Shown: positions 1 to 61,700 of the stretch, piece by piece
Position numbering within the stretch: the stretch's first letter is position 1
Layout: every line of letters begins with the position of its first letter
Source of the DNA: Thermoplasmatota archaeon
GTDB lineage: Archaea > Thermoplasmatota > Thermoplasmata > Halarchaeoplasmatales > Halarchaeoplasmataceae
Assembly (NCBI GenBank): GCA_018334755.1
Contig: JAGXLI010000002.1
Coordinates: 1-61,700, forward strand
Reading direction: 5' to 3'
Length of the DNA stretch: 61,700 nt
The notes under the pieces: generated by a model
Told to the model about the DNA's origin: nothing
The model's database searches: none
What the model saw: only the letters and a program-made list of their open reading frames with translations
Translations under genes and position numbers: made by a program

Positions 1-479
1 CCGAAACCGATTATCGACATCCAGGCCAAAACGAGAAACAAGAAGGAAAATATCGTCATGTTCAGACTGATATCGAAGACGAACTCAGCCACGACCCACA
101 TCTCGGCAAAGTTGAGAAGTGAAACGGTGAAACCCGATAATGCAGTGGAGGTCACCGGGACTAAAAGATGATGAGGGATCATGTAGATGTTCTTGAACGT
201 TCCTATATGCTGCTCCCACCTGATGCTCCAAGACGCGTCGAAGAACCCGACCCTGATGAAACGCCAGGTGATTATTCCTGTAACGATGTAAGTGGCGAAA
301 CCGCCGGGAACCAAATCTTCCGTACTTCCCTCGGCGAATCTACCCATAAGAGCGAAAACGCTGACCCAGACTATAGGATACAGAAGCATCGCGGTGAAGT
401 TGAGCTTGTAGGACCACCGCCTCTGCCAGTCCCTGATCAGGAAAGCTTTGATTATTTTGGGATAGATCTTCAGACCCAA
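1..479 (-). CDS. ABC-2 type transporter permease, 3' end outside window
   Basis: Reading the minus strand from 479 gives an uninterrupted frame to the window edge (about 159 codons). It starts with a short cytoplasmic stretch (LGLKIYPKIIKAFLIRDW) and continues with hydrophobic segments such as LLYPIVWVSVFALMG and FSFLFLVLAWMSIIGF, the pattern of an ABC-2 permease. The likely start is TTG at 479, preceded by a strong GGAGGAGGAG ribosome site. It overlaps the stop of the upstream ATPase by 10 bases, so translation is probably coupled and the two proteins should form one exporter. The substrate cannot be told. The C-terminal part lies beyond the window. Confidence 0.8.
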   Translation of the reverse strand, partial: MGLKIYPKIIKAFLIRDWQRRWSYKLNFTAMLLYPIVWVSVFALMGRFAEGSTEDLVPGGFATYIVTGIITWRFIRVGFFDASWSIRWEQHIGTFKNIYMIPHHLLVPVTSTALSGFTVSLLNFAEMWVVAEFVFDISLNMTIFSFLFLVLAWMSIIGF

Positions 480-1414
480 TCTATCTCCTCCTCCGATATC
501 TCTTCTTCGTCTCCGGTGTGTCTGATGAACGCCTCTTCAAGAGTGGGTTCCTTCACTGTAAGGTTCCTGATCCTACCGCTGTCCAGGATCTCCTGGATTA
601 CTTCATGAACGTGATCACCCTCTCCGGATTCGATGATGACCCTGACCTTATCACCTTTCTTCTTGACTTTATCGATGAACTCGTTGGTGAACTCCGGCTT
701 CCCTCCATCCATGTAAGAAAATTCTATCATCCTCTTGGGGAATATCTCGTCCTTCAGTTCTTTCGGTTCTCCTCTTGTAGTTATCTCCCCGTCGTTCATT
801 ATAGCTATCCTTTCACAGATCTCCTCCACTTCGTACATGTTGTGACTGGTGAAGATGACCGTCTTCTCTTCTTCCTCCATCACCTCTTTCAACAGGCTTC
901 TAAATTTTCTGCTGGAGACCGGATCTAGACCCAAAGTGGGCTCATCTAAAAACAATATCGGGGTCTTCCTGATCAAGTTTCGGATAAGGTTCAATTTCTG
1001 CCTCATACCGGTAGAATAATCCGCTAATTTCTTCTCGAAATCTTCTTCATCGAGCCCAAGATGTTCACCGTATTCCTTCATCTTCCCCTTCCAATCCTCG
1101 ACCTCGTATATACTGGAAAAGAATTTGATGTTCTGATATCCGTCCAGCCTGCGGTAGAACTTGTCTCTAGCAGTTATGACGTCAACTAAACCGCGGACCT
1201 TTTTTGGATATTCCGTGACGTCCATACCGTTGATTTTAGCGTTCCCAGAATCAGCCAGCAGCATGGTCGCTAAAATCTTGACGGTGGTGGTCTTCCCGGC
1301 CCCGTTAGGACCTAAAAGACCGAATATCTCGCCGTCGTCGACTTCGAATGAGATACCTTTCAAGGCCTCGGTATCGTCGAACGTGTTCTCCAAATTTTTT
1401 ACTTTGATCCCCAT
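470..1414 (-). CDS. ABC transporter ATP-binding protein (ABC-2 exporter family)
   Basis: This 314-residue nucleotide-binding subunit energises the permease that follows it. Walker A GPNGAGKTT lies at 35-43, the signature YSTGMRQK at 133-140 and Walker B PILFLDEP at 152-159, followed by the D-loop GLDP. The C-terminal third (about 215-300) is the accessory region usual in drug and sodium exporter ATPases (CcmA/NatA-like). The protein ends in an acidic tail. A TATA-like GTTATAAAC at about 1441-1449 lies 30 bases before the ATG, so the transcript is nearly leaderless. The gene is first in a two-gene operon with the permease. The family call is firm; the exported compound is unknown. Confidence 0.93.
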   Translation of the reverse strand: MGIKVKNLENTFDDTEALKGISFEVDDGEIFGLLGPNGAGKTTTVKILATMLLADSGNAKINGMDVTEYPKKVRGLVDVITARDKFYRRLDGYQNIKFFSSIYEVEDWKGKMKEYGEHLGLDEEDFEKKLADYSTGMRQKLNLIRNLIRKTPILFLDEPTLGLDPVSSRKFRSLLKEVMEEEEKTVIFTSHNMYEVEEICERIAIMNDGEITTRGEPKELKDEIFPKRMIEFSYMDGGKPEFTNEFIDKVKKKGDKVRVIIESGEGDHVHEVIQEILDSGRIRNLTVKEPTLEEAFIRHTGDEEEISEEEIDWV

Positions 1415-1513
1415 AAATCAGCGTTTGCACGACAAGACAAGTTTATAACTTTTTTTGTTAAAATAGAGATTAAGGAAACGTTTTTTAGACCCGTGAACAG
1501 CGGCGATCTACTT

Positions 1514-1924
1514 TCAATTCATGTGCTCTTCGAATTTCTGTTCCAACTGCTGTTTCTGTAACGCGCCGATCATCCGGTCCACTCTCTCCCCGTCTTTGAA
1601 GAGTACCAGTGTCGGGATACTAGACACCTGGAACTGGCTAGGAACTTTCTGATTCTTGTCCACGTTCATCTTCGCTATGACCACCTCTCCCTGGTACTCT
1701 TCCGCCAGCTCTTCTAACACGGGCTCCATCATCTTGCATGGACCGCACCATTCTGCCCAGAAGTCTACAAGTACCAGAGGATACTCATTGATCGTCTCCT
1801 GAAAATCGTTGTCGTTCACTTTCACAGGCCCTTCTGGATACTCCGTCGATTCGTCTTCGCTCATGATTTCACTCACCATCTTTTTCTTTATTTCTTCTAC
1901 TTTTTCGTCTTTAGATTCATCCAT
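1514..1924 (-). CDS. trx: thioredoxin with N-terminal extension
   Basis: The protein is a 136-residue thioredoxin that reduces disulfides in the cytoplasm. The active site WCGPC is at 59-63, the context DFWAEWCGPCKMMEP is typical, and the cis-proline loop SSIPTL is present. About 33 charged residues precede the fold, an extension not found in minimal thioredoxins. I place the start at ATG 1924 because GGGTGAG lies 5 bases upstream; a GTG at 1933 is within that ribosome site. The coding region overlaps the end of the ArsR-type regulator gene by 8 bases, so both are translated from one mRNA and are probably under that regulator's control. The identity is certain; the reducing partner is unknown. 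Confidence 0.95.
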   Translation of the reverse strand: MDESKDEKVEEIKKKMVSEIMSEDESTEYPEGPVKVNDNDFQETINEYPLVLVDFWAEWCGPCKMMEPVLEELAEEYQGEVVIAKMNVDKNQKVPSQFQVSSIPTLVLFKDGERVDRMIGALQKQQLEQKFEEHMN

Positions 1925-2267
1925 TTTTCTCACCCTTATTTAATAATTTTTGATTTTCAGAAAGCTGCTTGAAGAGAACCTCTCTTATTATATCGCAAGC
2001 TTTCATTATCTCAGGATATGTTATATGATACCGCATCTTTGAGCCATCCCTTTCCGCTCTCACCAGGTCCCTTTTTTTGAGTTCCCCGAGATGCTGGGAA
2101 ACCGTCGATTGATTGATATTCAAGGTTTCCACCATCTCGTTCACGGTTTTTTCTCCCTCTTTGAGCTGTTCCAGTATCTTCAATCTAGTCGGATGGGACA
2201 GCATCTTGCACAGCTCGGCGTGCATCTCTTGTATGCGGTCGTCATCTATACGTCTTTCCTTTACCAT
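1917..2267 (-). CDS. ArsR/SmtB-family winged-helix regulator
   Basis: This 116-residue winged-helix repressor contains the recognition helix region NQSTVSQHLGELKKRDLV and a following wing DGSKMRYHI. No metal-binding cysteine pair of the ArsR/SmtB kind is evident. Cys20 (AELCKML) and a Cys in the last helix (MKACDII) could make it thiol- or oxidant-responsive, which is inference. I prefer ATG 2267 over ATG 2294. A TATA-like element overlaps 2291-2300, a perfect 22-bp palindrome fills 2268-2289, and 2267 sits at the expected transcription start, giving a leaderless mRNA with its own operator just upstream. The gene is translationally linked to thioredoxin and divergent from an AhpD-like gene, so it probably regulates both directions. 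Confidence 0.88.
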   Translation of the reverse strand: MVKERRIDDDRIQEMHAELCKMLSHPTRLKILEQLKEGEKTVNEMVETLNINQSTVSQHLGELKKRDLVRAERDGSKMRYHITYPEIMKACDIIREVLFKQLSENQKLLNKGEKNG

Positions 2268-2289
2268 GATATTAGAATATTCTAATATC
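2268..2289. promoter_or_regulatory. 22-bp perfect palindrome, probable ArsR-family operator
   Basis: The half-site GATATTAGAAT is followed directly by its exact mirror, giving dyad symmetry with no spacer. It lies between the TATA-like element (2290-2300, minus strand) and the ATG at 2267, where bound repressor would block transcription start. Autoregulation is inferred from position and symmetry. The divergent gene at 2348 has its own A/T box near 2318-2326, so the site could also influence it. Confidence 0.7.
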
Positions 2290-2347
2290 TTCATATACTT
2301 AAGGTTTTCGGTGAAATTTTAAAAACTTCTATTCCTTTCTAAAAACG

Positions 2348-2689
2348 ATGACAGAAAAAGAAGATTTCGAAGAGAGAAGAGAAGAATTGAACGAATTGGT
2401 CATGGAAAAAGGAAATCTAGAGATGAAGCGTTTCTTCAACCTGGACAATCAGGTCTATGAAGAGGGAGCACTCTCTAAGAAGACGAAGGAACTACTCGGG
2501 TTAGTGTCTTCGCTCGCGTTGAGGTGTGACGGCTGCATCGAATATCATCTCAATCGATGTCATGAAGAAAACGTGAGCGATGAAGAGATGATGGAAGCCC
2601 TCTCTATTGGCCTGGTTGTAGGAGGGTCTATCACCATACCACATCTGAGGGAGGCGGTCGAAAAGTGGATCGAGATGGAAGAGGGATGA
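2348..2689 (+). CDS. AhpD/carboxymuconolactone decarboxylase-family protein
   Basis: This 113-residue all-helical protein carries the AhpD-type redox motif: Cys60-x2-Cys63 with His67 (CDGCIEYHLNRC), plus Cys71. In this family the CxxC pair acts as a peroxidase or disulfide reductase. It starts the plus-strand run of the redox cluster, divergent from the ArsR-type regulator. A TTTTAAAA box lies about 26 bases before the ATG, so the mRNA may be leaderless. The next gene follows after 4 bases. The family assignment is firm; peroxidase activity is inferred from the motif. Confidence 0.9.
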   Translation: MTEKEDFEERREELNELVMEKGNLEMKRFFNLDNQVYEEGALSKKTKELLGLVSSLALRCDGCIEYHLNRCHEENVSDEEMMEALSIGLVVGGSITIPHLREAVEKWIEMEEG

Positions 2690-2693
2690 TAGG

Positions 2694-3134
2694 ATGAAAA
2701 GAGTGCTCGAAAGAGTTAGAGAAACGGTAGAGAAAGACCAAGAAACAAAATCTAAGCTGAAGGATATATGCATGATCCTTCACGATGAACTCAAGGGATA
2801 TGACTGGGTCGGCTTCTATCTGGTCGAGAACGGGGAACTGGTCCTCGGCCCTTATGTGGGGAAGCCGACGGAACACACGAATATCGACTTCGGAGAGGGT
2901 ATCTGCGGCCAGGCGGCGGATAGAGAAGAGACCTTCTTGATCGACGACGTGAAGCGGGAGCAAAACTATCTGTCCTGCAGTCCAAAAGTAGAATCGGAAA
3001 TCGTCGTGCCTATCTTCAAAGAAGGTGACGTCGTCGGAGAGATAGATATAGATTCTCACCAAAGATCTCGTTTTGGAGATGAAGATGAAAAACTGTTGGA
3101 AGAGATAGCTGAGATGGTAGGAAAGATACTATAA
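2694..3134 (+). CDS. GAF-domain protein resembling free methionine-(R)-sulfoxide reductase
   Basis: This 146-residue protein is a single GAF domain whose sequence follows the fRMsr (MsrC) pattern closely: YDWVGFYL, LVLGPYVGKP, GEGICGQAA, SEIVVPI and GEIDIDS. Cys71 (GICG) and Cys95 (YLSC) match two of the three conserved cysteines of that family, including the one reported as catalytic. The position of the third (the IAC of bacterial enzymes) reads EHT near residue 61. It may therefore reduce free methionine sulfoxide by a modified mechanism or be a redox sensor. It lies in the same operon as the AhpD-like gene, 4 bases downstream. GAF family is certain; the enzyme role is moderately supported. 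Confidence 0.82.
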   Translation: MKRVLERVRETVEKDQETKSKLKDICMILHDELKGYDWVGFYLVENGELVLGPYVGKPTEHTNIDFGEGICGQAADREETFLIDDVKREQNYLSCSPKVESEIVVPIFKEGDVVGEIDIDSHQRSRFGDEDEKLLEEIAEMVGKIL

Positions 3135-3173
3135 CCTAGGATAACACTATAATATCTCGTAGGAGGGATCAAG

Positions 3174-5225
3174 ATCAACCATCTTAAGGGTGAGAAGAGC
3201 CCATATCTCAAGGAGCATGCAGATAATCCAGTAGACTGGTATCCGTGGAGTGAAAAGGCGTTTCAAAAAGCGAGGGAAGAAGACAAACCAATATTTCTTT
3301 CCATCGGCTACTCTTCCTGTCACTGGTGCCACGTGATGAAAAGAGAATCTTTCGAGGATGAAGAAGTTGCAAAGCTGATGAACGAGACCTTCGTTTCTAT
3401 AAAAGTAGATAAGGAAGAACGGCCCGATATAGATTCCGTCTACATGGACATCGCCAGAAGCATGTCCGGCAGAGGGGGTTGGCCTTTGACGATCTTGATG
3501 ACCCCAGAAAAGATGCCCTTTTACGCCGCAACTTATATACCAAAAAGTGGGAAGAGAGGTATGACCGGTCTCATGGAGTTGATCCCAAAGATCAGGAAAC
3601 TTTGGGAAAACGATAGAGAAAGGCTGGTGGAAAAGGGAAAGACGGTCGTCGAGAGCTTGAAAAAAGACGAGCTTGGAATGGAAAAAGAACTGGACAGCTC
3701 GATCTTGGACGACGCTTTTGATCATCTTTCTATGACTTTCGATGACGAATACGGTGGGTTCGGAAACGATCAAAAATTTCCTAGTCCTCAGAACTTTCTT
3801 TTTTTGCTCAGGTATAGTGAAAAGGAAGAAAAAGCGGACGAGATAGTCCACAAAACGCTCCGAGAGATGAGGAAAGGAGGTATTTACGACCATCTTGGCT
3901 ATGGTTTCCACAGGTATTCTACAGATCGCAGATGGAAGCTCCCTCATTTCGAGAAGATGCTTTACGACCAGGCGATGATATTGATGGCCTACACCGAGGC
4001 TTGGCTTTCGAATCCGGATTCACTTTACTCCAAAACGGTAGAAGAAGTGGTCGCCTATGTGGATAGAAATCTAAGATCCGAGTCAGGAGGATTCTTCTCC
4101 TCCGAAGATGCGGAATCTTCCGGAAAGGAAGGGGCCTATTACACCTGGAGAAAGGAAGAGATAGAGGATCTACTTGGAAAAGAAAGCGATCTTTTTGTCG
4201 ATTTGTTTAATGTTGAAGATAAAGGAAATTTTAGAGAAGAAGCTAGCAATGAAAAAACCGGAGAGAACGTCCTTCTCCTTGAAAAGACAATCGAGGATTT
4301 TGCCGTTGAAAAAGACATATCCGCGGAGAAACTAAGAGATAAAGTGGAGAGGATGAAAAATAAACTCTTGGATGAAAGGCTCAAAAGAGAGAAACCCGAC
4401 GTGGACAACAAGATATTGACTGACTGGAACAGTCTCATGGTAGCTGCATTGAGCAGAGCCGGTTTCGTATTTGACGAAGAGAGATACATAGATATGGCGG
4501 AAGAGACCCTCTCCTTTATCCTAGATGAGATGGTAAAAAACGGAGAACTGCATCACGCTTCCATCGAAAGCGAGGTCTCGGTAAAGGGCGGTTTGGATGA
4601 CCATTCTTTCCTGATCTGGGCTCTTTTGCGTCTTTATCAGAGCGCTTTCAAGCCCGAATACCTCAAGAGAGCTATCGACTTAACGGATACGATGATGGAA
4701 TATTTTTGGGACGAAGAGAAAGGCGGATTTTTCATCTCTAGAACGGATGATGATGAATTACCAGTGAACAAGAAAGATGTTCGGGACGGTGCCTATCCCT
4801 CCGGTAATTCGATCGCACTGTTCGACTTGGTCAAGTTGAACCAGATCACGGGAGACGAGAAGTACAGTGAAGCGGTAGAAAAGATGATCGAATCTTTTTC
4901 CGGAAAAATATCACAAAATCCGGCCCAGTTCACCATGTCCATGACCGCTTTACAATCATGGTGGGCAGGAGGTAAGGAGGTCATGATCGTCGGAAACGAA
5001 GACGAAGAGATGCTCGACGTTTTAAGGGAACAGTTCTCTCCAAATACCGTAGTGATAGTGAAGGATGAAGAAAACAGTGATGAATTGGATAAACTTTTAG
5101 GATTCACCTCTTCCATGACAAAGGTCGATGGAAAAACGACCGCCTATATCTGTGAGGACTTCACCTGCAGAGAACCTGTAACAGATATTGACGAATTCGA
5201 AAGTAGATTGGTCGAAAAAGATTAA
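3174..5225 (+). CDS. YyaL/SPATA20-family protein (DUF255 thioredoxin fold plus alpha/alpha barrel)
   Basis: The protein has an N-terminal thioredoxin-like domain with the family motif [13 protein letters not shown] (Cys49-His-Trp-Cys52) followed by a long (alpha/alpha)6 barrel of the N-acylglucosamine-epimerase type, about 683 residues in all. The family's exact biochemical role is not established. The N-terminus typical of the family ([11 protein letters not shown], then [11 protein letters not shown]) is encoded from 3174, but no ATG, GTG or TTG occurs in frame between the upstream stop (3150) and GTG 3333. GTG 3333 would remove the CHWC motif. The best start is ATC at 3174, six bases after GGAGGG (3162-3167). 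It lies in the run of redox genes and is followed by Ogg2. Confidence 0.85.
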
Positions 5226-5258
5226 AAACGACTCTTCACCTCCCTTCTCAGTAATATC

Positions 5259-5897
5259 ATGGATGAAAAAAAGTTAAAAGAGAGATATTCGTCGATCGAA
5301 GGCGAGATACACTCTAGGATCGATGATTTTAAGAGCTTGTGGGATGAAGGTGAGGAAGATAAGATCTTCGACGAATTGACCTTTTGTTTATTCACGCCTC
5401 AATCTAAAGCGAAGGTGTGCTGGGATACCGTGGAGAAGTTAAGAGAGAATGAGATGATCGAGGAAGGTGAGAAATCGGAGATCGCCGATGAGATAAAAAG
5501 GGTGAGGTTCAGACACAATAAATCCGAGTACCTGGTCGAAGCGAGAGAGAAGTTCTTGGACGATGATTTTTCTTTAAGAGAGAAGTTAAAAGAGTTCGAC
5601 GATCCCAAGGAGGCGAGGAGATGGATCGTCGATAACATCAAAGGGCTCGGTTTGAAGGAGAGCAGCCACTTCCTGCGGAATATCGGTTACACTCAGGACC
5701 TAGCTATACTAGACAGGCACATATTGAAGAATCTAGAAGAACTAGACGTGATCGAAGAGGTGCCCAAAACTCTGACGAAGAAAAGATACCTGGAGATAGA
5801 AGAAAAGATGAAGAGGTTTTCAAAAGAAGTGGAAATACCACTAGGTCATCTAGACTTGGTACTCTGGCACGAGGAAACGGGACACATCTTCAAATGA
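5259..5897 (+). CDS. ogg: N-glycosylase/DNA lyase, archaeal Ogg2 family (8-oxoguanine repair)
   Basis: This 212-residue enzyme of the helix-hairpin-helix glycosylase superfamily removes 8-oxoguanine and cleaves the abasic site. The diagnostic block is GLGLKESSHFLRNIGY with the putative Schiff-base lysine Lys133, followed by LAILDRHIL with the catalytic aspartate Asp152. Length and C-terminal HLDLVLWHEETG fit the short archaeal Ogg2 type (about 205-215 residues), not the bacterial or eukaryotic OGG1. A box ATTAAAAAC at about 5223-5231, 30 bases before the ATG, suggests its own promoter and little leader. It ends 7 bases from the stop of the convergent nitroreductase fusion. It completes an oxidative-damage cluster. 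Confidence 0.93.
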   Translation: MDEKKLKERYSSIEGEIHSRIDDFKSLWDEGEEDKIFDELTFCLFTPQSKAKVCWDTVEKLRENEMIEEGEKSEIADEIKRVRFRHNKSEYLVEAREKFLDDDFSLREKLKEFDDPKEARRWIVDNIKGLGLKESSHFLRNIGYTQDLAILDRHILKNLEELDVIEEVPKTLTKKRYLEIEEKMKRFSKEVEIPLGHLDLVLWHEETGHIFK

Positions 5898-5903
5898 GAG
5901 ATA

Positions 5904-6743
5904 TCAGTCTATTCTCTTCACGAATTCCTCCGCCTCTTTTCTCGAAGGCGTTTCCGGAACCTTAACTGGATAACCCAACGGGGTCACTGTGGCAACGTAA
6001 TGGTCCTCCGATATGTTCAACTCTTCTTTCACGTCATCCCTGTCCATTGCTGCAATCCAACAGGTTCCCAACCCGTGTGCCCAGGCGGTCAGCATGAAAT
6101 GGTAGGCGGCTATATCGCCGTCCTGTTTCGGTCTTCCTGTCTCTTCTGGATCACAGCAGATCGCAACAGCCATAGGAGCTTTTCGGATAGGCGCACTGTT
6201 CCCCCCTCTTCTCTTTGAAAGGAACTCGATCATATCCTCATCTTCTATCGGGACAAAATAGTAGGATTGTGAATTTCTAGAGGTGGGCGCGTACCTGCAG
6301 GTCTCAAATATATTCAACAAGGTTTCTTCGGGCACTTTTTTCTCTCTGTAATCCCTGACGCTTCTCCTCCCCTGCAGTAATTCCTCTCCCCCCAGGTATG
6401 GATCGACCGGATGTAAGAATGTTTGAAATTCAAGGGTCCTTCCTTCAGGATCTTCTGCAAAGAACTGATATATCTGAAAATTTTCATTTTCGACCGGTTC
6501 TTCTTCCGCTACATCACTCAGTTTCTCGTACATCTCGTCGACATGTTCCTTCCTTCTATAGAAGAACGTTATCACGCCCTGAGTATGTTCGTTTTCACCC
6601 TGGCAGAAGCCCAACAGCATGTTCCCGTGTTTGAATATACTGCACTCGCCCTGGTCCAGCCAGAGTTCCATCTCTAATTCATTCAAATAGAAATCTTCTA
6701 TCTTCTCTAGGTCCCGTGTCGTGAAGAAGTTTATTCCGGACAT
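5904..6743 (-). CDS. VOC (glyoxalase-like) domain fused to nitroreductase
   Basis: This 279-residue two-domain protein has residues 1 to about 113 in the vicinal-oxygen-chelate fold (INFFTTRDLEKIEDFYLNEL, then EDPEGRTLEFQTF). Residues about 122-279 form an FMN nitroreductase domain (LLQGRRSVRDYREKKVPEE, CRYAPTSRNSQSYYFV, a Gly-rich HGLGTCWI and TPLGYP). Nitroreductases reduce nitro groups, quinones or flavins with NAD(P)H. VOC domains bind metal or small hydrophobic ligands. The metal ligands of glyoxalase I cannot be assigned with confidence. A TTACATAAAC box 25 bases before ATG 6743 suggests a leaderless mRNA. The fusion is uncommon, and the substrate is unknown. Confidence 0.87.
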   Translation of the reverse strand: MSGINFFTTRDLEKIEDFYLNELEMELWLDQGECSIFKHGNMLLGFCQGENEHTQGVITFFYRRKEHVDEMYEKLSDVAEEEPVENENFQIYQFFAEDPEGRTLEFQTFLHPVDPYLGGEELLQGRRSVRDYREKKVPEETLLNIFETCRYAPTSRNSQSYYFVPIEDEDMIEFLSKRRGGNSAPIRKAPMAVAICCDPEETGRPKQDGDIAAYHFMLTAWAHGLGTCWIAAMDRDDVKEELNISEDHYVATVTPLGYPVKVPETPSRKEAEEFVKRID

Positions 6744-6823
6744 ATATAGGTATAGTACTGAGAGTTTATGTAATTTTTCCGAGGCCTTTTACCCCCTATT
6801 TTCAGTCTAACCTCACACTTGAA

Positions 6824-7747
6824 TCATTCTTTCGCTCTTTGAGGGGTCAAAAGAGTGATCTCTTCCACGGTTTCGAATCCACAGCTTTTGTAGAGGAACT
6901 TTGCTGGATTTTTGGAATGAGTTTTTACATATATTCCCTCTATCTCATCTTTTCTGATCTTCTTCAGTACCTCTTGCAAGATCAGCTTTCCAAGCCCTCT
7001 CTCTCTATGATCTGGATGGACTCCAACCTCCTCGATCTGAGTTTCTTGTTCACCTGATATCTGCTCTCTTGTTTCATGACCCACATAGGCAAGGTATTCA
7101 TCTTTTCCTAGGACCCAGTAACTTACATTTCTATCTGCCATGTCGTACTTTAAACCTTTTCCCATTTCAGATAGTGAATCATCATCGGATTTCAAGTCTC
7201 CCACTTCAGCTATCAACTGCGCTAATCTTCTGATCTGAGAACTTTGTTCTGGTTCGATCTTATGGATAGGTTCCATTTCAGATAGATTCGATCCCTCGTT
7301 ATGATCAGTATCATCCTTTTCTGAATTGTACTTCTTCCAAAGGACTGGACTTATGGGCTCTACCGATCTAAAGTTCCACTCTTCCAGTCTATCATAATAC
7401 CATCTGATCCCGGGTATCGATCTAGTGAATATCTTCTGACCTTCATCTAGGTATGATAAAGAACGGCCCGTCAACCGTCGGATCGTCTTTTCTTCTAAAT
7501 CTTCTTCTAAGACCCAAAAATCTAGAAAATTGAGATCAGAGCTCGATTCGAGGTGCAATAAACCTTTGATCTTATCATCAGCTATCAGAATCCAATGGAG
7601 GTCATCCGGACCGAAAAAATAGTCCCAGAATTGATCTTCGCTAAGATGAGGTGAATGTGGTCTCTGTTCGGCTACTCTAAGCCAGTGATCGTATACTTTC
7701 TCTCCATCCCTCTTTTTCCTCTTTCTCTCATATTTTTGAATCTGCAT
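6824..7747 (-). CDS. GNAT-family N-acetyltransferase, probably two GNAT-like halves
   Basis: In this 307-residue protein the C-terminal half is a clear GNAT domain: VGVHPDHRERGLGKLILQEVL is the acetyl-CoA pyrophosphate loop (R/Q-x-x-G-x-G/A), followed by VKTHSKNPAKFLYKSCGFE. The N-terminal half (1 to about 150) shows GNAT-like strand spacing (WILIADDKIKGLLHLE) but no acetyl-CoA loop, so it may be a degenerate second copy. The acceptor (a protein N-terminus, an antibiotic or a small amine) cannot be told. A TTTTTATCC box about 30 bases before ATG 7747 supports that start. It is a single gene between convergent and divergent neighbours. Confidence 0.85.
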   Translation of the reverse strand: MQIQKYERKRKKRDGEKVYDHWLRVAEQRPHSPHLSEDQFWDYFFGPDDLHWILIADDKIKGLLHLESSSDLNFLDFWVLEEDLEEKTIRRLTGRSLSYLDEGQKIFTRSIPGIRWYYDRLEEWNFRSVEPISPVLWKKYNSEKDDTDHNEGSNLSEMEPIHKIEPEQSSQIRRLAQLIAEVGDLKSDDDSLSEMGKGLKYDMADRNVSYWVLGKDEYLAYVGHETREQISGEQETQIEEVGVHPDHRERGLGKLILQEVLKKIRKDEIEGIYVKTHSKNPAKFLYKSCGFETVEEITLLTPQRAKE

Positions 7748-7834
7748 AAACGAACGTTATACCAGACTAGAGGATAAAAACATTTTCTCGAGATAACCGT
7801 AAATACTTACTATTAGTGTGTAAATATTGTATAT

Positions 7835-8293
7835 ATGTACGAAAGGGTCATCCTTCCGACCGACGGCTCTGAGCTCTCTTTCATCGGCGTTGAAGAGGGA
7901 CTAGAAGCCGCACAAACATACGATATACCCGCTCTAGCGGTTTACGTTATACCCTTGAGCGCTTTATCTGGCCATGCGGGCAGATACCGGGTCGAAGAAT
8001 TTGGAGAGGAGATAGTGGATATCCGGTCCGATAAACTCAAGGAAAAAGGAGAAGAAGTTCTAAAAGAAGTAGAAAGCAGAGCAGATAGATTGGGAGTAGA
8101 GATAGAAACAACGATAGAAGAAGGGGAACCCTACGAAAGGATAACTGAACTAGCAACCAAAGATGATATCATCTATATAAGTTCCCACGGAAGGTCCGGG
8201 ATCTCCAAGATCTTTATCGGAAGTACTACCTCAAGGGTTCTAAAGAATACGGAGGCGACAGTGGCGGTCGTAAGAGGTCACCCAGATGTGTGA
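7835..8293 (+). CDS. universal stress protein UspA family
   Basis: This 152-residue single Usp domain begins YERVILPTDGSELSF and ends with the ATP-binding loop SSHGRSGISKIFIGSTTSRV and a final beta strand ATVAVVRG. The loop keeps the second Gly and the 9-residue spacing to GS seen in ATP-binding MJ0577, but the first Gly is Ser, so nucleotide binding is likely but not certain. A TAAATACTTA box about 28 bases upstream supports ATG 7835 and a leaderless mRNA. Such proteins act in the cytoplasm under stress or as ATP-dependent switches; no specific partner is indicated here. Confidence 0.92.
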   Translation: MYERVILPTDGSELSFIGVEEGLEAAQTYDIPALAVYVIPLSALSGHAGRYRVEEFGEEIVDIRSDKLKEKGEEVLKEVESRADRLGVEIETTIEEGEPYERITELATKDDIIYISSHGRSGISKIFIGSTTSRVLKNTEATVAVVRGHPDV

Positions 8294-8442
8294 GGACTTC
8301 CCTCTGCAACGATAAACTGAAGGAGAGATAGATTCATTAAAAAAGCTAGCGCTTTCCAATAGCCCACTTAAAGTCAAATATTTATATAGCGGACGCCAGT
8401 GAATGCTCACGCATTCACCTTGCCCGTTAAAGCAACTTTAAC
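8294..8442. other. intergenic stretch with TATA-like box and two hairpins
   Basis: No open reading frame of note is seen. A plus-strand TATA-like ATATTTATATAG occurs at about 8377-8388. Downstream are two short perfect hairpins: GTGAATG/CATTCAC (8399-8418, 6-base loop) and CCGTTAAAG/CTTTAACGG (8424-8444, loop CAA). The second overlaps the last two bases of the tRNA. The structures may be a tRNA 3' trailer fold (minus strand) or a small plus-strand RNA. Confidence 0.5.
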
Positions 8443-8516
8443 GGACGCGACGGGATTCGAACCCGTGCTGTCTGCCTTAGAAGGGCAGCGCCATGTCCAG
8501 GCTAGGCCACGCGCCC
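8443..8516 (-). tRNA. tRNA-Arg (anticodon TCT)
   Basis: The minus strand folds into a 74-base cloverleaf. The acceptor stem is GGGCGCG with CGCGTCC (one G-T pair). The D stem is GCC/GGC. The anticodon stem is CTGCC/GGCAG with loop CTTCTAA, giving anticodon TCT, which reads AGA. The T stem is ACGGG/CCCGT with loop TTCGAAT. No intron is needed and no CCA is encoded. It lies downstream of gyrBA on the same strand. A broken copy of its 5' end lies between it and gyrA. Confidence 0.96.
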
Positions 8517-8554
8517 ATTTTGTTGGAAATGTTTGTAAGGGGACTAAGGTGATA

Positions 8555-8649
8555 ATGTCCAGGCTATATTAAAGGGCATTGTTCTTTATGGCCTTTAATG
8601 TGAGGGGAGGATGTCCTTTTTCATCTTCCCCGCTAGGCCACGCGCCCAT
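8555..8649 (-). repeat. partial copy of the tRNA-Arg 5' end, split by a 65-bp two-hairpin insert
   Basis: Bases 8555-8566 repeat tRNA-region bases 8493-8504 exactly (12 bp). Bases 8632-8649 repeat 8501-8518 exactly (18 bp). The two pieces share the four bases GCTA, so together they make a 26-bp copy of the tRNA 5' end with a GCTA duplication on each side of 8567-8631. The insert forms two hairpins, each with an 8-base loop and one mismatch. Their arms are TTAAAGGGCAT/ATGGCCTTTAA and GGGGAGGATG/CATCTTCCCC. A small inserted element with target duplication fits; coincidence of the four bases is possible. Confidence 0.65.
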
Positions 8650-8708
8650 AACTGGATATCGATCAATCTGGTTACTCTCAATCCATAGCAAGATAAGAGT
8701 TTTTCGAT

Positions 8709-11192
8709 TCACTCATCTTCTTCGACTATCTCTTTCTCTTCTTCTTCACCGATTACTTTAGACATTGCGTTGAACTTATCTCCCTCTTTGAGCTCCATCG
8801 TCTTGACGCCCATTGTGTTCCTTCCCTGCTTGCTTATATCATCCACGAGGGTCCTGATTATCATCCCTTTCTTGCTGACCAGGATTATCTCCTGGTCTTC
8901 TCCTTCCTCGACCCTTCTAACGCAGACCACTTTACCGTTCCTATCTCTGATATTCATTGTGATCACTCCTTTGGCTCCGCGGTTAGTTTTCCTGTAATTC
9001 TCGACGTCACAGCGCTTTCCGTATCCCTTCTCTGTTAAAGTCAATACGGTGTCGTCCTCTTCAACCAAAGTCATGCTGACGACTTCATCATCATCTTCTA
9101 ACCTCGCTCCTTTCACCCCCATCGTATAGCGCCCGGTCGGTCTAACATCTTCTTCGTCGAACCTGATCGCCTGGCCGTTCTTCGTGGCGAGCATGATCTC
9201 TTTCGAGCCGTCAGAAAGCTTAGTATCCACGAGTTCATCTCCCTCGCGCAATTTAATAGCCCAGATACCTGTAACTCTAGGATTGCTATATTCCGCGAGC
9301 GAGGTCCTCTTGATCTTGCCTTTCTTCGTCGAGAACAGCAGATATTCATCCTCGCTGAACTCACTGACCGGTATCAGGTCCTCTATCTTCTCGTCGTCAT
9401 CTAACCTGGGCAACATATTCACTATGGGTCTGCCTTTGGAACGACGACTGCCTTTCGGTAATTTATAAGCCTTGAGCCAGTAAACCCTGCCTTTGTTAGT
9501 GAAGAACAGGAGGTAATCATGCGAATTCGTGATGAAGAGATCGACCACATGGTCTTCCTCCTTGGTATCCATGCCTATCAATCCGACGCCGCCTCTTCTC
9601 TGCTTTCTGTAAGTCTCCACGGGCAGCCTCTTGATGTAGCCTTTATGGGTCAGAGTGATGACTAGATCCTCCTCGGGTATGAGATCTTCGGTTTCAACCT
9701 CGACCGCATCCTTGTTTATCTCTGTCCTTCTTTCGTCGCCGTACTTCTCAGCAAGTTCATCCAATTCACCTTTTATTATCTTGAGTATCCTTTCCCTGTT
9801 ACCCAGGATCTCTTTGTACTCTTTTATCTCTTCCTGCTTCTCTTCGTACTCATCCTGCAGTTTTTCTCTCTCTAATCCAGTTAACCTCCTAAGACGCATA
9901 TCGAGGATCGCCGTTGCCTGCTTATCGCTCAATAAAAATTCCGATGTCAATTTTTCTTTAGCCTGGGACTGTTCTTCTGAAGAGCGGATTATCTTGATGA
10001 CTTTGTCCAGATTATCTAAAGCGGTCAAGAGTCCTTCGAGTATATGGGCTCTATCTTGAGCTTTATCTAAATCGTATTTCGTCCTCCGGGTTATCACGTC
10101 TACTCTATGATCGATGTAGTGCTGTAAAGTCTCCTTCAGATCGAGGATCTCCGGCTCATCATCTACCAGAGCGAGGTTTATGACTCCAAAAGTAACTTCC
10201 ATCTGGGTGTGTTTGAAGAGCTTATTCAATGCGACGTCGGGGATCACCCCTCTCTTCAGGTCGATGACGACCCTCACTCCCTCTCTGTCAGATTCGTCTC
10301 TAAGGTCAGATATCTCGGTGATGACGTCATCTTTAACCAGTTTGGCTATGCTTTCTACAAGTTTAGCCTTGTTGACCTGGTAAGGTACCTCGGTGATAAC
10401 GATCCGGCTTCTGTTCCCTCCAAGGTCTTCGATCTTCGTTTTAGCTCTTATCTTTATCTTCCCTCTTCCTTCTTTGTAAGCGTTATACACGCCGTTGTAG
10501 CCGTGGATTATGCCTCCAGTTGGGAAATCAGGTGCGGGCAGTTCTTCCATCAGATCAACAATTTCAGCCTCCGGCTCATCTATCAATAACTTTATAGCCC
10601 GGACGAGTTCGTTCAGATTGTGCGGGGGTATGTTAGTGGACATGCCGACCGCTATGCCGCTGGCACCGTTAAGTAGGAGATTGGGCAGCTTGGCCGGAAG
10701 TACTTCCGGTTCTTCTAGAGCGCCGTCATAATTATCTCTGAATTCAACAGTATCTTTTTTCAGGTCTTCCATCATCTCCTCGGCGATCTCATCCAAACGC
10801 GCCTCGGTGTATCGCATCGCGGCGGGCTCGTCACCGTCCAAGGAGCCAAAATTACCCTGGCCGTCGGCGAGAGGATAACGCAGAGAAAAATCCTGAGCCA
10901 TCCTTACGAGGGCGTCATAAACGGCCTGATCTCCGTGAGGATGATATTTACCGAGAACGTCACCGACCACCCTCGCTGACTTCTTATGCGATTTATCCGA
11001 GGTCAGGCCCTCCTGCTTCATCGAGTAAAGTATACGTCTATGAACCGGTTTTAGCCCGTCTCTAACGTCCGGTAAGGCCCTACCTACGATCACGCTCATC
11101 GCGTAATTTATGTAAGAATCCTCCATCTCTTCTTCTAGATGTTTGGTATAAACTTCATCCGCCATCGTCGTTTCTTCTGCTGGTTCTGCCAT
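8709..11192 (-). CDS. gyrA: DNA gyrase subunit A
   Basis: This is the breakage-reunion subunit of DNA gyrase (type IIA topoisomerase), 827 residues. The catalytic tyrosine lies in [10 protein letters not shown] (Tyr128). The winged-helix [12 protein letters not shown] block precedes it. The C-terminal half holds the beta-pinwheel with repeated [15 protein letters not shown] and [14 protein letters not shown] blades. The GyrA box reads QRRGGVG, with Val where the usual motif has Lys or Arg. I choose ATG 11192 because GAGGTGAT precedes it by 4 bases; GTG 11201 overlaps that site. It follows gyrB with a 10-base gap, so both subunits come from one mRNA and assemble as A2B2. In archaea gyrase is an acquisition from bacteria. 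Confidence 0.97.
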
Positions 11193-11202
11193 ATCTATCA
11201 CC

Positions 11203-13137
<1,935 letters not shown>

Positions 13138-13320
13138 CTACCTTTCTCTACAAATATGTCTCTCATAAATGTCCTATTTCGAGTGCATCCCTGCCGACTC
13201 GATAGCAAAACTCAGGGGCATAATATGACATATCCTCGGAGTATATTAATCTTTCCACCCCTGGGTATAAAAAGGGAAGTAGGAATATGATGTGGGGCGA
13301 GCGATTTATTATTTCTCATC

Positions 13321-13602
13321 TCACATCATTTCTTTTAGGGCTTTATCTATCTGTTTTTGGTAAAGGTGATCGAAAAACAGTCCGGCACCTATGAGAGGAA
13401 AAGCTAACCATGTAAGTATAGGCACGGAAAAAAGGAAACTTAGCAGTAACAATACAGATGCAGTACCGGCCATCACGTAAGGCATCCAACCTTCAAACCC
13501 GCGGGAAAAGCTGACCTTCTTCATCTCCTCCTCACAGTAGGGGCATTTCCTCTTTTTTTGGGATATCTCCTTACAATCAGCACAGATATAGCGGTCGGTC
13601 AT
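13321..13602 (-). CDS. small zinc-ribbon membrane protein
   Basis: This 93-residue protein starts with an N-terminal zinc ribbon made by two CxxC knuckles (ICADCKE and CPYCEEE). Two hydrophobic segments follow at about 42-60 and 65-80 (AGTASVLLLLSFLFSV and LTWLAFPLIGAGLFF), then a charged tail. No specific family is recognised. It begins 8 bases after the stop of the large beta-helix protein gene, so the two are probably co-transcribed. The zinc ribbon would face the cytoplasm if the tail is also inside. Function is unknown. Confidence 0.82.
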   Translation of the reverse strand: MTDRYICADCKEISQKKRKCPYCEEEMKKVSFSRGFEGWMPYVMAGTASVLLLLSFLFSVPILTWLAFPLIGAGLFFDHLYQKQIDKALKEMM

Positions 13603-13610
13603 ATTTTCAT

Positions 13611-16600
13611 CTACGATCCTTCATCTTTTTTCTCTAGAGTTACAAGATCTCTCGGTCTTTTCCTTTTGGTTCCTAAGCTCTTGCGCTTTCTAAGCGCAAC
13701 CAGTAGGATCATCAGGGTGGCGACTCCGATAACACCCATGAAAAGATAGATAGGATCATCGTCCAGCTGATCTAAAATGACTTCTCCGGACTCAGTGCCC
13801 GAGAACTTTCCGGTTTCGGGTTCTTCGAGCCGCTCATCTTTGATCTTATATTCAAATTCTATATCATCTGGATCTTCGACAAGTTCGACAGTGAAATTGT
13901 AACGTCCATCCTCTCCTTTCTCCAGCCTTTTCTCTCCGTCTTTCCAAGAAAGGACGACGGTGACGTCGTTAACATAGTCGCCTTCTACATCTTTGACCGG
14001 ACCTACAGTTATGGTATAACTTTTTGGAAGTTCTACCAAGACGGAAAAGTTAGCTTCACCCTTATTACCGACAGAATCCACGGCCCTTACATAGAACTTG
14101 GTCAGACCATCCTCCAATCCGGTGAAAGTGTAATTTTCATAATCTTTTACATCCGTCCATTCTTCCCCACCAATCCTGACTTCATAATGATCTACAGCGC
14201 TGATCTCATCCGTTCCATTCCACTCCATCTCCACAGAACTGCTGTGGATTATATCGCCTTCGCCTGGAGAAAGTATCTCTATATCTGGTGGTGTATCGTC
14301 GAGGGTGAAATTAACGCTGTCCGTCTCACTGTTTCCACCTTCATCGATCGCTCTGACCTCCAATTTTTTAAACCCGTCTTCGACGTTTTCGAAAGTGTAA
14401 GAAGTCTCGGATTCGACTTCGATCCATTCCTCGTTATCGATCCTGACTTCATAAAAGCTTATCTTACCCCGGTTATCGTCTCCGCTCCATTCTACGGTAA
14501 CGGAATCTCCGGCCAATAATTCTTCCTCCATAGGGGTCAAGATCTCTACCTCTGGCGGGACCGTATCGACTTCGAAAGTTGCATTCTCAGACGCTACGTT
14601 TTCAAGGACGTCAAGCGCTCTCACTTCGACTGTATACTCTCCGTCCTCCAGCCCAGTAAACTCATAACTCGTCTCGGTCCCGAGATTTATCCATCTATGA
14701 CCTTTAAGTCTGACTTCGTAATAATCTATCTCGGAAACTTCATCTTCCGCTTCCCACTCTGCCGTAACTGACTCCTCGCCTATCGTATCTCCCTCTTCAG
14801 GTGATTTTATCTGAAGGTCCGGGGGCGTAGTATCTATGGAAAAGTTAACATGAGCGGATTTATTATTACCGGCTTTATCGTATGCTCGCACTTCCACCGT
14901 GTGGGCGCCGTCCTGCAGGTCGCTGAGGTTACAGCTCTCGGCTTCTCCTTCATATTCCAATCCTCCATCGAGCATGACTTCATAGTAACCTATACCACTG
15001 ACTTCATCGCTGCCGTCCCACTCTACAGTTATATTCTCCTTGTCGAGAGTCTGCCCCTCTTCTGGAGAACTTATATCTACTTCAGGGTCGCTCACATCGA
15101 CGGTGAAAGAATTGGTATTCACGGACCGGTTTCCGTTTCCATCTTTTACTTTCACACTGAACTCATGAACGCCTTCTTCTAGATCTTCCAGTTCGTACTC
15201 GTCGTTTTGTTCAACATCTTCCCATCCACCGTTATCTAACTTTACTTCGTACCACAGAGTATCGGTGAAGCGGTACATGCCGGTCCAATTCGCGGTGATA
15301 TCGGTCTTGGGTATGAAATCACCCTCTTCGGGGTTGTCGATCCTTACATGCGGCGTGGGAACAGGCTTCGTCAAAGGATACTCGTCCGTGACCGTTTCGC
15401 CCTCGTAGGGAGTATCGGCTATGCCGTCAGAGCCGTATCGGTCCTGGTCAGGTCCATAGTATTCATCCTTTCCCTCATACCCCGACCAGTAGTTGCCGCC
15501 GGAGGGATATCCATCGGTCCACTGATTGACACCGAGGTCCATGGGCTCGGCCATGTTATTTATGAAGTTGTTGTGATAGATCAAGTTGTTAGAGGCCAAC
15601 ATCAGGGAGACCGGATAGAGGAAGTTCATGGTGAATTTATTACGGGTTACGATGTTATCGGAAGAACTAGACAGATCTAGACCTTGAGCCGCACCGGAGA
15701 TGGTATTGTGAGTGATACTGTTATTATCCGAGAAACCCAACTGGATGCCAATGCTTCCTTCGTTCAAGTCCTGCCCTTCTATCTCCACATCCGTACAGTT
15801 GGCCAATATTATCTGACCGGATCCCTTCGGGACAGTGCCGCCTTCCCTGTTTTTCCAGTACCGCACGGGCTTGCCATTCACAGTGTTGTTCAATGTTATG
15901 GTATGTGTATTCCAGTCGGACTCGAAGATGCCCTGTATCATCATACCTCCGTTCTTCATGGTATTGTTATCCACGAAGTTACTCTCGGAGACGAAAAAGA
16001 CGATGCTGTATGGATTGAACAGATTGTTCTCTATATGATTTTCAGTGACGACATTATCTCTAGGTGAGATTAGGGGGGCGGAAATAGATGCCTCCCCATA
16101 TGGAATTGGAATCGGTAAAAGATCCGTGTTCAGAGGTATGCCTATGTAAACACCAAAAGTGCTCCCAGACACGCTGTTGTTAGTGATCTTATTATTGTTA
16201 GAGAAGGGACCTAGATAAATCCCGTACTCGCTCCCAGATACGTGATTATCTAAGATCTCATTATCTTCAGAGGGGGTAAGAGATAAAATCTGCGTATCAA
16301 GTGAGATACCGCGCGCCTCGTTAGCGATCATCTCATTCTTGATTATGCTGTTACCGCTGGACTGCCAGTTCTGTATCCCGATCGTGTTGTTCGAAACTTT
16401 GTTCTTCACTATCTGATTACCGTCTGAAACTGTAAGGTTCATGCCTGCTTTATGGTTTCCAACGGCATCGTTTCTTTCAATGACGTTAGCTTCAGAAGAG
16501 GACAGAAAAAGACCATAAGTGTTTTTAGATACGGTGTTCCCGACCAAACTGTTTTCATCGCTATCCGTTAAGTATATCCCGATCTCGCTCTCAAAGATGG

Positions 16601-17201
16601 TATTATTCTCAAGGCGCCCGTTTATCGTGTTGTTCAAGTACAATCCACTGTTTTGAAATCCATCGGTCGTGTTCCCACTCGCGTTGTAGATCTGACAATC
16701 CTTAACGACAAAATGATCGGTCACGTTACCCATATAGATGCCGTAACCGGAGACATTTCCATTGATCTCGTAACCCTCGATGAGGTAGGGATTTTCACTC
16801 GTACCGTTACCGGTCCAATTTTCCTGGTTGGCCTGATCGGAAAGATCGGTATCGTTATCGATCCAGATTGGATCATGATTTACATAGTCTTGGGCAAGAG
16901 CGTACGAAGCTCTTTCCTCCGACTTGAAAGAAGTTCGTTTCTCCTTGTTCAAACGCTGCGGGGCGCTCTCTAAGCGTTCTTTGATCGACTTTACTTTCTT
17001 TTTTAGCTGTTCAATATCTCTGAGAGATATATCTCTTTTTTCTTTTGAGTCCTCACCTTCGATTTGCCGGCCGACTGAGTTTATACTTTCCTCTGCTGAG
17101 TTCTGTTCCAAGGTTTGTGACGAAGCAGCAGCTGCGGTGAAAGTGCTGATAAAGAGCAGTGCTATCGTAAAAAAGAGGCATGATTTCCTTTTCCATTCCA
17201 T
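13611..17201 (-). CDS. secreted right-handed beta-helix (NosD/CASH) protein with five Ig-like repeats and C-terminal membrane anchor
   Basis: The protein has 1196 residues. A signal peptide (WKRKSCLFFTIALLFISTF) is followed by a long parallel beta-helix (about 130-610) with repeated N-x-I-x-x-N turns such as NGRLENNTIFESEIGIYL and SDNNSITHNTISG. Five Ig/FnIII-like repeats of about 85 residues follow, each with YYEVRLDG, then EGVHEFSVKVKDGNGN-type strands and TPPDIEILSP linkers. A further beta domain and a C-terminal transmembrane helix (IYLFMGVIGVATLMILLVAL) with a basic tail complete it. CASH domains bind or act on polysaccharides. This one would sit outside the cell, tethered. TTTAATATATATAG near 17240 and GAGGG before the ATG support the start. 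Confidence 0.9.
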   Translation of the reverse strand: MEWKRKSCLFFTIALLFISTFTAAAASSQTLEQNSAEESINSVGRQIEGEDSKEKRDISLRDIEQLKKKVKSIKERLESAPQRLNKEKRTSFKSEERASYALAQDYVNHDPIWIDNDTDLSDQANQENWTGNGTSENPYLIEGYEINGNVSGYGIYMGNVTDHFVVKDCQIYNASGNTTDGFQNSGLYLNNTINGRLENNTIFESEIGIYLTDSDENSLVGNTVSKNTYGLFLSSSEANVIERNDAVGNHKAGMNLTVSDGNQIVKNKVSNNTIGIQNWQSSGNSIIKNEMIANEARGISLDTQILSLTPSEDNEILDNHVSGSEYGIYLGPFSNNNKITNNSVSGSTFGVYIGIPLNTDLLPIPIPYGEASISAPLISPRDNVVTENHIENNLFNPYSIVFFVSESNFVDNNTMKNGGMMIQGIFESDWNTHTITLNNTVNGKPVRYWKNREGGTVPKGSGQIILANCTDVEIEGQDLNEGSIGIQLGFSDNNSITHNTISGAAQGLDLSSSSDNIVTRNKFTMNFLYPVSLMLASNNLIYHNNFINNMAEPMDLGVNQWTDGYPSGGNYWSGYEGKDEYYGPDQDRYGSDGIADTPYEGETVTDEYPLTKPVPTPHVRIDNPEEGDFIPKTDITANWTGMYRFTDTLWYEVKLDNGGWEDVEQNDEYELEDLEEGVHEFSVKVKDGNGNRSVNTNSFTVDVSDPEVDISSPEEGQTLDKENITVEWDGSDEVSGIGYYEVMLDGGLEYEGEAESCNLSDLQDGAHTVEVRAYDKAGNNKSAHVNFSIDTTPPDLQIKSPEEGDTIGEESVTAEWEAEDEVSEIDYYEVRLKGHRWINLGTETSYEFTGLEDGEYTVEVRALDVLENVASENATFEVDTVPPEVEILTPMEEELLAGDSVTVEWSGDDNRGKISFYEVRIDNEEWIEVESETSYTFENVEDGFKKLEVRAIDEGGNSETDSVNFTLDDTPPDIEILSPGEGDIIHSSSVEMEWNGTDEISAVDHYEVRIGGEEWTDVKDYENYTFTGLEDGLTKFYVRAVDSVGNKGEANFSVLVELPKSYTITVGPVKDVEGDYVNDVTVVLSWKDGEKRLEKGEDGRYNFTVELVEDPDDIEFEYKIKDERLEEPETGKFSGTESGEVILDQLDDDPIYLFMGVIGVATLMILLVALRKRKSLGTKRKRPRDLVTLEKKDEGS

Positions 17202-17342
17202 TATATCCCTCTACTATCGAGTTCAAAAACCTAGTCTATATATATTAAAGCTTCGGATTTTATGCTTACGTTTTTTCTTATCTTTCACAATCTAAGGAAA
17301 TATTTTTATCGTAAACCTAAATTGGAGAACACGGTGCTAGAG

Positions 17343-18839
17343 ATGAGCGAGAGAAGGATATTTGAGCATCCTATTTTGGATTTCGATAGGGGGGATGAAT
17401 TTTATTTCGATTTTGAAGGAGAGAAAGTAAAAGCATACGAAGGAGAAACCGTTGCTTCTGCACTTTACGCTGACGGTCTTAGAAAGTTCACTGAAAGTAA
17501 AAAATTGGAACGACCGAGGGGTTTCTTCTGCGCCATCGGTAAATGCTCGTCCTGCATAATGTCGGTGGATGGAAGACCTCACGTCAGGACGTGTGTCACT
17601 CAAGCAGAAGAAGGCATGGAGGTGAAAAGGCACGGCTCCAAGCCGAAATTTCCAGAGGTAGATATAGGAAGAGGAAAGGAGAGAAAAGAGAAAAAAATAG
17701 AGATAGCGGTCATCGGAGGGGGACCTGCAGGTCTGATGGCGGCCATAGTTTCCGCGAGGAACGGCGCCGACGTTCACCTCTTCGACGAGGGAGACGATCT
17801 AGGCGGACAATTGGTGAAACAGACGCACCAGTTCTTCGGCAGTCACGAAGAAGATGCGGGGACAAGGGGCATAGAGATCGGTAAAGAACTGGTCGAGGAA
17901 GCTAGAGACGTCGGGGTCAATATACACACAGAAACGAAAGTTTTAGGCTACTACGAAGAGAAGAAGATAACCGTCGAAGAGGAAGGACGTTTAACCATTT
18001 ACGATACAGAGGGTATAGTTTACGCGGGTGGAGCTATCGAGAATTACCTCTCATTCGAGAACAACGATCTCCCGGGCGTTTACGGGGCGGGCGGAGTACA
18101 GACCCTGATGAACGAGGAAGGTATCGTTCCAGGCGACAAAGTACTGATGGTCGGTTCTGGAAATGTTGGAGTGATCGTGAGCTATCAGTTACTTCAGGCC
18201 GGTGTCGACGTGGTAGAGGTTATAGAGGCTCTACCGGAGATAGGCGGTTATCAGGTCCACGCATCCAAGATAAGAAGAGCCGGGGTCCCTATCAGTACTG
18301 CACATACTATCAAGAAAGCGATCGGTGAAGAAAAAGTAGAAGGCGCGGTCGTTCAAAAGATCGACGAGAATTGGGAGCCAGTTGAAGGAACTGAAAGGGA
18401 AGTAGAATGCGACGTGATCTGTTTAGCTGTAGGTCTGAGTCCTGACACTGGCTTCCTCAGGCAGGCGGACTGCGAGATGGAGTACATCGGAGAACTAGGC
18501 GGTTATGTACCTCTGAGAACGGAAGATATGATGACGACGAGAAGAGGTATTTATGTGGCGGGAGACGCCGCCGGGATCGAAGAGGCGACCGTCGCGGCAT
18601 TGGAAGGAAAGATCGCGGGCGCCGCATTATTCGAAGATCTGAGAGAGGAAACGGAAGATACTAGGAAGTCCAAAGAAGAAGCTAAAGAAGGACTCGTCCC
18701 CGTTGTACTGTCGATGAGGAGGTGTGCGGATGATTGGGGACTTCGTCCCATCCTCCTCAATCACAAAAAAGGTGATCTGCGGATGAGCAGGATTAGCATC
18801 CTTCCATCCTCGTTCACAAAAGGGGTGAACTGCGGATGA
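17343..18839 (+). CDS. pdhA: alpha subunit of a dye-linked proline/amine dehydrogenase complex (2Fe-2S plus FAD/NAD oxidoreductase)
   Basis: The protein has 498 residues from ATG 17343. The N-terminal about 100 residues form an HcnA/SoxA-type 2Fe-2S domain (CAIGKCSSC then RTC). Next is a two-dinucleotide-domain oxidoreductase with IAVIGGGPAGLMAA (FAD) and VLMVGSGNVGVIVSY (second nucleotide), and GIYVAGDAAGIEEA near the end. Gene order with the next three genes matches the Pyrococcus horikoshii pdhA-pdhF-pdhX-pdhB complex that oxidises L-proline. Related complexes use hydroxyproline, sarcosine or octopine, so the substrate is open. The last about 45 residues are encoded by decayed 53-bp tandem repeats and are probably an added tail. 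It overlaps the next gene by ATGA. Confidence 0.9.
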   Translation: MSERRIFEHPILDFDRGDEFYFDFEGEKVKAYEGETVASALYADGLRKFTESKKLERPRGFFCAIGKCSSCIMSVDGRPHVRTCVTQAEEGMEVKRHGSKPKFPEVDIGRGKERKEKKIEIAVIGGGPAGLMAAIVSARNGADVHLFDEGDDLGGQLVKQTHQFFGSHEEDAGTRGIEIGKELVEEARDVGVNIHTETKVLGYYEEKKITVEEEGRLTIYDTEGIVYAGGAIENYLSFENNDLPGVYGAGGVQTLMNEEGIVPGDKVLMVGSGNVGVIVSYQLLQAGVDVVEVIEALPEIGGYQVHASKIRRAGVPISTAHTIKKAIGEEKVEGAVVQKIDENWEPVEGTEREVECDVICLAVGLSPDTGFLRQADCEMEYIGELGGYVPLRTEDMMTTRRGIYVAGDAAGIEEATVAALEGKIAGAALFEDLREETEDTRKSKEEAKEGLVPVVLSMRRCADDWGLRPILLNHKKGDLRMSRISILPSSFTKGVNCG

Positions 18840-18884
18840 GCAGGTATGAAAGAACGGGTGTGGTCAAAAAAGACGATCTACAGA
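18726..18884 (+). repeat. decayed 53-bp tandem repeat at the pdhA/pdhF junction
   Basis: The anchor GCGGATGA occurs at 18726, 18779 and 18832, exactly 53 bases apart. The first two full units agree at about 70 percent of positions. In the second and third units GCGGATGAGCAGG is identical and is preceded by an AAAGGTGA/GGGGTGA ribosome site. The unit thus copied the start region of the ferredoxin gene into the end of pdhA. As 53 is not a multiple of three, each unit changes frame, and pdhA now ends in the third. The third unit diverges after about 13 bases, so the right limit is approximate. Confidence 0.7.
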
Positions 18885-19312
18885 TTCCTGACGAAGAGCG
18901 ACTCGAAGAGGGGCCAGTGGTGGTCATGGAATGTGTAGAAAACATACCGTGTAATCCATGCGTCGAAGCCTGTTCGTTCGGTGCTGTCGAGATGGAAGAG
19001 ATCACCGATACGCCGGATGTGGATTTCGATACCTGCACGGGCTGTGGTCTCTGCGTTACCGAGTGCCCTGGCCTAGCTATCTTCGTCATCGACTGCAGTT
19101 ACAGCGAGGAGAAGTGTGTGGTGACGGTCCCGTACGAGTATTTGTCCATTCCAGATGAAGGCGACGAAGTCATGGCATTAGATAAGAAAGGTGAAAAGGT
19201 CGAAAAAGCGGAAGTCACCAGTGTAAGAAAATCCGGAAAGACCTACGCAATTACTTTAGAAGTGGACAAAGAGAACGTTTGGAACGTGAGAGGGTTGGAG
19301 GTGATAGAATGA
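18836..19312 (+). CDS. pdhF: ferredoxin-like 4Fe-4S subunit of the dehydrogenase complex
   Basis: The product has 158 residues. Cysteine motifs CNPCVEAC (about 40-46) and CTGCGLCVTECP (about 63-74) give a two-cluster or one-and-a-half-cluster ferredoxin fold. A beta-rich C-terminal domain follows (about 95-158). It would move electrons between the flavin subunits, as the gamma subunit does in the Pyrococcus complex. Its ATG overlaps the pdhA stop as ATGA, and GGGGTGA precedes it by 6 bases. Its own stop overlaps the next start in the same way, so the subunits are made in step. The family is firm; cluster number is inferred from spacing. Confidence 0.88.
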   Translation: MSRYERTGVVKKDDLQIPDEERLEEGPVVVMECVENIPCNPCVEACSFGAVEMEEITDTPDVDFDTCTGCGLCVTECPGLAIFVIDCSYSEEKCVVTVPYEYLSIPDEGDEVMALDKKGEKVEKAEVTSVRKSGKTYAITLEVDKENVWNVRGLEVIE

Positions 19313-19587
19313 CTACCGTGGTCTGCAGGTGTGAAGATATCACTGAAGAAGATATAGTCGAAGCGATAGAGAAAGGTTACGACGAACTTGAAAAATTAAA
19401 GAGGCATTTAAGGCTTGGAATGGGACCATGCCAGGGTAAAACTTGTCTGCCTTTAGCGAGAAGAATTTTAGGTAGAGAAACGGGCAAGAGCGTGGAAGAG
19501 ATGGGCGATCCCACTTCAAGACCACCTTCGCAGCCCGTATCCTTCAGTTTACTAGCTTCCCTAGAGGAGAGTGAGGTTGATGAGTGA
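19309..19587 (+). CDS. pdhX: BFD-like 2Fe-2S subunit of the dehydrogenase complex
   Basis: This 92-residue protein begins MTTVVCRCEDITEEDI and has a second pair GPCQGKTC, the four-cysteine CxC...CxxxxC pattern of the bacterioferritin-associated ferredoxin (Fer2_BFD) domain found in HcnA/SoxA complexes. The helix DIVEAIEKGYDELEKLK lies between the pairs. It corresponds to the small delta subunit of the Pyrococcus proline dehydrogenase complex. The start is fixed by the ATGA overlap with pdhF. The C-terminal PTSRPPSQP segment is typical of this family and probably wraps around a partner. It overlaps the beta-subunit gene by 8 bases. Confidence 0.9.
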   Translation: MTTVVCRCEDITEEDIVEAIEKGYDELEKLKRHLRLGMGPCQGKTCLPLARRILGRETGKSVEEMGDPTSRPPSQPVSFSLLASLEESEVDE

Positions 19588-20725
19588 AGAGTACGACGCG
19601 GTGATAATAGGCGGGGGGGTGAACGGGCTAGGAACCGCTTACCACCTCGGGAAGAAAGGTTTTACCGATGTTGCTGTCGTGGATAAGTCTTACCTTGGCT
19701 ACGGAGCCAGCGGCAGGAACGGAGGTGGGATAAGACAGCAGTGGACCTCCGAAGAGAATATCAAACTGGCCAGAGAAAGTAGGAAGATGTTTGAGGACCT
19801 TGACGAAGAGTTAGAGGAAGATCTTGAATTCTACCAGGGAGGTTACCTCGTTTTATCTTTCGACGAGGAAGAAGCCGAGGAGTTCAAAGAGAACGTTAAG
19901 CTTCAGAATAGACTGGGTGTAGAGAGCGAATTTTTGAGTCCTGAAGAGGCGAAGGAGATCGTACCGGAGTTGAACATCTCAGATGTGGTAGCCGCCACCT
20001 TCAACCAGAGCGACGGTACCATCTACCCTTTCAAAGTCATCCACGGCTACGCCAATAGGGTCAGGGAAATGGGAATCGACGTTAAAGAGCATACTGAAGT
20101 TCTAGATATCGAAACCGAAGGTGATGAGATAAAGAAAGTGAAGACTGATAAGGGAGAAATAAAAACAGATACGGTGGTGAACGCCGCCGGCGGTTGGTCC
20201 AGCGAGATAGCGAAGATGGCCGGCGCCGAGATCCCTAACGTGCCCGTAAGACACGAGATAATGGTAACGGAACCCTATCAGCGTTTCTTGGAACCAATGG
20301 TGATCTCATTCTCCCACGGTATATACTTCAGCCAGAGCGAGCACGGGAACATAGTTGGGGGTATAGGAAACCCGGACGAAGAACCGGGTGTCAATCAGAA
20401 AGGTAGTCTATGGTTTTTAAAGAAATTCTCCGATACCCTTTTAGATTTCATACCCAGGTTCAGCGGAGTCAACATGATAAGGCAGTGGGCCGGTCTTTAC
20501 GATACCACGCCGGACGCCCAGCCGATACTGGGTTCAGTGCCGGAGGTCGAGCGATTCTATCAGATAAACGGATTCAGCGGTCACGGATTCATGGTCTCTC
20601 CCATGGTGGATAAAGTTACCGCTGAACTGATCTTGGGAGAAGAGCCCTCTATAGATATAGAAAGGTTGAGTGTGGAGCGTTTCGAAGAGATGGATATAGA
20701 GGAAGAGGGCGGCGTGGTCGGTTAA
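19580..20725 (+). CDS. pdhB: beta subunit, DAO-family FAD dehydrogenase (proline/sarcosine-type)
   Basis: The protein has 381 residues from ATG 19580 (GAGG lies upstream; GTG 19571 is also possible). The FAD-binding start DAVIIGGGVNGLGTAYHL and the ASGRNGGGIRQQW block are those of the D-amino-acid oxidase/SoxB family. TVVNAAGGW and GFSGHGFMVSPMV give the second FAD contact region. This is the subunit expected to oxidise the secondary amine (proline, hydroxyproline or sarcosine), passing electrons to the iron-sulfur subunits encoded just upstream. A LysE-type transporter gene follows after 4 bases. The family is firm, and the substrate is not determined by what I can see. Confidence 0.92.
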   Translation: MSEEYDAVIIGGGVNGLGTAYHLGKKGFTDVAVVDKSYLGYGASGRNGGGIRQQWTSEENIKLARESRKMFEDLDEELEEDLEFYQGGYLVLSFDEEEAEEFKENVKLQNRLGVESEFLSPEEAKEIVPELNISDVVAATFNQSDGTIYPFKVIHGYANRVREMGIDVKEHTEVLDIETEGDEIKKVKTDKGEIKTDTVVNAAGGWSSEIAKMAGAEIPNVPVRHEIMVTEPYQRFLEPMVISFSHGIYFSQSEHGNIVGGIGNPDEEPGVNQKGSLWFLKKFSDTLLDFIPRFSGVNMIRQWAGLYDTTPDAQPILGSVPEVERFYQINGFSGHGFMVSPMVDKVTAELILGEEPSIDIERLSVERFEEMDIEEEGGVVG

Positions 20726-20729
20726 GAAG

Positions 20730-21326
20730 ATGTGGGAAGCATTAGCTCTTCTCGGAGCGACGGTCGTTATTTCTCTTAGTGGAGTCATGATGCCCGGACC
20801 GGTCACCGCCGGCGCGATAGCGAAGGGTGCCGAGGATAAAAAGGCTGGGATCAAGATCGCCCTCGGTCATGCCCTGATCGAGTTTCCTATCATCGCGCTC
20901 GTAGCGGTAGGTTTAACGTTCATAGCATCTTGGGAAGCTAAAGCGGTTATAGGTGTTGTTGGCGGTATCTTACTCATCTACCTGGGCATCCAACTGTTCA
21001 GACCGATAGATGAAGAGGAGAAAAGGTTTCCATATAAACCTACCATGGTCGGAGTGATAACCAGTGCCGCGAACCCATACTTCTTCATCTGGTGGGCCAC
21101 CGTCGGGGCGGCGCTGATTACACGGGCTCTTGAGTACGGTGTTCTTTTTCTAGTGGTGTTCGCGATCGTTCACTGGTCCTGCGACCTGATGTGGGACTCG
21201 TTCCTGACCCTTTCTTCACACAGCACTCTAGATTACTGGCATAAACACAGGAGGAAAGTGTTCGCAGCCTGTGGAGCCATCATGTTGATTTTCGGTGTCT
21301 GGTTCATCGTCTCGCCGTTCATTTAG
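20730..21326 (+). CDS. LysE-family membrane transporter
   Basis: This 198-residue integral membrane protein has about six hydrophobic segments. The N-terminal GVMMPGPVTAGAIAKGAEDKKAGIKIALGHA is the family hallmark (PGP followed by a G-x3-G-x3-A helix), and NPYFFIWWATVG is the second conserved block. LysE/RhtB proteins export amino acids. Its position 4 bases after the beta subunit of an amine/proline dehydrogenase makes export of a related amino acid or product likely, which is inference. Its stop overlaps by 8 bases the end of the convergent PrsW-like gene. Confidence 0.9.
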   Translation: MWEALALLGATVVISLSGVMMPGPVTAGAIAKGAEDKKAGIKIALGHALIEFPIIALVAVGLTFIASWEAKAVIGVVGGILLIYLGIQLFRPIDEEEKRFPYKPTMVGVITSAANPYFFIWWATVGAALITRALEYGVLFLVVFAIVHWSCDLMWDSFLTLSSHSTLDYWHKHRRKVFAACGAIMLIFGVWFIVSPFI

Positions 21327-22098
21327 TCCTTTTTTTATGCGTCTCTAGATCCAAGATCTCGATCAATTTGAGCAGCCTGGTCCTTATCGTTCTGAAGACC
21401 AAGTTGGATATGAGAAGTACACCGGCTAGGCCGATGAGATAGTAAAGGCCGGACTGTACCTCTAGGTAAATGGTTATGAGGTTCAGAAGATTGAAGAATA
21501 GATGGATGGAGACCCCGGCAAAGAAGTACATGAACAGATGGGTATAATCCCAGTCGACGAGGGCACTAGAGACCCCATAACCCGCGGCGGCCGTAGAACT
21601 ACCGTGAAGGAGTATAGTTGATACGGTGGCCATTATGAGAAAGAGGAGAGTTGGCACTTCGTAACCAGCGATCATCTGGCTCTGCCAGGTGAAGGCCGTG
21701 TAAAAGTAGGCTATATTGGCGAATCCACCGAATCCCAGCCCTAGAATAGCTCCGTGTATGAGACCATCCTCCACCTCGTCCAGCTCTTTTTTTACTAAAA
21801 GTAAACCTACGGCCTTCAGGGTTTCCCCTAAAAGCGGGAAGAATATGACTATTATAAATACATTAGAGATGGAACGGAAGAACTGGAAGTACTCGTGCTC
21901 CCTTTCTATCTGCCCGTATATGAGAAAAGAGATGAGCACGAATATGCCTGCTGCAACGGCACCCCACAGATAAGCTAGAGCGACATATCTCCACGGCTCT
22001 TTCTTATATTCCTCTATATTTCGTATGTACATGGAGTAGGCTAAAGACGGGAGGAGGGAAACGGCCAAAACTATAATCCATTTTAGCGGAAGAGACAT
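21319..22098 (-). CDS. PrsW-like integral membrane protein with substituted glutamates
   Basis: This 259-residue protein has about seven to eight hydrophobic segments. The helices FPLLGETLKAVGLLL, ILGLGFGGFANIAYF, LLHGSSTAAAGYG and FAGVSIHLFFNLLN line up in order with the EExxK, GxxFAxxEN, HxxxxA and HxxxN motifs of PrsW glutamic intramembrane proteases. The first Glu of the EE pair is Gly and the Glu before Asn is Ala, so proteolysis is doubtful; it may be a pseudoprotease or bind ligands. I choose ATG 22098: a minus-strand TTAAATA box (22121-22127) lies 26 bases upstream, giving a leaderless start. GTG 22134 would lie before that box. Confidence 0.72.
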   Translation of the reverse strand: MSLPLKWIIVLAVSLLPSLAYSMYIRNIEEYKKEPWRYVALAYLWGAVAAGIFVLISFLIYGQIEREHEYFQFFRSISNVFIIVIFFPLLGETLKAVGLLLVKKELDEVEDGLIHGAILGLGFGGFANIAYFYTAFTWQSQMIAGYEVPTLLFLIMATVSTILLHGSSTAAAGYGVSSALVDWDYTHLFMYFFAGVSIHLFFNLLNLITIYLEVQSGLYYLIGLAGVLLISNLVFRTIRTRLLKLIEILDLETHKKRTK

Positions 22099-22207
22099 CG
22101 AACGATAATTCAGGTACGGGTATTTAATTCTCACCGAAGATCTTTACATACGAAATTTTGGATTGGAAAATCTATTAAACAACCTTCCAATTTACATCCG
22201 TGGTCGC

Positions 22208-22453
22208 ATGGTAGTCGCTGAAGTCATTATCGAACTAAAAGAGGGCGTCGCCGATCCAGAAGGTATGAACACGAAGAAGACTTTGAAACTGCTGGGCTGG
22301 GACGTCGAGAAGGTAGAGACGGGAAAAATCTTCGAGATCGATCTCGGAGATGACATATCCAAAGAGAAAGCTAGAGAGGAAGTCGAAGAGATGTGTAAGA
22401 AACTACTAGCGAATCCAGTGATCCAAACCTACGATATAGAGATAATAGACTAG
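22208..22453 (+). CDS. purS: phosphoribosylformylglycinamidine synthase, PurS subunit
   Basis: This 81-residue protein has the usual PurS length and start (VVAEVIIELKEGVADPEG, then LGWDVEKVETGKIFEIDL). PurS bridges PurL and the glutaminase PurQ in the FGAM synthase of purine synthesis. The start ATG 22208 fits family length and lies about 30 bases after an A/T box (CTATTAAAC). purL follows after 6 bases. No purQ lies beside them in this window, so it must be elsewhere. Confidence 0.95.
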   Translation: MVVAEVIIELKEGVADPEGMNTKKTLKLLGWDVEKVETGKIFEIDLGDDISKEKAREEVEEMCKKLLANPVIQTYDIEIID

Positions 22454-22459
22454 AGGGAT

Positions 22460-24796
22460 ATGATGAAGCACTACATAGAACGTGAGGTCCCTTTCGAACT
22501 GCACGAAGTGAATGTTTTAGATGCGGATGAAAAAGACCTGGAAGAGATCAGCCGGGAGAGCGGTGTCGGCCTGAGTGTAGACGAGATGAAGATGGTGAAA
22601 GAACACTTCAAAGAGATTGGTAGGAATCCTACGGACCTTGAACTTGAGGCTATAGGCCAGGCATGGTCCGAGCACTGCTGTTACAAATCCTCTAAACCCA
22701 TATTGAAAGATACCGTCTTCGATATAGAGGCTCCTCAGAACATCTACGTGGTCGAAGAAGATGCTGGGGTCGTAGAATTCGATGAAGAGCACGCCTACGT
22801 TGTCGCGTTGGAGAGTCACAATCATCCTTCGGCAATAGAACCTTATGGAGGGGCAGCTACAGGTATAGGTGGGATAGTGAGAGATGTGACCTGCATGGGA
22901 GCTCAACCTCTAGCTTTTGTAGACCCTTTATTCTTTGGACCTTTGGATATGGACTATGATGATCTTCCTTCCGGTACCAAGCACCCGAGATATCTGTTTG
23001 ACGGTGTAGTTCACGGCATAAGCGATTACGGCAACAGGCTCGGTATTCCTACTTTAAGTGGCATGGTGTATTTTGACGAATGTTATACTTCTAACTGTCT
23101 GGTCAACGTCGGCTGCGTAGGGATAGCAAAAAAGGACGAGCTGATACGTAGCAGGGTCAAAAAACCCGGCGACGTGTTCATCATGGCGGGAGGAAAGACC
23201 GGGAGAGACGGAATCCACGGAGTGACTTTCGCTTCTGATGAATTACATGAAGATTCCGAAGAAGAAGATATCGGAGCGGTACAGGTCGGGGACCCAATAA
23301 CGAAAGAGCCGCTGATACATACGAGCTTGGAGTTGAACAGGAAAGGATTGTTACAAGGTATGAAGGACTTCGGCGGTGGAGGACTGTCCTGTGTCGCCGG
23401 CGAGATGGGTCTCGATGCGGGTTACGGTGCGGAGGTGCAGTTAGATAAAGTTCCCCTCAAAGAAGAAGATATGGCGCCCTGGGAGATCTGGGTCTCTGAA
23501 AGCCAGGAAAGGATGATGTACGCCGTCAAAGAGGAAGACGTTGATGAAGTTATGCACATATGCGAAAAATGGGACGTCGAGGCGACGAGGATAGGAAAGG
23601 TTATCGACGAGAAGAGAGTGAAAGTTTACTACGAAGATGAGAATATAATGGATCTAGACCTCGAATTTCAGACCGGCGGACCTACTTACTGCAGACCTAC
23701 AGAATCCGTAGAGCATGTAAGAAAGCTAGAGGAGAAAGAGCCGGAAGAAGCCGGAGACTGCGGAGATGTTCTTCTAGAGCTTCTCCAGAGAGATAACATC
23801 AACAGCAAGGAGTGGGTGATCAGGCAGTACGACCACGAGGTGAGAGAAAATACCGTATTGAAACCTTTACAGGGCATCTTAGGAAAGCAGGGACCCGGAG
23901 ATGCCTCTCTGATCAAACCTCTCGAGGATTCGTTCAAAGGTATCGCGATATCAACCGACGTGGTTCCGAAGTTAACCGCTTTAGATCCAAAATCCGGTGC
24001 TATGTCCGTCCTTGACGAGGCTGTCCGCAACCTGGTTGCGGTAGGAGCCGAACCTCATTCCTTTGCGGACTGCCTGAATTTCGGTAACCCTGAGAAGCCG
24101 GAGAGACTTGGTGACTTTGAAAGGGTCGCAGAAGGTTTAGAGGCGGTCGCAAGACCTTTAGGTATACCGTTCGTCTCGGGGAACGTCAGTTTCTACAACG
24201 AGACGGAAGAAGGACCCGTCAAGCCCACGCCTTCCATACTGGCCAGCGGTCTGATAGATGACGTGAGAGAAGCGGTGAGTATGGACCTGAAAGAGGAAGG
24301 TAATGCAATTTACCTGGTTGGAGAAACAAAAGAAGAGATGGGTGGCTCCGAGTACTACCAGATGAAAGATTGCTCGAGCAGGAAGGTGCCCCAAGTTGAC
24401 GTGAATATTCTACAGAAGAGCAAGGACGAGATGTTGAGTGCTCACTCGAAAGGTTTGATAAGGAGCTGTCACGATGTATCTCTAGGCGGTTTCGGTGTGG
24501 CTCTGGCCGAGATGTGTCTGGCCGGCAATGTTGGTATAAGAGTGGATGTAGAGACAGATTTACGATCGGATAAATTCCTCTTCTCCGAGAGCAACACTAG
24601 ATGGATAGTTGAAGTTGAAGAAGAAAATATTGAAGAATTCGAGAAGAATTTTTCTGTGCCTGTACAGAGGATAGGATCCGTCTCTAAAGAGAACGGTAGA
24701 GTCAAAGTCAAAATGAACGGAAACGAGAAGATAGATCTAGGGCTAAAAGAGATAAGAAAATATTGGAAGGAGACTCTTGGGAAGAAGATGGGATAG
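22460..24796 (+). CDS. purL: phosphoribosylformylglycinamidine synthase, PurL subunit
   Basis: This 778-residue small-type PurL catalyses ATP-dependent conversion of FGAR to FGAM with ammonia delivered by PurQ. The block GQAWSEHCCYKSSKPIL is the conserved start of the first AIRS-type domain. ESHNHPSAIEPYGGAATGIGG is the metal/ATP region, GGGGLSCVAGEMG lies mid-protein and SCHDVSLGGFGVALAEM is in the second repeat. Two ATGs (22460, 22463) are possible; GAGGG at 22453-22457 is better spaced for the second. It is in an operon with purS. The stop abuts that of the convergent HerA-like gene. Confidence 0.96.
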   Translation: MMKHYIEREVPFELHEVNVLDADEKDLEEISRESGVGLSVDEMKMVKEHFKEIGRNPTDLELEAIGQAWSEHCCYKSSKPILKDTVFDIEAPQNIYVVEEDAGVVEFDEEHAYVVALESHNHPSAIEPYGGAATGIGGIVRDVTCMGAQPLAFVDPLFFGPLDMDYDDLPSGTKHPRYLFDGVVHGISDYGNRLGIPTLSGMVYFDECYTSNCLVNVGCVGIAKKDELIRSRVKKPGDVFIMAGGKTGRDGIHGVTFASDELHEDSEEEDIGAVQVGDPITKEPLIHTSLELNRKGLLQGMKDFGGGGLSCVAGEMGLDAGYGAEVQLDKVPLKEEDMAPWEIWVSESQERMMYAVKEEDVDEVMHICEKWDVEATRIGKVIDEKRVKVYYEDENIMDLDLEFQTGGPTYCRPTESVEHVRKLEEKEPEEAGDCGDVLLELLQRDNINSKEWVIRQYDHEVRENTVLKPLQGILGKQGPGDASLIKPLEDSFKGIAISTDVVPKLTALDPKSGAMSVLDEAVRNLVAVGAEPHSFADCLNFGNPEKPERLGDFERVAEGLEAVARPLGIPFVSGNVSFYNETEEGPVKPTPSILASGLIDDVREAVSMDLKEEGNAIYLVGETKEEMGGSEYYQMKDCSSRKVPQVDVNILQKSKDEMLSAHSKGLIRSCHDVSLGGFGVALAEMCLAGNVGIRVDVETDLRSDKFLFSESNTRWIVEVEEENIEEFEKNFSVPVQRIGSVSKENGRVKVKMNGNEKIDLGLKEIRKYWKETLGKKMG

Positions 24797-26116
24797 TCAG
24801 TATCTCTCTTTTTTCGGTAAAGCAGACGCATCGACTCCAGTATGAAGAGTGTGTCTGGGCCTGACTCTGCACATCTGAAGATCTCTCGTCTTATCATCTA
24901 GTATCATCGTGAGTCCTCTTTTGAACTGCATCTTACCGACCATCTCGTCCAGACCTTTCTTCATGTAGGACTGTTTGGCCAGTTTTAATGCATCTAGATC
25001 ATCCTTAGAGGTCATATTGTGAGCTATGATCATATCAGACTGCGTAATCGCGCTTGTATGAAGAGCGGAAGGTTCTTGTGTTGCCAATATCAGCGAAAGA
25101 CCGGGATGTCTACCTAACTTTATCCAATCTATCAGTGGTTTAGAGGAGATGGACTCCCCTTCTGAAGGTAAGAACAGATGAGCTTCGTCGATCAGCATGT
25201 AGATTATAGGATACTCTTCCGTTATATCTTTAGCTTTATGGTTCTCAGTGAGTTCCGCCTGAGACTGCATCTCGACCGTGGTATACAAAGTTCTTTTAGA
25301 CATCTGTTCCCTCGCAAATATGGAAACGATCAGATTTCTCAACTCATACTTTCCAAGCCTGCCCAAGTACGAGATATCTAAAACTGTGATCTTACCTCCT
25401 TCGGCGATCTGTAACTCCATGCCCTCTTTAGAGAATAGCTCCAGCTCTTCGATCATATTGAAGAGATTCTTTAAGGTCTCTTTCTTGTCTCTGTCCGCTT
25501 TTTCCCCCTCTATTTTCTCGTAAACATCCTCAAAAGAGAAATCGCCGGAATCCTTTTTCAGATCCGAAACAACTTGGCTCAACAGCGTGCCGACGGGTTC
25601 TGTAACATCTAGCTCGAAAAGGTCCAGCCATTCGTGAACTTTTACCTTTTCAAGCGGTAACTTAAGAACTTCGTCACGATGTAATTCTTTACCCTCGCTT
25701 ACCGCCTCATCTATAGCAGCCTGGGGAACTAAGATCCTCACAATATCTTCCCAGCTTTCCGGTTCGATCCCGAACCTCTCCATCGCCTTTATCTCTTGTC
25801 CGTTGGTATTCTCTTTCTTGAGGCTGTGGAAAACGCTCATGGTGTCGATCAAGATCAACGAAACCCTGTCGGAATACTCTTTCTTCAATTTAGCAAATTC
25901 CTCCGCGATGACTCCCAGGGTATACGATTTGCCAGTACCTCTCTTTCCGACAACGAGCATGCAGTGGGGAGAGACGATATCCAGGTGGGTTTTACCCATC
26001 TCCTCGTACTCTCCGCCGGGATAAGATACGTTCCTTCCAAGGTAACAGCAGCCCTTAGTTCCCAGCTCTTCAGCTTTGGACCTTGAACGCCCGATTATCT
26101 CGTGGGTCTCCAGCAG
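24797..26116 (-). CDS. HerA-like P-loop ATPase (DUF87 type)
   Basis: This hexameric-helicase-superfamily ATPase has Walker A LVVGKRGTGKSYT, Walker B PIIYMLIDEAHLFLP, a sensor-like LILATQEPSAL and the C-terminal arginine region. The nearest ATG is 25999. In-frame codons upstream encode GRSRSKAEELGTKG, then CCYLGRNVSYPGGEYEE, which reads as the beta-barrel end that precedes Walker A in this family, so the protein extends further. No ATG, GTG or TTG occurs in frame before the stop at about 26132. CTG 26116, placed just after AGAAGTGAT, is the best candidate start (439 residues). HerA proteins act in DNA end processing or on DNA/protein translocation. No NurA is adjacent. Confidence 0.8.
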   Translation of the reverse strand: MLETHEIIGRSRSKAEELGTKGCCYLGRNVSYPGGEYEEMGKTHLDIVSPHCMLVVGKRGTGKSYTLGVIAEEFAKLKKEYSDRVSLILIDTMSVFHSLKKENTNGQEIKAMERFGIEPESWEDIVRILVPQAAIDEAVSEGKELHRDEVLKLPLEKVKVHEWLDLFELDVTEPVGTLLSQVVSDLKKDSGDFSFEDVYEKIEGEKADRDKKETLKNLFNMIEELELFSKEGMELQIAEGGKITVLDISYLGRLGKYELRNLIVSIFAREQMSKRTLYTTVEMQSQAELTENHKAKDITEEYPIIYMLIDEAHLFLPSEGESISSKPLIDWIKLGRHPGLSLILATQEPSALHTSAITQSDMIIAHNMTSKDDLDALKLAKQSYMKKGLDEMVGKMQFKRGLTMILDDKTRDLQMCRVRPRHTLHTGVDASALPKKERY

Positions 26117-26137
26117 ATTATCACTTCTTGTCTACCT

Positions 26138-26584
26138 TTAGTCAGTCACAAGGATCCTAGCGGTCTTCGTCTTGCTCATCTCCCCAGTATATTCCGCTGT
26201 TATGATTATCTCCCCGTGACTTTGTCCCTCCGGTACCGTTACATCTACCTCATCCATATTGAATTCGGTTTCTCCATTTTCGTCCGTCAATTTTACGGGC
26301 TCTTCTAAACTCCCCGCTCCACAACCTTCGATCGATACAGTTACTCCTTCTAATGGGTCGCCGTTCTCGGCGTAGGTGGTCACTTGGATCGTAGCAGTAG
26401 TTCCCTCCGGCAGCTCCTCATCATCTACCTCGATGCTCCCTAGTTCGGTCGATTGGGCGCTCATCATCCATCCCGCGATTATAGCGGTTCCGACACCAGC
26501 TATTACCACTAAAATGATAAGATAAAGCGGTAACCCCTCCAAAGCTCCTTTATCATCGATATTTCTGCATATTTTTTTCATCAT
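26138..26584 (-). CDS. type IV pilin-like surface protein with an Ig-like domain
   Basis: This 148-residue protein has a short basic start, then DDKGALEGLPLYLIILVVIAG, which resembles an archaeal class III (prepilin) signal: a charged stretch, Lys-Gly/Ala cleavage site, then a hydrophobic helix (about 16-38). The rest is one beta domain (TTATIQVTTYAENGDPLEGV) of the bacterial Ig-like type with a single Cys. It should be processed by a prepilin peptidase and sit outside the cell. It ends 21 bases before the proposed start of the HerA-like ATPase gene, possibly co-transcribed. No pilus assembly ATPase of the TadA type is seen here. Confidence 0.72.
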   Translation of the reverse strand: MMKKICRNIDDKGALEGLPLYLIILVVIAGVGTAIIAGWMMSAQSTELGSIEVDDEELPEGTTATIQVTTYAENGDPLEGVTVSIEGCGAGSLEEPVKLTDENGETEFNMDEVDVTVPEGQSHGEIIITAEYTGEMSKTKTARILVTD

Positions 26585-26650
26585 ATCTCCGGAGCTGATT
26601 TTCTAAAGAGTATATAATATTTTCTGTTGAATTTTTCCGGAGTTAAAAAA

Positions 26651-27490
26651 TTATACTATATCCACTTCGTATATCTTTTCGCTGTCCTTGTAGATCCGGA
26701 TCGTTCCTTCTGAAGACACGACCATCGCTATAGCGTCAGTTCGATGAGTTATATATGACGCTGCAAGGTGTCTCCCGCCTAACCCTTCTTCGATGGTGGG
26801 TTGAAAATCGTCTTCGAACATGACGTACCTGCCGGCCGCGACCGGATTACCGAACTTATCGAGGATCAGGGCTCCGTCCAGCATAGAGAACTCCTTGATG
26901 GTGTTCCAGTTCTCTTCTTCCTTTATATTCAGGTCCTCTTCGGCACACCCTTCAAGAGGATTCCTGACAGACTCGGTAGTATTGTTCAGAACTTTATTCA
27001 TATCTCCCATGATGAGTAAAGCTCCAGCAGGGAGACCTTCTTTGCCCTCTCTGACTATCTTCGTACCGAGATTGAACGCGGTCTCTAAGAATTCCAGATC
27101 GATACGATCTTCGACCTCGTCCTTCAGGTTCATCACACCGATATCTTCCATCTCGAAGGATAGGATGGTCTGGATATCGCTCGAGATCACCAGCATTACC
27201 CTGTCTTCTCTATCGATCAGACCTTCAGCCGCCGAAGAGAGCACCAGATCTTTAGCCTGACCCAGCACGTCTAAACCCACCTCGGGGGCGTTCTTTATCT
27301 TTCGGATCTTTACGTTATGTTTTCCTAAAAATGATGATAGAGAAGGACGTCGAGTGAAGATGGTCATGAACTCATCGTCGATATGATCCGATAAACTCTC
27401 CATCAACTTCTCGGATTCGGTGAAGAGAAGTATCTTAGAAGGGGCAATCTCTTTTTTTGCCTTTAGAACCGTCTCTATAAATTCCGTCAT
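26651..27490 (-). CDS. dacZ: diadenylate cyclase, DacZ type (c-di-AMP synthase)
   Basis: The protein has 279 residues. The C-terminal DAC (DisA_N) domain has the two catalytic motifs: MLDGALILD (Asp-Gly-Ala at 205-207) and GLGGRHLAASYIT (Arg-His at 240-241). The N-terminal about 150 residues are the archaeal DacZ-specific domain. It condenses two ATP into cyclic di-AMP, an archaeal and bacterial signal linked to potassium and osmotic balance. No potassium channel or phosphodiesterase gene is adjacent. The assignment is firm from both motifs and domain order. Confidence 0.93.
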   Translation of the reverse strand: MTEFIETVLKAKKEIAPSKILLFTESEKLMESLSDHIDDEFMTIFTRRPSLSSFLGKHNVKIRKIKNAPEVGLDVLGQAKDLVLSSAAEGLIDREDRVMLVISSDIQTILSFEMEDIGVMNLKDEVEDRIDLEFLETAFNLGTKIVREGKEGLPAGALLIMGDMNKVLNNTTESVRNPLEGCAEEDLNIKEEENWNTIKEFSMLDGALILDKFGNPVAAGRYVMFEDDFQPTIEEGLGGRHLAASYITHRTDAIAMVVSSEGTIRIYKDSEKIYEVDIV

Positions 27491-27547
27491 ATTGGTGGTG
27501 GGATTATTAGCTTATGTTCTTTTTATCATTTTTGGGTCCATCTCATC

Positions 27548-28462
27548 TTAAATTTCATGTTCCGAGAGATCGTCCGGGATAATACTATTTTCAAATATCT
27601 CCTTCGCTTGATCTTCTAATTCTTTTACATCCTCATACCTGGGGCTTATATGATCGATGAAAAGTTTAGATACACCCGCCTTCCTAGCCACTTCCGCCGC
27701 CATCTCGACGGATGAATGGCCGTGGGACAACGCCGCGTCGGACAGAGAGGAATCAAGGGTCCCCTCATGGATCAGAACGTCCGCGTTTCTAGCACCTTCG
27801 ATTATCTCTTCACAGGGTTTAGTATCTCCCGTATAAACCACTTTTTTACCCTTACGGGGCGGCCCGACGACCTGCTCCGGTTCTATTGTTTTCCCGTCTA
27901 CCTCAACGGAGTGACCTTCGTGTAGATCGCTGAAAAGAGGTCCTTCAGGTACACCCAGGTCTAAAGCTTTCTGCTTATCGAAGCGGCCCTTTTTATCGTT
28001 CTCCTTAAAAGAATAAGCCAAGGATGGTACATTATGGGCCGCTCTCAAGGCGGTCATCGAGTATCCATCGAAATCGACTCTAGCACCCGCCTTCAATTCG
28101 TAGATCTTTACGGGAAAAGGCGGCCTGAAGTAGCCGCTGCTTATGATCTTCTTTAAAACTTTAGCGGTACCTCCAGGACAGTAAACTTTGACTTTTTCTT
28201 CCCTATCGTTCATGTTCATGGTCTGTAATAGCCCGGGGAGGCCCAGGAAATGATCGCCGTGGAGATGGGTGATGAAGATCTTATCTATCGCCATGAAAGA
28301 AATCGAAGAGGACATGAGCTGACGCTGTGTACCTTCTCCACAGTCGAACAAGATTACTTCTCCACCGGCCTTCAAGGCGAGGGCTGATACGTTCCTTTGC
28401 GGGCTGGGATAACTGCCCCCAGTACCTAGAAAAACGATTTTCATCTGTGAAGTACTTGGCAT
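27548..28462 (-). CDS. rnz: ribonuclease Z (tRNA 3' processing)
   Basis: This 304-residue metallo-beta-lactamase-fold nuclease trims the 3' end of pre-tRNAs, needed here because the tRNA gene in this window does not encode CCA. Conserved parts are IVFLGTGGSYPSPQRN, the zinc motif THLHGDHFLGLPG, GDTKPCEEI and the late histidine motif SHGHSS. The start is ATG 28462 or ATG 28444 (MKIVFLG); a TTTATATCC box at about 28491-28499 fits the first. Bases upstream of that box carry two strong hairpins. Confidence 0.95.
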   Translation of the reverse strand: MPSTSQMKIVFLGTGGSYPSPQRNVSALALKAGGEVILFDCGEGTQRQLMSSSISFMAIDKIFITHLHGDHFLGLPGLLQTMNMNDREEKVKVYCPGGTAKVLKKIISSGYFRPPFPVKIYELKAGARVDFDGYSMTALRAAHNVPSLAYSFKENDKKGRFDKQKALDLGVPEGPLFSDLHEGHSVEVDGKTIEPEQVVGPPRKGKKVVYTGDTKPCEEIIEGARNADVLIHEGTLDSSLSDAALSHGHSSVEMAAEVARKAGVSKLFIDHISPRYEDVKELEDQAKEIFENSIIPDDLSEHEI

Positions 28463-28511
28463 TGTTCGAACCCCAAAAGAGGAAGCGAGGATATAAAGGT
28501 TGAGATTTATA

Positions 28512-28598
28512 GTGGAACTCGTAACTTTTTGAACTAAGTTACGAGCTCCACAACTAGTCAAAGACACTAATAAGTGCAAGATATCGTGTCTTTGACTA
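28512..28598. repeat. two adjacent inverted repeats (hairpins) between rnz and the next gene
   Basis: The first hairpin has 16-base arms at 28512-28527 and 28536-28551 with one mismatch and an 8-base loop TTTGAACT. The second has perfect 13-base arms TAGTCAAAGACAC (28555-28567) and its complement (28586-28598) with an 18-base loop. Only three bases separate them. They lie upstream of the rnz promoter (minus) and of the TATA-like box for the plus-strand gene, in a 200-base gap without coding sequence. Possible roles are a regulatory dyad, a small RNA or the remnant of a palindromic mobile element. Confidence 0.65.
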
Positions 28599-28665
28599 TA
28601 CATCTTTCATTTCAAGGCATAACTTATATAGGTCAAACCATGTTAAACTGGTTGCAGGTGGTATA

Positions 28666-28998
28666 CTGGCGGAAAACATCGATGACATCGATACCGACGA
28701 TATAGATCTGGAAGAAGATATAGACGAAGAACTCAAAGAGAAACTGATATCCAGTCTGATGGAAGGGAAGCGGATGGAGGCGTACGCCGAACACAGGACT
28801 GAAGATATGCACCACTGTCATCTCTGTGAAAGGATCACGTATAAGAAGATCCCTGGTAAGGAGATCGGCGAGAAATGGATCTGTATAGATTGTTTGCGCC
28901 GGCTGAAAGAGGTCCTAGACAACCTGGAAAAGTGGGAGGAAGAACTGGCTCTGGGTGAGGAGATGGAAGAACAGATCGAGAAAGATCTGGGCATCTGA
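28666..28998 (+). CDS. small acidic zinc-ribbon protein, start uncertain
   Basis: The protein is 79 residues if it starts at ATG 28759. The frame is open upstream and encodes a strongly acidic, clearly coding-like segment (NIDDIDTDDIDLEED) back to about 28666. The core has one zinc knuckle pair: CHLCERITY and CIDCLRRL, followed by a Glu/Lys-rich helix. A TATA-like TTATATA at 28624-28630 predicts transcription start near 28653. AGGTGG at 28656-28661 lies just before ATA 28663 and CTG 28666, but no standard start codon is present there. Function is unknown; nucleic acid or protein binding is a guess from the fold. It lies upstream of the Hef gene on the same strand. Confidence 0.65.
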   Translation: MAENIDDIDTDDIDLEEDIDEELKEKLISSLMEGKRMEAYAEHRTEDMHHCHLCERITYKKIPGKEIGEKWICIDCLRRLKEVLDNLEKWEEELALGEEMEEQIEKDLGI

Positions 28999-29076
28999 TC
29001 ACATCGACCTACTGGTAAATTTAAATAGACTGATTAGATTTCATAATAATGGGCCTGTGTTGAGAGGTTAAAAAGT

Positions 29077-31410
29077 GTGTCACAGCAGAATGACCTATTG
29101 AATGAAGACGCCATCGAAGAGCGTGAATACCAGATAAATATAGCCGATGTTGCGAAAGAACTCTCTACCTTGGTCGTTCTTCCGACGGGGATGGGAAAGA
29201 CTATTATCGCGTTCATGGTGATGGCGGAGCAGTTGGAGCGCCATCCGGAAAAAAAGATACTGTTCTTAGCACCGACTAAACCTCTGGTCAACCAGCATGC
29301 TAGAGACATTTCTGAACTATTGGATGTCGAGGAGCCCGAGGTATTCACCGGGGAGGTCAGACCGGCGAAGAGAGAAGAACTCTGGGATGAGAACAGGATT
29401 ATAGTCTCGACCCCCCAGGTGGTCAGGAACGACCTGATGTCCCAAAGGATCGATCTCGACGATGTATCATTGACCGTCTTTGACGAGGCTCACAGAGCCG
29501 TGGGAGATTACGCCTACGTGTATATAGGCGAGGTCTACAGAGAAAAAGATGGTCTGTCTCTAGGTTTGACCGCCTCTCCAGGAAGCGAGAGAGGAGACAT
29601 CCTGTCAGTCTGTGAGACCTTGGGTTTCGAGCACGTAGAGATCAGAACCAAATATGATCCAGATGTTGTTAAATACACGAACTACATAGAGAAAAAATGG
29701 GTGGACGTGAAACTGCCGAAAGAGCAGAGAGAGATAGTCGATAAGCTGAAAAAGATAAAGGAGAAAGAGATCAAAGAACTCCAAAAATTTGGCTTCCTGG
29801 AAAATAAAAATCCCGACAGGATCTCAAGAAAAAATCTGATCAAGGCGAGAAAAAAAATACAGGGCGAGCTTCATTCCTCGGATCAGTCTTCACTTTACAG
29901 GGCAGCCAGTCTTATAGCATCTTCTATAAAGATCGATCACGCGGTCGACCAGGCCGAGACACAGGGACCAGATGGGCTTCGAGAATTCCTTGATAAACTG
30001 GAAAATGAAGCCGGGTCCCGAGGAGGTTCTAAGGCCTCGAAGAGATTGATAGAAAGTGCGGAGATGAAGGACGTCCTCGTAAAGTTGAAGAAGCTGAGCC
30101 AGGACCATCCAAAGATTTCTAAAGTAGTAGAGGTCGTCGAAGAGCAGATGGAAAAAAAGGAGGACTCCCGGATCATCGTTTTCACCAACTATAGGAATAC
30201 CGCGACAAAGGTCAAGGACCGGCTGAATGAATTAGAAGGCGTCAGACCGGCAAGGTTCATAGGCCAGACGGATAAAAAGGGAGATGAAGGTTTAAAGCAG
30301 GACGAGCAGATAGAGACCATCGATCAATTCGAAAGCGGGGAATTCAATGTTTTAGTGGCAACTAGCGTGGGAGAGGAAGGTCTGGACATACCCGCCACAG
30401 ACCTGGTCGTCTTTTATGAACCGGTCCCGTCGGAGATCAGGACCATACAGCGAAGAGGGAGGACCGCTAGAGAAAGGGAGGGGAAAGTCGTGATACTGAT
30501 CACTAAAGATACGAGGGACCAAGCTTATTACTGGTCCAGTAAGAATAAAGAGAAAAAGATGCATAAGAACCTGATGAGATTGAGAGATGATTTGGAGAGC
30601 GAGATAAGCGTGGGTGATCCGATGGATGTTGAGGAAGAAGGATATGAAGTCGTGGAGAAGAAGAGCAAGAAAGATCTGAAGGAAAAGATCGAGAGGAATA
30701 AAAGTAAGAAGGAAGATGAAGACCAGAGATCCCTGATGGACTTTGAAGAGGAAAAGAAAAGTGAGAAAAAAGAAGAGAAAGAAGTGAAGACGATCACCGT
30801 TGACACGAGAGAACAGAACAGCAGGGTGGTCCAGGACCTGGCAAGAGAGGACATAAAGATCAAAACTTCTCAACTATCGATAGGAGACTACATAATCTCG
30901 GAAGATACCGCTGTCGAGAGGAAAGAGGTCTCAGATTTCTTAGAATCGATTACAGACGGCAGGCTCTTCTCACAAGCAAGATCACTCTCAGAGAACTACC
31001 AGCAGCCGATCATAATACTCGAAGGCGAAGGCCTCTACGAGAGGAGGAACATAAGCGATAATGCCATCTATGGAGCTTTGTCCTCTTTAGCGTGTGATTT
31101 CAGGATACCTATCTTGAACACTCAGACAGCAGAAGAAACATCTTCTCTTCTGACCAACATGGTCAAGCGGAAGGAGAAGAAGAAAAAGTCCACTTCGGTA
31201 AGAAAGGACAAAAGGAGCATGTCTACCTATGATAACAAGAAGTACATCCTAGAAGGACTGCCTTCTATATCTGGGACCTTAGCCGAAAGATTACTCGATC
31301 ACTTCGGATCGGTCAGGGACGTTTTTACGGCGGAGAAAGAAGAACTGGAAGAAGTCAAGGGGATCGGACCATCCACCGCCGAGAAGATAATCTCTATAAT
31401 ATCAGAATAG
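29077..31410 (+). CDS. hef: Hef-type helicase-nuclease (FANCM/XPF-like)
   Basis: The protein has 777 residues. The N-terminal superfamily 2 helicase has LVVLPTGMGKT (motif I), VFDEAHRAVGD (II), LTASPG (III) and IQRRGRTAREREG (VI). A charged linker leads to an XPF/ERCC4 nuclease (TVDTREQNS, then VERKEVSDFLESI, the ERK motif) and a final helix-hairpin-helix pair (LPSISGTLAERLL and GIGPSTAEKI). Archaeal Hef works as a dimer on stalled forks and branched DNA. The start is GTG 29077, nine bases after AGAGGT. A TTTAAATAG box lies about 50 bases upstream. All domains are intact. Confidence 0.95.
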   Translation: MSQQNDLLNEDAIEEREYQINIADVAKELSTLVVLPTGMGKTIIAFMVMAEQLERHPEKKILFLAPTKPLVNQHARDISELLDVEEPEVFTGEVRPAKREELWDENRIIVSTPQVVRNDLMSQRIDLDDVSLTVFDEAHRAVGDYAYVYIGEVYREKDGLSLGLTASPGSERGDILSVCETLGFEHVEIRTKYDPDVVKYTNYIEKKWVDVKLPKEQREIVDKLKKIKEKEIKELQKFGFLENKNPDRISRKNLIKARKKIQGELHSSDQSSLYRAASLIASSIKIDHAVDQAETQGPDGLREFLDKLENEAGSRGGSKASKRLIESAEMKDVLVKLKKLSQDHPKISKVVEVVEEQMEKKEDSRIIVFTNYRNTATKVKDRLNELEGVRPARFIGQTDKKGDEGLKQDEQIETIDQFESGEFNVLVATSVGEEGLDIPATDLVVFYEPVPSEIRTIQRRGRTAREREGKVVILITKDTRDQAYYWSSKNKEKKMHKNLMRLRDDLESEISVGDPMDVEEEGYEVVEKKSKKDLKEKIERNKSKKEDEDQRSLMDFEEEKKSEKKEEKEVKTITVDTREQNSRVVQDLAREDIKIKTSQLSIGDYIISEDTAVERKEVSDFLESITDGRLFSQARSLSENYQQPIIILEGEGLYERRNISDNAIYGALSSLACDFRIPILNTQTAEETSSLLTNMVKRKEKKKKSTSVRKDKRSMSTYDNKKYILEGLPSISGTLAERLLDHFGSVRDVFTAEKEELEEVKGIGPSTAEKIISIISE

Positions 31411-31503
31411 TTACGTACAATTCATACCGTAAAACACAAAACTATTTAATCCTAGATGACCAATCAACTATTGTAAGATTAGAAGATTTATGGAGTGAGA
31501 AAC

Positions 31504-32961
31504 ATGGGTAGGAATTGGAACGGTCCTTTGAAAAAAAGCAGTGATTACGTTTACACCATACCGAAGGGTTACAAGAAAGGGATGAAAGTAGATGGGTGGA
31601 TATTCGCTGATGATGAGCTGATCAAATCGATCAGGCAGGACAACGCTCCGGAACAGGTGGCTAACGTGGCTACCTTACCCGGAGTGATAGGCGCTTCTAA
31701 AGCCATGCCCGATATACACTGGGGATACGGATTCCCTATAGGTGGCGTGGCCGCTATGGATCCAGAAGAAGGGGTCATATCACCTGGCGGGGTGGGCTAC
31801 GACATCAACTGTGGAGTCCGACTGGTCAAGACGAACCTGGAAGAAGAAAAAGTTCGAGATAATATAAAGGGCCTCGTGAACACTATCTTCGATAATGTAC
31901 CTGCTGGAGTCGGCAGGAAAAGCCGGCTTAAACTGGATCAAAGTGAATTGGAAGAGGCACTGGATTACGGGGTCGAATGGGCCGTAGAGAACGGCTACGG
32001 GTGGGAACAGGACCTTGAACGTATAGAGAACAACGGCAGATTGGAAAGCGCGGATTCTGAAAAAGTCAGCAAGAAAGCAAAAGATAGGGGCTCTCCCCAG
32101 TTAGGCACTTTAGGCGGGGGAAATCACTTCATAGAGATCCAGAAGGTTGAAAAGATATTCAATGAGGAGATGGCCGACGCGATGGACCTTGAAGAAGGGA
32201 TGATCACGACGATGATCCATACCGGTTCTAGAGGATGCGGTCATCAGATTGCCACCGATTATATCAACACCATGGAGAAGGCCATAAAGAAATATGATAT
32301 AGATCTGCCGGATAAACAGTTGGCGTGTGCCCCATACGATTCTCCAGAAGGAAAAGATTATTTCGCCGCTATGAACTGTGGAGCCAATTACGCCTGGACC
32401 AACAGACAGCTGATCTTACATTGGGTAAGAGAGAGTTTCGAGGAAATCTTTAATGAAACTGCGGAGGACATGCAGATGGAGATGTTATACGATGTCTGTC
32501 ACAACGTCGCTAAAAAGGAAGAGCACGAAGTTGACGGGAAGGACCAGGACGTGATAGTGCATCGTAAAGGAGCGACCAGAGCTTTCGGGCCCGGAAGGAA
32601 AGAGATTCCAAAAAAATACAGAGATGTGGGACAACCCGTATTGATCCCGGGGGACATGGGAACCGCCAGCTACGTCATGATGGGGACGGAGACTTCGATG
32701 AAGAGAGCCTGGGGATCGACTTGCCACGGCGCCGGTCGAGTCATGTCTAGAACAGGCGCTAGAAAAAAATTCCGAGCAAATCAGATAAGAAAGGATCTAT
32801 CCGAAGACGGAATATATGTGAAATCGGCGAGTGACAAGGTTTTGAAGGAAGAAAGCCCAGGAGCCTATAAAGATGTCAATAACGTTGTCGAAGTGACCCA
32901 CAATGCCGGTCTTTCAAGGATCGTAGCAAAATTGACACCTATAGGGGTCATGAAGGGTTGA
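31504..32961 (+). CDS. rtcB: RNA-splicing ligase RtcB
   Basis: This 485-residue ligase joins 2',3'-cyclic phosphate (or 3'-phosphate) and 5'-hydroxyl RNA ends with GTP and manganese, as in tRNA splicing. It contains GGVGYDINCGVRL (catalytic Cys and metal site), LGGGNHFIEIQ, HTGSRGCGHQIATDY and STCHGAGRVMSR (guanylated His). The start is ATG 31504, five bases after GGAGTGA; GTG 31495 overlaps that site. A TATTTAAT box lies at 31443-31450. The archaeal partner Archease is not in the neighbourhood. Confidence 0.97.
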   Translation: MGRNWNGPLKKSSDYVYTIPKGYKKGMKVDGWIFADDELIKSIRQDNAPEQVANVATLPGVIGASKAMPDIHWGYGFPIGGVAAMDPEEGVISPGGVGYDINCGVRLVKTNLEEEKVRDNIKGLVNTIFDNVPAGVGRKSRLKLDQSELEEALDYGVEWAVENGYGWEQDLERIENNGRLESADSEKVSKKAKDRGSPQLGTLGGGNHFIEIQKVEKIFNEEMADAMDLEEGMITTMIHTGSRGCGHQIATDYINTMEKAIKKYDIDLPDKQLACAPYDSPEGKDYFAAMNCGANYAWTNRQLILHWVRESFEEIFNETAEDMQMEMLYDVCHNVAKKEEHEVDGKDQDVIVHRKGATRAFGPGRKEIPKKYRDVGQPVLIPGDMGTASYVMMGTETSMKRAWGSTCHGAGRVMSRTGARKKFRANQIRKDLSEDGIYVKSASDKVLKEESPGAYKDVNNVVEVTHNAGLSRIVAKLTPIGVMKG

Positions 32962-32994
32962 GATATTAGGCTAAGGATTGATTGAATCTTTAAC

Positions 32995-33444
32995 TCAAAA
33001 TCTGCTCCTGTGTGACCCGACCAGTGAACTCAAAAATCCATCCTGATAATCTTTCTTGGTGAGCTTATGGGCGAGTGTTTTAGATTCTTTTTTGCTCAAT
33101 TTTTTAATCTCATCTGGTATACCTTCGACCAACGGCCCTATATCGTTCTTGTTTTCGACCATGAATGTATAGATTTTTACTTTCTTCTCTTTTTCTTCCA
33201 TCTCTTCCTCTTTCTCTTCCATCAGCTCTATCTCTTTCCATACCAGGTAAGTGAAGCAATTTGAAACGGCCATAGCCACTATAGAATCGGAACTCTTTAA
33301 TTTTGATCTAAGATCGGCTTTGAGGCCAAAATCCGCAGGATTGATTATCTTTTCCGTTTCTAGATGCTCATTGATTATATCGATGCATTTTTTCTCCGTC
33401 TTCGAGTGAAATGTGAACGTCGGATGGCTGAAGAATATCCTCAT
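32995..33444 (-). CDS. hypothetical protein, possibly nucleoside 2-deoxyribosyltransferase/TIR-like fold
   Basis: I do not recognise a named family for this 149-residue protein. The start RIFFSHPTFTF, the middle SDSIVAMAVSNCFTYLVW and the following KEIELMEE recall the order beta1, alternating strand, then a helix with a conserved Glu in deoxyribosyltransferase-like and TIR-like Rossmann folds. After a Glu/Lys-rich stretch comes a strand KIYTFMVEN. No signal peptide or membrane helix is seen. It stands alone between RtcB (convergent) and a membrane protein gene. The fold suggestion is weak. Confidence 0.6.
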   Translation of the reverse strand: MRIFFSHPTFTFHSKTEKKCIDIINEHLETEKIINPADFGLKADLRSKLKSSDSIVAMAVSNCFTYLVWKEIELMEEKEEEMEEKEKKVKIYTFMVENKNDIGPLVEGIPDEIKKLSKKESKTLAHKLTKKDYQDGFLSSLVGSHRSRF

Positions 33445-33463
33445 GCTCTACACCTCTCTTTCT

Positions 33464-34219
33464 TCAGTTATCATCTTCTCCGTTCTCCCCTTCACTTTCA
33501 TCCGGAAGGCCCATGAAATTTATATGATCCGCTCCTCCCTTTTTACTTCCCGTCTCATCTTTATCTCCCTCGTAGATCACTTTTCTAGACTCCTCATCTT
33601 CATCCTCCTCTTCAGAGGTCTCTTCCTTCTCCTCTTTTCTCTTTTCCATCTGCTTTTTCCTTTCTTCTTCCATCCTTTTCATCTTGATCTCGCCTAATAT
33701 CACGCCTCTCCCCTTGAAAGCGTAGACCATGCCTACGAGCGTGAATACTATAGCGGGTAGAGATAAGATACTGTAAGGTTTGTTAGGATATGTGACTGAA
33801 TAGGAGTAAGTCAGAGTGCCGTTAGTGACGTTGAAGCTGAGATAATAAGGTGTGCCGTCTAGATCGGTCATATCAATTGTGCGACTGAAATTTTGATTCC
33901 AGGTAGTTTCCCAGATGTCATCATAACTGGCGTTCAATACCTTTATCTCGGCTTCTGAGTGGGTCGTGGAATCACCATCGGGTTCAAAATCTAACTCGAG
34001 CGTCGCGTTCCTAACGGTATAGCGGGGATAATGGATCCTTTCAAAACTCTCCTCCTCGGGTCCCACTTCTTCGTCCTTCACATCCGTCTCGATGGTGGTA
34101 GTCACACTGGTAAAAGCCAAGATCAACGCGATCGCAAATAAACCGAACCCCTTCTGTATATCTTTATTAGAGATGATTCGTATTAGGATGCCTCTATCAT
34201 CTTCGTCCTTCTCTTTCAT
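33464..34219 (-). CDS. two-helix membrane protein with extracytoplasmic domain and charged cytoplasmic tail
   Basis: The product has 251 residues from ATG 34219. One membrane helix is near residues 21-37 (GFGLFAIALILAFTSVT). A beta-rich external domain of about 110 residues with three or four N-x-S/T sites comes next. A second helix follows (ILSLPAIVFTLVGMVYAF), then a cytoplasmic tail of over 80 residues that is almost all Lys, Glu and Asp. No family is recognised. It lies upstream of the peptide transporter operon on the same strand but is separated from the hypothetical gene on its other side by only 19 bases. Function is unknown. Confidence 0.7.
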   Translation of the reverse strand: MKEKDEDDRGILIRIISNKDIQKGFGLFAIALILAFTSVTTTIETDVKDEEVGPEEESFERIHYPRYTVRNATLELDFEPDGDSTTHSEAEIKVLNASYDDIWETTWNQNFSRTIDMTDLDGTPYYLSFNVTNGTLTYSYSVTYPNKPYSILSLPAIVFTLVGMVYAFKGRGVILGEIKMKRMEEERKKQMEKRKEEKEETSEEEDEDEESRKVIYEGDKDETGSKKGGADHINFMGLPDESEGENGEDDN

Positions 34220-34412
34220 GGTCCGATATCCTATAGATTTTTTACAACTACACAACTATGAACTATTACTTATAACTAAGACCTCTCTCCCTTTTAAACC
34301 CTATCTTCTTATACGTCGATAACCCTGATCTGATCGTCCCATATGCTCCTGATGGTCAAGCATAAAAGAAAGAGAATTGAAAGAATTAAGGGGTTTTTAG
34401 AGTCTTAATACA

Positions 34413-35441
34413 TCACTTTGCTACGTCCAGATCGAATTCTATCTCTCCGGCGAAGTGGCATTTAGCCGTGTGTTCTTTTTCGATTTCCTTTTCCTCTGGC
34501 TCCTCCTTCTTACATATCTCCTCGGCATGTGGACATCTCGGGTGGAACCTGCATCCACTCGGTACCTGTGTCGCTGAGGGGACGTCACCCGTTATCGGCA
34601 CATTTTTGACACCTTGACCTCTTTCCGGGTCAGGCTCTGGAACCGCCACCAGCAGTGCCTGAGTATATGGATGCATCGGATTGTCTAGGACGTCTTCTAC
34701 TCTTCCTTTTTCAACAAGATCCCCTAGATACATCACACCTATATAATCAGTGAAGAATCTAGTTGTAGATATATCGTGGGTGATGTAGAAGTAAGTTACA
34801 TCCTCTTCCTCTATAAGGTCCTTCATAAGGTTGAGGATCTCTGCCCTTACGGAGACATCGAGCATGGAGACTGGTTCGTCTGCCACGATAAAGTCCGGAT
34901 TCAATATCATCGCCCTGGCTAGAGACACTCTCTGTTTTTGCCCACCAGAAAGCATATGAGGATACCTTCGGAGGAATTTCTCAGGAGGTGTAAGCCTGAC
35001 CTCTTCCAAGGCCTCCTTGACCATATCGGTCCTTTCTTCTCTCGTATCTCCTAGATTATGGATCATCAAAGGTTCCTCAAGTATGGTCCTTATCCTATCT
35101 CTCGGGTCTAGAGCGGAGAAAGGATCCTGATAGATTATCTGTGTTGTTCTTCTGTATGCTTTTAACTGCTGTTTGCTGTCCATGTCGGCTATATCCTTGT
35201 CTTTCATGTACATATGACCATCTGTAGGGTCTAACAACCGCATCATAAGTTTTCCGACCGTTGTCTTCCCACATCCGGATTCGCCGACTATCGAAAAGTT
35301 CCTCTTCTGATATATATCGAAGTCGATCCCGTCAACAGCCCTAACCTTCAACTTTTCTTCTCCCTTGAGTTTCTGGAAAAAGGATTGCGTCACGTCGAAA
35401 TGCTTCGTTAAGTTCCTAGCTTTAAATAATGGATCTGCCAT
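34413..35441 (-). CDS. dppF: oligopeptide/dipeptide ABC transporter ATPase (OppF/DppF type)
   Basis: This 342-residue protein has Walker [10 protein letters not shown], signature [16 protein letters not shown], Walker B FIVADEPVSMLDVS and the family C-terminal zinc/iron-sulfur-like segment [17 protein letters not shown]. It is the second of two ATPases of a peptide importer and would sit on the inner face of the membrane with the permeases encoded upstream. The gap to the partner ATPase gene is 3 bases. The acidic C-terminus is short. It is the last gene of the transporter operon; T-rich minus-strand sequence follows at about 34355-34395. Substrate class (peptides) is inferred from family and from the nearby protease. 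Confidence 0.94.
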   Translation of the reverse strand: MADPLFKARNLTKHFDVTQSFFQKLKGEEKLKVRAVDGIDFDIYQKRNFSIVGESGCGKTTVGKLMMRLLDPTDGHMYMKDKDIADMDSKQQLKAYRRTTQIIYQDPFSALDPRDRIRTILEEPLMIHNLGDTREERTDMVKEALEEVRLTPPEKFLRRYPHMLSGGQKQRVSLARAMILNPDFIVADEPVSMLDVSVRAEILNLMKDLIEEEDVTYFYITHDISTTRFFTDYIGVMYLGDLVEKGRVEDVLDNPMHPYTQALLVAVPEPDPERGQGVKNVPITGDVPSATQVPSGCRFHPRCPHAEEICKKEEPEEKEIEKEHTAKCHFAGEIEFDLDVAK

Positions 35442-35444
35442 ATT

Positions 35445-36557
35445 TTACTCCTCCATTACTTCATCTTCAGTTTCGGTCATTCCGGTCTCGTCGAGTTCTC
35501 TCTTGCCTTCTTCTCCTTCGTAGGCCTCTGCTGCTGCTTCATCCTCATAGGCGGTATCGTATTCGGCTTCCTGACTCTCAGCGATAGATTCGTCTTCACT
35601 GTAAAGATGACATTTGACATTGACACCGTCTACCTCATGTATCTCGGGTTCCATCTCTTTACAGACTTCCATGGCCTTATGGCATCGGGGATGGAAACGA
35701 CAGCCGCTCGGTGGATTCACTAGGTTGGGTGGAACTCCGGGGATGTATTCTAGTCGCTCTATATCAGTACGGATATCCGGAATTGCGGCCATAAGTTTCT
35801 CAGTATATGGATGCTTTGGATCCTTGTAGATATCATAGGCCTCGCCGAACTCGACGATCCAGCCCGCATACATTATCGCCAGATTATCTGAGACCTCTGC
35901 CAAGATACTCAGGTCGTGAGTTATGAAAATCATGGAAATGTCCAATTCTCTTCTGAGCCGCTTGAGATCGTTCATTATCCGGGCTTCCACCACCACGTCG
36001 AGAGCAGTGGTCGGCTCGTCCAGTATCACCAAGTTCGGTTCCAAAAGCAGGGCCGTAGCTATTATCACCCTCTGCTTTTGGCCGCCGCTAAGCTCGTGGG
36101 GATACCTATCGAATATTGCGCCTTCTAAGTTGACCAACTCCAGATATCTTTCACATATCTCTCTAGCCTTTTCTCCAGTGATCCCTTTATGATACTTGAG
36201 AGGTTCCTTCATCTGATGACCCACTGAATATACCGGGGTCATGATCTCCATAGCGCCCTGGAAGACCATTGATACCTTTTTCCATCTGATCTTCTCTCTC
36301 GCCTCTGATTCTGAGAGGTCAGTGACTTCTATGCCGTCTAGATTTATCGAACCACTCATTATCTGGCCAGGGGGCTGCACTTGATTTAACAGAGAGAACG
36401 CAAGGGTGCTCTTACCGCAGCCTGATTCCCCTGCTATCCCTATAGAGGCCCCTCTATCTAGAGAGAAGGTGGCGTCATCGAGGGCCTTCACCTCACCGTC
36501 GGTCGTCAGGTAATGGGTCGTCAAATCCTTGACTTCTAATATAGTGTCATCGTCCAT
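35445..36557 (-). CDS. dppD: oligopeptide/dipeptide ABC transporter ATPase (OppD/DppD type)
   Basis: This 370-residue protein has Walker [11 protein letters not shown], signature [15 protein letters not shown], Walker [14 protein letters not shown] and the C-terminal [17 protein letters not shown] typical of the Opp/Dpp ATPases. The last about 60 residues are an extra acidic tail ([14 protein letters not shown]) not needed for the fold. It pairs with the OppF-type ATPase encoded 3 bases downstream; the dppC-like permease gene ends 5 bases upstream, so three genes are tightly packed in one operon. Confidence 0.94.
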
Positions 36558-36562
36558 CTATC

Positions 36563-38959
36563 TCACCTTTGCTTCATCTTAGGATTGATAATCCTTTCGA
36601 TAGCCATACCGGTCGAGATGAATCCGAAACCTACCAAGATCATCCCGAGACCAGGGAAGAGTATCCAGAACCAGGATTTTGAGGGATTCATTACAGCTCC
36701 GCTGTCTCTTGCTTGCGTCAATAATGTTCCCCAGGTAACTATGCTCGGATCTCCTAGCCCAAGTATATGTAGACCGGCTTCCGCCATGATCACGATCGGA
36801 ACAAGCAGGGCCGCTTGAGCTATCGCATAGGGCAAGATCTGGGGGATCATGTGCTTAACGATTATTCTACCCGAGCCGGAGCCAAGAGATTCAGCGGCCT
36901 CGATATAGGTATCCTGGGCGACCTGAAGACCCCTGGATCGGATAACTTTTGCAGCTCCACGCCACATCAACAGGGAATAGATCAGCACGAAAACCCATAT
37001 GCTGTTATTCCAGAATTGGAGCGTGATGATCAGTATGGGTAACGTAGGTATACCCATCAGTATCTCATTGATCCTCTGCATCAATTCGTCCACCCAGCCG
37101 CCATAATATGCACTCGTCATGCCGAATAGTGTACCGAAGATCACTGTTGTTATAGCAACAAGTCCTCCTGCTATAAGTCCATATCTTGCGCCCCAGACCC
37201 AACCTTGGAATATATCACGGCGGCCTGAGTCCGTACCTAATATACCGAAAACGGCACCTGCGATCGTCAGTTTTGCATCATCTACATTTAACCCAACACC
37301 TTCCAATGTAACATTGATCTTATACTCACCCTTTTCAGGTTCGGGATCGCTGAGCCATGTTTTGCTCCTGTTAGAGAAGATGATCTCAGTGGGACTGACA
37401 TCTTGGCTTTCGGGGTATAGATCAGGATTTTCGTCTACGGGATAATCGCTCCTCAACCAGCTTCTAACATTCTTATATATATTATCTCTTGTATGACCAC
37501 TCCTCTCGATCGTTATCTTTTCAGTGAAGTCTCCAAAACCGTAGCCCCGATAGTTGTTTTCTATCTGCTCCATCGTATGACCGTCGGGTCTCTCGATATT
37601 TATGATCCTATCCTGGTAATTGGCCGCACTACCGCTGAATTGGATGAATATATCTTTGGGAACGATATCGGCCTGCATGTCGTAGGTGAAACTTAACGTC
37701 TGAACTTGGGATGTCCCCCTTCTAGGGACTATGGTCTTCGCTATCTCTTCGCCGTCAACAAGAAGGGATATATTTTGTCTCTGCTCAATCTCATTCACTA
37801 CCTCAAAATCAATAGGGATAGTCGAGCCGTTTTCTATTGTATAAGGGGGACGGGCCATCCAGTTGATCTCTATGTTGGTACCTACATCCTGTTCAAGACC
37901 GTCATCAGCTCCTGTTCCGGCGGATAGTAGTTCAGAGCCTTCCTCTGTGTCTTCTTCCGATTCCTCTCCCGTCGCAATGATAGTCTTAGTTTTGGAACCC
38001 ATTATCAGCGTATAAGTTCCTTTTTCTTCGAACTGCGGCTGATTAGAAGTCACTGTATCTCGTTCACCGGGACCCAAAGTCCACTCGCCAAATACCGAGT
38101 CATCTTCTTTACTTCTCAACCGGATCGTTTGCTCTTCATCTCCAAAGTTCCTTAGTTCAGCTTGAACACTAACGTCGATAGGGGCGTCTCCCTCTAAAGG
38201 AGAAGCGGTAAATGAAGTTACTCTGATGTCGTTTCCTACCTTAACGACCTCAGCTTTATCAGCAAGAGCGACTGAATACAGACCATATACCTTGAAGGTG
38301 TAGGTAGGTGTCAGGGTTCTCTCCTCACCGGGGTCTAATTCCCAAGTGTAGTTCTCGTCTAAACTTACATCTCTCCTAGCCCCATCTATTTCCAGAGATA
38401 CATTTCTACTCTCATCTTCCCCGGTATGTTCTACAGCTGCTACGACCTCAACCATGAGCGGAGCACGTTCCTCGGGGGCGGTCTCTTCCACAGGGTTGAC
38501 TTCAAGGCTATTGACCGTTATATTCTCATACGGATTTTCCCTTTCCTCGACCGTAACCTGCCGCTGTTCAATCACGGTATCAGAATCCGAATGAACGATC
38601 GATATATTTACATCGCCGGTTTCTTGAAAGCCATACTCGCTCCGCAGGGTGATATTCCCCGGTAGAGGATACAAGTCTCTCTTATCCGTGAGTTCATAAT
38701 CATTAATTTCCTCCTGGTGGGCATAATCTTCAGTGGTGAGCCAGTCGACCCAGTGAGGAGGTGCATTTGCTGGGTTAGATTCCCATCTATCTGCAGATTG
38801 ATCCCATTCCTCGGGAGCGTTAGGTGCTATAATAGGTGCAAGAACTCCGATTATCACCATGAACGTGATTATACTTACACCGATTATCCCGATCTTATGT
38901 TGCTTGAACTCTCCTAGCACTTCGACTATATTCGCCTTCAGATCATCCCAATGGACCAT
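36563..38959 (-). CDS. dppC: DppC-type permease with a large inserted extracytoplasmic Ig-like region
   Basis: The protein has 798 residues against about 300 for the family. The N-terminal membrane helix (IGIIGVSIITFMVIIGVLAPIIA) is normal. About 470 extracytoplasmic residues with several Ig-like beta units (for example SPLEGDAPIDVSVQAELRN and ERTLTPTYTFKVYGLYSVAL) and many N-glycosylation-type sites follow. The standard permease then resumes at FGILGTDSGRRDIFQGW with the remaining helices and the ATPase-docking EAA loop EAAESLGSGSGRIIVKHMIP. The insertion faces outside, where the binding protein docks. It shares module style with the C-terminal part of the binding protein. It is in an operon with both ATPases and the other permease. 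Confidence 0.93.
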   Translation of the reverse strand: MVHWDDLKANIVEVLGEFKQHKIGIIGVSIITFMVIIGVLAPIIAPNAPEEWDQSADRWESNPANAPPHWVDWLTTEDYAHQEEINDYELTDKRDLYPLPGNITLRSEYGFQETGDVNISIVHSDSDTVIEQRQVTVEERENPYENITVNSLEVNPVEETAPEERAPLMVEVVAAVEHTGEDESRNVSLEIDGARRDVSLDENYTWELDPGEERTLTPTYTFKVYGLYSVALADKAEVVKVGNDIRVTSFTASPLEGDAPIDVSVQAELRNFGDEEQTIRLRSKEDDSVFGEWTLGPGERDTVTSNQPQFEEKGTYTLIMGSKTKTIIATGEESEEDTEEGSELLSAGTGADDGLEQDVGTNIEINWMARPPYTIENGSTIPIDFEVVNEIEQRQNISLLVDGEEIAKTIVPRRGTSQVQTLSFTYDMQADIVPKDIFIQFSGSAANYQDRIINIERPDGHTMEQIENNYRGYGFGDFTEKITIERSGHTRDNIYKNVRSWLRSDYPVDENPDLYPESQDVSPTEIIFSNRSKTWLSDPEPEKGEYKINVTLEGVGLNVDDAKLTIAGAVFGILGTDSGRRDIFQGWVWGARYGLIAGGLVAITTVIFGTLFGMTSAYYGGWVDELMQRINEILMGIPTLPILIITLQFWNNSIWVFVLIYSLLMWRGAAKVIRSRGLQVAQDTYIEAAESLGSGSGRIIVKHMIPQILPYAIAQAALLVPIVIMAEAGLHILGLGDPSIVTWGTLLTQARDSGAVMNPSKSWFWILFPGLGMILVGFGFISTGMAIERIINPKMKQR

Positions 38960-38977
38960 TTTTGATCACCTCTTTGA

Positions 38978-40051
38978 TTATCCTCCTACTTGGCTTCCGG
39001 CTCCAACTTCAACTCTTGGATCCAAGAAACCATAGATTAGGTCCGCTATGTAGTAACCGAATACGTAGAGGAAAGCCGTTATGAATGAGATACCCAATAT
39101 AACTTGGACATCGGAATATGTGAATATAGCTCGTCTCAGCAACATGCCCATCCCTGGCCATGCGAAGACGATCTCTGAGATCATCGCACCACCTACCGAC
39201 ATCAGCAGCGCCATTATCGCTGACGTGATGACAGGAGGAGCCGCGGTCTTAAGAGTATGACCGTAAATCACTTTCCGTTCTGGTACTCCTTTAGCCCTTG
39301 CAGCCATTATGTAATCATCCTGGAGGATACCAGTTACGATATTTCTAGTCGTCCACGCTCTCCCACCGAATAGAACAAAGACTATAGTGATCAGAGGAAG
39401 AGTCATCTTTGTCAACAATTCTTGTAGGTAGGTAGCAAATCCCAATTCTTCCATACTAGGGAATTGAGGACTAGGTGCTGGCAACCATCCCAGCGTAAAA
39501 ACGAAAATTAGGATGGCTATCATACCTACCCACCACATGGGCATCGAAGAGGCTGTCATCCCGAACAGAGATAGAAATTTATCCAATTTTGAGCCAGCTC
39601 TCTGAGCGGCTTTCAGACCTACGGCGATACCTAACGAGGTGTATATAACTGCAGCCGTAGTGAATAAAAGGATCGTATTAGGAAGATAATCCATGATTAT
39701 GTCTAGGACGTCACTAGATCCAGAAGAGGGGGCCGTCATATCTGATTGGGCATTTCCAAAATCAAGCATCAAAATATCCGTAGCTGAGTAAAAGACCCTA
39801 AGATACCTCGGTTTATCTAAATTGTAACGGGACCTCAATTCTGCTCTTCTTCGATTCCGGAACTCTCTCATTTCTTCTTTACTATCGAAATTTTTTTCCT
39901 GCATCTCCCCTCTTAATTTTTGATCGATTATACCCTGGAGCTCTTTCTCGGCCATAGTACTGTAAGCAGCAGACAATATGAATACCACTATGACGAGCAC
40001 TATCAGCATATTGACAGTCCTCAAGGCAAAATACTTCCATGAAGCTGGCAT
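38978..40051 (-). CDS. dppB: DppB-type peptide ABC transporter permease
   Basis: This 357-residue protein has an N-terminal membrane helix, a charged external loop (about 35-85, with the Arg-rich MREFRNRRRAELRSRYN) and a normal six-helix permease core with EAA loop MAARAKGVPERKVIYGHTLK. Its size is close to the family norm, unlike its partner DppC. A TTTATATCC box at 40081-40089 and a GTGAT motif before the ATG show that the permease-ATPase operon has its own promoter, separate from the binding-protein gene upstream. It forms the membrane channel with DppC. Confidence 0.94.
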   Translation of the reverse strand: MPASWKYFALRTVNMLIVLVIVVFILSAAYSTMAEKELQGIIDQKLRGEMQEKNFDSKEEMREFRNRRRAELRSRYNLDKPRYLRVFYSATDILMLDFGNAQSDMTAPSSGSSDVLDIIMDYLPNTILLFTTAAVIYTSLGIAVGLKAAQRAGSKLDKFLSLFGMTASSMPMWWVGMIAILIFVFTLGWLPAPSPQFPSMEELGFATYLQELLTKMTLPLITIVFVLFGGRAWTTRNIVTGILQDDYIMAARAKGVPERKVIYGHTLKTAAPPVITSAIMALLMSVGGAMISEIVFAWPGMGMLLRRAIFTYSDVQVILGISFITAFLYVFGYYIADLIYGFLDPRVEVGAGSQVGG

Positions 40052-40429
40052 TTTATCACTTGTGCATTACCCTTAAGTTGGATATAAATTTTTTGATAGA
40101 GAACCTCAGGAGCTAGTAAGTCTTGGGAGGTTCTAAATAGTTCTATAAAAATTCGAAGCTGCTCTAATTCGTTCTCGCCGTCACCTTATAGTGATTGATA
40201 AAAATCATCGTAAAAGCTCAGGCGAAAGATAAGTGGAGAAAAAGAAAATGTTTCTCCGTGATTTCTAACTATCTTCAAGCAAAATAGGAGGGTGTTCGAT
40301 ATTTGTCAAATCGTATCATGATGCTGAGAATCGGTTCCTTGTCAAATGTAAAATTCAAAAGGAAAAAACCAGTTAAAATTAAAAAAATAATAAAGGGTTT
40401 TGGAAGGGTTTTATGTTCGTTGTTTCAGT
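40052..40429. other. intergenic region between binding-protein gene and permease operon
   Basis: No coding sequence is supported. It holds, in minus-strand order, a T-rich terminator region (40363-40394), an inverted repeat AGAACCTC/GAGGTTCT (40100-40107 and 40127-40134, 19-base loop) and the permease TATA-like box (40081-40090). The repeat lies just upstream of the box, where a regulator of the transporter could bind. The remaining sequence shows nothing I can assign. Confidence 0.6.
40363..40394 (-). terminator. T-rich terminator after the binding-protein gene
   Basis: On the minus strand, starting about 35 bases after the stop codon, there are several runs of T (TTATTATTTTTTTAATTTT and later TTTTTT), the pattern of intrinsic archaeal termination. 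It separates the abundant binding-protein mRNA from the permease operon. Confidence 0.6.
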
Positions 40430-43400
40430 CTAACGGTTCTCTTTTTTGTTGTAGTAGATTGCTACAGCGATCACGGCACCGATTATCAGGAGTGCAAACG
40501 TGAAGCCTGGTCCGTCGCCGCCATCGTCGTCGTCGCCGCCGTCTCCGTCTTCTTCTTCAGCGAATGTAGCGGTTATGTCCATGTCGTCAGTGATCTCTAC
40601 CTGTATCTCTCTACCGGATTCAGATGCTCCGGTCCAACTGTCGAATGTGTAACCTTCGTCTGCGGTCGCGTTGAGTGTGACGGTAGTTCCTTCTTCGTAT
40701 TCTTGGGTCCATCCGTCCGTTACTTCTTGTCCGTCTACTGTTACAGTTCCGTTACCATCTACGTTCACGGTCAGGTTGTAGTACTCGACCGGGATCATTT
40801 CGAAGTGTGCTGTTATGTTCTTGTCACTGTCCATCGTTATGGTGACATTCTTGTCCGTGCCTTGATAGTCGCCTGTCCATTCTACGAACTGGTTACCATC
40901 GTCAGGCATCGCCGTCAGGTTGACTTCAGAACCTTCAACGTATTCGGTCTGATCCGGTTCGAGTTCTACCGTTCCATTTCCTTCAACGTCCGTGTTGAGT
41001 GTGAACATGTCGAGGACATTGACGGTTTCCTCCAACATCGTCACGTCAACACTTTCGTCTCTTAACTGTACTGCTATGTCGCCTGCTGTATCGAACGTGT
41101 GATCCGTGCTGAAATTGCTAGTTTCTCCAGCCGGGATCGTCTCTGTGTGTATGACGTTTCCTTCTACAGCTATGGATGCGTTGGCGTCTGTATCCATCGG
41201 GTTCTCGACTTCAGCCGTGATTGTGCCAGAGTCTCCGACCACGAGCTCTTCCGGAGCCGTGAGACTGTTAGCTGACAGTTCTGAAACACCGACCGTTGCC
41301 GACATGCTTCCGAAGGTGACTATGTATTCGCCTACATCCTGGAACGTTGTGTCGAAGGACATGTTCGCAGATTCAGCCACAGGTACGGTCAGTACATTTT
41401 CTTCTTGACCGTTGATTTCGAAGGGCATGTCTGCTTCAAGATCGGCCGATTCCACCGTAAATGTGCTCTGTTCTTCTCCGATACTTACCGTGTATTCACC
41501 GGCTTGAGTGAAGTCGTAAAGGTCGAGACCTTCGACGGTCGCGCCTCCAGCTGCGTTTACTGTAAGGACTTCCTCGGTGACCATACTGCCGTCTCTCATC
41601 ACTGTTAGTGATATATTGCCGTCTATGTTACCGTCATTTCGGACAGCTATATCCAGATATACACCTGGGTTGTGAGCTTCTCCGAAGATCGTCACGTTGA
41701 GTGGAGCACGTCCAGTTAGAGGTTCAACATCCAGCATTTGAGCGTTGACCTCACCGTACCTCGGGTCAACTTCGAAACCAGTGACCTGGATGTCAGCTCC
41801 TTCGACGGTCGTTTCTTCTCTTCCGAGCAAGGTGTCCGATTGATCTCTGAGGTCGACATCGAACGTTCCTATGTTTTCAAATGTGTGATCAACAGTGAAT
41901 GCTCGAGTCTCGCCCTGTGGAACGGTTTCTTCGTGGAGTAGGGTATCACCTAGATAAACTGATGCGGTATCGCTTTCACTGCCAGTGTTTGAAACATTGA
42001 CATTTATAGTTCCAACTTCGCCCTGTGGGACCGTTTCTGGAACCTCGAACGTATTGACCTCAAAGTTCGTGTCAGGTGGCAAGAGAACTATCGTCGTACT
42101 GATGGTCGTCCACGAGGGACTTCCTGTCTCTTTGGCTTCCAGCATCAATTGACGATGCCCGGGAGCCAGTCCTTGCGTGGAGATCGTGGCTTCGAAAGCG
42201 GAATAACCATCCTGAGGTGTCAAGGTGATATTCTCACTCGGGACTTCGTGTATTATCGCACCATCATCATCTCTGATAGTGAATCGATAGTCCGCCAGAT
42301 TATTCTCATTTATCGCTTCAGTTCCGGTCTCTGGGAACGTCAGCTGAATGAAACCTTCTCCACTAGCTTGGAAGTCAGTGCCTATGTCTATGTATCGATC
42401 AGCATTCAATTGGTCCATTTCAATATTTGCAATTTCGAACTGCTCTGACCAGTAACCGTATGGCTGAGTATAGTCAGGATCGCCGGATGTGTCAAATGGA
42501 TATCCGTATTGATCCCATCTCTCTAACGTCATCTCTCCTTTATCGGTACCAGTTATGACGAAAGGTCCACAGCCTATGAAAGTATGCTGATGATTGTTGA
42601 CGAAATCGGATAGACTGTTCAACTCGGTCTCCATCTCGGTAGCGTCGGCCGGTATGGGAGCGTTATTCTCTGCTTTGAGATAGTGCGGTACCCAATCGTC
42701 ATTTATCATCTGGTTCCATATGTCCACTACATCGCTAGAATGGGATGCTGACAACTGATGTAGCCATTCGGATCCCTGTACGGGTTCGTAGTTGTAAGAA
42801 GTACCAACCGTGAATTCCGTCCCATCTCCTCCGTGCAAGTGATCCATTGCGTCGTAGACCATAGGATGCACTTCTGGGAATATAGAATGGAAGCTGCCTA
42901 TCTTGTCTTCGATCGGGAACTGATAATTGCTCCAAACGGTGTACTGTCCTTCTGCTTGGTTGAAATCTATAGCAACGACCTTGTCGTAGAACGGACCGGC
43001 TGAGTCTGCATGCGATTGTAAGAATGGATCATGAGCGTCATCAGCCAATTGCTTTTCTCTTGCATACCCGGCCATTATATCCTGAAGTGAGAAATCCGTG
43101 CCATCATGCCATGTATGATCGGTGTGGACATCATAGGTCACTTTGACAGCCGACTCCTGTGATTCTCCATAGTAATCCTGCATATTCTGCCATGCTCGAT
43201 CTTCCGTGTTGTAGTTCAACGCGGAATCTGGCACGCTCAGAGTGTCGCCTTCTGGTGCTATCTCTACACTTCCGTTCCTCTCGTAAGGATCGGTATCTCT
43301 ACCTTCGGACCAGTAAGTGTTCACTTCCATGGGTATACCGGTCTGTGGATTTAGCCATGAACCGTATTCTCTGGCCATCCTTCGCTGGTATTCTCCGTAA

Positions 43401-44767
43401 ACGTCGCTAGATCCTCCGTACAGGTTCCAGTTATCCATGTATGGGGCTTCCGAACCTGTTAGCAGGGTTGAATCCAACACACCATCATCGATCCTCATAG
43501 TACGCGGACCGAAATAGGTGTCGTATCCATTCACAGATTCTGTCACCGCGGTCTCTAGTGTACTTTCATCATAGGCGTAGAAGCTCAGATCGGTCACGAG
43601 GAAAACTCTGATCGCTTGCTCAACACCAAGCTGAGCACCTTCTACCATCAGATCCCAGTATTCCGATTCATTTCCGAAATTGCCCTGGTAAAGCTGCAGA
43701 CCTATCTGATCCAACTTCTGGACCTGCGGAGTGTAACCTTCTTGATCGTACTGGTAGTGTCCTTCTGCTCCGTATACTTGCGTGAAACCATACCATGGAG
43801 CGTACATCTGGCTCAACGGAACTTCCTGATAATATTGAGTCGCCGTGCCTATCCAACCGCCGGTGTAGATATGGTAAGCTACGTTATCGTACGGTTCTGG
43901 ATCAGCGAAGAAACACAGAGATATGGCCGTATCGGACGTCCTTTCCATCACTTCGACGTTGAAATGACTGTTTTCCAACTTTGTCTGCATGTAGAATCCT
44001 AGATCGGATCTCCAGTCCTCAGTCCTAGCGAAGATCTTCAGGGTGATATCTTTCCAGTCGCCATTAGGAGCCTTGTACTGCCAGTTTCCATCTTTTCTTA
44101 CTTCTCCGAAAGCTACGTTGTTCTTTATCTCGTCCATGGCACTCTGGATCAGATCGTATCCTTTATCGAAGTCTCCTTCCGGAGTCAGATCATATTTTTG
44201 TTCGATCCCTTCGACAAAGTATTCACTCCATACTGCAGACTGGGCACTCATGAATGCATATCTTGGCCTCGCGAAACCATCACGAAGGTCCTGGTTTATC
44301 TCCTGTCTGCTCATTATGTAGTTCTGGGCGAATCTTATCTGCTTATGAGCGAACGGATTGATAGTCCATTCTCCGTTCAGATCGTTGACCACATACTGAA
44401 CGTCGTTGGGGTCGTTGATCCATCCGTTACTCACGGCAGTCTCGATCGCCTCAGTTCCATTTCCTTCATGGGCCGGATTTATGAGCATGTTGTTGTAACT
44501 GCCCCCTACATCCCAGGTACTCAACTGGGACTTCCAGTCATCCGGCAGACCTGAGTAGGTTTTAGCACCTACACTATGCATGAAAAGATCTAGATCGCCT
44601 GTTGCTACTTCACCGAGCGCTGTTTCCATATCCAAGTGTACCGTCAGGTTTACTTTATCTATTAGTTGTCCATCTTGACCTCTAGCGGGTTCTGACGCCG
44701 CCGTTGCTAAGCCACCGGTTATCAAAACCGATACCATTAGCAGAGGTATTATTTTTTTCCATTTCAT
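40430..44767 (-). CDS. giant membrane-anchored peptide-binding protein (SBP family 5, apparently circularly permuted) with Ig-like and InlB-type repeats
   Basis: The protein has 1445 residues: a signal peptide (IIPLLMVSVLITGGLATAA), then the binding fold, Ig-like modules (about 805-1240), two InlB/Listeria-type repeats (about 1250-1400) and a C-terminal helix (FTFALLIIGAVIAVAIYY) with a basic end. Elements normally in the C-terminal half of family 5 come first: EVATGDLDLF (about 53-62) and FAHKQIRFAQNYIMSRQEI (139-157). Those normally N-terminal come later: NWNLYGG with LNPQTGIP (about 446-479), TWHDGTDFSLQDIMAGY (552-568) and IGCGPFVITG with YGYWSEQ (731-776). It should capture peptides at the cell surface for the transporter downstream. 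A strong GGAGGT and TTTAAATA promoter suggest high expression. Confidence 0.9.
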   Translation of the reverse strand: MKWKKIIPLLMVSVLITGGLATAASEPARGQDGQLIDKVNLTVHLDMETALGEVATGDLDLFMHSVGAKTYSGLPDDWKSQLSTWDVGGSYNNMLINPAHEGNGTEAIETAVSNGWINDPNDVQYVVNDLNGEWTINPFAHKQIRFAQNYIMSRQEINQDLRDGFARPRYAFMSAQSAVWSEYFVEGIEQKYDLTPEGDFDKGYDLIQSAMDEIKNNVAFGEVRKDGNWQYKAPNGDWKDITLKIFARTEDWRSDLGFYMQTKLENSHFNVEVMERTSDTAISLCFFADPEPYDNVAYHIYTGGWIGTATQYYQEVPLSQMYAPWYGFTQVYGAEGHYQYDQEGYTPQVQKLDQIGLQLYQGNFGNESEYWDLMVEGAQLGVEQAIRVFLVTDLSFYAYDESTLETAVTESVNGYDTYFGPRTMRIDDGVLDSTLLTGSEAPYMDNWNLYGGSSDVYGEYQRRMAREYGSWLNPQTGIPMEVNTYWSEGRDTDPYERNGSVEIAPEGDTLSVPDSALNYNTEDRAWQNMQDYYGESQESAVKVTYDVHTDHTWHDGTDFSLQDIMAGYAREKQLADDAHDPFLQSHADSAGPFYDKVVAIDFNQAEGQYTVWSNYQFPIEDKIGSFHSIFPEVHPMVYDAMDHLHGGDGTEFTVGTSYNYEPVQGSEWLHQLSASHSSDVVDIWNQMINDDWVPHYLKAENNAPIPADATEMETELNSLSDFVNNHQHTFIGCGPFVITGTDKGEMTLERWDQYGYPFDTSGDPDYTQPYGYWSEQFEIANIEMDQLNADRYIDIGTDFQASGEGFIQLTFPETGTEAINENNLADYRFTIRDDDGAIIHEVPSENITLTPQDGYSAFEATISTQGLAPGHRQLMLEAKETGSPSWTTISTTIVLLPPDTNFEVNTFEVPETVPQGEVGTINVNVSNTGSESDTASVYLGDTLLHEETVPQGETRAFTVDHTFENIGTFDVDLRDQSDTLLGREETTVEGADIQVTGFEVDPRYGEVNAQMLDVEPLTGRAPLNVTIFGEAHNPGVYLDIAVRNDGNIDGNISLTVMRDGSMVTEEVLTVNAAGGATVEGLDLYDFTQAGEYTVSIGEEQSTFTVESADLEADMPFEINGQEENVLTVPVAESANMSFDTTFQDVGEYIVTFGSMSATVGVSELSANSLTAPEELVVGDSGTITAEVENPMDTDANASIAVEGNVIHTETIPAGETSNFSTDHTFDTAGDIAVQLRDESVDVTMLEETVNVLDMFTLNTDVEGNGTVELEPDQTEYVEGSEVNLTAMPDDGNQFVEWTGDYQGTDKNVTITMDSDKNITAHFEMIPVEYYNLTVNVDGNGTVTVDGQEVTDGWTQEYEEGTTVTLNATADEGYTFDSWTGASESGREIQVEITDDMDITATFAEEEDGDGGDDDDGGDGPGFTFALLIIGAVIAVAIYYNKKENR

Positions 44768-44801
44768 TTTTTATTCTACCTCCAATTCCTATTACCCTAT
44801 A

Positions 44802-44812
44802 AGGTATTTAAA
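44802..44812 (-). promoter_or_regulatory. TATA-like box of the binding-protein gene
   Basis: The minus-strand sequence ATTTAAATACC lies about 38 bases before ATG 44767. This leaves a short leader that contains GGAGGT about 10 bases before the start. It is one of the few genes in the window with both a clear promoter box and a full ribosome site. Confidence 0.6.
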
Positions 44813-44894
44813 TTTTGCTGATTTAAGAAACACTTTATTTAATGGTTTTCATATATATCTGGCCGGGGTGTAAAATCTTAGTTTCTCCTATTTT

Positions 44895-46205
44895 TTACTT
44901 CTTATCTTCCCATTCCTTCTCTGAAAAAAGGACCACAAGAACCGCTACAGCTAAAATTATCGGCAGATAGGTCCGATAGATCGTCCTATCTCCTTCAGAT
45001 GCTCCTAGAGCATATACATTGTTGTCATACGAACCAAAATAAAGGTAACCTTCAGATGAAATGGCAGGAGACGATATGATGTTGCCCTCTGTCTCCACTC
45101 TCCATCTTTCCGTACCGTTAGGATAAAGACTGTAAAGATTGTTATCGTGAGAGCCAAAGTAGATCATACCCTCTGGGCCTATCGCCGGGGATGATAACAC
45201 GGATCCGTTTGTTTCGAAAGTCCATTTTTCCTCACCGTCCGGATTTAGGGCATACAACCTGTGATCGCCGGAACCCACATATATGGTGCCTTCGGGGCCT
45301 ATCGCGGGAGATGAGAAGATATCGCCGCGAGTGGTGAAATTCCACAGCTCTTTTCCATGCTGGTTGAGTGCGTACAATCTATTATCATAAGAACCAAAAT
45401 AGATCGTTCCGTCTTCTGCTAAAGCAGGAGAAGAGAGGACCTGACCCCCTATATTTGGTACACGAAAATCCCATATTTTTTTACCTTCGGAATCTAACGC
45501 GATCAGCTGCCCGAAACGTCCTCCAAAGACCCTGACCTCATATCCAAAATATATATTTCCGTTTTCATCTACAGCGGGGGTCGATATCACCGATCCAGAA
45601 AATTTATTGGTGTAGTTCCACTCGATGTTTCCTTCTGAATCGAGACAATAAAGAGTTCGGTTGGCCGAACCTAACAATATAGAACCGTCCTCCCTGACCA
45701 CGGGAGAAGAAATTATAGCCCGCTCGAAAGGCTCCTCTAGGACCCACCTTTCAGTCCCATCTGGATCGAGGGAGTAAAATCTTCCCTCCACTGTCCCGAA
45801 ATATATCGTACCGTTCTCCGTAACCGCCGGGGTGGTAGAGATTACGGCAGAAGCATCGAACTTCCATTTCTCTCCTCCATCCGGGCTAAGAGCATAGAGA
45901 AAACCATCTCTAGATCCTACGTAAACTGTTCCTTCCGGACCGATAGAAGGAGAACTGTCTATCTTGTCATCCGTCGAATACTTCCAGGATACCTCAGAGG
46001 AGGGTTCGCGCTCAGCTTCTTCATTTCTACCCGTATTGGAAAGACCTCCTCTGAACATCGACCATGAGTCTGAGGGGCTATCTGAAGACTGGACAGTCAG
46101 GGAAAAGGTTGAAATTAGTAAGAGTGAAGCTAGAAGGATAATAATTAGATGTCTAATTCTCTTTTTTATGAGTTCTTTTAAATCCTGTCTTTTTGAGAGG
46201 CTCAT
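44895..46205 (-). CDS. membrane-anchored PQQ-type beta-propeller protein
   Basis: The protein has 436 residues from ATG 46205, chosen because ATAAATAATT lies 27 bases upstream. An N-terminal helix (HLIIILLASLLLISTFSL) is followed by about eight repeats of roughly 40 residues of the form SSPAIGPEGTIYVGSGDHRLY, then ALNPDGEEKWTF, the PQQ/BamB-like blade. A C-terminal helix (YLPIILAVAVLVVLFS) anchors it. The blades are unusually regular. No PQQ-binding catalytic residues are evident, so a scaffold or binding role outside the cell is more likely than dehydrogenase activity. It lies between the protease and binding-protein genes, all on the minus strand. Confidence 0.88.
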   Translation of the reverse strand: MSLSKRQDLKELIKKRIRHLIIILLASLLLISTFSLTVQSSDSPSDSWSMFRGGLSNTGRNEEAEREPSSEVSWKYSTDDKIDSSPSIGPEGTVYVGSRDGFLYALSPDGGEKWKFDASAVISTTPAVTENGTIYFGTVEGRFYSLDPDGTERWVLEEPFERAIISSPVVREDGSILLGSANRTLYCLDSEGNIEWNYTNKFSGSVISTPAVDENGNIYFGYEVRVFGGRFGQLIALDSEGKKIWDFRVPNIGGQVLSSPALAEDGTIYFGSYDNRLYALNQHGKELWNFTTRGDIFSSPAIGPEGTIYVGSGDHRLYALNPDGEEKWTFETNGSVLSSPAIGPEGMIYFGSHDNNLYSLYPNGTERWRVETEGNIISSPAISSEGYLYFGSYDNNVYALGASEGDRTIYRTYLPIILAVAVLVVLFSEKEWEDKK

Positions 46206-46330
46206 ATGGAGAGTACATCGTTTTGAATTATTTATCTTTTGGCAAAAATGATCAGAAAGTTGCAAGTTAAAAATGGCTGTCATCTATCGAGTGGGTTATC
46301 GAAAACATAGGAGCGATAAAACAAAGTTGA

Positions 46331-46352
46331 AAAGAGAATTAAAAAAGAAAGG
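46331..46352 (-). terminator. T-rich terminator after the subtilisin gene
   Basis: About 36 bases after the stop codon the minus strand reads CCTTTCTTTTTTAATTCTC, a pyrimidine-rich run ending in T tracts as expected for archaeal termination. Confidence 0.5.
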
Positions 46353-46387
46353 GGTTTTGTTGGGTTTGTGGGTTCTCTGTCTTCTCC

Positions 46388-49300
46388 TTATTCTTCTTCT
46401 TCTTCGAAGAACTCTGGTTCTTCCTCTTCTTCTTCAGTTTCCTCGAAGAGGTCTTCACCGGGTTCTTCTTCCTCTTCTTCTGTCTCTTCGAAAAGATCTC
46501 CTTCAGGTTCTTCTTCCTCTTCTTCTGTCTCTTCGAAGATCTCTTCTTCTGTCTCTTCTGGTTCTCCTGTACCACCTTGTTGCATCTTTCCTTTGAGGGC
46601 CATGTAGACTCCTGCGACCAGGATGATCATCAAGATGAGCAGACCTATCATTCCGCCGTATAGCATCTGCTCTAACGTATCAAAGTCATCTTGGCTTGCC
46701 TTGTCTTGTTCTTCCTCACCTGTAGAATCTGTTTCTAGATCTTCTACTCGGTTTTGGAGGTTATCGACGTCAGTTTGTAGCTGATCGATATCATCTATGT
46801 CATTTTCTAAAGTATTCACGCGCTTCTGTAGATTCTGTAAGTCCTGTTGGTCCGCTTTTTCTGTGTCAAGATCATCTAGGTCAGACCGCAACTCGTCTAT
46901 TTGGTTCTGCAGTTCTTGGATGTCTATATCGTCAAGTTCCGCTTGTAGGGTGTTGACATCTTCTTGCAGGCTACCAACGTCGTTCTCCAAGTTCCTTATC
47001 CTGACTTCGAGGACGTCTAAATCAGTTTGGAAGTCGTCCAAACGAGCCTCAAGATCAGTTATCCTGCCATCAAGTTCTCCTATCTCGGTGTCAAGTCGAT
47101 CTATCTCATCATAGAGCTCTGTGATGTCGTTCTCCATCTCGTCCAGCCGTGTTCTTATCTCGTTGAGATCCGCGTCGGTAAGATACGGTGAATCATACGT
47201 GATGGTGAACTGTTCTTCTGCCATGTTACCAGCTTTGTCAGCGACCTTTACCGTTACGTCGTTTGCACCGTCGGTCAGGCTCACTTTTCTCTTGTATAGC
47301 TGATCACTGCCTAGGTCGGCTTCAGCCCCGTTGACCATGACTTCTAGGTCTGCTTTTTCTGCATGATCGTCGGAGACATCGACCTTTATGGTGGCACTGC
47401 TACGTCCAGTACTTTCAGGATAATCTAACAGGTCTATCGTCGGAGCGTTGGCATCGTAGATCACGTTCCTGATCTCCTTGATACTGTTTCCATATCCATC
47501 CGTTGCGTTGAAGATCAGTTGATTGGTTCCTTCATCGAGATCAATGTTAGCCCATATGTCACCATTATCTCTGACGTATACCTCTTCACCGTTGACTTCA
47601 ACTGTCGATCCAGGCATGACCCACGAATTCCTTATGTTCAAGGTCTCCTCGTTGGTCCAGGTAGGCAGTTCTTCTATACCCATCCTCAGCGTATCGATGT
47701 ACAAGTTAGTAGGTTCCGAAGTGATCTCATTTCCGGCTTCGTCGACTGTTTCTACGGTCATTTCGTGTGTCGTGCCGTCGAAACCCATCATGGAGTTGGC
47801 TTTGTAAGCATCGACGTAAACTTCGCCATTTATCGCCGAAGAAGTGTAAGCTTCATCCGGGATGGGTTTTCCGTCAAAGTAAACCGTTGTTTCTGCTGGT
47901 AGGAATCCGCTATAGAATACCGGGTCGCTGTATTCGTAAACCAAGGTATGTCCCGGTTCCGATATCGTTGTGGGAGTTCCCTCGGCTAGTCCCATGCTAC
48001 CTGGTACGCCGTCATTCAATGTTATCGTTGGTTCGAGCACGAGACCTCTACTGAAGTTCTCGCGGCCGATCCCTATCCAGGTTCCGTAAGTGCCCTGTGA
48101 GGCCGGTAGGGTGTAATTGATCTGGAATGTGACTACATCACCAGCCGTGAAAGAGTCAGGGGCATCGATCTCCCATGAGATCCCTGGCACTTCTATCGTC
48201 TTTGATATCTCGGCCGTGAATTCATCTCCTGCTGTACCTTCGTATGGATTGATACATACCCAGTAGATACCATCTTGTGGATTGTCGAGCACTATAGATT
48301 CCATGGAACCCATGGTTCCAGAGGTAGCTACTAAAGTGTCGTCCATATCCGGTTCCCCGTTACCGTTCGCATCTCTAAGGAGTCCCATATCAAGGTCCGG
48401 AGCTTCAGCAGCAACTATCTCTGCTGCGAACGAACTCACGTCCTGCATCGTGACTTCTTTCTGGGTCGCCTTTTTAACGAAGTATGCTTTGCCCCATCCA
48501 GCATTACCGGGTCCGGTCGTATCCACCCAGGTCTCCGTTTCTGTTACGGACGGAGGCGCACTGACAGGCTCTACAGGATCAGCATCGAAGCCAGCCGTGG
48601 TCACATATTTCAGCGTTCCGGATGTGTACTCATCGGCTTCTGTCTGAGAAGTGATAGTGTACTCTTCGTCGTACTCGTTATCCTTTTCGCCTACAGTGAA
48701 GAGCTGTCCTTCGAAAGCTTCGTCTTCGGCCATTCCTAAACTGTGTACTGCGACCGCATATACGCCCTTATCTAGAGGTCCGTCAGTGACGAATCCCATG
48801 TTATCTTTCACTGTATCGGTGGTCTGCATCACTTCAAGGTTGTACATACCGTATCTTGAGCCTACCATCCCACTAAATGCGTCTGGTTCTTCTGCTGGAC
48901 CTAAAAGGTAAGCTTCGACATCCATAGAACCGTTGAGGTTCAGATTCATCGCTACAGGTGAGTTAGTGCCTGCTTCTAAGTTGAAGTGGAACCTTCTCCA
49001 GGATCCAGTTGCTCCACCACTGTGAGCACCGTAAAGGCGGTCGTTCCTGTATATCCCTTTTTCATAATCTTGATTTCCGTCGTTCGCTCCGAATTCCATA
49101 TCGAAGCGGCCGTTGGTTACTGCTAATGAATCGCCTACCGTTATCGTTACAGGTACGACATTGACTCGACCTGTATCGACATTTTCTATCATCACTTTTC
49201 CACCGTAGACGCCTTGACCTGCATCTCCAGGTACGTCTGCGGTCAGGTTGTATTCGACAGTGTCGTCTGCGGGTACCGTTCCAGTTGCATTATCGACAGA

Positions 49301-51997
49301 TATCCAGTCCCATGTGACTTCATTGTACTGCCTGATCGTCAGGTCGAATTCAAAGGAAGGCAATCCAAAGTTCCTCAGCCTCACGATGATGCCGTCTTCT
49401 ACTCTATCGATCGGATTATAGATGCTGGAGTAATCGTTTGTCTGGTCATTATAGGCTGCCCATTGATATCCTATCCTGTTCCTCTCATCGGTTCCGTTGT
49501 AGTTCTCATCGCCATCTACGTCGGTCCAATGGTGGGTTTCTAGAAGACTTATACCTCCCGCTTCGGCTGCATGTGTTTCAAATCTGAACAGATCAGCGTT
49601 AGGTGCTTCTAGAGCTTCCCTAAATTCTGCTGACCAGTTAGTGATATTGCCTTCATCGTCAGTGACCGGTACTAGATCGTAGATCCCTGTTTCATTTATC
49701 ATCAACGCCGGATGTGTTTCTACACCGCTCGACATCGTCAACTCATTGACTCCGTCCTCCTGTAATTGGGTCGCCTCAACCGAATAATCTACAGGATCGG
49801 TCTGATTTCTGTTTTCGAGTGAGAAAGATTCCTTCTCAGTATCTCCTGGGTTCATCATATTGACATGCATATCGGTAGAAGTCCCTGTTGTAGGGTTCGT
49901 TCCGGGTCTCCATTCCGATGTTGAGGAGAGTAGACCTTCTTCCTGTGCTATCTCGACCGCTCCTTCTGCATCGAGTAGCCCAGATCCTTGATTGTAAGGC
50001 GAATTATTGATGTCTTGGGCTCCCTGCTTGATGAAGTCCTTGACCTGCATCGCGGTCGGCCTGGTACCGTGAGCTTCCCAGTAAGCCTGGTAAGCAAGAG
50101 CTGCCACGCCCGCCGTGTTCGGCGCTGCTAGGCTAGTACCTGACCAAAGTTCCCATGAATAGGCACCGTAGAATTGTCCAAAATCAAAGGCCATCTGATT
50201 CACAGGGATACTGCCGTAACCGAATTCTGCATTGGCTAGAACGTCGACGCCCTGTGTTCCTCTACCTGCTGGCCCTCTACTGCCTACGTGGGCTACTTCG
50301 CCCTGCCATGGATTTGGCCCTTCATCAGATTCATACCACGGATCTGTCCTGTAGTACTGATTCGAAGCTCCTCCTGCGGACAGGACCGCTTCTCCACCTG
50401 ACGGGGAACCGAGAGTACCAAAGGCGGTGCCTTCGTTACCCGCCGAATTAACGAACAAAGTACTCTGGGTGTGGTAAGTGCCGACATAATCGAACAATCT
50501 CTCATAATAATCGTAGCCGCCAAACGTTGCATAACCGGAGGTCTTACCGAAACTGCTGGAAGCTATCTGAGCCTGGTCAGCATTCGTTGAGGTATTTCCG
50601 TCGTATCCTTCGGACGCGAAGAATATGGAAGAATACGGCACGTCATAAAGCGACAGAGCATTTCCTGGCGAAGTGAAGAAATCTCCCATCGGGATGATAT
50701 CAGATTCCGGAGCAAGGCCCTGTATGAGACCGTCACCAGAACCCGGGGGATAAGCACCAGGATATCCAGTCATACCTTGGCCCGCAACGGCGGAAGCCGT
50801 TCTAGTTCCGTGGGTTCCGTAAGACGTAGGACCGTTGAAATCTCCCATCAAAGCGACCATCTCACCGGGATCCGGCGTGTTGTGATAGTCAAGTTCTAAC
50901 AAAGACCATGCATCATCACCAGTAATCATTTCCAATGTCCCTGGCGGATATCCTAACGCCAAGTTAATCATCGTGTTCATCGTCTCTCTAAATTGCTCGT
51001 TCTGGGTGTAAGGTATCGGCATATTTTCTCCAGTAGCGTTCTCTTCGGCGATGAAGTAAGCCATTCCACCAGAGATATCCGTTATTCCGTCACCGGTCAC
51101 ATCTTTCGTCATCAGTTCAGATGTTGGTTCGGTTCCGTCGATATAAGCTGGATCTTCATCTGAGAAGTTCCTATCGTTATCAAGGTCAGTGTAGACGTTT
51201 GACCATTCTCCTCCGTCCTTCGTCAAAAGGACCGCCGGTCGTTCTCCATAGTGCTGGTTTAACTTTTCGTCGGGATGCAGACCGAATCTTACCTTGTCGC
51301 CCTCGCTTATAGCATCTGGCATCTCATAGATATGATCTCCTACCGGTTTATCACCGTGAATCGCGAAAATCGTACCGTTATCATCATAAGCTGTGGCTTC
51401 ATAACTAGTATCGACGTACCAGTTAGCTTCTGATGCGTCTCCGCTGACCACGTACTCGGCCATAGAGACCGCGTCGTAAGCTATCGGATATCCATCGAAC
51501 TGCTCCATCTCTGGCTCCATCGTTGCCGCGTCATATTCAAAGACAGCGTGTCTTCCTGCCAGGTCAGGATGGGCCATATCGAAGCCGGTATCCATCAATG
51601 AAACGGTAACGTCTTGTCCCTCTATCCCCATGCTATGTACAGGATCGACATTGTGTAAATCCTTGGTATGAGGGTCAGTCCTTACTTTTTCATCTCTAGT
51701 CGGGTTTGTTTCGCCCTTTATCTTCTGCTGTTTCTCTTCTGAAACGACTTGAGGCTTTCTCTGTATCCCATTCTTGTCAAATTCCTTCTGTAGCTGTTTC
51801 ATCCTTTTTTGCACTTCTTCCATAGATGGAGTATTTTCCATCTCTGGAGCGCTCTTTTCATCGTCAACCGTGGGTGAGTCTCCTTGAGATTCCTCTGCAG
51901 AGACTACCGCAGTAGCCGCTGTAAGAACGGACATCAGTAAAAGTCCCGCCACTACAACGGTCATTACCATCTTCTTTTTATCTTTCTTTTCATTCAT
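46388..51997 (-). CDS. giant cell-surface subtilisin (S8) protease with coiled-coil stalk, membrane anchor and acidic repeat tail
   Basis: The protein has 1869 residues. Signal peptide at about 9-33, then a propeptide. The catalytic triad is Asp136 (SLMDTGFDMAHPDL), His396 (SYGTHGTRTASAVAG) and Ser622 (WSGTSLAAPNTAG), with oxyanion Asn in FVNSAGNEG. Asp and His are 260 residues apart, so there is a large insert like that in pyrolysin/TPPII-type enzymes. Beta domains follow to about 1600, then a near-continuous coiled coil (about 1608-1757), one membrane helix (about 1779-1802) and a Glu-rich cytoplasmic tail of three 15-residue repeats. The coiled coil would hold the protease away from the membrane. 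GGAGGAAAAAAAATG and a strong TATA box suggest high expression. Confidence 0.94.
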   Translation of the reverse strand: MNEKKDKKKMVMTVVVAGLLLMSVLTAATAVVSAEESQGDSPTVDDEKSAPEMENTPSMEEVQKRMKQLQKEFDKNGIQRKPQVVSEEKQQKIKGETNPTRDEKVRTDPHTKDLHNVDPVHSMGIEGQDVTVSLMDTGFDMAHPDLAGRHAVFEYDAATMEPEMEQFDGYPIAYDAVSMAEYVVSGDASEANWYVDTSYEATAYDDNGTIFAIHGDKPVGDHIYEMPDAISEGDKVRFGLHPDEKLNQHYGERPAVLLTKDGGEWSNVYTDLDNDRNFSDEDPAYIDGTEPTSELMTKDVTGDGITDISGGMAYFIAEENATGENMPIPYTQNEQFRETMNTMINLALGYPPGTLEMITGDDAWSLLELDYHNTPDPGEMVALMGDFNGPTSYGTHGTRTASAVAGQGMTGYPGAYPPGSGDGLIQGLAPESDIIPMGDFFTSPGNALSLYDVPYSSIFFASEGYDGNTSTNADQAQIASSSFGKTSGYATFGGYDYYERLFDYVGTYHTQSTLFVNSAGNEGTAFGTLGSPSGGEAVLSAGGASNQYYRTDPWYESDEGPNPWQGEVAHVGSRGPAGRGTQGVDVLANAEFGYGSIPVNQMAFDFGQFYGAYSWELWSGTSLAAPNTAGVAALAYQAYWEAHGTRPTAMQVKDFIKQGAQDINNSPYNQGSGLLDAEGAVEIAQEEGLLSSTSEWRPGTNPTTGTSTDMHVNMMNPGDTEKESFSLENRNQTDPVDYSVEATQLQEDGVNELTMSSGVETHPALMINETGIYDLVPVTDDEGNITNWSAEFREALEAPNADLFRFETHAAEAGGISLLETHHWTDVDGDENYNGTDERNRIGYQWAAYNDQTNDYSSIYNPIDRVEDGIIVRLRNFGLPSFEFDLTIRQYNEVTWDWISVDNATGTVPADDTVEYNLTADVPGDAGQGVYGGKVMIENVDTGRVNVVPVTITVGDSLAVTNGRFDMEFGANDGNQDYEKGIYRNDRLYGAHSGGATGSWRRFHFNLEAGTNSPVAMNLNLNGSMDVEAYLLGPAEEPDAFSGMVGSRYGMYNLEVMQTTDTVKDNMGFVTDGPLDKGVYAVAVHSLGMAEDEAFEGQLFTVGEKDNEYDEEYTITSQTEADEYTSGTLKYVTTAGFDADPVEPVSAPPSVTETETWVDTTGPGNAGWGKAYFVKKATQKEVTMQDVSSFAAEIVAAEAPDLDMGLLRDANGNGEPDMDDTLVATSGTMGSMESIVLDNPQDGIYWVCINPYEGTAGDEFTAEISKTIEVPGISWEIDAPDSFTAGDVVTFQINYTLPASQGTYGTWIGIGRENFSRGLVLEPTITLNDGVPGSMGLAEGTPTTISEPGHTLVYEYSDPVFYSGFLPAETTVYFDGKPIPDEAYTSSAINGEVYVDAYKANSMMGFDGTTHEMTVETVDEAGNEITSEPTNLYIDTLRMGIEELPTWTNEETLNIRNSWVMPGSTVEVNGEEVYVRDNGDIWANIDLDEGTNQLIFNATDGYGNSIKEIRNVIYDANAPTIDLLDYPESTGRSSATIKVDVSDDHAEKADLEVMVNGAEADLGSDQLYKRKVSLTDGANDVTVKVADKAGNMAEEQFTITYDSPYLTDADLNEIRTRLDEMENDITELYDEIDRLDTEIGELDGRITDLEARLDDFQTDLDVLEVRIRNLENDVGSLQEDVNTLQAELDDIDIQELQNQIDELRSDLDDLDTEKADQQDLQNLQKRVNTLENDIDDIDQLQTDVDNLQNRVEDLETDSTGEEEQDKASQDDFDTLEQMLYGGMIGLLILMIILVAGVYMALKGKMQQGGTGEPEETEEEIFEETEEEEEEPEGDLFEETEEEEEEPGEDLFEETEEEEEEPEFFEEEEE
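46391..46545 (-). repeat. 45-bp tandem repeats coding for the acidic tail of the protease
   Basis: The motif GGTTC on the plus strand recurs at 46416, 46461 and 46506, exactly 45 bases apart, inside near-identical stretches. Each unit codes for 15 residues (PEGDLFEETEEEE type). The frame is kept, so the tail can grow or shrink without breaking the protein. Confidence 0.75.
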
Positions 51998-52015
51998 TTT
52001 TTTTCCTCCTTGTTC

Positions 52016-52037
52016 AAACGGAGCAAACGCTCCGTTT
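52016..52037 (-). promoter_or_regulatory. hairpin in the 5' leader of the protease mRNA
   Basis: A perfect 9-base stem AAACGGAGC/GCTCCGTTT with a 4-base loop lies between the TATA-like box (52064-52075) and the ribosome site GGAGG (about 52004-52008). It would form at or near the 5' end of the transcript and could protect the mRNA or control ribosome access. Confidence 0.6.
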
Positions 52038-52063
52038 TAATCCGGTTGAGGATTCACTTCCTG

Positions 52064-52075
52064 TTATATATATTT
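52064..52075 (-). promoter_or_regulatory. TATA box of the protease gene
   Basis: The minus strand reads AAAATATATATAAC, the strongest TATA-like element in this part of the window. Transcription would begin near 52040, giving a leader of about 45 bases. From 52076 to 52233 the DNA is A/T-rich with no other feature I can support. Confidence 0.65.
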
Positions 52076-52233
52076 TAGGCAGTCTAATTTGTATATATTT
52101 CAAGAAGATTAGATTTAAAATAAGTGTTTCTAGAGCTTTTTAACATAGAAATTTTCGTTCATTCAGAATTCTATGGGAATCAAACTTTAGGGATGAACCC
52201 AGTTTTTGAGGACCAAGTTAAGTCAGTTTCGGG

Positions 52234-53196
52234 CTAATTTTTTCCTTTTCTTCCATTCTTGTAGAAATAAAAGATCGAGGTCCCTACGATGGCAAAGAAT
52301 AATGGTCCGGCTCCCAAAAATGGAGATTGGTTGGAGTTATCATCATCTCTAGGCTCAAGATTGTAGGATAGGAGAGTCTCGTTCCCCACCGAATTTTCGT
52401 AGAGGACTTTATCTCCGATCTGATAATCGGGGGGCAGACGCTTCGTTTGATACATCTCTCTATGGATGATATTTTTAACTTCGGGAGAGTAGAAAATTTC
52501 ATACCTCTTCAACTGTAGTTCGTCATCTTCTAATTTGTTACCAAGGATCGTCATATTGATCTTGAATACCTCGAATTCACCCGCCTCTACCTCCTTTGTT
52601 ATTTTCTCTTCAACTCTCCCCTGGTACTTCACTATCTCCATGGAAGGTTCCACTGGAGGATCTCTATTTTCAAAATACCATCCTTCCGTTGAACTCCAAT
52701 TTTTACCTACCTTAAGGGGAAAATTCATCTCTTTGATGGGGGGATAATAGAAACTCGCCACTTTGCCCTCAGGATGGTTGTAGATAGGTGACAGATGGTC
52801 CTTAGTGTAATGATATTTTCCAGTCACCTCGGTCACGTTCTCTCCGTCAGGATCCGAACTTTGATTCCTGATCAGCCTCTTTTCAGTGGTCTCATAGGCC
52901 TTATAGGTCTCTCCACCACCTTCGACCTCGTCGACGTTGATCTCTACCTTTTCTTTTGTGACCTCTTTCTGCAATTTCGTTATAGCTGTCATTCCACCCG
53001 GATAAGGTTCTCTCAACCTATACTCCCACTCATCTCCTTTCTTCCATTCTGGAACTTCAGCTTTACTGTTCTCCTCAGACTTGGCGGAGAACGGAACTAT
53101 CATAGATGAAAGCAATAGAAAAAGAACGGCAAAACAGATTATGGTTCCGAATATCCTTGGATTATCTATCATCTTTTTCAAATCTACTCCTTCCAT
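52234..53196 (-). CDS. membrane-anchored extracytoplasmic protein of unknown function
   Basis: The product has 320 residues. The N-terminal helix (GTIICFAVLFLLLSSMIVPFSA) acts as signal or anchor. An external beta-rich domain of about 235 residues follows (KGDEWEYRLREPYPGG, PLKVGKNWSSTEGWY, VEAGEFEVFKINM, EIFYSPEVKNIIHREMYQ), whose pattern recalls DUF3108-like lipocalin-type or carrier domains. There is a C-terminal helix (LGAGPLFFAIVGTSIFYFY). Several N-x-S/T sites are present. No close family is recognised. A TTTTTATC box about 38 bases before the ATG indicates its own promoter. It lies between the protease and the Mut7-C gene on the same strand. Confidence 0.75.
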   Translation of the reverse strand: MEGVDLKKMIDNPRIFGTIICFAVLFLLLSSMIVPFSAKSEENSKAEVPEWKKGDEWEYRLREPYPGGMTAITKLQKEVTKEKVEINVDEVEGGGETYKAYETTEKRLIRNQSSDPDGENVTEVTGKYHYTKDHLSPIYNHPEGKVASFYYPPIKEMNFPLKVGKNWSSTEGWYFENRDPPVEPSMEIVKYQGRVEEKITKEVEAGEFEVFKINMTILGNKLEDDELQLKRYEIFYSPEVKNIIHREMYQTKRLPPDYQIGDKVLYENSVGNETLLSYNLEPRDDDNSNQSPFLGAGPLFFAIVGTSIFYFYKNGRKGKN

Positions 53197-53252
53197 GATA
53201 TCGACTCGAATGTTTCAACCAAATTGACACGATAAAAAGTTTTCCATACCGC

Positions 53253-53735
53253 TCAATCGTTATTTTCATCTTCTGGCATATCTATCTCGTCATCCAACAT
53301 GTTATCTATGTTTTCACTTATGTCCTCCCAGTGACTACCTTCCCAATAATATTGATCGCAACCAGGGCAATGCCAGAATTCTTCGTTTCTCTCATAGACC
53401 CCCTCAGGAACCTCCCCTTTAGCTTCTTCTTTATCTATCTTTTCGACCGGAGTGTTGCATTTGGAACACCTTGTCATGGGGTCTAGCTTTACGTTAAACC
53501 TTTCAAGGACTTTTTCGATTATATCCTCTGGAGGCGCCTTCTCTACGAGTATCACATCCTCTTTCCTCCCCAATTCTTTATCCCTGGTTATTATGATCCT
53601 ATCTTCCTCTTCAGCGAGTTCTAAAAGTTTTTCATCCTTACCTTCGGGAGCATACTCGGCGTCGATCCCCAAAAGGCGAAGCCATTTTAGGGTCTGTCCA
53701 AGCATCCTGTCAACGAGAAATTTCGTCATCTCCAT
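53253..53735 (-). CDS. Mut7-C RNase-domain (PIN-like) protein
   Basis: The protein has about 160 residues. The N-terminal part is TKFLVDRMLGQTLKWLRLLGIDAEY with IIITRDKELG, the PIN-like fold of the Mut7-C family with acidic residues Asp (FLVD) and Asp (TRD) expected to bind metal. The C-terminal part is a zinc ribbon (CSKCNTPVEK, then CPGCDQYYWEGSHW). Family members are thought to cut RNA; the target is unknown. ATGs at 53735 and 53729 are both possible. It overlaps the end of the reductase gene upstream by about 25 bases, so it is translated from the same mRNA as rtcA. Confidence 0.88.
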   Translation of the reverse strand: MEMTKFLVDRMLGQTLKWLRLLGIDAEYAPEGKDEKLLELAEEEDRIIITRDKELGRKEDVILVEKAPPEDIIEKVLERFNVKLDPMTRCSKCNTPVEKIDKEEAKGEVPEGVYERNEEFWHCPGCDQYYWEGSHWEDISENIDNMLDDEIDMPEDENND

Positions 53736-54354
53736 CAACCCTGTACTTCAAAAGGATGCCGTCATCCATATATTCATGCCCCACAAATTCGAGATCTATG
53801 GTTTCATTTCTCTCGTAGGCGCCTTCCCCATCGACCGGCGTAGGTGCCTCTCTACCTCCGATGATCAGACTTCCGACGAAAACGGTCAGTTCATCTACGA
53901 GGCCCTCCTCAAAGAACGAAGAGATCACTTCTCCACCGCCCTCTACGAGGAGCTTTTCTATACCTCTCTCTTCCAACCTCTTCATAAGTAGAGAGATATC
54001 GACCTGTTCACCATCACCACATCTTATCCACCCCTCTTTGTCAGTTTCTTCACTCGTGGCTATGAGCCAGTCTCCTTTATTGAAGAGTTGAGCGTCTTCA
54101 GGAGTCCTTCTCTCGGAATCTAAGATCACTTTGAGTGGATGGTCCGGATCTTCAACGTACTCTTCTTTAACGGTTAATTTAGGATCGTCTGCAAGGACGG
54201 TACCTATCCCGACCAAGATCGCGTCAACTCTATCCCTCAATTCATGGACCCTTCTGAAGTCTTCCTCACCTGAGATCTTCACTTCAGTCCTGTCAGGAAG
54301 TGCTATCTTTCCATCCGCAGACATCGCCACGTTTACGATAACTTTCGGTCTCAA
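53710..54354 (-). CDS. 2,5-diamino-6-ribosylamino-pyrimidinone 5'-phosphate reductase (riboflavin pathway)
   Basis: The protein has 214 residues from TTG 54354, giving the family start RPKVIVNVAMSADGKIAL. GGAGGAG lies 7 bases before this TTG; more distant ATGs would overlap the end of rtcA. It belongs to the RibD C-terminal/dihydrofolate-reductase fold: RDRVDAILVGIGTVLADDP and EKLLVEGGGEVISSFFEEGLVDE are the NADPH and substrate motifs. It reduces the ribosyl group of the second riboflavin/F420 precursor. No other riboflavin gene is adjacent. It lies 19 bases downstream of rtcA. Confidence 0.92.
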   Translation of the reverse strand: MRPKVIVNVAMSADGKIALPDRTEVKISGEEDFRRVHELRDRVDAILVGIGTVLADDPKLTVKEEYVEDPDHPLKVILDSERRTPEDAQLFNKGDWLIATSEETDKEGWIRCGDGEQVDISLLMKRLEERGIEKLLVEGGGEVISSFFEEGLVDELTVFVGSLIIGGREAPTPVDGEGAYERNETIDLEFVGHEYMDDGILLKYRVDGDDEISR

Positions 54355-54373
54355 TCTTTCTCCTCCTTCCATA

Positions 54374-55372
54374 TCAATATTTGATTTGTACAGATTTTTC
54401 TTCATCTTTCAACTCTACATTCATACCGGGAAAGCGGTTCACGAGCCAAATGTTCGTCTCAAGGTGACCCGTCCTCTTCCTGACAGTGAGAGTTCCGTTA
54501 GTATCTATCATCGCTAGATAAGGTATGAGCTGGTCGGCGGCGTTCGGGTCTAACGAAACTTCTGCCTCGATATCTTTTCTTAGATCGGTAGCTGCCTCCT
54601 CACCAACCTTCTCGGCAGGCCTGCCTTTCTCTCCAAGGACTCCCATGCCCAGCCTCTTCCCTCCGGTGGTCCAGAGAACTATCCCGGTTCCAGGACTGGC
54701 CGAGCTGTAAGTCTCGATATCGATGTTCGTTTCAAACTCCATGAACTCTTTCAGCGCCTCTTTTTTCATCCTCTCGGCGATGTGGTCCGGCAGGTCCGTG
54801 ACGAAAGCTTTTCCTTTTATTTTCTCTATCTTCTCTTCCAGTTCTAGATCTGTCAGCTTTCCCGGCTCTACATCCAATTTTATCTTCCCGCCCCCTTTCG
54901 GATAGTGGCCTCTCTTTATGAGTTCCGAACTGATGTTTCCGTCCATCTTTCTTAAAAAGGGTAAAAAGACCTTATCGAAATAATCATATGGAGGCGACCA
55001 TTTGACGTCGGTCCCACCTCTGACTTTTATGGTAAATTCCTCTTCAGCTTTGAGAGCCGGGGGTATCAGCGCCTGGAGTAGGAGCGTTATGCTGCCCGCG
55101 GTCCCTATATCGAAGCTGTATCTACCCCCTTCTATCTCTCCCGGCTCAAAGATGATCGTGTCCGATCCTTTTTTAGCTCCTTCAGTCTCTGCATGACCGA
55201 TCTCAGCGGCGGCTTTTATCGCCATGAGATGCTGATGTGAAAGCCCCGGGTTTTCACGGTTAGCTCTTATCTCATCTATCTTTATACTCTCTCCGGTTAT
55301 CATCGACATCGCTAGAGCGGTCCTGACTATCTGTCCACCGCCTTCGCCGTGAGACCCGTCTATCTCCAACAT
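54374..55372 (-). CDS. rtcA: RNA 3'-terminal phosphate cyclase RtcA
   Basis: This 332-residue enzyme converts RNA 3'-phosphate to 2',3'-cyclic phosphate with ATP. Typical parts are EIDGSHGEGGGQIVRTALAMS at the start, NPGLSHQHLMAIKAAAEIG, GTAGSITLLLQALIPPAL and RGHYPKGGGKI. The C-terminal region HLETNIWLVNRF is normal. It is the first gene of a probable operon with the riboflavin-pathway reductase and the Mut7-C RNase. RtcB, the ligase that can use its product, is 22 kb away in the same window. Confidence 0.95.
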   Translation of the reverse strand: MLEIDGSHGEGGGQIVRTALAMSMITGESIKIDEIRANRENPGLSHQHLMAIKAAAEIGHAETEGAKKGSDTIIFEPGEIEGGRYSFDIGTAGSITLLLQALIPPALKAEEEFTIKVRGGTDVKWSPPYDYFDKVFLPFLRKMDGNISSELIKRGHYPKGGGKIKLDVEPGKLTDLELEEKIEKIKGKAFVTDLPDHIAERMKKEALKEFMEFETNIDIETYSSASPGTGIVLWTTGGKRLGMGVLGEKGRPAEKVGEEAATDLRKDIEAEVSLDPNAADQLIPYLAMIDTNGTLTVRKRTGHLETNIWLVNRFPGMNVELKDEEKSVQIKY

Positions 55373-55486
55373 ATGTTTGTAGATTTAGCTCTCCTTAATT
55401 TAGCTTTTTCCTAAAATCTATCACAAAGTTCCCACGATAGATTTAAGTATCATACTCTCGATAATATAGATGGTAGGTGGATACAG

Positions 55487-56302
55487 ATGGTTAGGAAACC
55501 GGCAGTGGCTGGACAGTTTTATCCAGGAACTGAAAAAGATCTTAAAGAGAAGATAGAAGATTGTTTTACCCACGAACTGGGTCCCGGTTCGATCCCTCAA
55601 GAAGTAGGCGATAAGAGAGATATCAAAGGTCTGGTCTCTCCTCATGCAGGCTACGTTTATTCGGGACCTGTGGCGGCTCATTCTTACAAAGCTCTGGTCG
55701 AGGATGGTATACCGGAAACGGTCATGATCCTAGGGCCCAACCACCACGGTATGGGCGCCGGTATAGCTGTTGGCGATGAAAACTACCAAACTCCTTTAGG
55801 AACTGCGGAGATAGACCAAGGGATGGTAAATTCCTTGGCAGACGACCTGATCCAGTTAGACAATGTAGCGCACCAGAGGGAACACTCCCTAGAAGTCCAG
55901 ATACCTTTCCTCCAGTACTTTTCAGATTCTTTCAAGATCGTACCCATATGTTACAACAAGCAGGATTTTAACACCGCCGAAAAGGTTGGAAAAAAGATCA
56001 GAGAGGTCACGGAAGGAAAAGATACCGCTATAATCGCCTCAACGGATTTCTCCCATTACGTTCTGAAGGATACTGCAGAAAAGAAGGATAAAAAGGCTAT
56101 AGACCGCATCCTAGCCAACGATCCGAAAGTTCTCTTCGATAGAGTACAGAAAGAGAACATTTCGATGTGCGGTTACGCCCCTGTAGTATCGATGATGATC
56201 GGCTCTAGAGGTACGGAAGGAAAACTTTTGAAGTACGCCACCAGCGGCGACGTTGTCAACCAAAAAGAAGTCGTGGGATACGGAGCGATCTCTTTCAAGT
56301 AG
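55487..56302 (+). CDS. MEMO1-family protein
   Basis: The protein has 271 residues. RKPAVAGQFYPGTEKDL at the start, SPHAGYVYSGPVAAHSY, ILGPNHHGMG, HSLEVQIPFLQY and STDFSHYV are the diagnostic MEMO blocks, with the histidines that form the metal-like site of the LigB/dioxygenase fold. Its role in archaea is not settled; it often accompanies AMMECR1 and a radical SAM enzyme. Here a radical SAM gene is convergent with it (34-base gap) but no AMMECR1 is seen. GATAATATAG, 26 bases before the ATG, supports a leaderless start. Confidence 0.94.
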   Translation: MVRKPAVAGQFYPGTEKDLKEKIEDCFTHELGPGSIPQEVGDKRDIKGLVSPHAGYVYSGPVAAHSYKALVEDGIPETVMILGPNHHGMGAGIAVGDENYQTPLGTAEIDQGMVNSLADDLIQLDNVAHQREHSLEVQIPFLQYFSDSFKIVPICYNKQDFNTAEKVGKKIREVTEGKDTAIIASTDFSHYVLKDTAEKKDKKAIDRILANDPKVLFDRVQKENISMCGYAPVVSMMIGSRGTEGKLLKYATSGDVVNQKEVVGYGAISFK

Positions 56303-56336
56303 GACAACAGCGATTTCACTTTGATGTCTGAGTGGG

Positions 56337-57338
56337 TCAGGTCCTGCTGGTAGGTCTATATCTCTTGATGGAACACGAAGCATATTCTGAACAGTTCCCA
56401 CAATCTCTTGGATGTGTTACGCAACCATTCTTCTTAGCGATCATCCCTCCAAGCTTAGCGCCTTTTTTCTCATACTTTTCCAACATTTTCTTCGGTATTT
56501 TTCCTGATATCCCGGTTCTTCCAGACCAACTCACATCTTTCAGGCCGGCTTTTTTTGCCGTCTTTACAGCCCGTTCCATCATCGCGCGGGTCGCGCCTTT
56601 ATGCTCTTCCAGGACAAAATTGGGTCTGAAAGCCAAAAAGTTCAGCGGAAGGTCTTCATCTATCTCGACTAGAAACTTAGCTAACGGTTCAACGTCTTTT
56701 TCATTTATCTTCGGTATTAGCAGGAACCTGAACTCCCATAATTTTTCCTTCGCATTTTTTGCAACGTACCGGGCATTCCTCAGAACTGGTTGAACGGGTG
56801 CTCCGGTCAAAGCCCTGTGGACTTCGTCACGATAGGCCTTGATGTCAAAAGTGATGGACGTGGTGAATCCTAGAACTCTTCTGAGGGAAGTTTCAGTCAA
56901 ATAGCCGTTCGTATCATAATTAACTTTTATGTCTGTATCCAACTTTCTAGCTTCCTCCACCACTTTCTCTATGTACGGTAAACTCGGGATGGGAGAGCCG
57001 CCGCTGAAAAATATCCTATCCGCACCTATAGCTTTTCCTCTTTTGGACTTTATTTTGTTCACTGCTTCCTCCGCCAAAACTTTCGGGTCAACGTAGCCTC
57101 TTATACTTGGATCCTGCTCGGGATGATGAGCGATAGTCCAGTTCTGACAGTTGAGGCACCTGTAGTTACAACCTGCCATGAATACGGTATAGCTCTGCGG
57201 AGGTGCCGGATGTAATGTTGTAGAAGCAACTTTAGGCCTTCCGAGCATGCAGACGCCCTTCTCGCCCTCCAATCTGTTCACTCCACATCTCCACTCACAG
57301 AGTTCGCAATCCTCCAGCTCCTGCAGGTATCCGTTCAT
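56337..57338 (-). CDS. radical SAM enzyme, PflX/PflA-like (COG1313 or AmmeMemoRadiSam type)
   Basis: The protein has 333 residues. The AdoMet-cluster motif is AGCNYRCLNCQNW (CxxxCxxC). An N-terminal extra cysteine set (CELCEWRCGVNRLEG, then GVC) is the one seen in pyruvate-formate-lyase-activase-like proteins. A further cysteine cluster occurs near the C-terminus (CVTHPRDCGNCSEYASC). It lies beside MEMO, which fits the AmmeMemoRadiSam grouping, but the order is convergent. It starts 2 bases after the aldehyde dehydrogenase gene, so those two are co-transcribed. Substrate unknown. Confidence 0.88.
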   Translation of the reverse strand: MNGYLQELEDCELCEWRCGVNRLEGEKGVCMLGRPKVASTTLHPAPPQSYTVFMAGCNYRCLNCQNWTIAHHPEQDPSIRGYVDPKVLAEEAVNKIKSKRGKAIGADRIFFSGGSPIPSLPYIEKVVEEARKLDTDIKVNYDTNGYLTETSLRRVLGFTTSITFDIKAYRDEVHRALTGAPVQPVLRNARYVAKNAKEKLWEFRFLLIPKINEKDVEPLAKFLVEIDEDLPLNFLAFRPNFVLEEHKGATRAMMERAVKTAKKAGLKDVSWSGRTGISGKIPKKMLEKYEKKGAKLGGMIAKKNGCVTHPRDCGNCSEYASCSIKRYRPTSRT

Positions 57339-57340
57339 GT

Positions 57341-58801
57341 TCAGTAATTGAGATAGACCGTTTTACTTATCGTGTAAAAGTCCAAGCCGGCGTCTCCCTG
57401 TTCTCTCCAGGTCTCGCTGGAAGAATCCTTGAAGCCGCCGAAAGGCACGTGAAGTTCCAGACCAGTCGTCTTCTCGTTAACTTTTGCCACGCCGGACTCT
57501 ATATCCTCGATAAAGCGGTGAGCTTTGGAGAGGTCTTCCGTGACTATACTGGCCGAGAGACCATAATCGATATAATTAGCGACCTGAACCGCTTCTTCAT
57601 AATCATTCACCTTTATTATAGATAGGACGGGCCCGAATATCTCTTCCTGGGCTATCTTCATCTCCGGTCTTACGTCTTTAAAGACCGTCGGTTCGACGTA
57701 ATGACCGTCTGAGTACTCTCCACCTTTCAATTTGTTACCCCCGCAGACCAGTTTAGCGCCTTCTTTTTTACCCGATTCGATGTGATTTAACGTGCCTTCT
57801 AATTGGCCCTCGCTGACCTGTGGACCCATGTTTGTGTCCTTCACTCCGGGTCCCACTTCGATCGATCTAGCCTTTTCTTTCATCTTCTCTACGAACTTAT
57901 CATATATATCTTTATGAACGAGCGCGCGTGAGGTTGCAGTACAGGCCTGTCCCGTGACGCCGAAAGCGCCGTTCGAGATCATGTTCACAGCTTTTTCTAT
58001 TTCCGCGTCTTCCATAACGAGCGTGGGATTCTTACCGCCCATCTCTGTCTGTACTCTCTTACCATCCTCAGAAGCTTTTTGATAGACGGATTGACCCACT
58101 TCTCTGCTGCCGGTGAACGAGACCGCGTCGATTTCTTTATGAGTCACGACAGCCTCACCAACTTCCGAGCCGGAACCGGTCACAAAGTTCACGACTCCAT
58201 CTGGAATACCGGCTTTTTCCAAACATTCGATTATCTTCTTGCAGGAATGCGGAGCCAAAGAGGCCGGTTTGATAATAGCGGAATTGCCCGCTGCCAAGGC
58301 CGGCGCCAGTTTCCAGGCGGGTATGGCGCTCGGATAGTTCCAGGGCGTGATAAGACCTACGACTCCAAGAGGCTCTTTAAGGGTGTAAATATCTCTGTCC
58401 TTTTTCGACGACGCTTTCATTTCGCCCTTCAGTTCCCTCGCCTTCTCCGCGTAATAATAAAAGATATCTATCGATCTTTGGACCTCGCCCCCGGCCTCGC
58501 TCAGCGTCTTTCCCTCTTCTATAGTCAAAATCTTTGTCAGTTCCTCCTTGCTCTCGGCCATCAATTCTCCCGTCTTTCTCAGTATCTTTCCGCATTCTGG
58601 CCCCGGCGTGTTTTTCCACTTAGATCGAGCTTCGACTGCCGCGTCTACCGCCCTGTCAACATCTCCTTGAGTAGAACTCTGAAAACGCCCTCTTATCTTC
58701 TCTACATCCGCTGGGTCCCTGACTTCAAATGTCTCTCCTCCTTCTGACTCAACCCACTCGCCGTCTATGAAATCAAGATGAACTTCCGATCTTTCAGACA
58801 T
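57341..58801 (-). CDS. NAD(P)-dependent aldehyde dehydrogenase, ketoglutarate-semialdehyde type
   Basis: The protein has 486 residues. [21 protein letters not shown] and [13 protein letters not shown] are the cofactor motifs, [10 protein letters not shown] holds the general-base Glu and [13 protein letters not shown] the catalytic Cys. The C-terminal block [18 protein letters not shown] with [10 protein letters not shown] and [11 protein letters not shown] is characteristic of 2,5-dioxovalerate (alpha-ketoglutarate semialdehyde) dehydrogenases as in Haloferax. That substrate arises from pentose or hydroxyproline breakdown, which may link it to the pdh operon in this window. It is followed after 2 bases by a radical SAM gene. 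Confidence 0.92.
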
Positions 58802-58901
58802 GTTTATCCTGTCTAATGAAGAAATAGGTGAGATAAAATAGTTGAGGTTTTTCCTCCCGATCGACCGAAATATTATTACCGTTTTTTGCGGATTGTATAA
58901 C

Positions 58902-59660
58902 GTGAGCTATCAAAGAGAATTGAAACCCGGCTTTGAGTCGTTCGATCCCCTCGTACTGACCGAAAAGACAAGGAAGATCGTATGTAGCGATGATTCCAGA
59001 AAATATAAGGATTTCTACAAGGTCGGGGTCTACGGAGGGATAGCGACCGGCTACACCATAGGATGCAACCTGAGATGCTATTTCTGCTGGGTTGGGCCCG
59101 GAAGAGATCATCCGGAGGAGTACGGCGAACTTTATTCCAGCAGTGAAGTTGTAAAGAACCTTGAAGACGTGGCGGAAAAGAGCGGGATTTCTAAAGCTAG
59201 AATATCGGGAGGAGAACCCACTTTATGTAAGAAACATTTTTTGAAAGTGCTTGAAGAAATCGAAAGATCAAGTGTCATAGACACGTTCATCTTGGAGACC
59301 AACGGCGTACTGTTCGGCGATGACAGAGAGTATGTAAAAGAGATCTCAAAGTTCGAAACTTTATATGTCAGGGTCTCCCTGAAATCAGGTGAACCTGAAA
59401 AGTGGGAGGAGAATACCGGCGCATCTAAGAAATTCTTCGAACTTCCGTACAGAGCCCTGCATCACCTCTGGAAAGAAAACATTGACTTCCACGTGGCCGC
59501 CATGGCCGACCCGAGGAACACTTCAAAGAAAGAGATGGCCGGAGTTTACAGCAGAGTTGCTGAATTATCAGAGCCCTTAGCGGAGAACATCGAGTGGGAG
59601 ACCATAGATATGTATCCTAACACGAAAAAGCGTTTGAAAGCCCTAAGAAAAGAGCTGTGA
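58902..59660 (+). CDS. radical SAM protein of unknown role
   Basis: The product has 252 residues from GTG 58902, chosen because AAATATTATTA lies 25-30 bases upstream. The AdoMet-cluster motif is IGCNLRCYFCWVGPG (CxxxCxxC followed by W). ARISGGEPTLCKKHFL is the GGE motif, and TNGVLFG and VRVSLKSGEPEKW are further core elements. The N-terminal part with FYKVGVYGGIATG is typical of an uncharacterised archaeal group. No extra cluster is clear. It is divergent from the aldehyde dehydrogenase. The target is unknown. Confidence 0.88.
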   Translation: MSYQRELKPGFESFDPLVLTEKTRKIVCSDDSRKYKDFYKVGVYGGIATGYTIGCNLRCYFCWVGPGRDHPEEYGELYSSSEVVKNLEDVAEKSGISKARISGGEPTLCKKHFLKVLEEIERSSVIDTFILETNGVLFGDDREYVKEISKFETLYVRVSLKSGEPEKWEENTGASKKFFELPYRALHHLWKENIDFHVAAMADPRNTSKKEMAGVYSRVAELSEPLAENIEWETIDMYPNTKKRLKALRKEL

Positions 59661-59678
59661 ACCGTCGATTGATAAAGT

Positions 59679-60197
59679 CTATAGAAAAAAATCTTCCCAC
59701 ATCTGGATGAAGCCCTGGACCATATCTTCAGGAGGTTCATATTCCATCAGGATCTGAGAGACCTTTTCCGGCTCTGAAAGCCAGTAAAGGCCTTCTCTCT
59801 TTTCCAATATATCTTTTTTGACCATCTGCTTGAGATGATAGGAAAGAGTGGACGGAGGTAGGTCCAACTCCTCGCTCATCTCTTTGTGGCCTGCACCGTT
59901 TCCCTGATTTAATAGATATACGGTCACTTTCAAAGGTTTTTCTTTTCTCAAGACAGACAAAATCTCCTGGTCTTCATCCTTGACCAGTTTCTCTTTCTTC
60001 GGATAGTACCTGTTATACCCCTCCTTTTTCTTTTCCTCGACCAGGTCATGTCTTTTCAACCTTTCGAGGTGAAATTTTACCGCGTTCAGGCTCATTTCAC
60101 TCCGCCTGTCTATCTCCCTCATGTGTAGACCGGGATACTCTTTGATAATCCGGTACAATCTTCTTCTCTTCTCTATGGAGCTTTCTGAGCCTGACAT
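59679..60197 (-). CDS. tandem winged-helix transcription regulator
   Basis: The protein has 172 residues with two winged-helix domains: residues about 10-68 (LHMREIDRRSEMSLNAVKFH then RLKRHDLVEEKKKEGY) and about 85-150 (HKEMSEELDLPPSTLSYHLK, QMVKKDILEKREGLYWL). No ligand domain is present. A 92-residue three-helix membrane protein is encoded 4 bases upstream in the same operon. Such pairs of a double winged-helix regulator and a small membrane protein occur in several euryarchaeal genomes, which suggests a membrane-linked regulator. Its target genes are unknown. Confidence 0.87.
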   Translation of the reverse strand: MSGSESSIEKRRRLYRIIKEYPGLHMREIDRRSEMSLNAVKFHLERLKRHDLVEEKKKEGYNRYYPKKEKLVKDEDQEILSVLRKEKPLKVTVYLLNQGNGAGHKEMSEELDLPPSTLSYHLKQMVKKDILEKREGLYWLSEPEKVSQILMEYEPPEDMVQGFIQMWEDFFL

Positions 60198-60201
60198 CTA
60201 T

Positions 60202-60480
60202 TTACCTCTTGAAGGCCGATATATAGAAGGTTATCAGTATGATCGTGTCCATTATCAAAACCGGAGCCCAGAAAACCCTCCAATTGGCTGAAGTGAACAG
60301 ACGATAACTCAACCAAAGGCCTTTAAGAAAAAACAAGAAAAAGGCGAAGGTGATAAAGGCCATACTTTTCTCCTTACTGCGTCTATAAGCCAGGATACCA
60401 AGGAGTGTGAGAGCAAAGGCCAGAACGGTCAGTAGAGCGGATGCTACATTATATACCATGTCGATGGTTATTAGATTCAT
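60202..60480 (-). CDS. small three-helix membrane protein next to regulator
   Basis: This 92-residue protein has three hydrophobic segments (VASALLTVLAFALTLLGILAY, MAFITFAFFLFFLKGLWLSY, APVLIMDTIILITFYISAF), with basic residues between the first two. No catalytic motif is visible. The regulator gene follows after 4 bases. TTTTTATTTATC and AGAGGT precede the ATG. It may hold or gate the regulator at the membrane (inference). It resembles small haloarchaeal DUF7521-like proteins in size and context. Confidence 0.78.
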   Translation of the reverse strand: MNLITIDMVYNVASALLTVLAFALTLLGILAYRRSKEKSMAFITFAFFLFFLKGLWLSYRLFTSANWRVFWAPVLIMDTIILITFYISAFKR

Positions 60481-60515
60481 GTTAACCTCTTAGATAAATA
60501 AAAAGGAAATTGTTA

Positions 60516-61700
60516 TTAATTGTTCTGTTTCTTCTGTTTGCCTTTTTTGATCTTTTTCATCAACTTTTGATAGACCCCTTTAGGTTCCTTTTTCCCAGAC
60601 CGTCCCTTGTAGAGAACACTCAGTGCGATGAATCCAGTAGATATCAGGACCGTAGGAACGTAGAACATCCAATCACCTACAACATCATTGATCGAGTCTA
60701 GACCCTGCTCGATGGTGATAAGGTGTGTAGAGAAATGAGGCACCATGATCAGTAGCTGGAGATTATCCTGTCCCCTCAGAAGCATATATTCTGAACCGTC
60801 CGAGGTATCCAAAAGATCATGGTAATCTTCCGCTAGTGAGAGGTCTTTATCGTCCAATTTCACATCCAATTCGTCCGTGGAGGAGACATCTACCATGTTG
60901 GATGATATATCGGCGATAACTATCTTACCTTGATCTCCTAGTTTTTTAGAGGAGACCATTATCCTCACTCTGTCGTTATCCTCCACTCGACTCATCAGGT
61001 TCATCCTGGTGTAAGATACAGAAGCCTGCTTGTAACCGTTTCCACTTTTTTCTATACTGACTTCGCCTCCGATCTCACCTTCAGCTATGCCTTTACTGAT
61101 CATCTCAGAGGCGCTTCTTCCTTCTGCACCTCCAGTTCCTTCACCACCTATCTCTTTCTTTCCCTCGATCATCCTGAAGACCAGCATCGCGTCGCCATCT
61201 CCTTTTGCCGAGTAATTCAGGTATCGGCCGTCTTTTTGGAGTCCGAGCGAGGTCTCCTCTTCCTCGTCTTCCTCGCCTTCGGTCCTTGAGATGAGCTGTG
61301 CCTTGAAATCGCTGTATGTGAGATTCACGATCGACTGTTTTTCTTGAGTCATTTCCGTCTCCGAAACTTCAAGATCGCCCAGCTCGAAGCTGATATTTTT
61401 GGTCCCTTCTTCCAACTCTAGGTCTATCTTGAAGAGTGAATTCGCCATGTCATAGAAAACAAGTTCTACGTCATCTCCTTCTTCATCACCTTCGATCTCG
61501 ATTTCATGATCATCCACGTCCATCTCGTCGATTGAGAAATTTCCGATGGTTATCTTTTCGAAATTCCGTACGGTCTCGTTAACGCCGGTATAAGTATGGT
61601 TGTTTATCTCGCTGTTTTCGACTTCAAAAGAGACGAACCTTCCCTGCGTCCCGTTTTCGAATCTGCCGATCCGCTCGTCTTCATCATCTTCGTCATCATC
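60516..61700 (-). CDS. extracytoplasmic protein with C-terminal membrane helix, 5' end outside window
   Basis: The frame is open to the window edge; an internal ATG at 61523 is not the start because coding-like, acidic sequence (DDDEDDEDERIGRF, ENSEINNHTYTGVNE) continues upstream. The visible 394 residues are beta-rich and Gly/Ser/Asp-rich, with several N-x-S/T sites and no cysteine. A membrane helix (FYVPTVLISTGFIALSVLY) and a basic tail (KKIKKGKQKKQ) close it. It looks like a surface protein anchored at its C-terminus. No family is recognised. The gene ends 35 bases before the start of the membrane-protein/regulator pair. Confidence 0.75.
   Translation of the reverse strand, partial: DDDEDDEDERIGRFENGTQGRFVSFEVENSEINNHTYTGVNETVRNFEKITIGNFSIDEMDVDDHEIEIEGDEEGDDVELVFYDMANSLFKIDLELEEGTKNISFELGDLEVSETEMTQEKQSIVNLTYSDFKAQLISRTEGEEDEEEETSLGLQKDGRYLNYSAKGDGDAMLVFRMIEGKKEIGGEGTGGAEGRSASEMISKGIAEGEIGGEVSIEKSGNGYKQASVSYTRMNLMSRVEDNDRVRIMVSSKKLGDQGKIVIADISSNMVDVSSTDELDVKLDDKDLSLAEDYHDLLDTSDGSEYMLLRGQDNLQLLIMVPHFSTHLITIEQGLDSINDVVGDWMFYVPTVLISTGFIALSVLYKGRSGKKEPKGVYQKLMKKIKKGKQKKQNN

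Follow-up and report, generated by a model that had tools for sequence, protein, structure and literature searches.

The nearest solved relative of P0001, the protein described here, is T. kodakarensis OppA (7FI3), a large archaeal OppA that holds a pentapeptide and was the sole PDB sequence match of P0001. The two proteins are homologous over both halves, but 7FI3 has the normal order: its chain residues 4-310 correspond to the B half of P0001 and residues 315-713 to the A half. P0001 and its relatives belong, by sequence match, to the same fold family as SBP_bac_5 (PF00496), which includes DppA, OppA, and NikA, and they differ from these proteins in having swapped halves and a length of ~840 aa or more, compared with ~500. 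Normal-order siblings also occur in two archaeal genomes, G511 and G590. These proteins of ~900 aa (N511 and N590) match both half-profiles of the P0001 family at 1e-30 to 1e-37 and are likewise accompanied by an OppC with a homologous insert, whereas their order is B then A and they carry a Thr-rich stalk and a TM segment. A "novel archaeal OppA subfamily" has been reported in Aeropyrum and Sulfolobus (Balestrieri 2011, cited in PMC10846266). Large OppAs of the N511/N590 type might be this subfamily. A topological rearrangement in the binding-protein superfamily, the "domain dislocation" between PBP type I and type II, is reported to have been described by Fukami-Kobayashi (1999); it is, however, an ancient exchange of core strands between classes and not a permutation within family 5.

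P0001 is encoded in the window, by which we mean the whole 61,700-nucleotide stretch of DNA that was analysed. It is very likely a surface-anchored SBP of an OppABCDF-type importer with a circularly permuted family-5 (cluster C) fold, with ligand binding and transport being inferred. Upstream, the interval up to the neighbouring gene at 44895 leaves no room to encode a missing N-terminal half. The features of P0001 and of the operon downstream are as follows.

40430-44767, minus strand: P0001 ORF, 1445 aa, ATG start.
44678-44767, minus strand: Sec-type signal peptide without a lipobox, residues 1-30 (sequence; hydropathy peak at residues 5-25; A half begins at residue 36).
43520-44662, minus strand: A half, equivalent to the C-terminal half of an ordinary family-5 SBP, residues 36-416 (PF00496 148-349; 7FI3 chain 333-588 and 662-713; N511 538-807).
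43487-43519, minus strand: joint at about residues 417-427, where the ancestral C terminus is fused to the ancestral N terminus (located between the 7FI3 matches that end at 713 and start at 4; approximate boundary).
42437-43486, minus strand: B half, the normally N-terminal half, residues 428-777 (PF00496 19-140; 7FI3 chain 4-328; N511 52-377).
42053-42436, minus strand: Ig-like beta-sandwich, about residues 778-905 (AlphaFold2 strands at 750-867 of the modelled piece; family alignment; FlgD_ig matches in relatives).
41018-42052, minus strand: further Ig/CARDB-like stalk domains, about residues 906-1250 (weak CARDB/A2M/Transglut_C matches).
40595-41002, minus strand: two InlB-type B repeats (Flg_new_2), residues 1256-1391 (PF18998, E = 1.2e-27).
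40451-40507, minus strand: C-terminal transmembrane anchor, residues 1421-1439, then a basic tail (hydropathy; sequence).
38978-40051, minus strand: OppB/DppB permease (PF00528, E = 5.6e-30).
36563-38959, minus strand: OppC/DppC permease, 798 aa (PF12911, and PF00528 at 609-796).
37295-38845, minus strand: extracellular insert of OppC, residues 39-555 (insert HMM on residues 39-112 and 407-555).
35445-36557, minus strand: OppD/DppD ATPase (PF00005 and PF08352).
34413-35441, minus strand: OppF/DppF ATPase (PF00005 and PF08352).

Directly upstream of P0001 lies a gene for a PQQ-type beta-propeller protein (44895-46283, minus), and also upstream is one for a secreted S8 subtilase of 1869 aa with Glucodextran_B and a coiled-coil C-terminus (46388-51997, minus). 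The module of InlB-type repeats and TM anchor (residues 1253-1443; 40439-41011) recurs in many ORFs of the genome at ~30-68% identity and represents a shared surface-anchoring tail.

The original prediction, made from the sequence alone, was that P0001 appears circularly permuted, with its motifs in reversed order. The reversed order held, with all of the quoted motifs in place: EVATGDLDLF at residues 53-62, FAHKQIRFAQNYIMSRQE at 139-156, NWNLYGG at 446-452, LNPQTGIP at 472-479, TWHDGTDFSLQDIMAGY at 552-568, IGCGPFVI at 731-738, and GYW at 771-773. The HDG..DIM, GCGPFVI, and GYW motifs are carried by the B half. PF00496 matched P0001 in two separate fragments: profile positions 148-349 fall on residues 36-308 (fragment E = 1.3e-5), and positions 19-140 fall on residues ~543-754 (fragment E = 0.022). 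Because the 148-349 fragment comes before the 19-140 fragment, the C-terminal part of the profile precedes the N-terminal part in P0001, which is what had been expected of the two halves. The score of 28.6-30.5 bits was just below the cut-off of 32.4, yet the E-value was below 1e-6. An HMM of normal-order relatives gave 15.1 and 14.0 bits on the two halves of P0001, against 8.0 and 7.9 for the best of 500 shuffles.

As these single-sequence scores were weak, the order was tested at the family level. PF00496 scored 50-97 bits on relatives of P0001, above the cut-off, and detected 51 of the 54 aligned members, Pfam picking up mainly the C-half. P0001 alone matched 7FI3 at E = 3.4e-21, with query residues 399-748 on chain 4-328, and 18-297 and 335-387 on chain 333-588 and 662-713 (query numbering begins at residue 30). 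The family profile matched at E = 1.5e-88, with positions 439-692 on chain 63-310 and 20-349 on chain 315-713. These segments match crossed, which puts the cut between residues 310 and 315 of the 7FI3 chain and shows the former ends joined to each other in the query. Crossed segments were also obtained in pairwise BLAST of P0001 with N511 (137-397 on 538-807, 5e-14; 436-738 on 52-377, 3e-6) and of four other permuted members with a normal-order sibling. In hhalign against a profile of normal-order relatives, the B-A order produced in silico aligned over 325 columns (score 156, E 3e-18), compared with 287 for the native order (129, 9e-15). Rotating the sequences brought no gain with a generic normal-order HMM (median -0.1 bits), since the A half by itself is already what local HMMER aligns; only the profile-profile comparison among these order tests revealed the B-A join.

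The single-sequence evidence for swapped order in P0001 is modest, while the family-level evidence is overwhelming. Compared with its homologues, P0001 has complementary halves in swapped order, with one cut and the old termini joined. Circular permutation, as originally proposed, is supported by the agreement of Pfam, 7FI3, hhalign, and BLAST with normal-order siblings. Neither of the two observations named at the time as refuting it was made: two complete SBP domains in tandem were not found, each half occurring once in P0001 (A right after the signal peptide and B right before the Ig-like domain), and none of the permuted-family members checked showed the normal motif order.

AlphaFold2 with the family alignment gave confident models of P0001 residues 30-905 (pLDDT 87, pTM 0.87) and of a Symbiobacterium member (pLDDT 94, pTM 0.89). 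The top Foldseek match in the PDB for both models was 7FI3, over 392-418 columns. The other matches shown were family-5 SBPs, including binders of chitobiose, mannans, and nickel complexes, and mostly covered 310-400 columns of targets ~500 residues long, the TM-scores by target being near 0.45. Sequential Foldseek thus aligned about half of the predicted fold, an estimate read only from lengths and TM-scores, as the output lacked residue ranges. Partial coverage of this kind is what a sequential aligner should give on a permuted fold, although this reading rests on predicted models without an order-independent superposition.

The source genome holds two further copies of P0001 (70-72% identical), making three paralogues in all. 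The P0001 family was matched in 17 of the 61 genomes searched, including 15 of 16 from the window's own family. A scan of genome contigs with P0001 as a single sequence found nothing, and an alignment was needed; a 23-domain alignment led to 80 named loci, whose half order was then read with a separate profile for each half. Every named locus that keeps both halves reads A then B, and this order is kept across phyla at about 20% identity. The bacteria concerned include Halomonas, Thioalkalivibrio, Thiococcus, Methylotuvimicrobium buryatense, Symbiobacterium, Halanaerobiaceae, Clostridia, Anaerolineales (Anaerolineae), Armatimonadota, Bipolaricaulota, and others, and the archaea among the named loci include Bathyarchaeota, Caldarchaeum, and Calditenuis. 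Isolates with the permuted order include Halomonas species, M. buryatense 5G, and Thiococcus pfennigii. The phylum to which locus L125 ("Thermoprotei archaeon") belongs was represented by 250 genomes; the profile built in permuted order matched 174 of them at E<=1e-5 and 149 at E<1e-69, in most cases collinearly over >650 of 814 profile positions. The order was inspected singly in about 40 genomes of this phylum and was permuted in all those checked, apart from the named normal-order siblings. The family was scarce in Gammaproteobacteria (3/185) and elsewhere in the phylum of the window (2 other genomes of 293), where ordinary normal-order SBPs are abundant.

The Ig-like beta-sandwich after the B half is common to the aligned members. 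Bacterial members of ~840 aa are permuted and have a single Ig-like domain without a C-terminal anchor; many archaeal members add a TM anchor after this domain. The suggestion in the original prediction that permutation could relate to the very long C-terminal extension and to surface anchoring therefore failed, as these bacterial proteins are permuted without either, and the family proved wider than had been recognised. No permutation in family 5 was known to have been described when the prediction was made; none was found described in the open-access literature searched, and NCBIfam has no model for the permuted family. The 2011 paper on the archaeal OppA subfamily lay outside that scope, and an earlier description cannot be excluded.

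Several loci showed variant arrangements. One 2026-aa ORF (L068 / L113, 1475-7552) consists of two complete permuted SBP units in tandem, and a Halanaerobiaceae bin (L172) has three consecutive permuted SBP genes ahead of one permease set. Permuted SBPs on contigs labelled Dojkabacteria and Nealsonbacteria (L107, L108) are nearest to the Thermoplasmata clade and are probably misbinned. Shorter proteins in G687 and G574 (L257, L258, L278; 717 aa in L258) begin with an A half, but a B half could not be detected in them and may be too divergent or lost.

A complete OppBCDF operon, with ATPases of the oligo_HPY type, lies downstream of P0001. The locus thus has the gene content that defines an Opp/Dpp ABC importer (OppB, OppC, and one or two such ATPases), and permeases were identified at other loci as well. 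The OppC insert, placed between TM1 and the core of the permease, is a conserved domain of ~178 aa without a Pfam match; it was found from Thermoplasmata to Methylotuvimicrobium and is split by CARDB/PKD-like repeats in the window's lineage. It was present in all 57 named permuted loci with a complete downstream OppC, compared with none of 14 OppCs beside ordinary SBPs, the insert HMM having been trained on 38 OppC sequences from the permuted set later tallied. This ectodomain is not peculiar to permuted systems: the normal-order siblings in G511 and G590 carry the insert, so it marks a larger transporter clade. In the same class, operons with giant normal-order SBPs (L235, L238, L240) encode OppCs of 677-757 aa with an unrelated insert at the same place, beta-propeller-like by eye. 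Neighbouring genes across loci gave no common clue to the substrate.

P0001 might instead consist of two incomplete SBP domains left by a decayed tandem duplication, folding separately or not. Duplication and trimming are the usual route to permutation, and tandem permuted copies do exist, as in the 2026-aa ORF. However, the halves are complementary, with the cut falling within about 5 residues in 7FI3; A then B is conserved across phyla at about 20% identity; the A and B pair is modelled together with pTM 0.87-0.89; and no B-A-B intermediate was seen among the loci fetched. Extra N-terminal stretches in L033 and L071 had no B match and were Ig-like by eye. We consider this explanation very unlikely. 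A misassembly or frame error in a single metagenome-derived genome is conceivable for a draft of 112 contigs, but is all but excluded by the permuted order of the three paralogues, many relatives, and isolates.

A different role for a permuted SBP is harder to dismiss. P0001 could bind another oligomer (a sugar or a metal chelate) or act mainly as a surface sensor or adhesin, and this remains possible. Family-5 SBPs bind many ligands, as the fold matches illustrate; the InlB-type repeats, which occur in many ORFs of the genome, might hint at a sensor or adhesin; and gene neighbours differ between loci. Against this stand the complete OppBCDF operon with oligo_HPY ATPases, the pentapeptide in 7FI3, and the adjacent secreted S8 protease.

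For the preferred reading of P0001 as the permuted receptor of an Opp-type importer, computation has shown the swapped order, one cut point among the sampled members, a single confidently predicted fold, normal-order siblings, and the OppBCDF operon. Relative to T. kodakarensis OppA, the chain is opened immediately behind the ...GPF/Y...(YW) strand, and its original ends are joined, placing the C-half before the N-half. The permuted chain is inferred to fold into an ordinary two-lobe cleft and most likely binds peptides or a similar oligomeric ligand, an inference from T. kodakarensis OppA and the operon type without binding data. The C-terminal stalk and anchor would hold P0001 near the permease, where ligand would be handed to OppBC. 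The neighbouring secreted S8 protease would make peptides, which fits peptide scavenging.

In a tree of 85 permuted members, P0001 grouped with Thermoplasmata and Bipolaricaulota sequences in a clade separate from 72 others. The permutation probably arose once; this is inferred, and is favoured because the cut and the Ig domain are shared, but two long-branch members (L072, L197) leave a single origin unproven. Normal order is likely to be ancestral, again by inference, because it is found throughout family 5. The permutation would most likely have arisen within a large-OppA clade whose members already had an ectodomain-bearing OppC as their partner. A bolder reading, which we regard as unlikely as a whole, is that one ancient permutation gave rise to a distinct and successful type of ABC receptor in archaea and bacteria because the moved chain ends let the Ig stalk and anchor exit a new face and dock the OppC ectodomain, giving a different receptor-permease geometry.

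Few receptors are as abundant or as well studied as the family-5 binding proteins, and yet a natural permutation of them, present in many bacteria and in scores of genomes of archaea, appears to be unannotated. This is a warning that fragment-style Pfam matches can hide whole receptors. The permuted and unpermuted siblings form natural matched pairs, with which one may probe the constraints that the position of the chain ends, the order of folding, and tethering place on a two-lobe receptor and on the way it docks to the permease.
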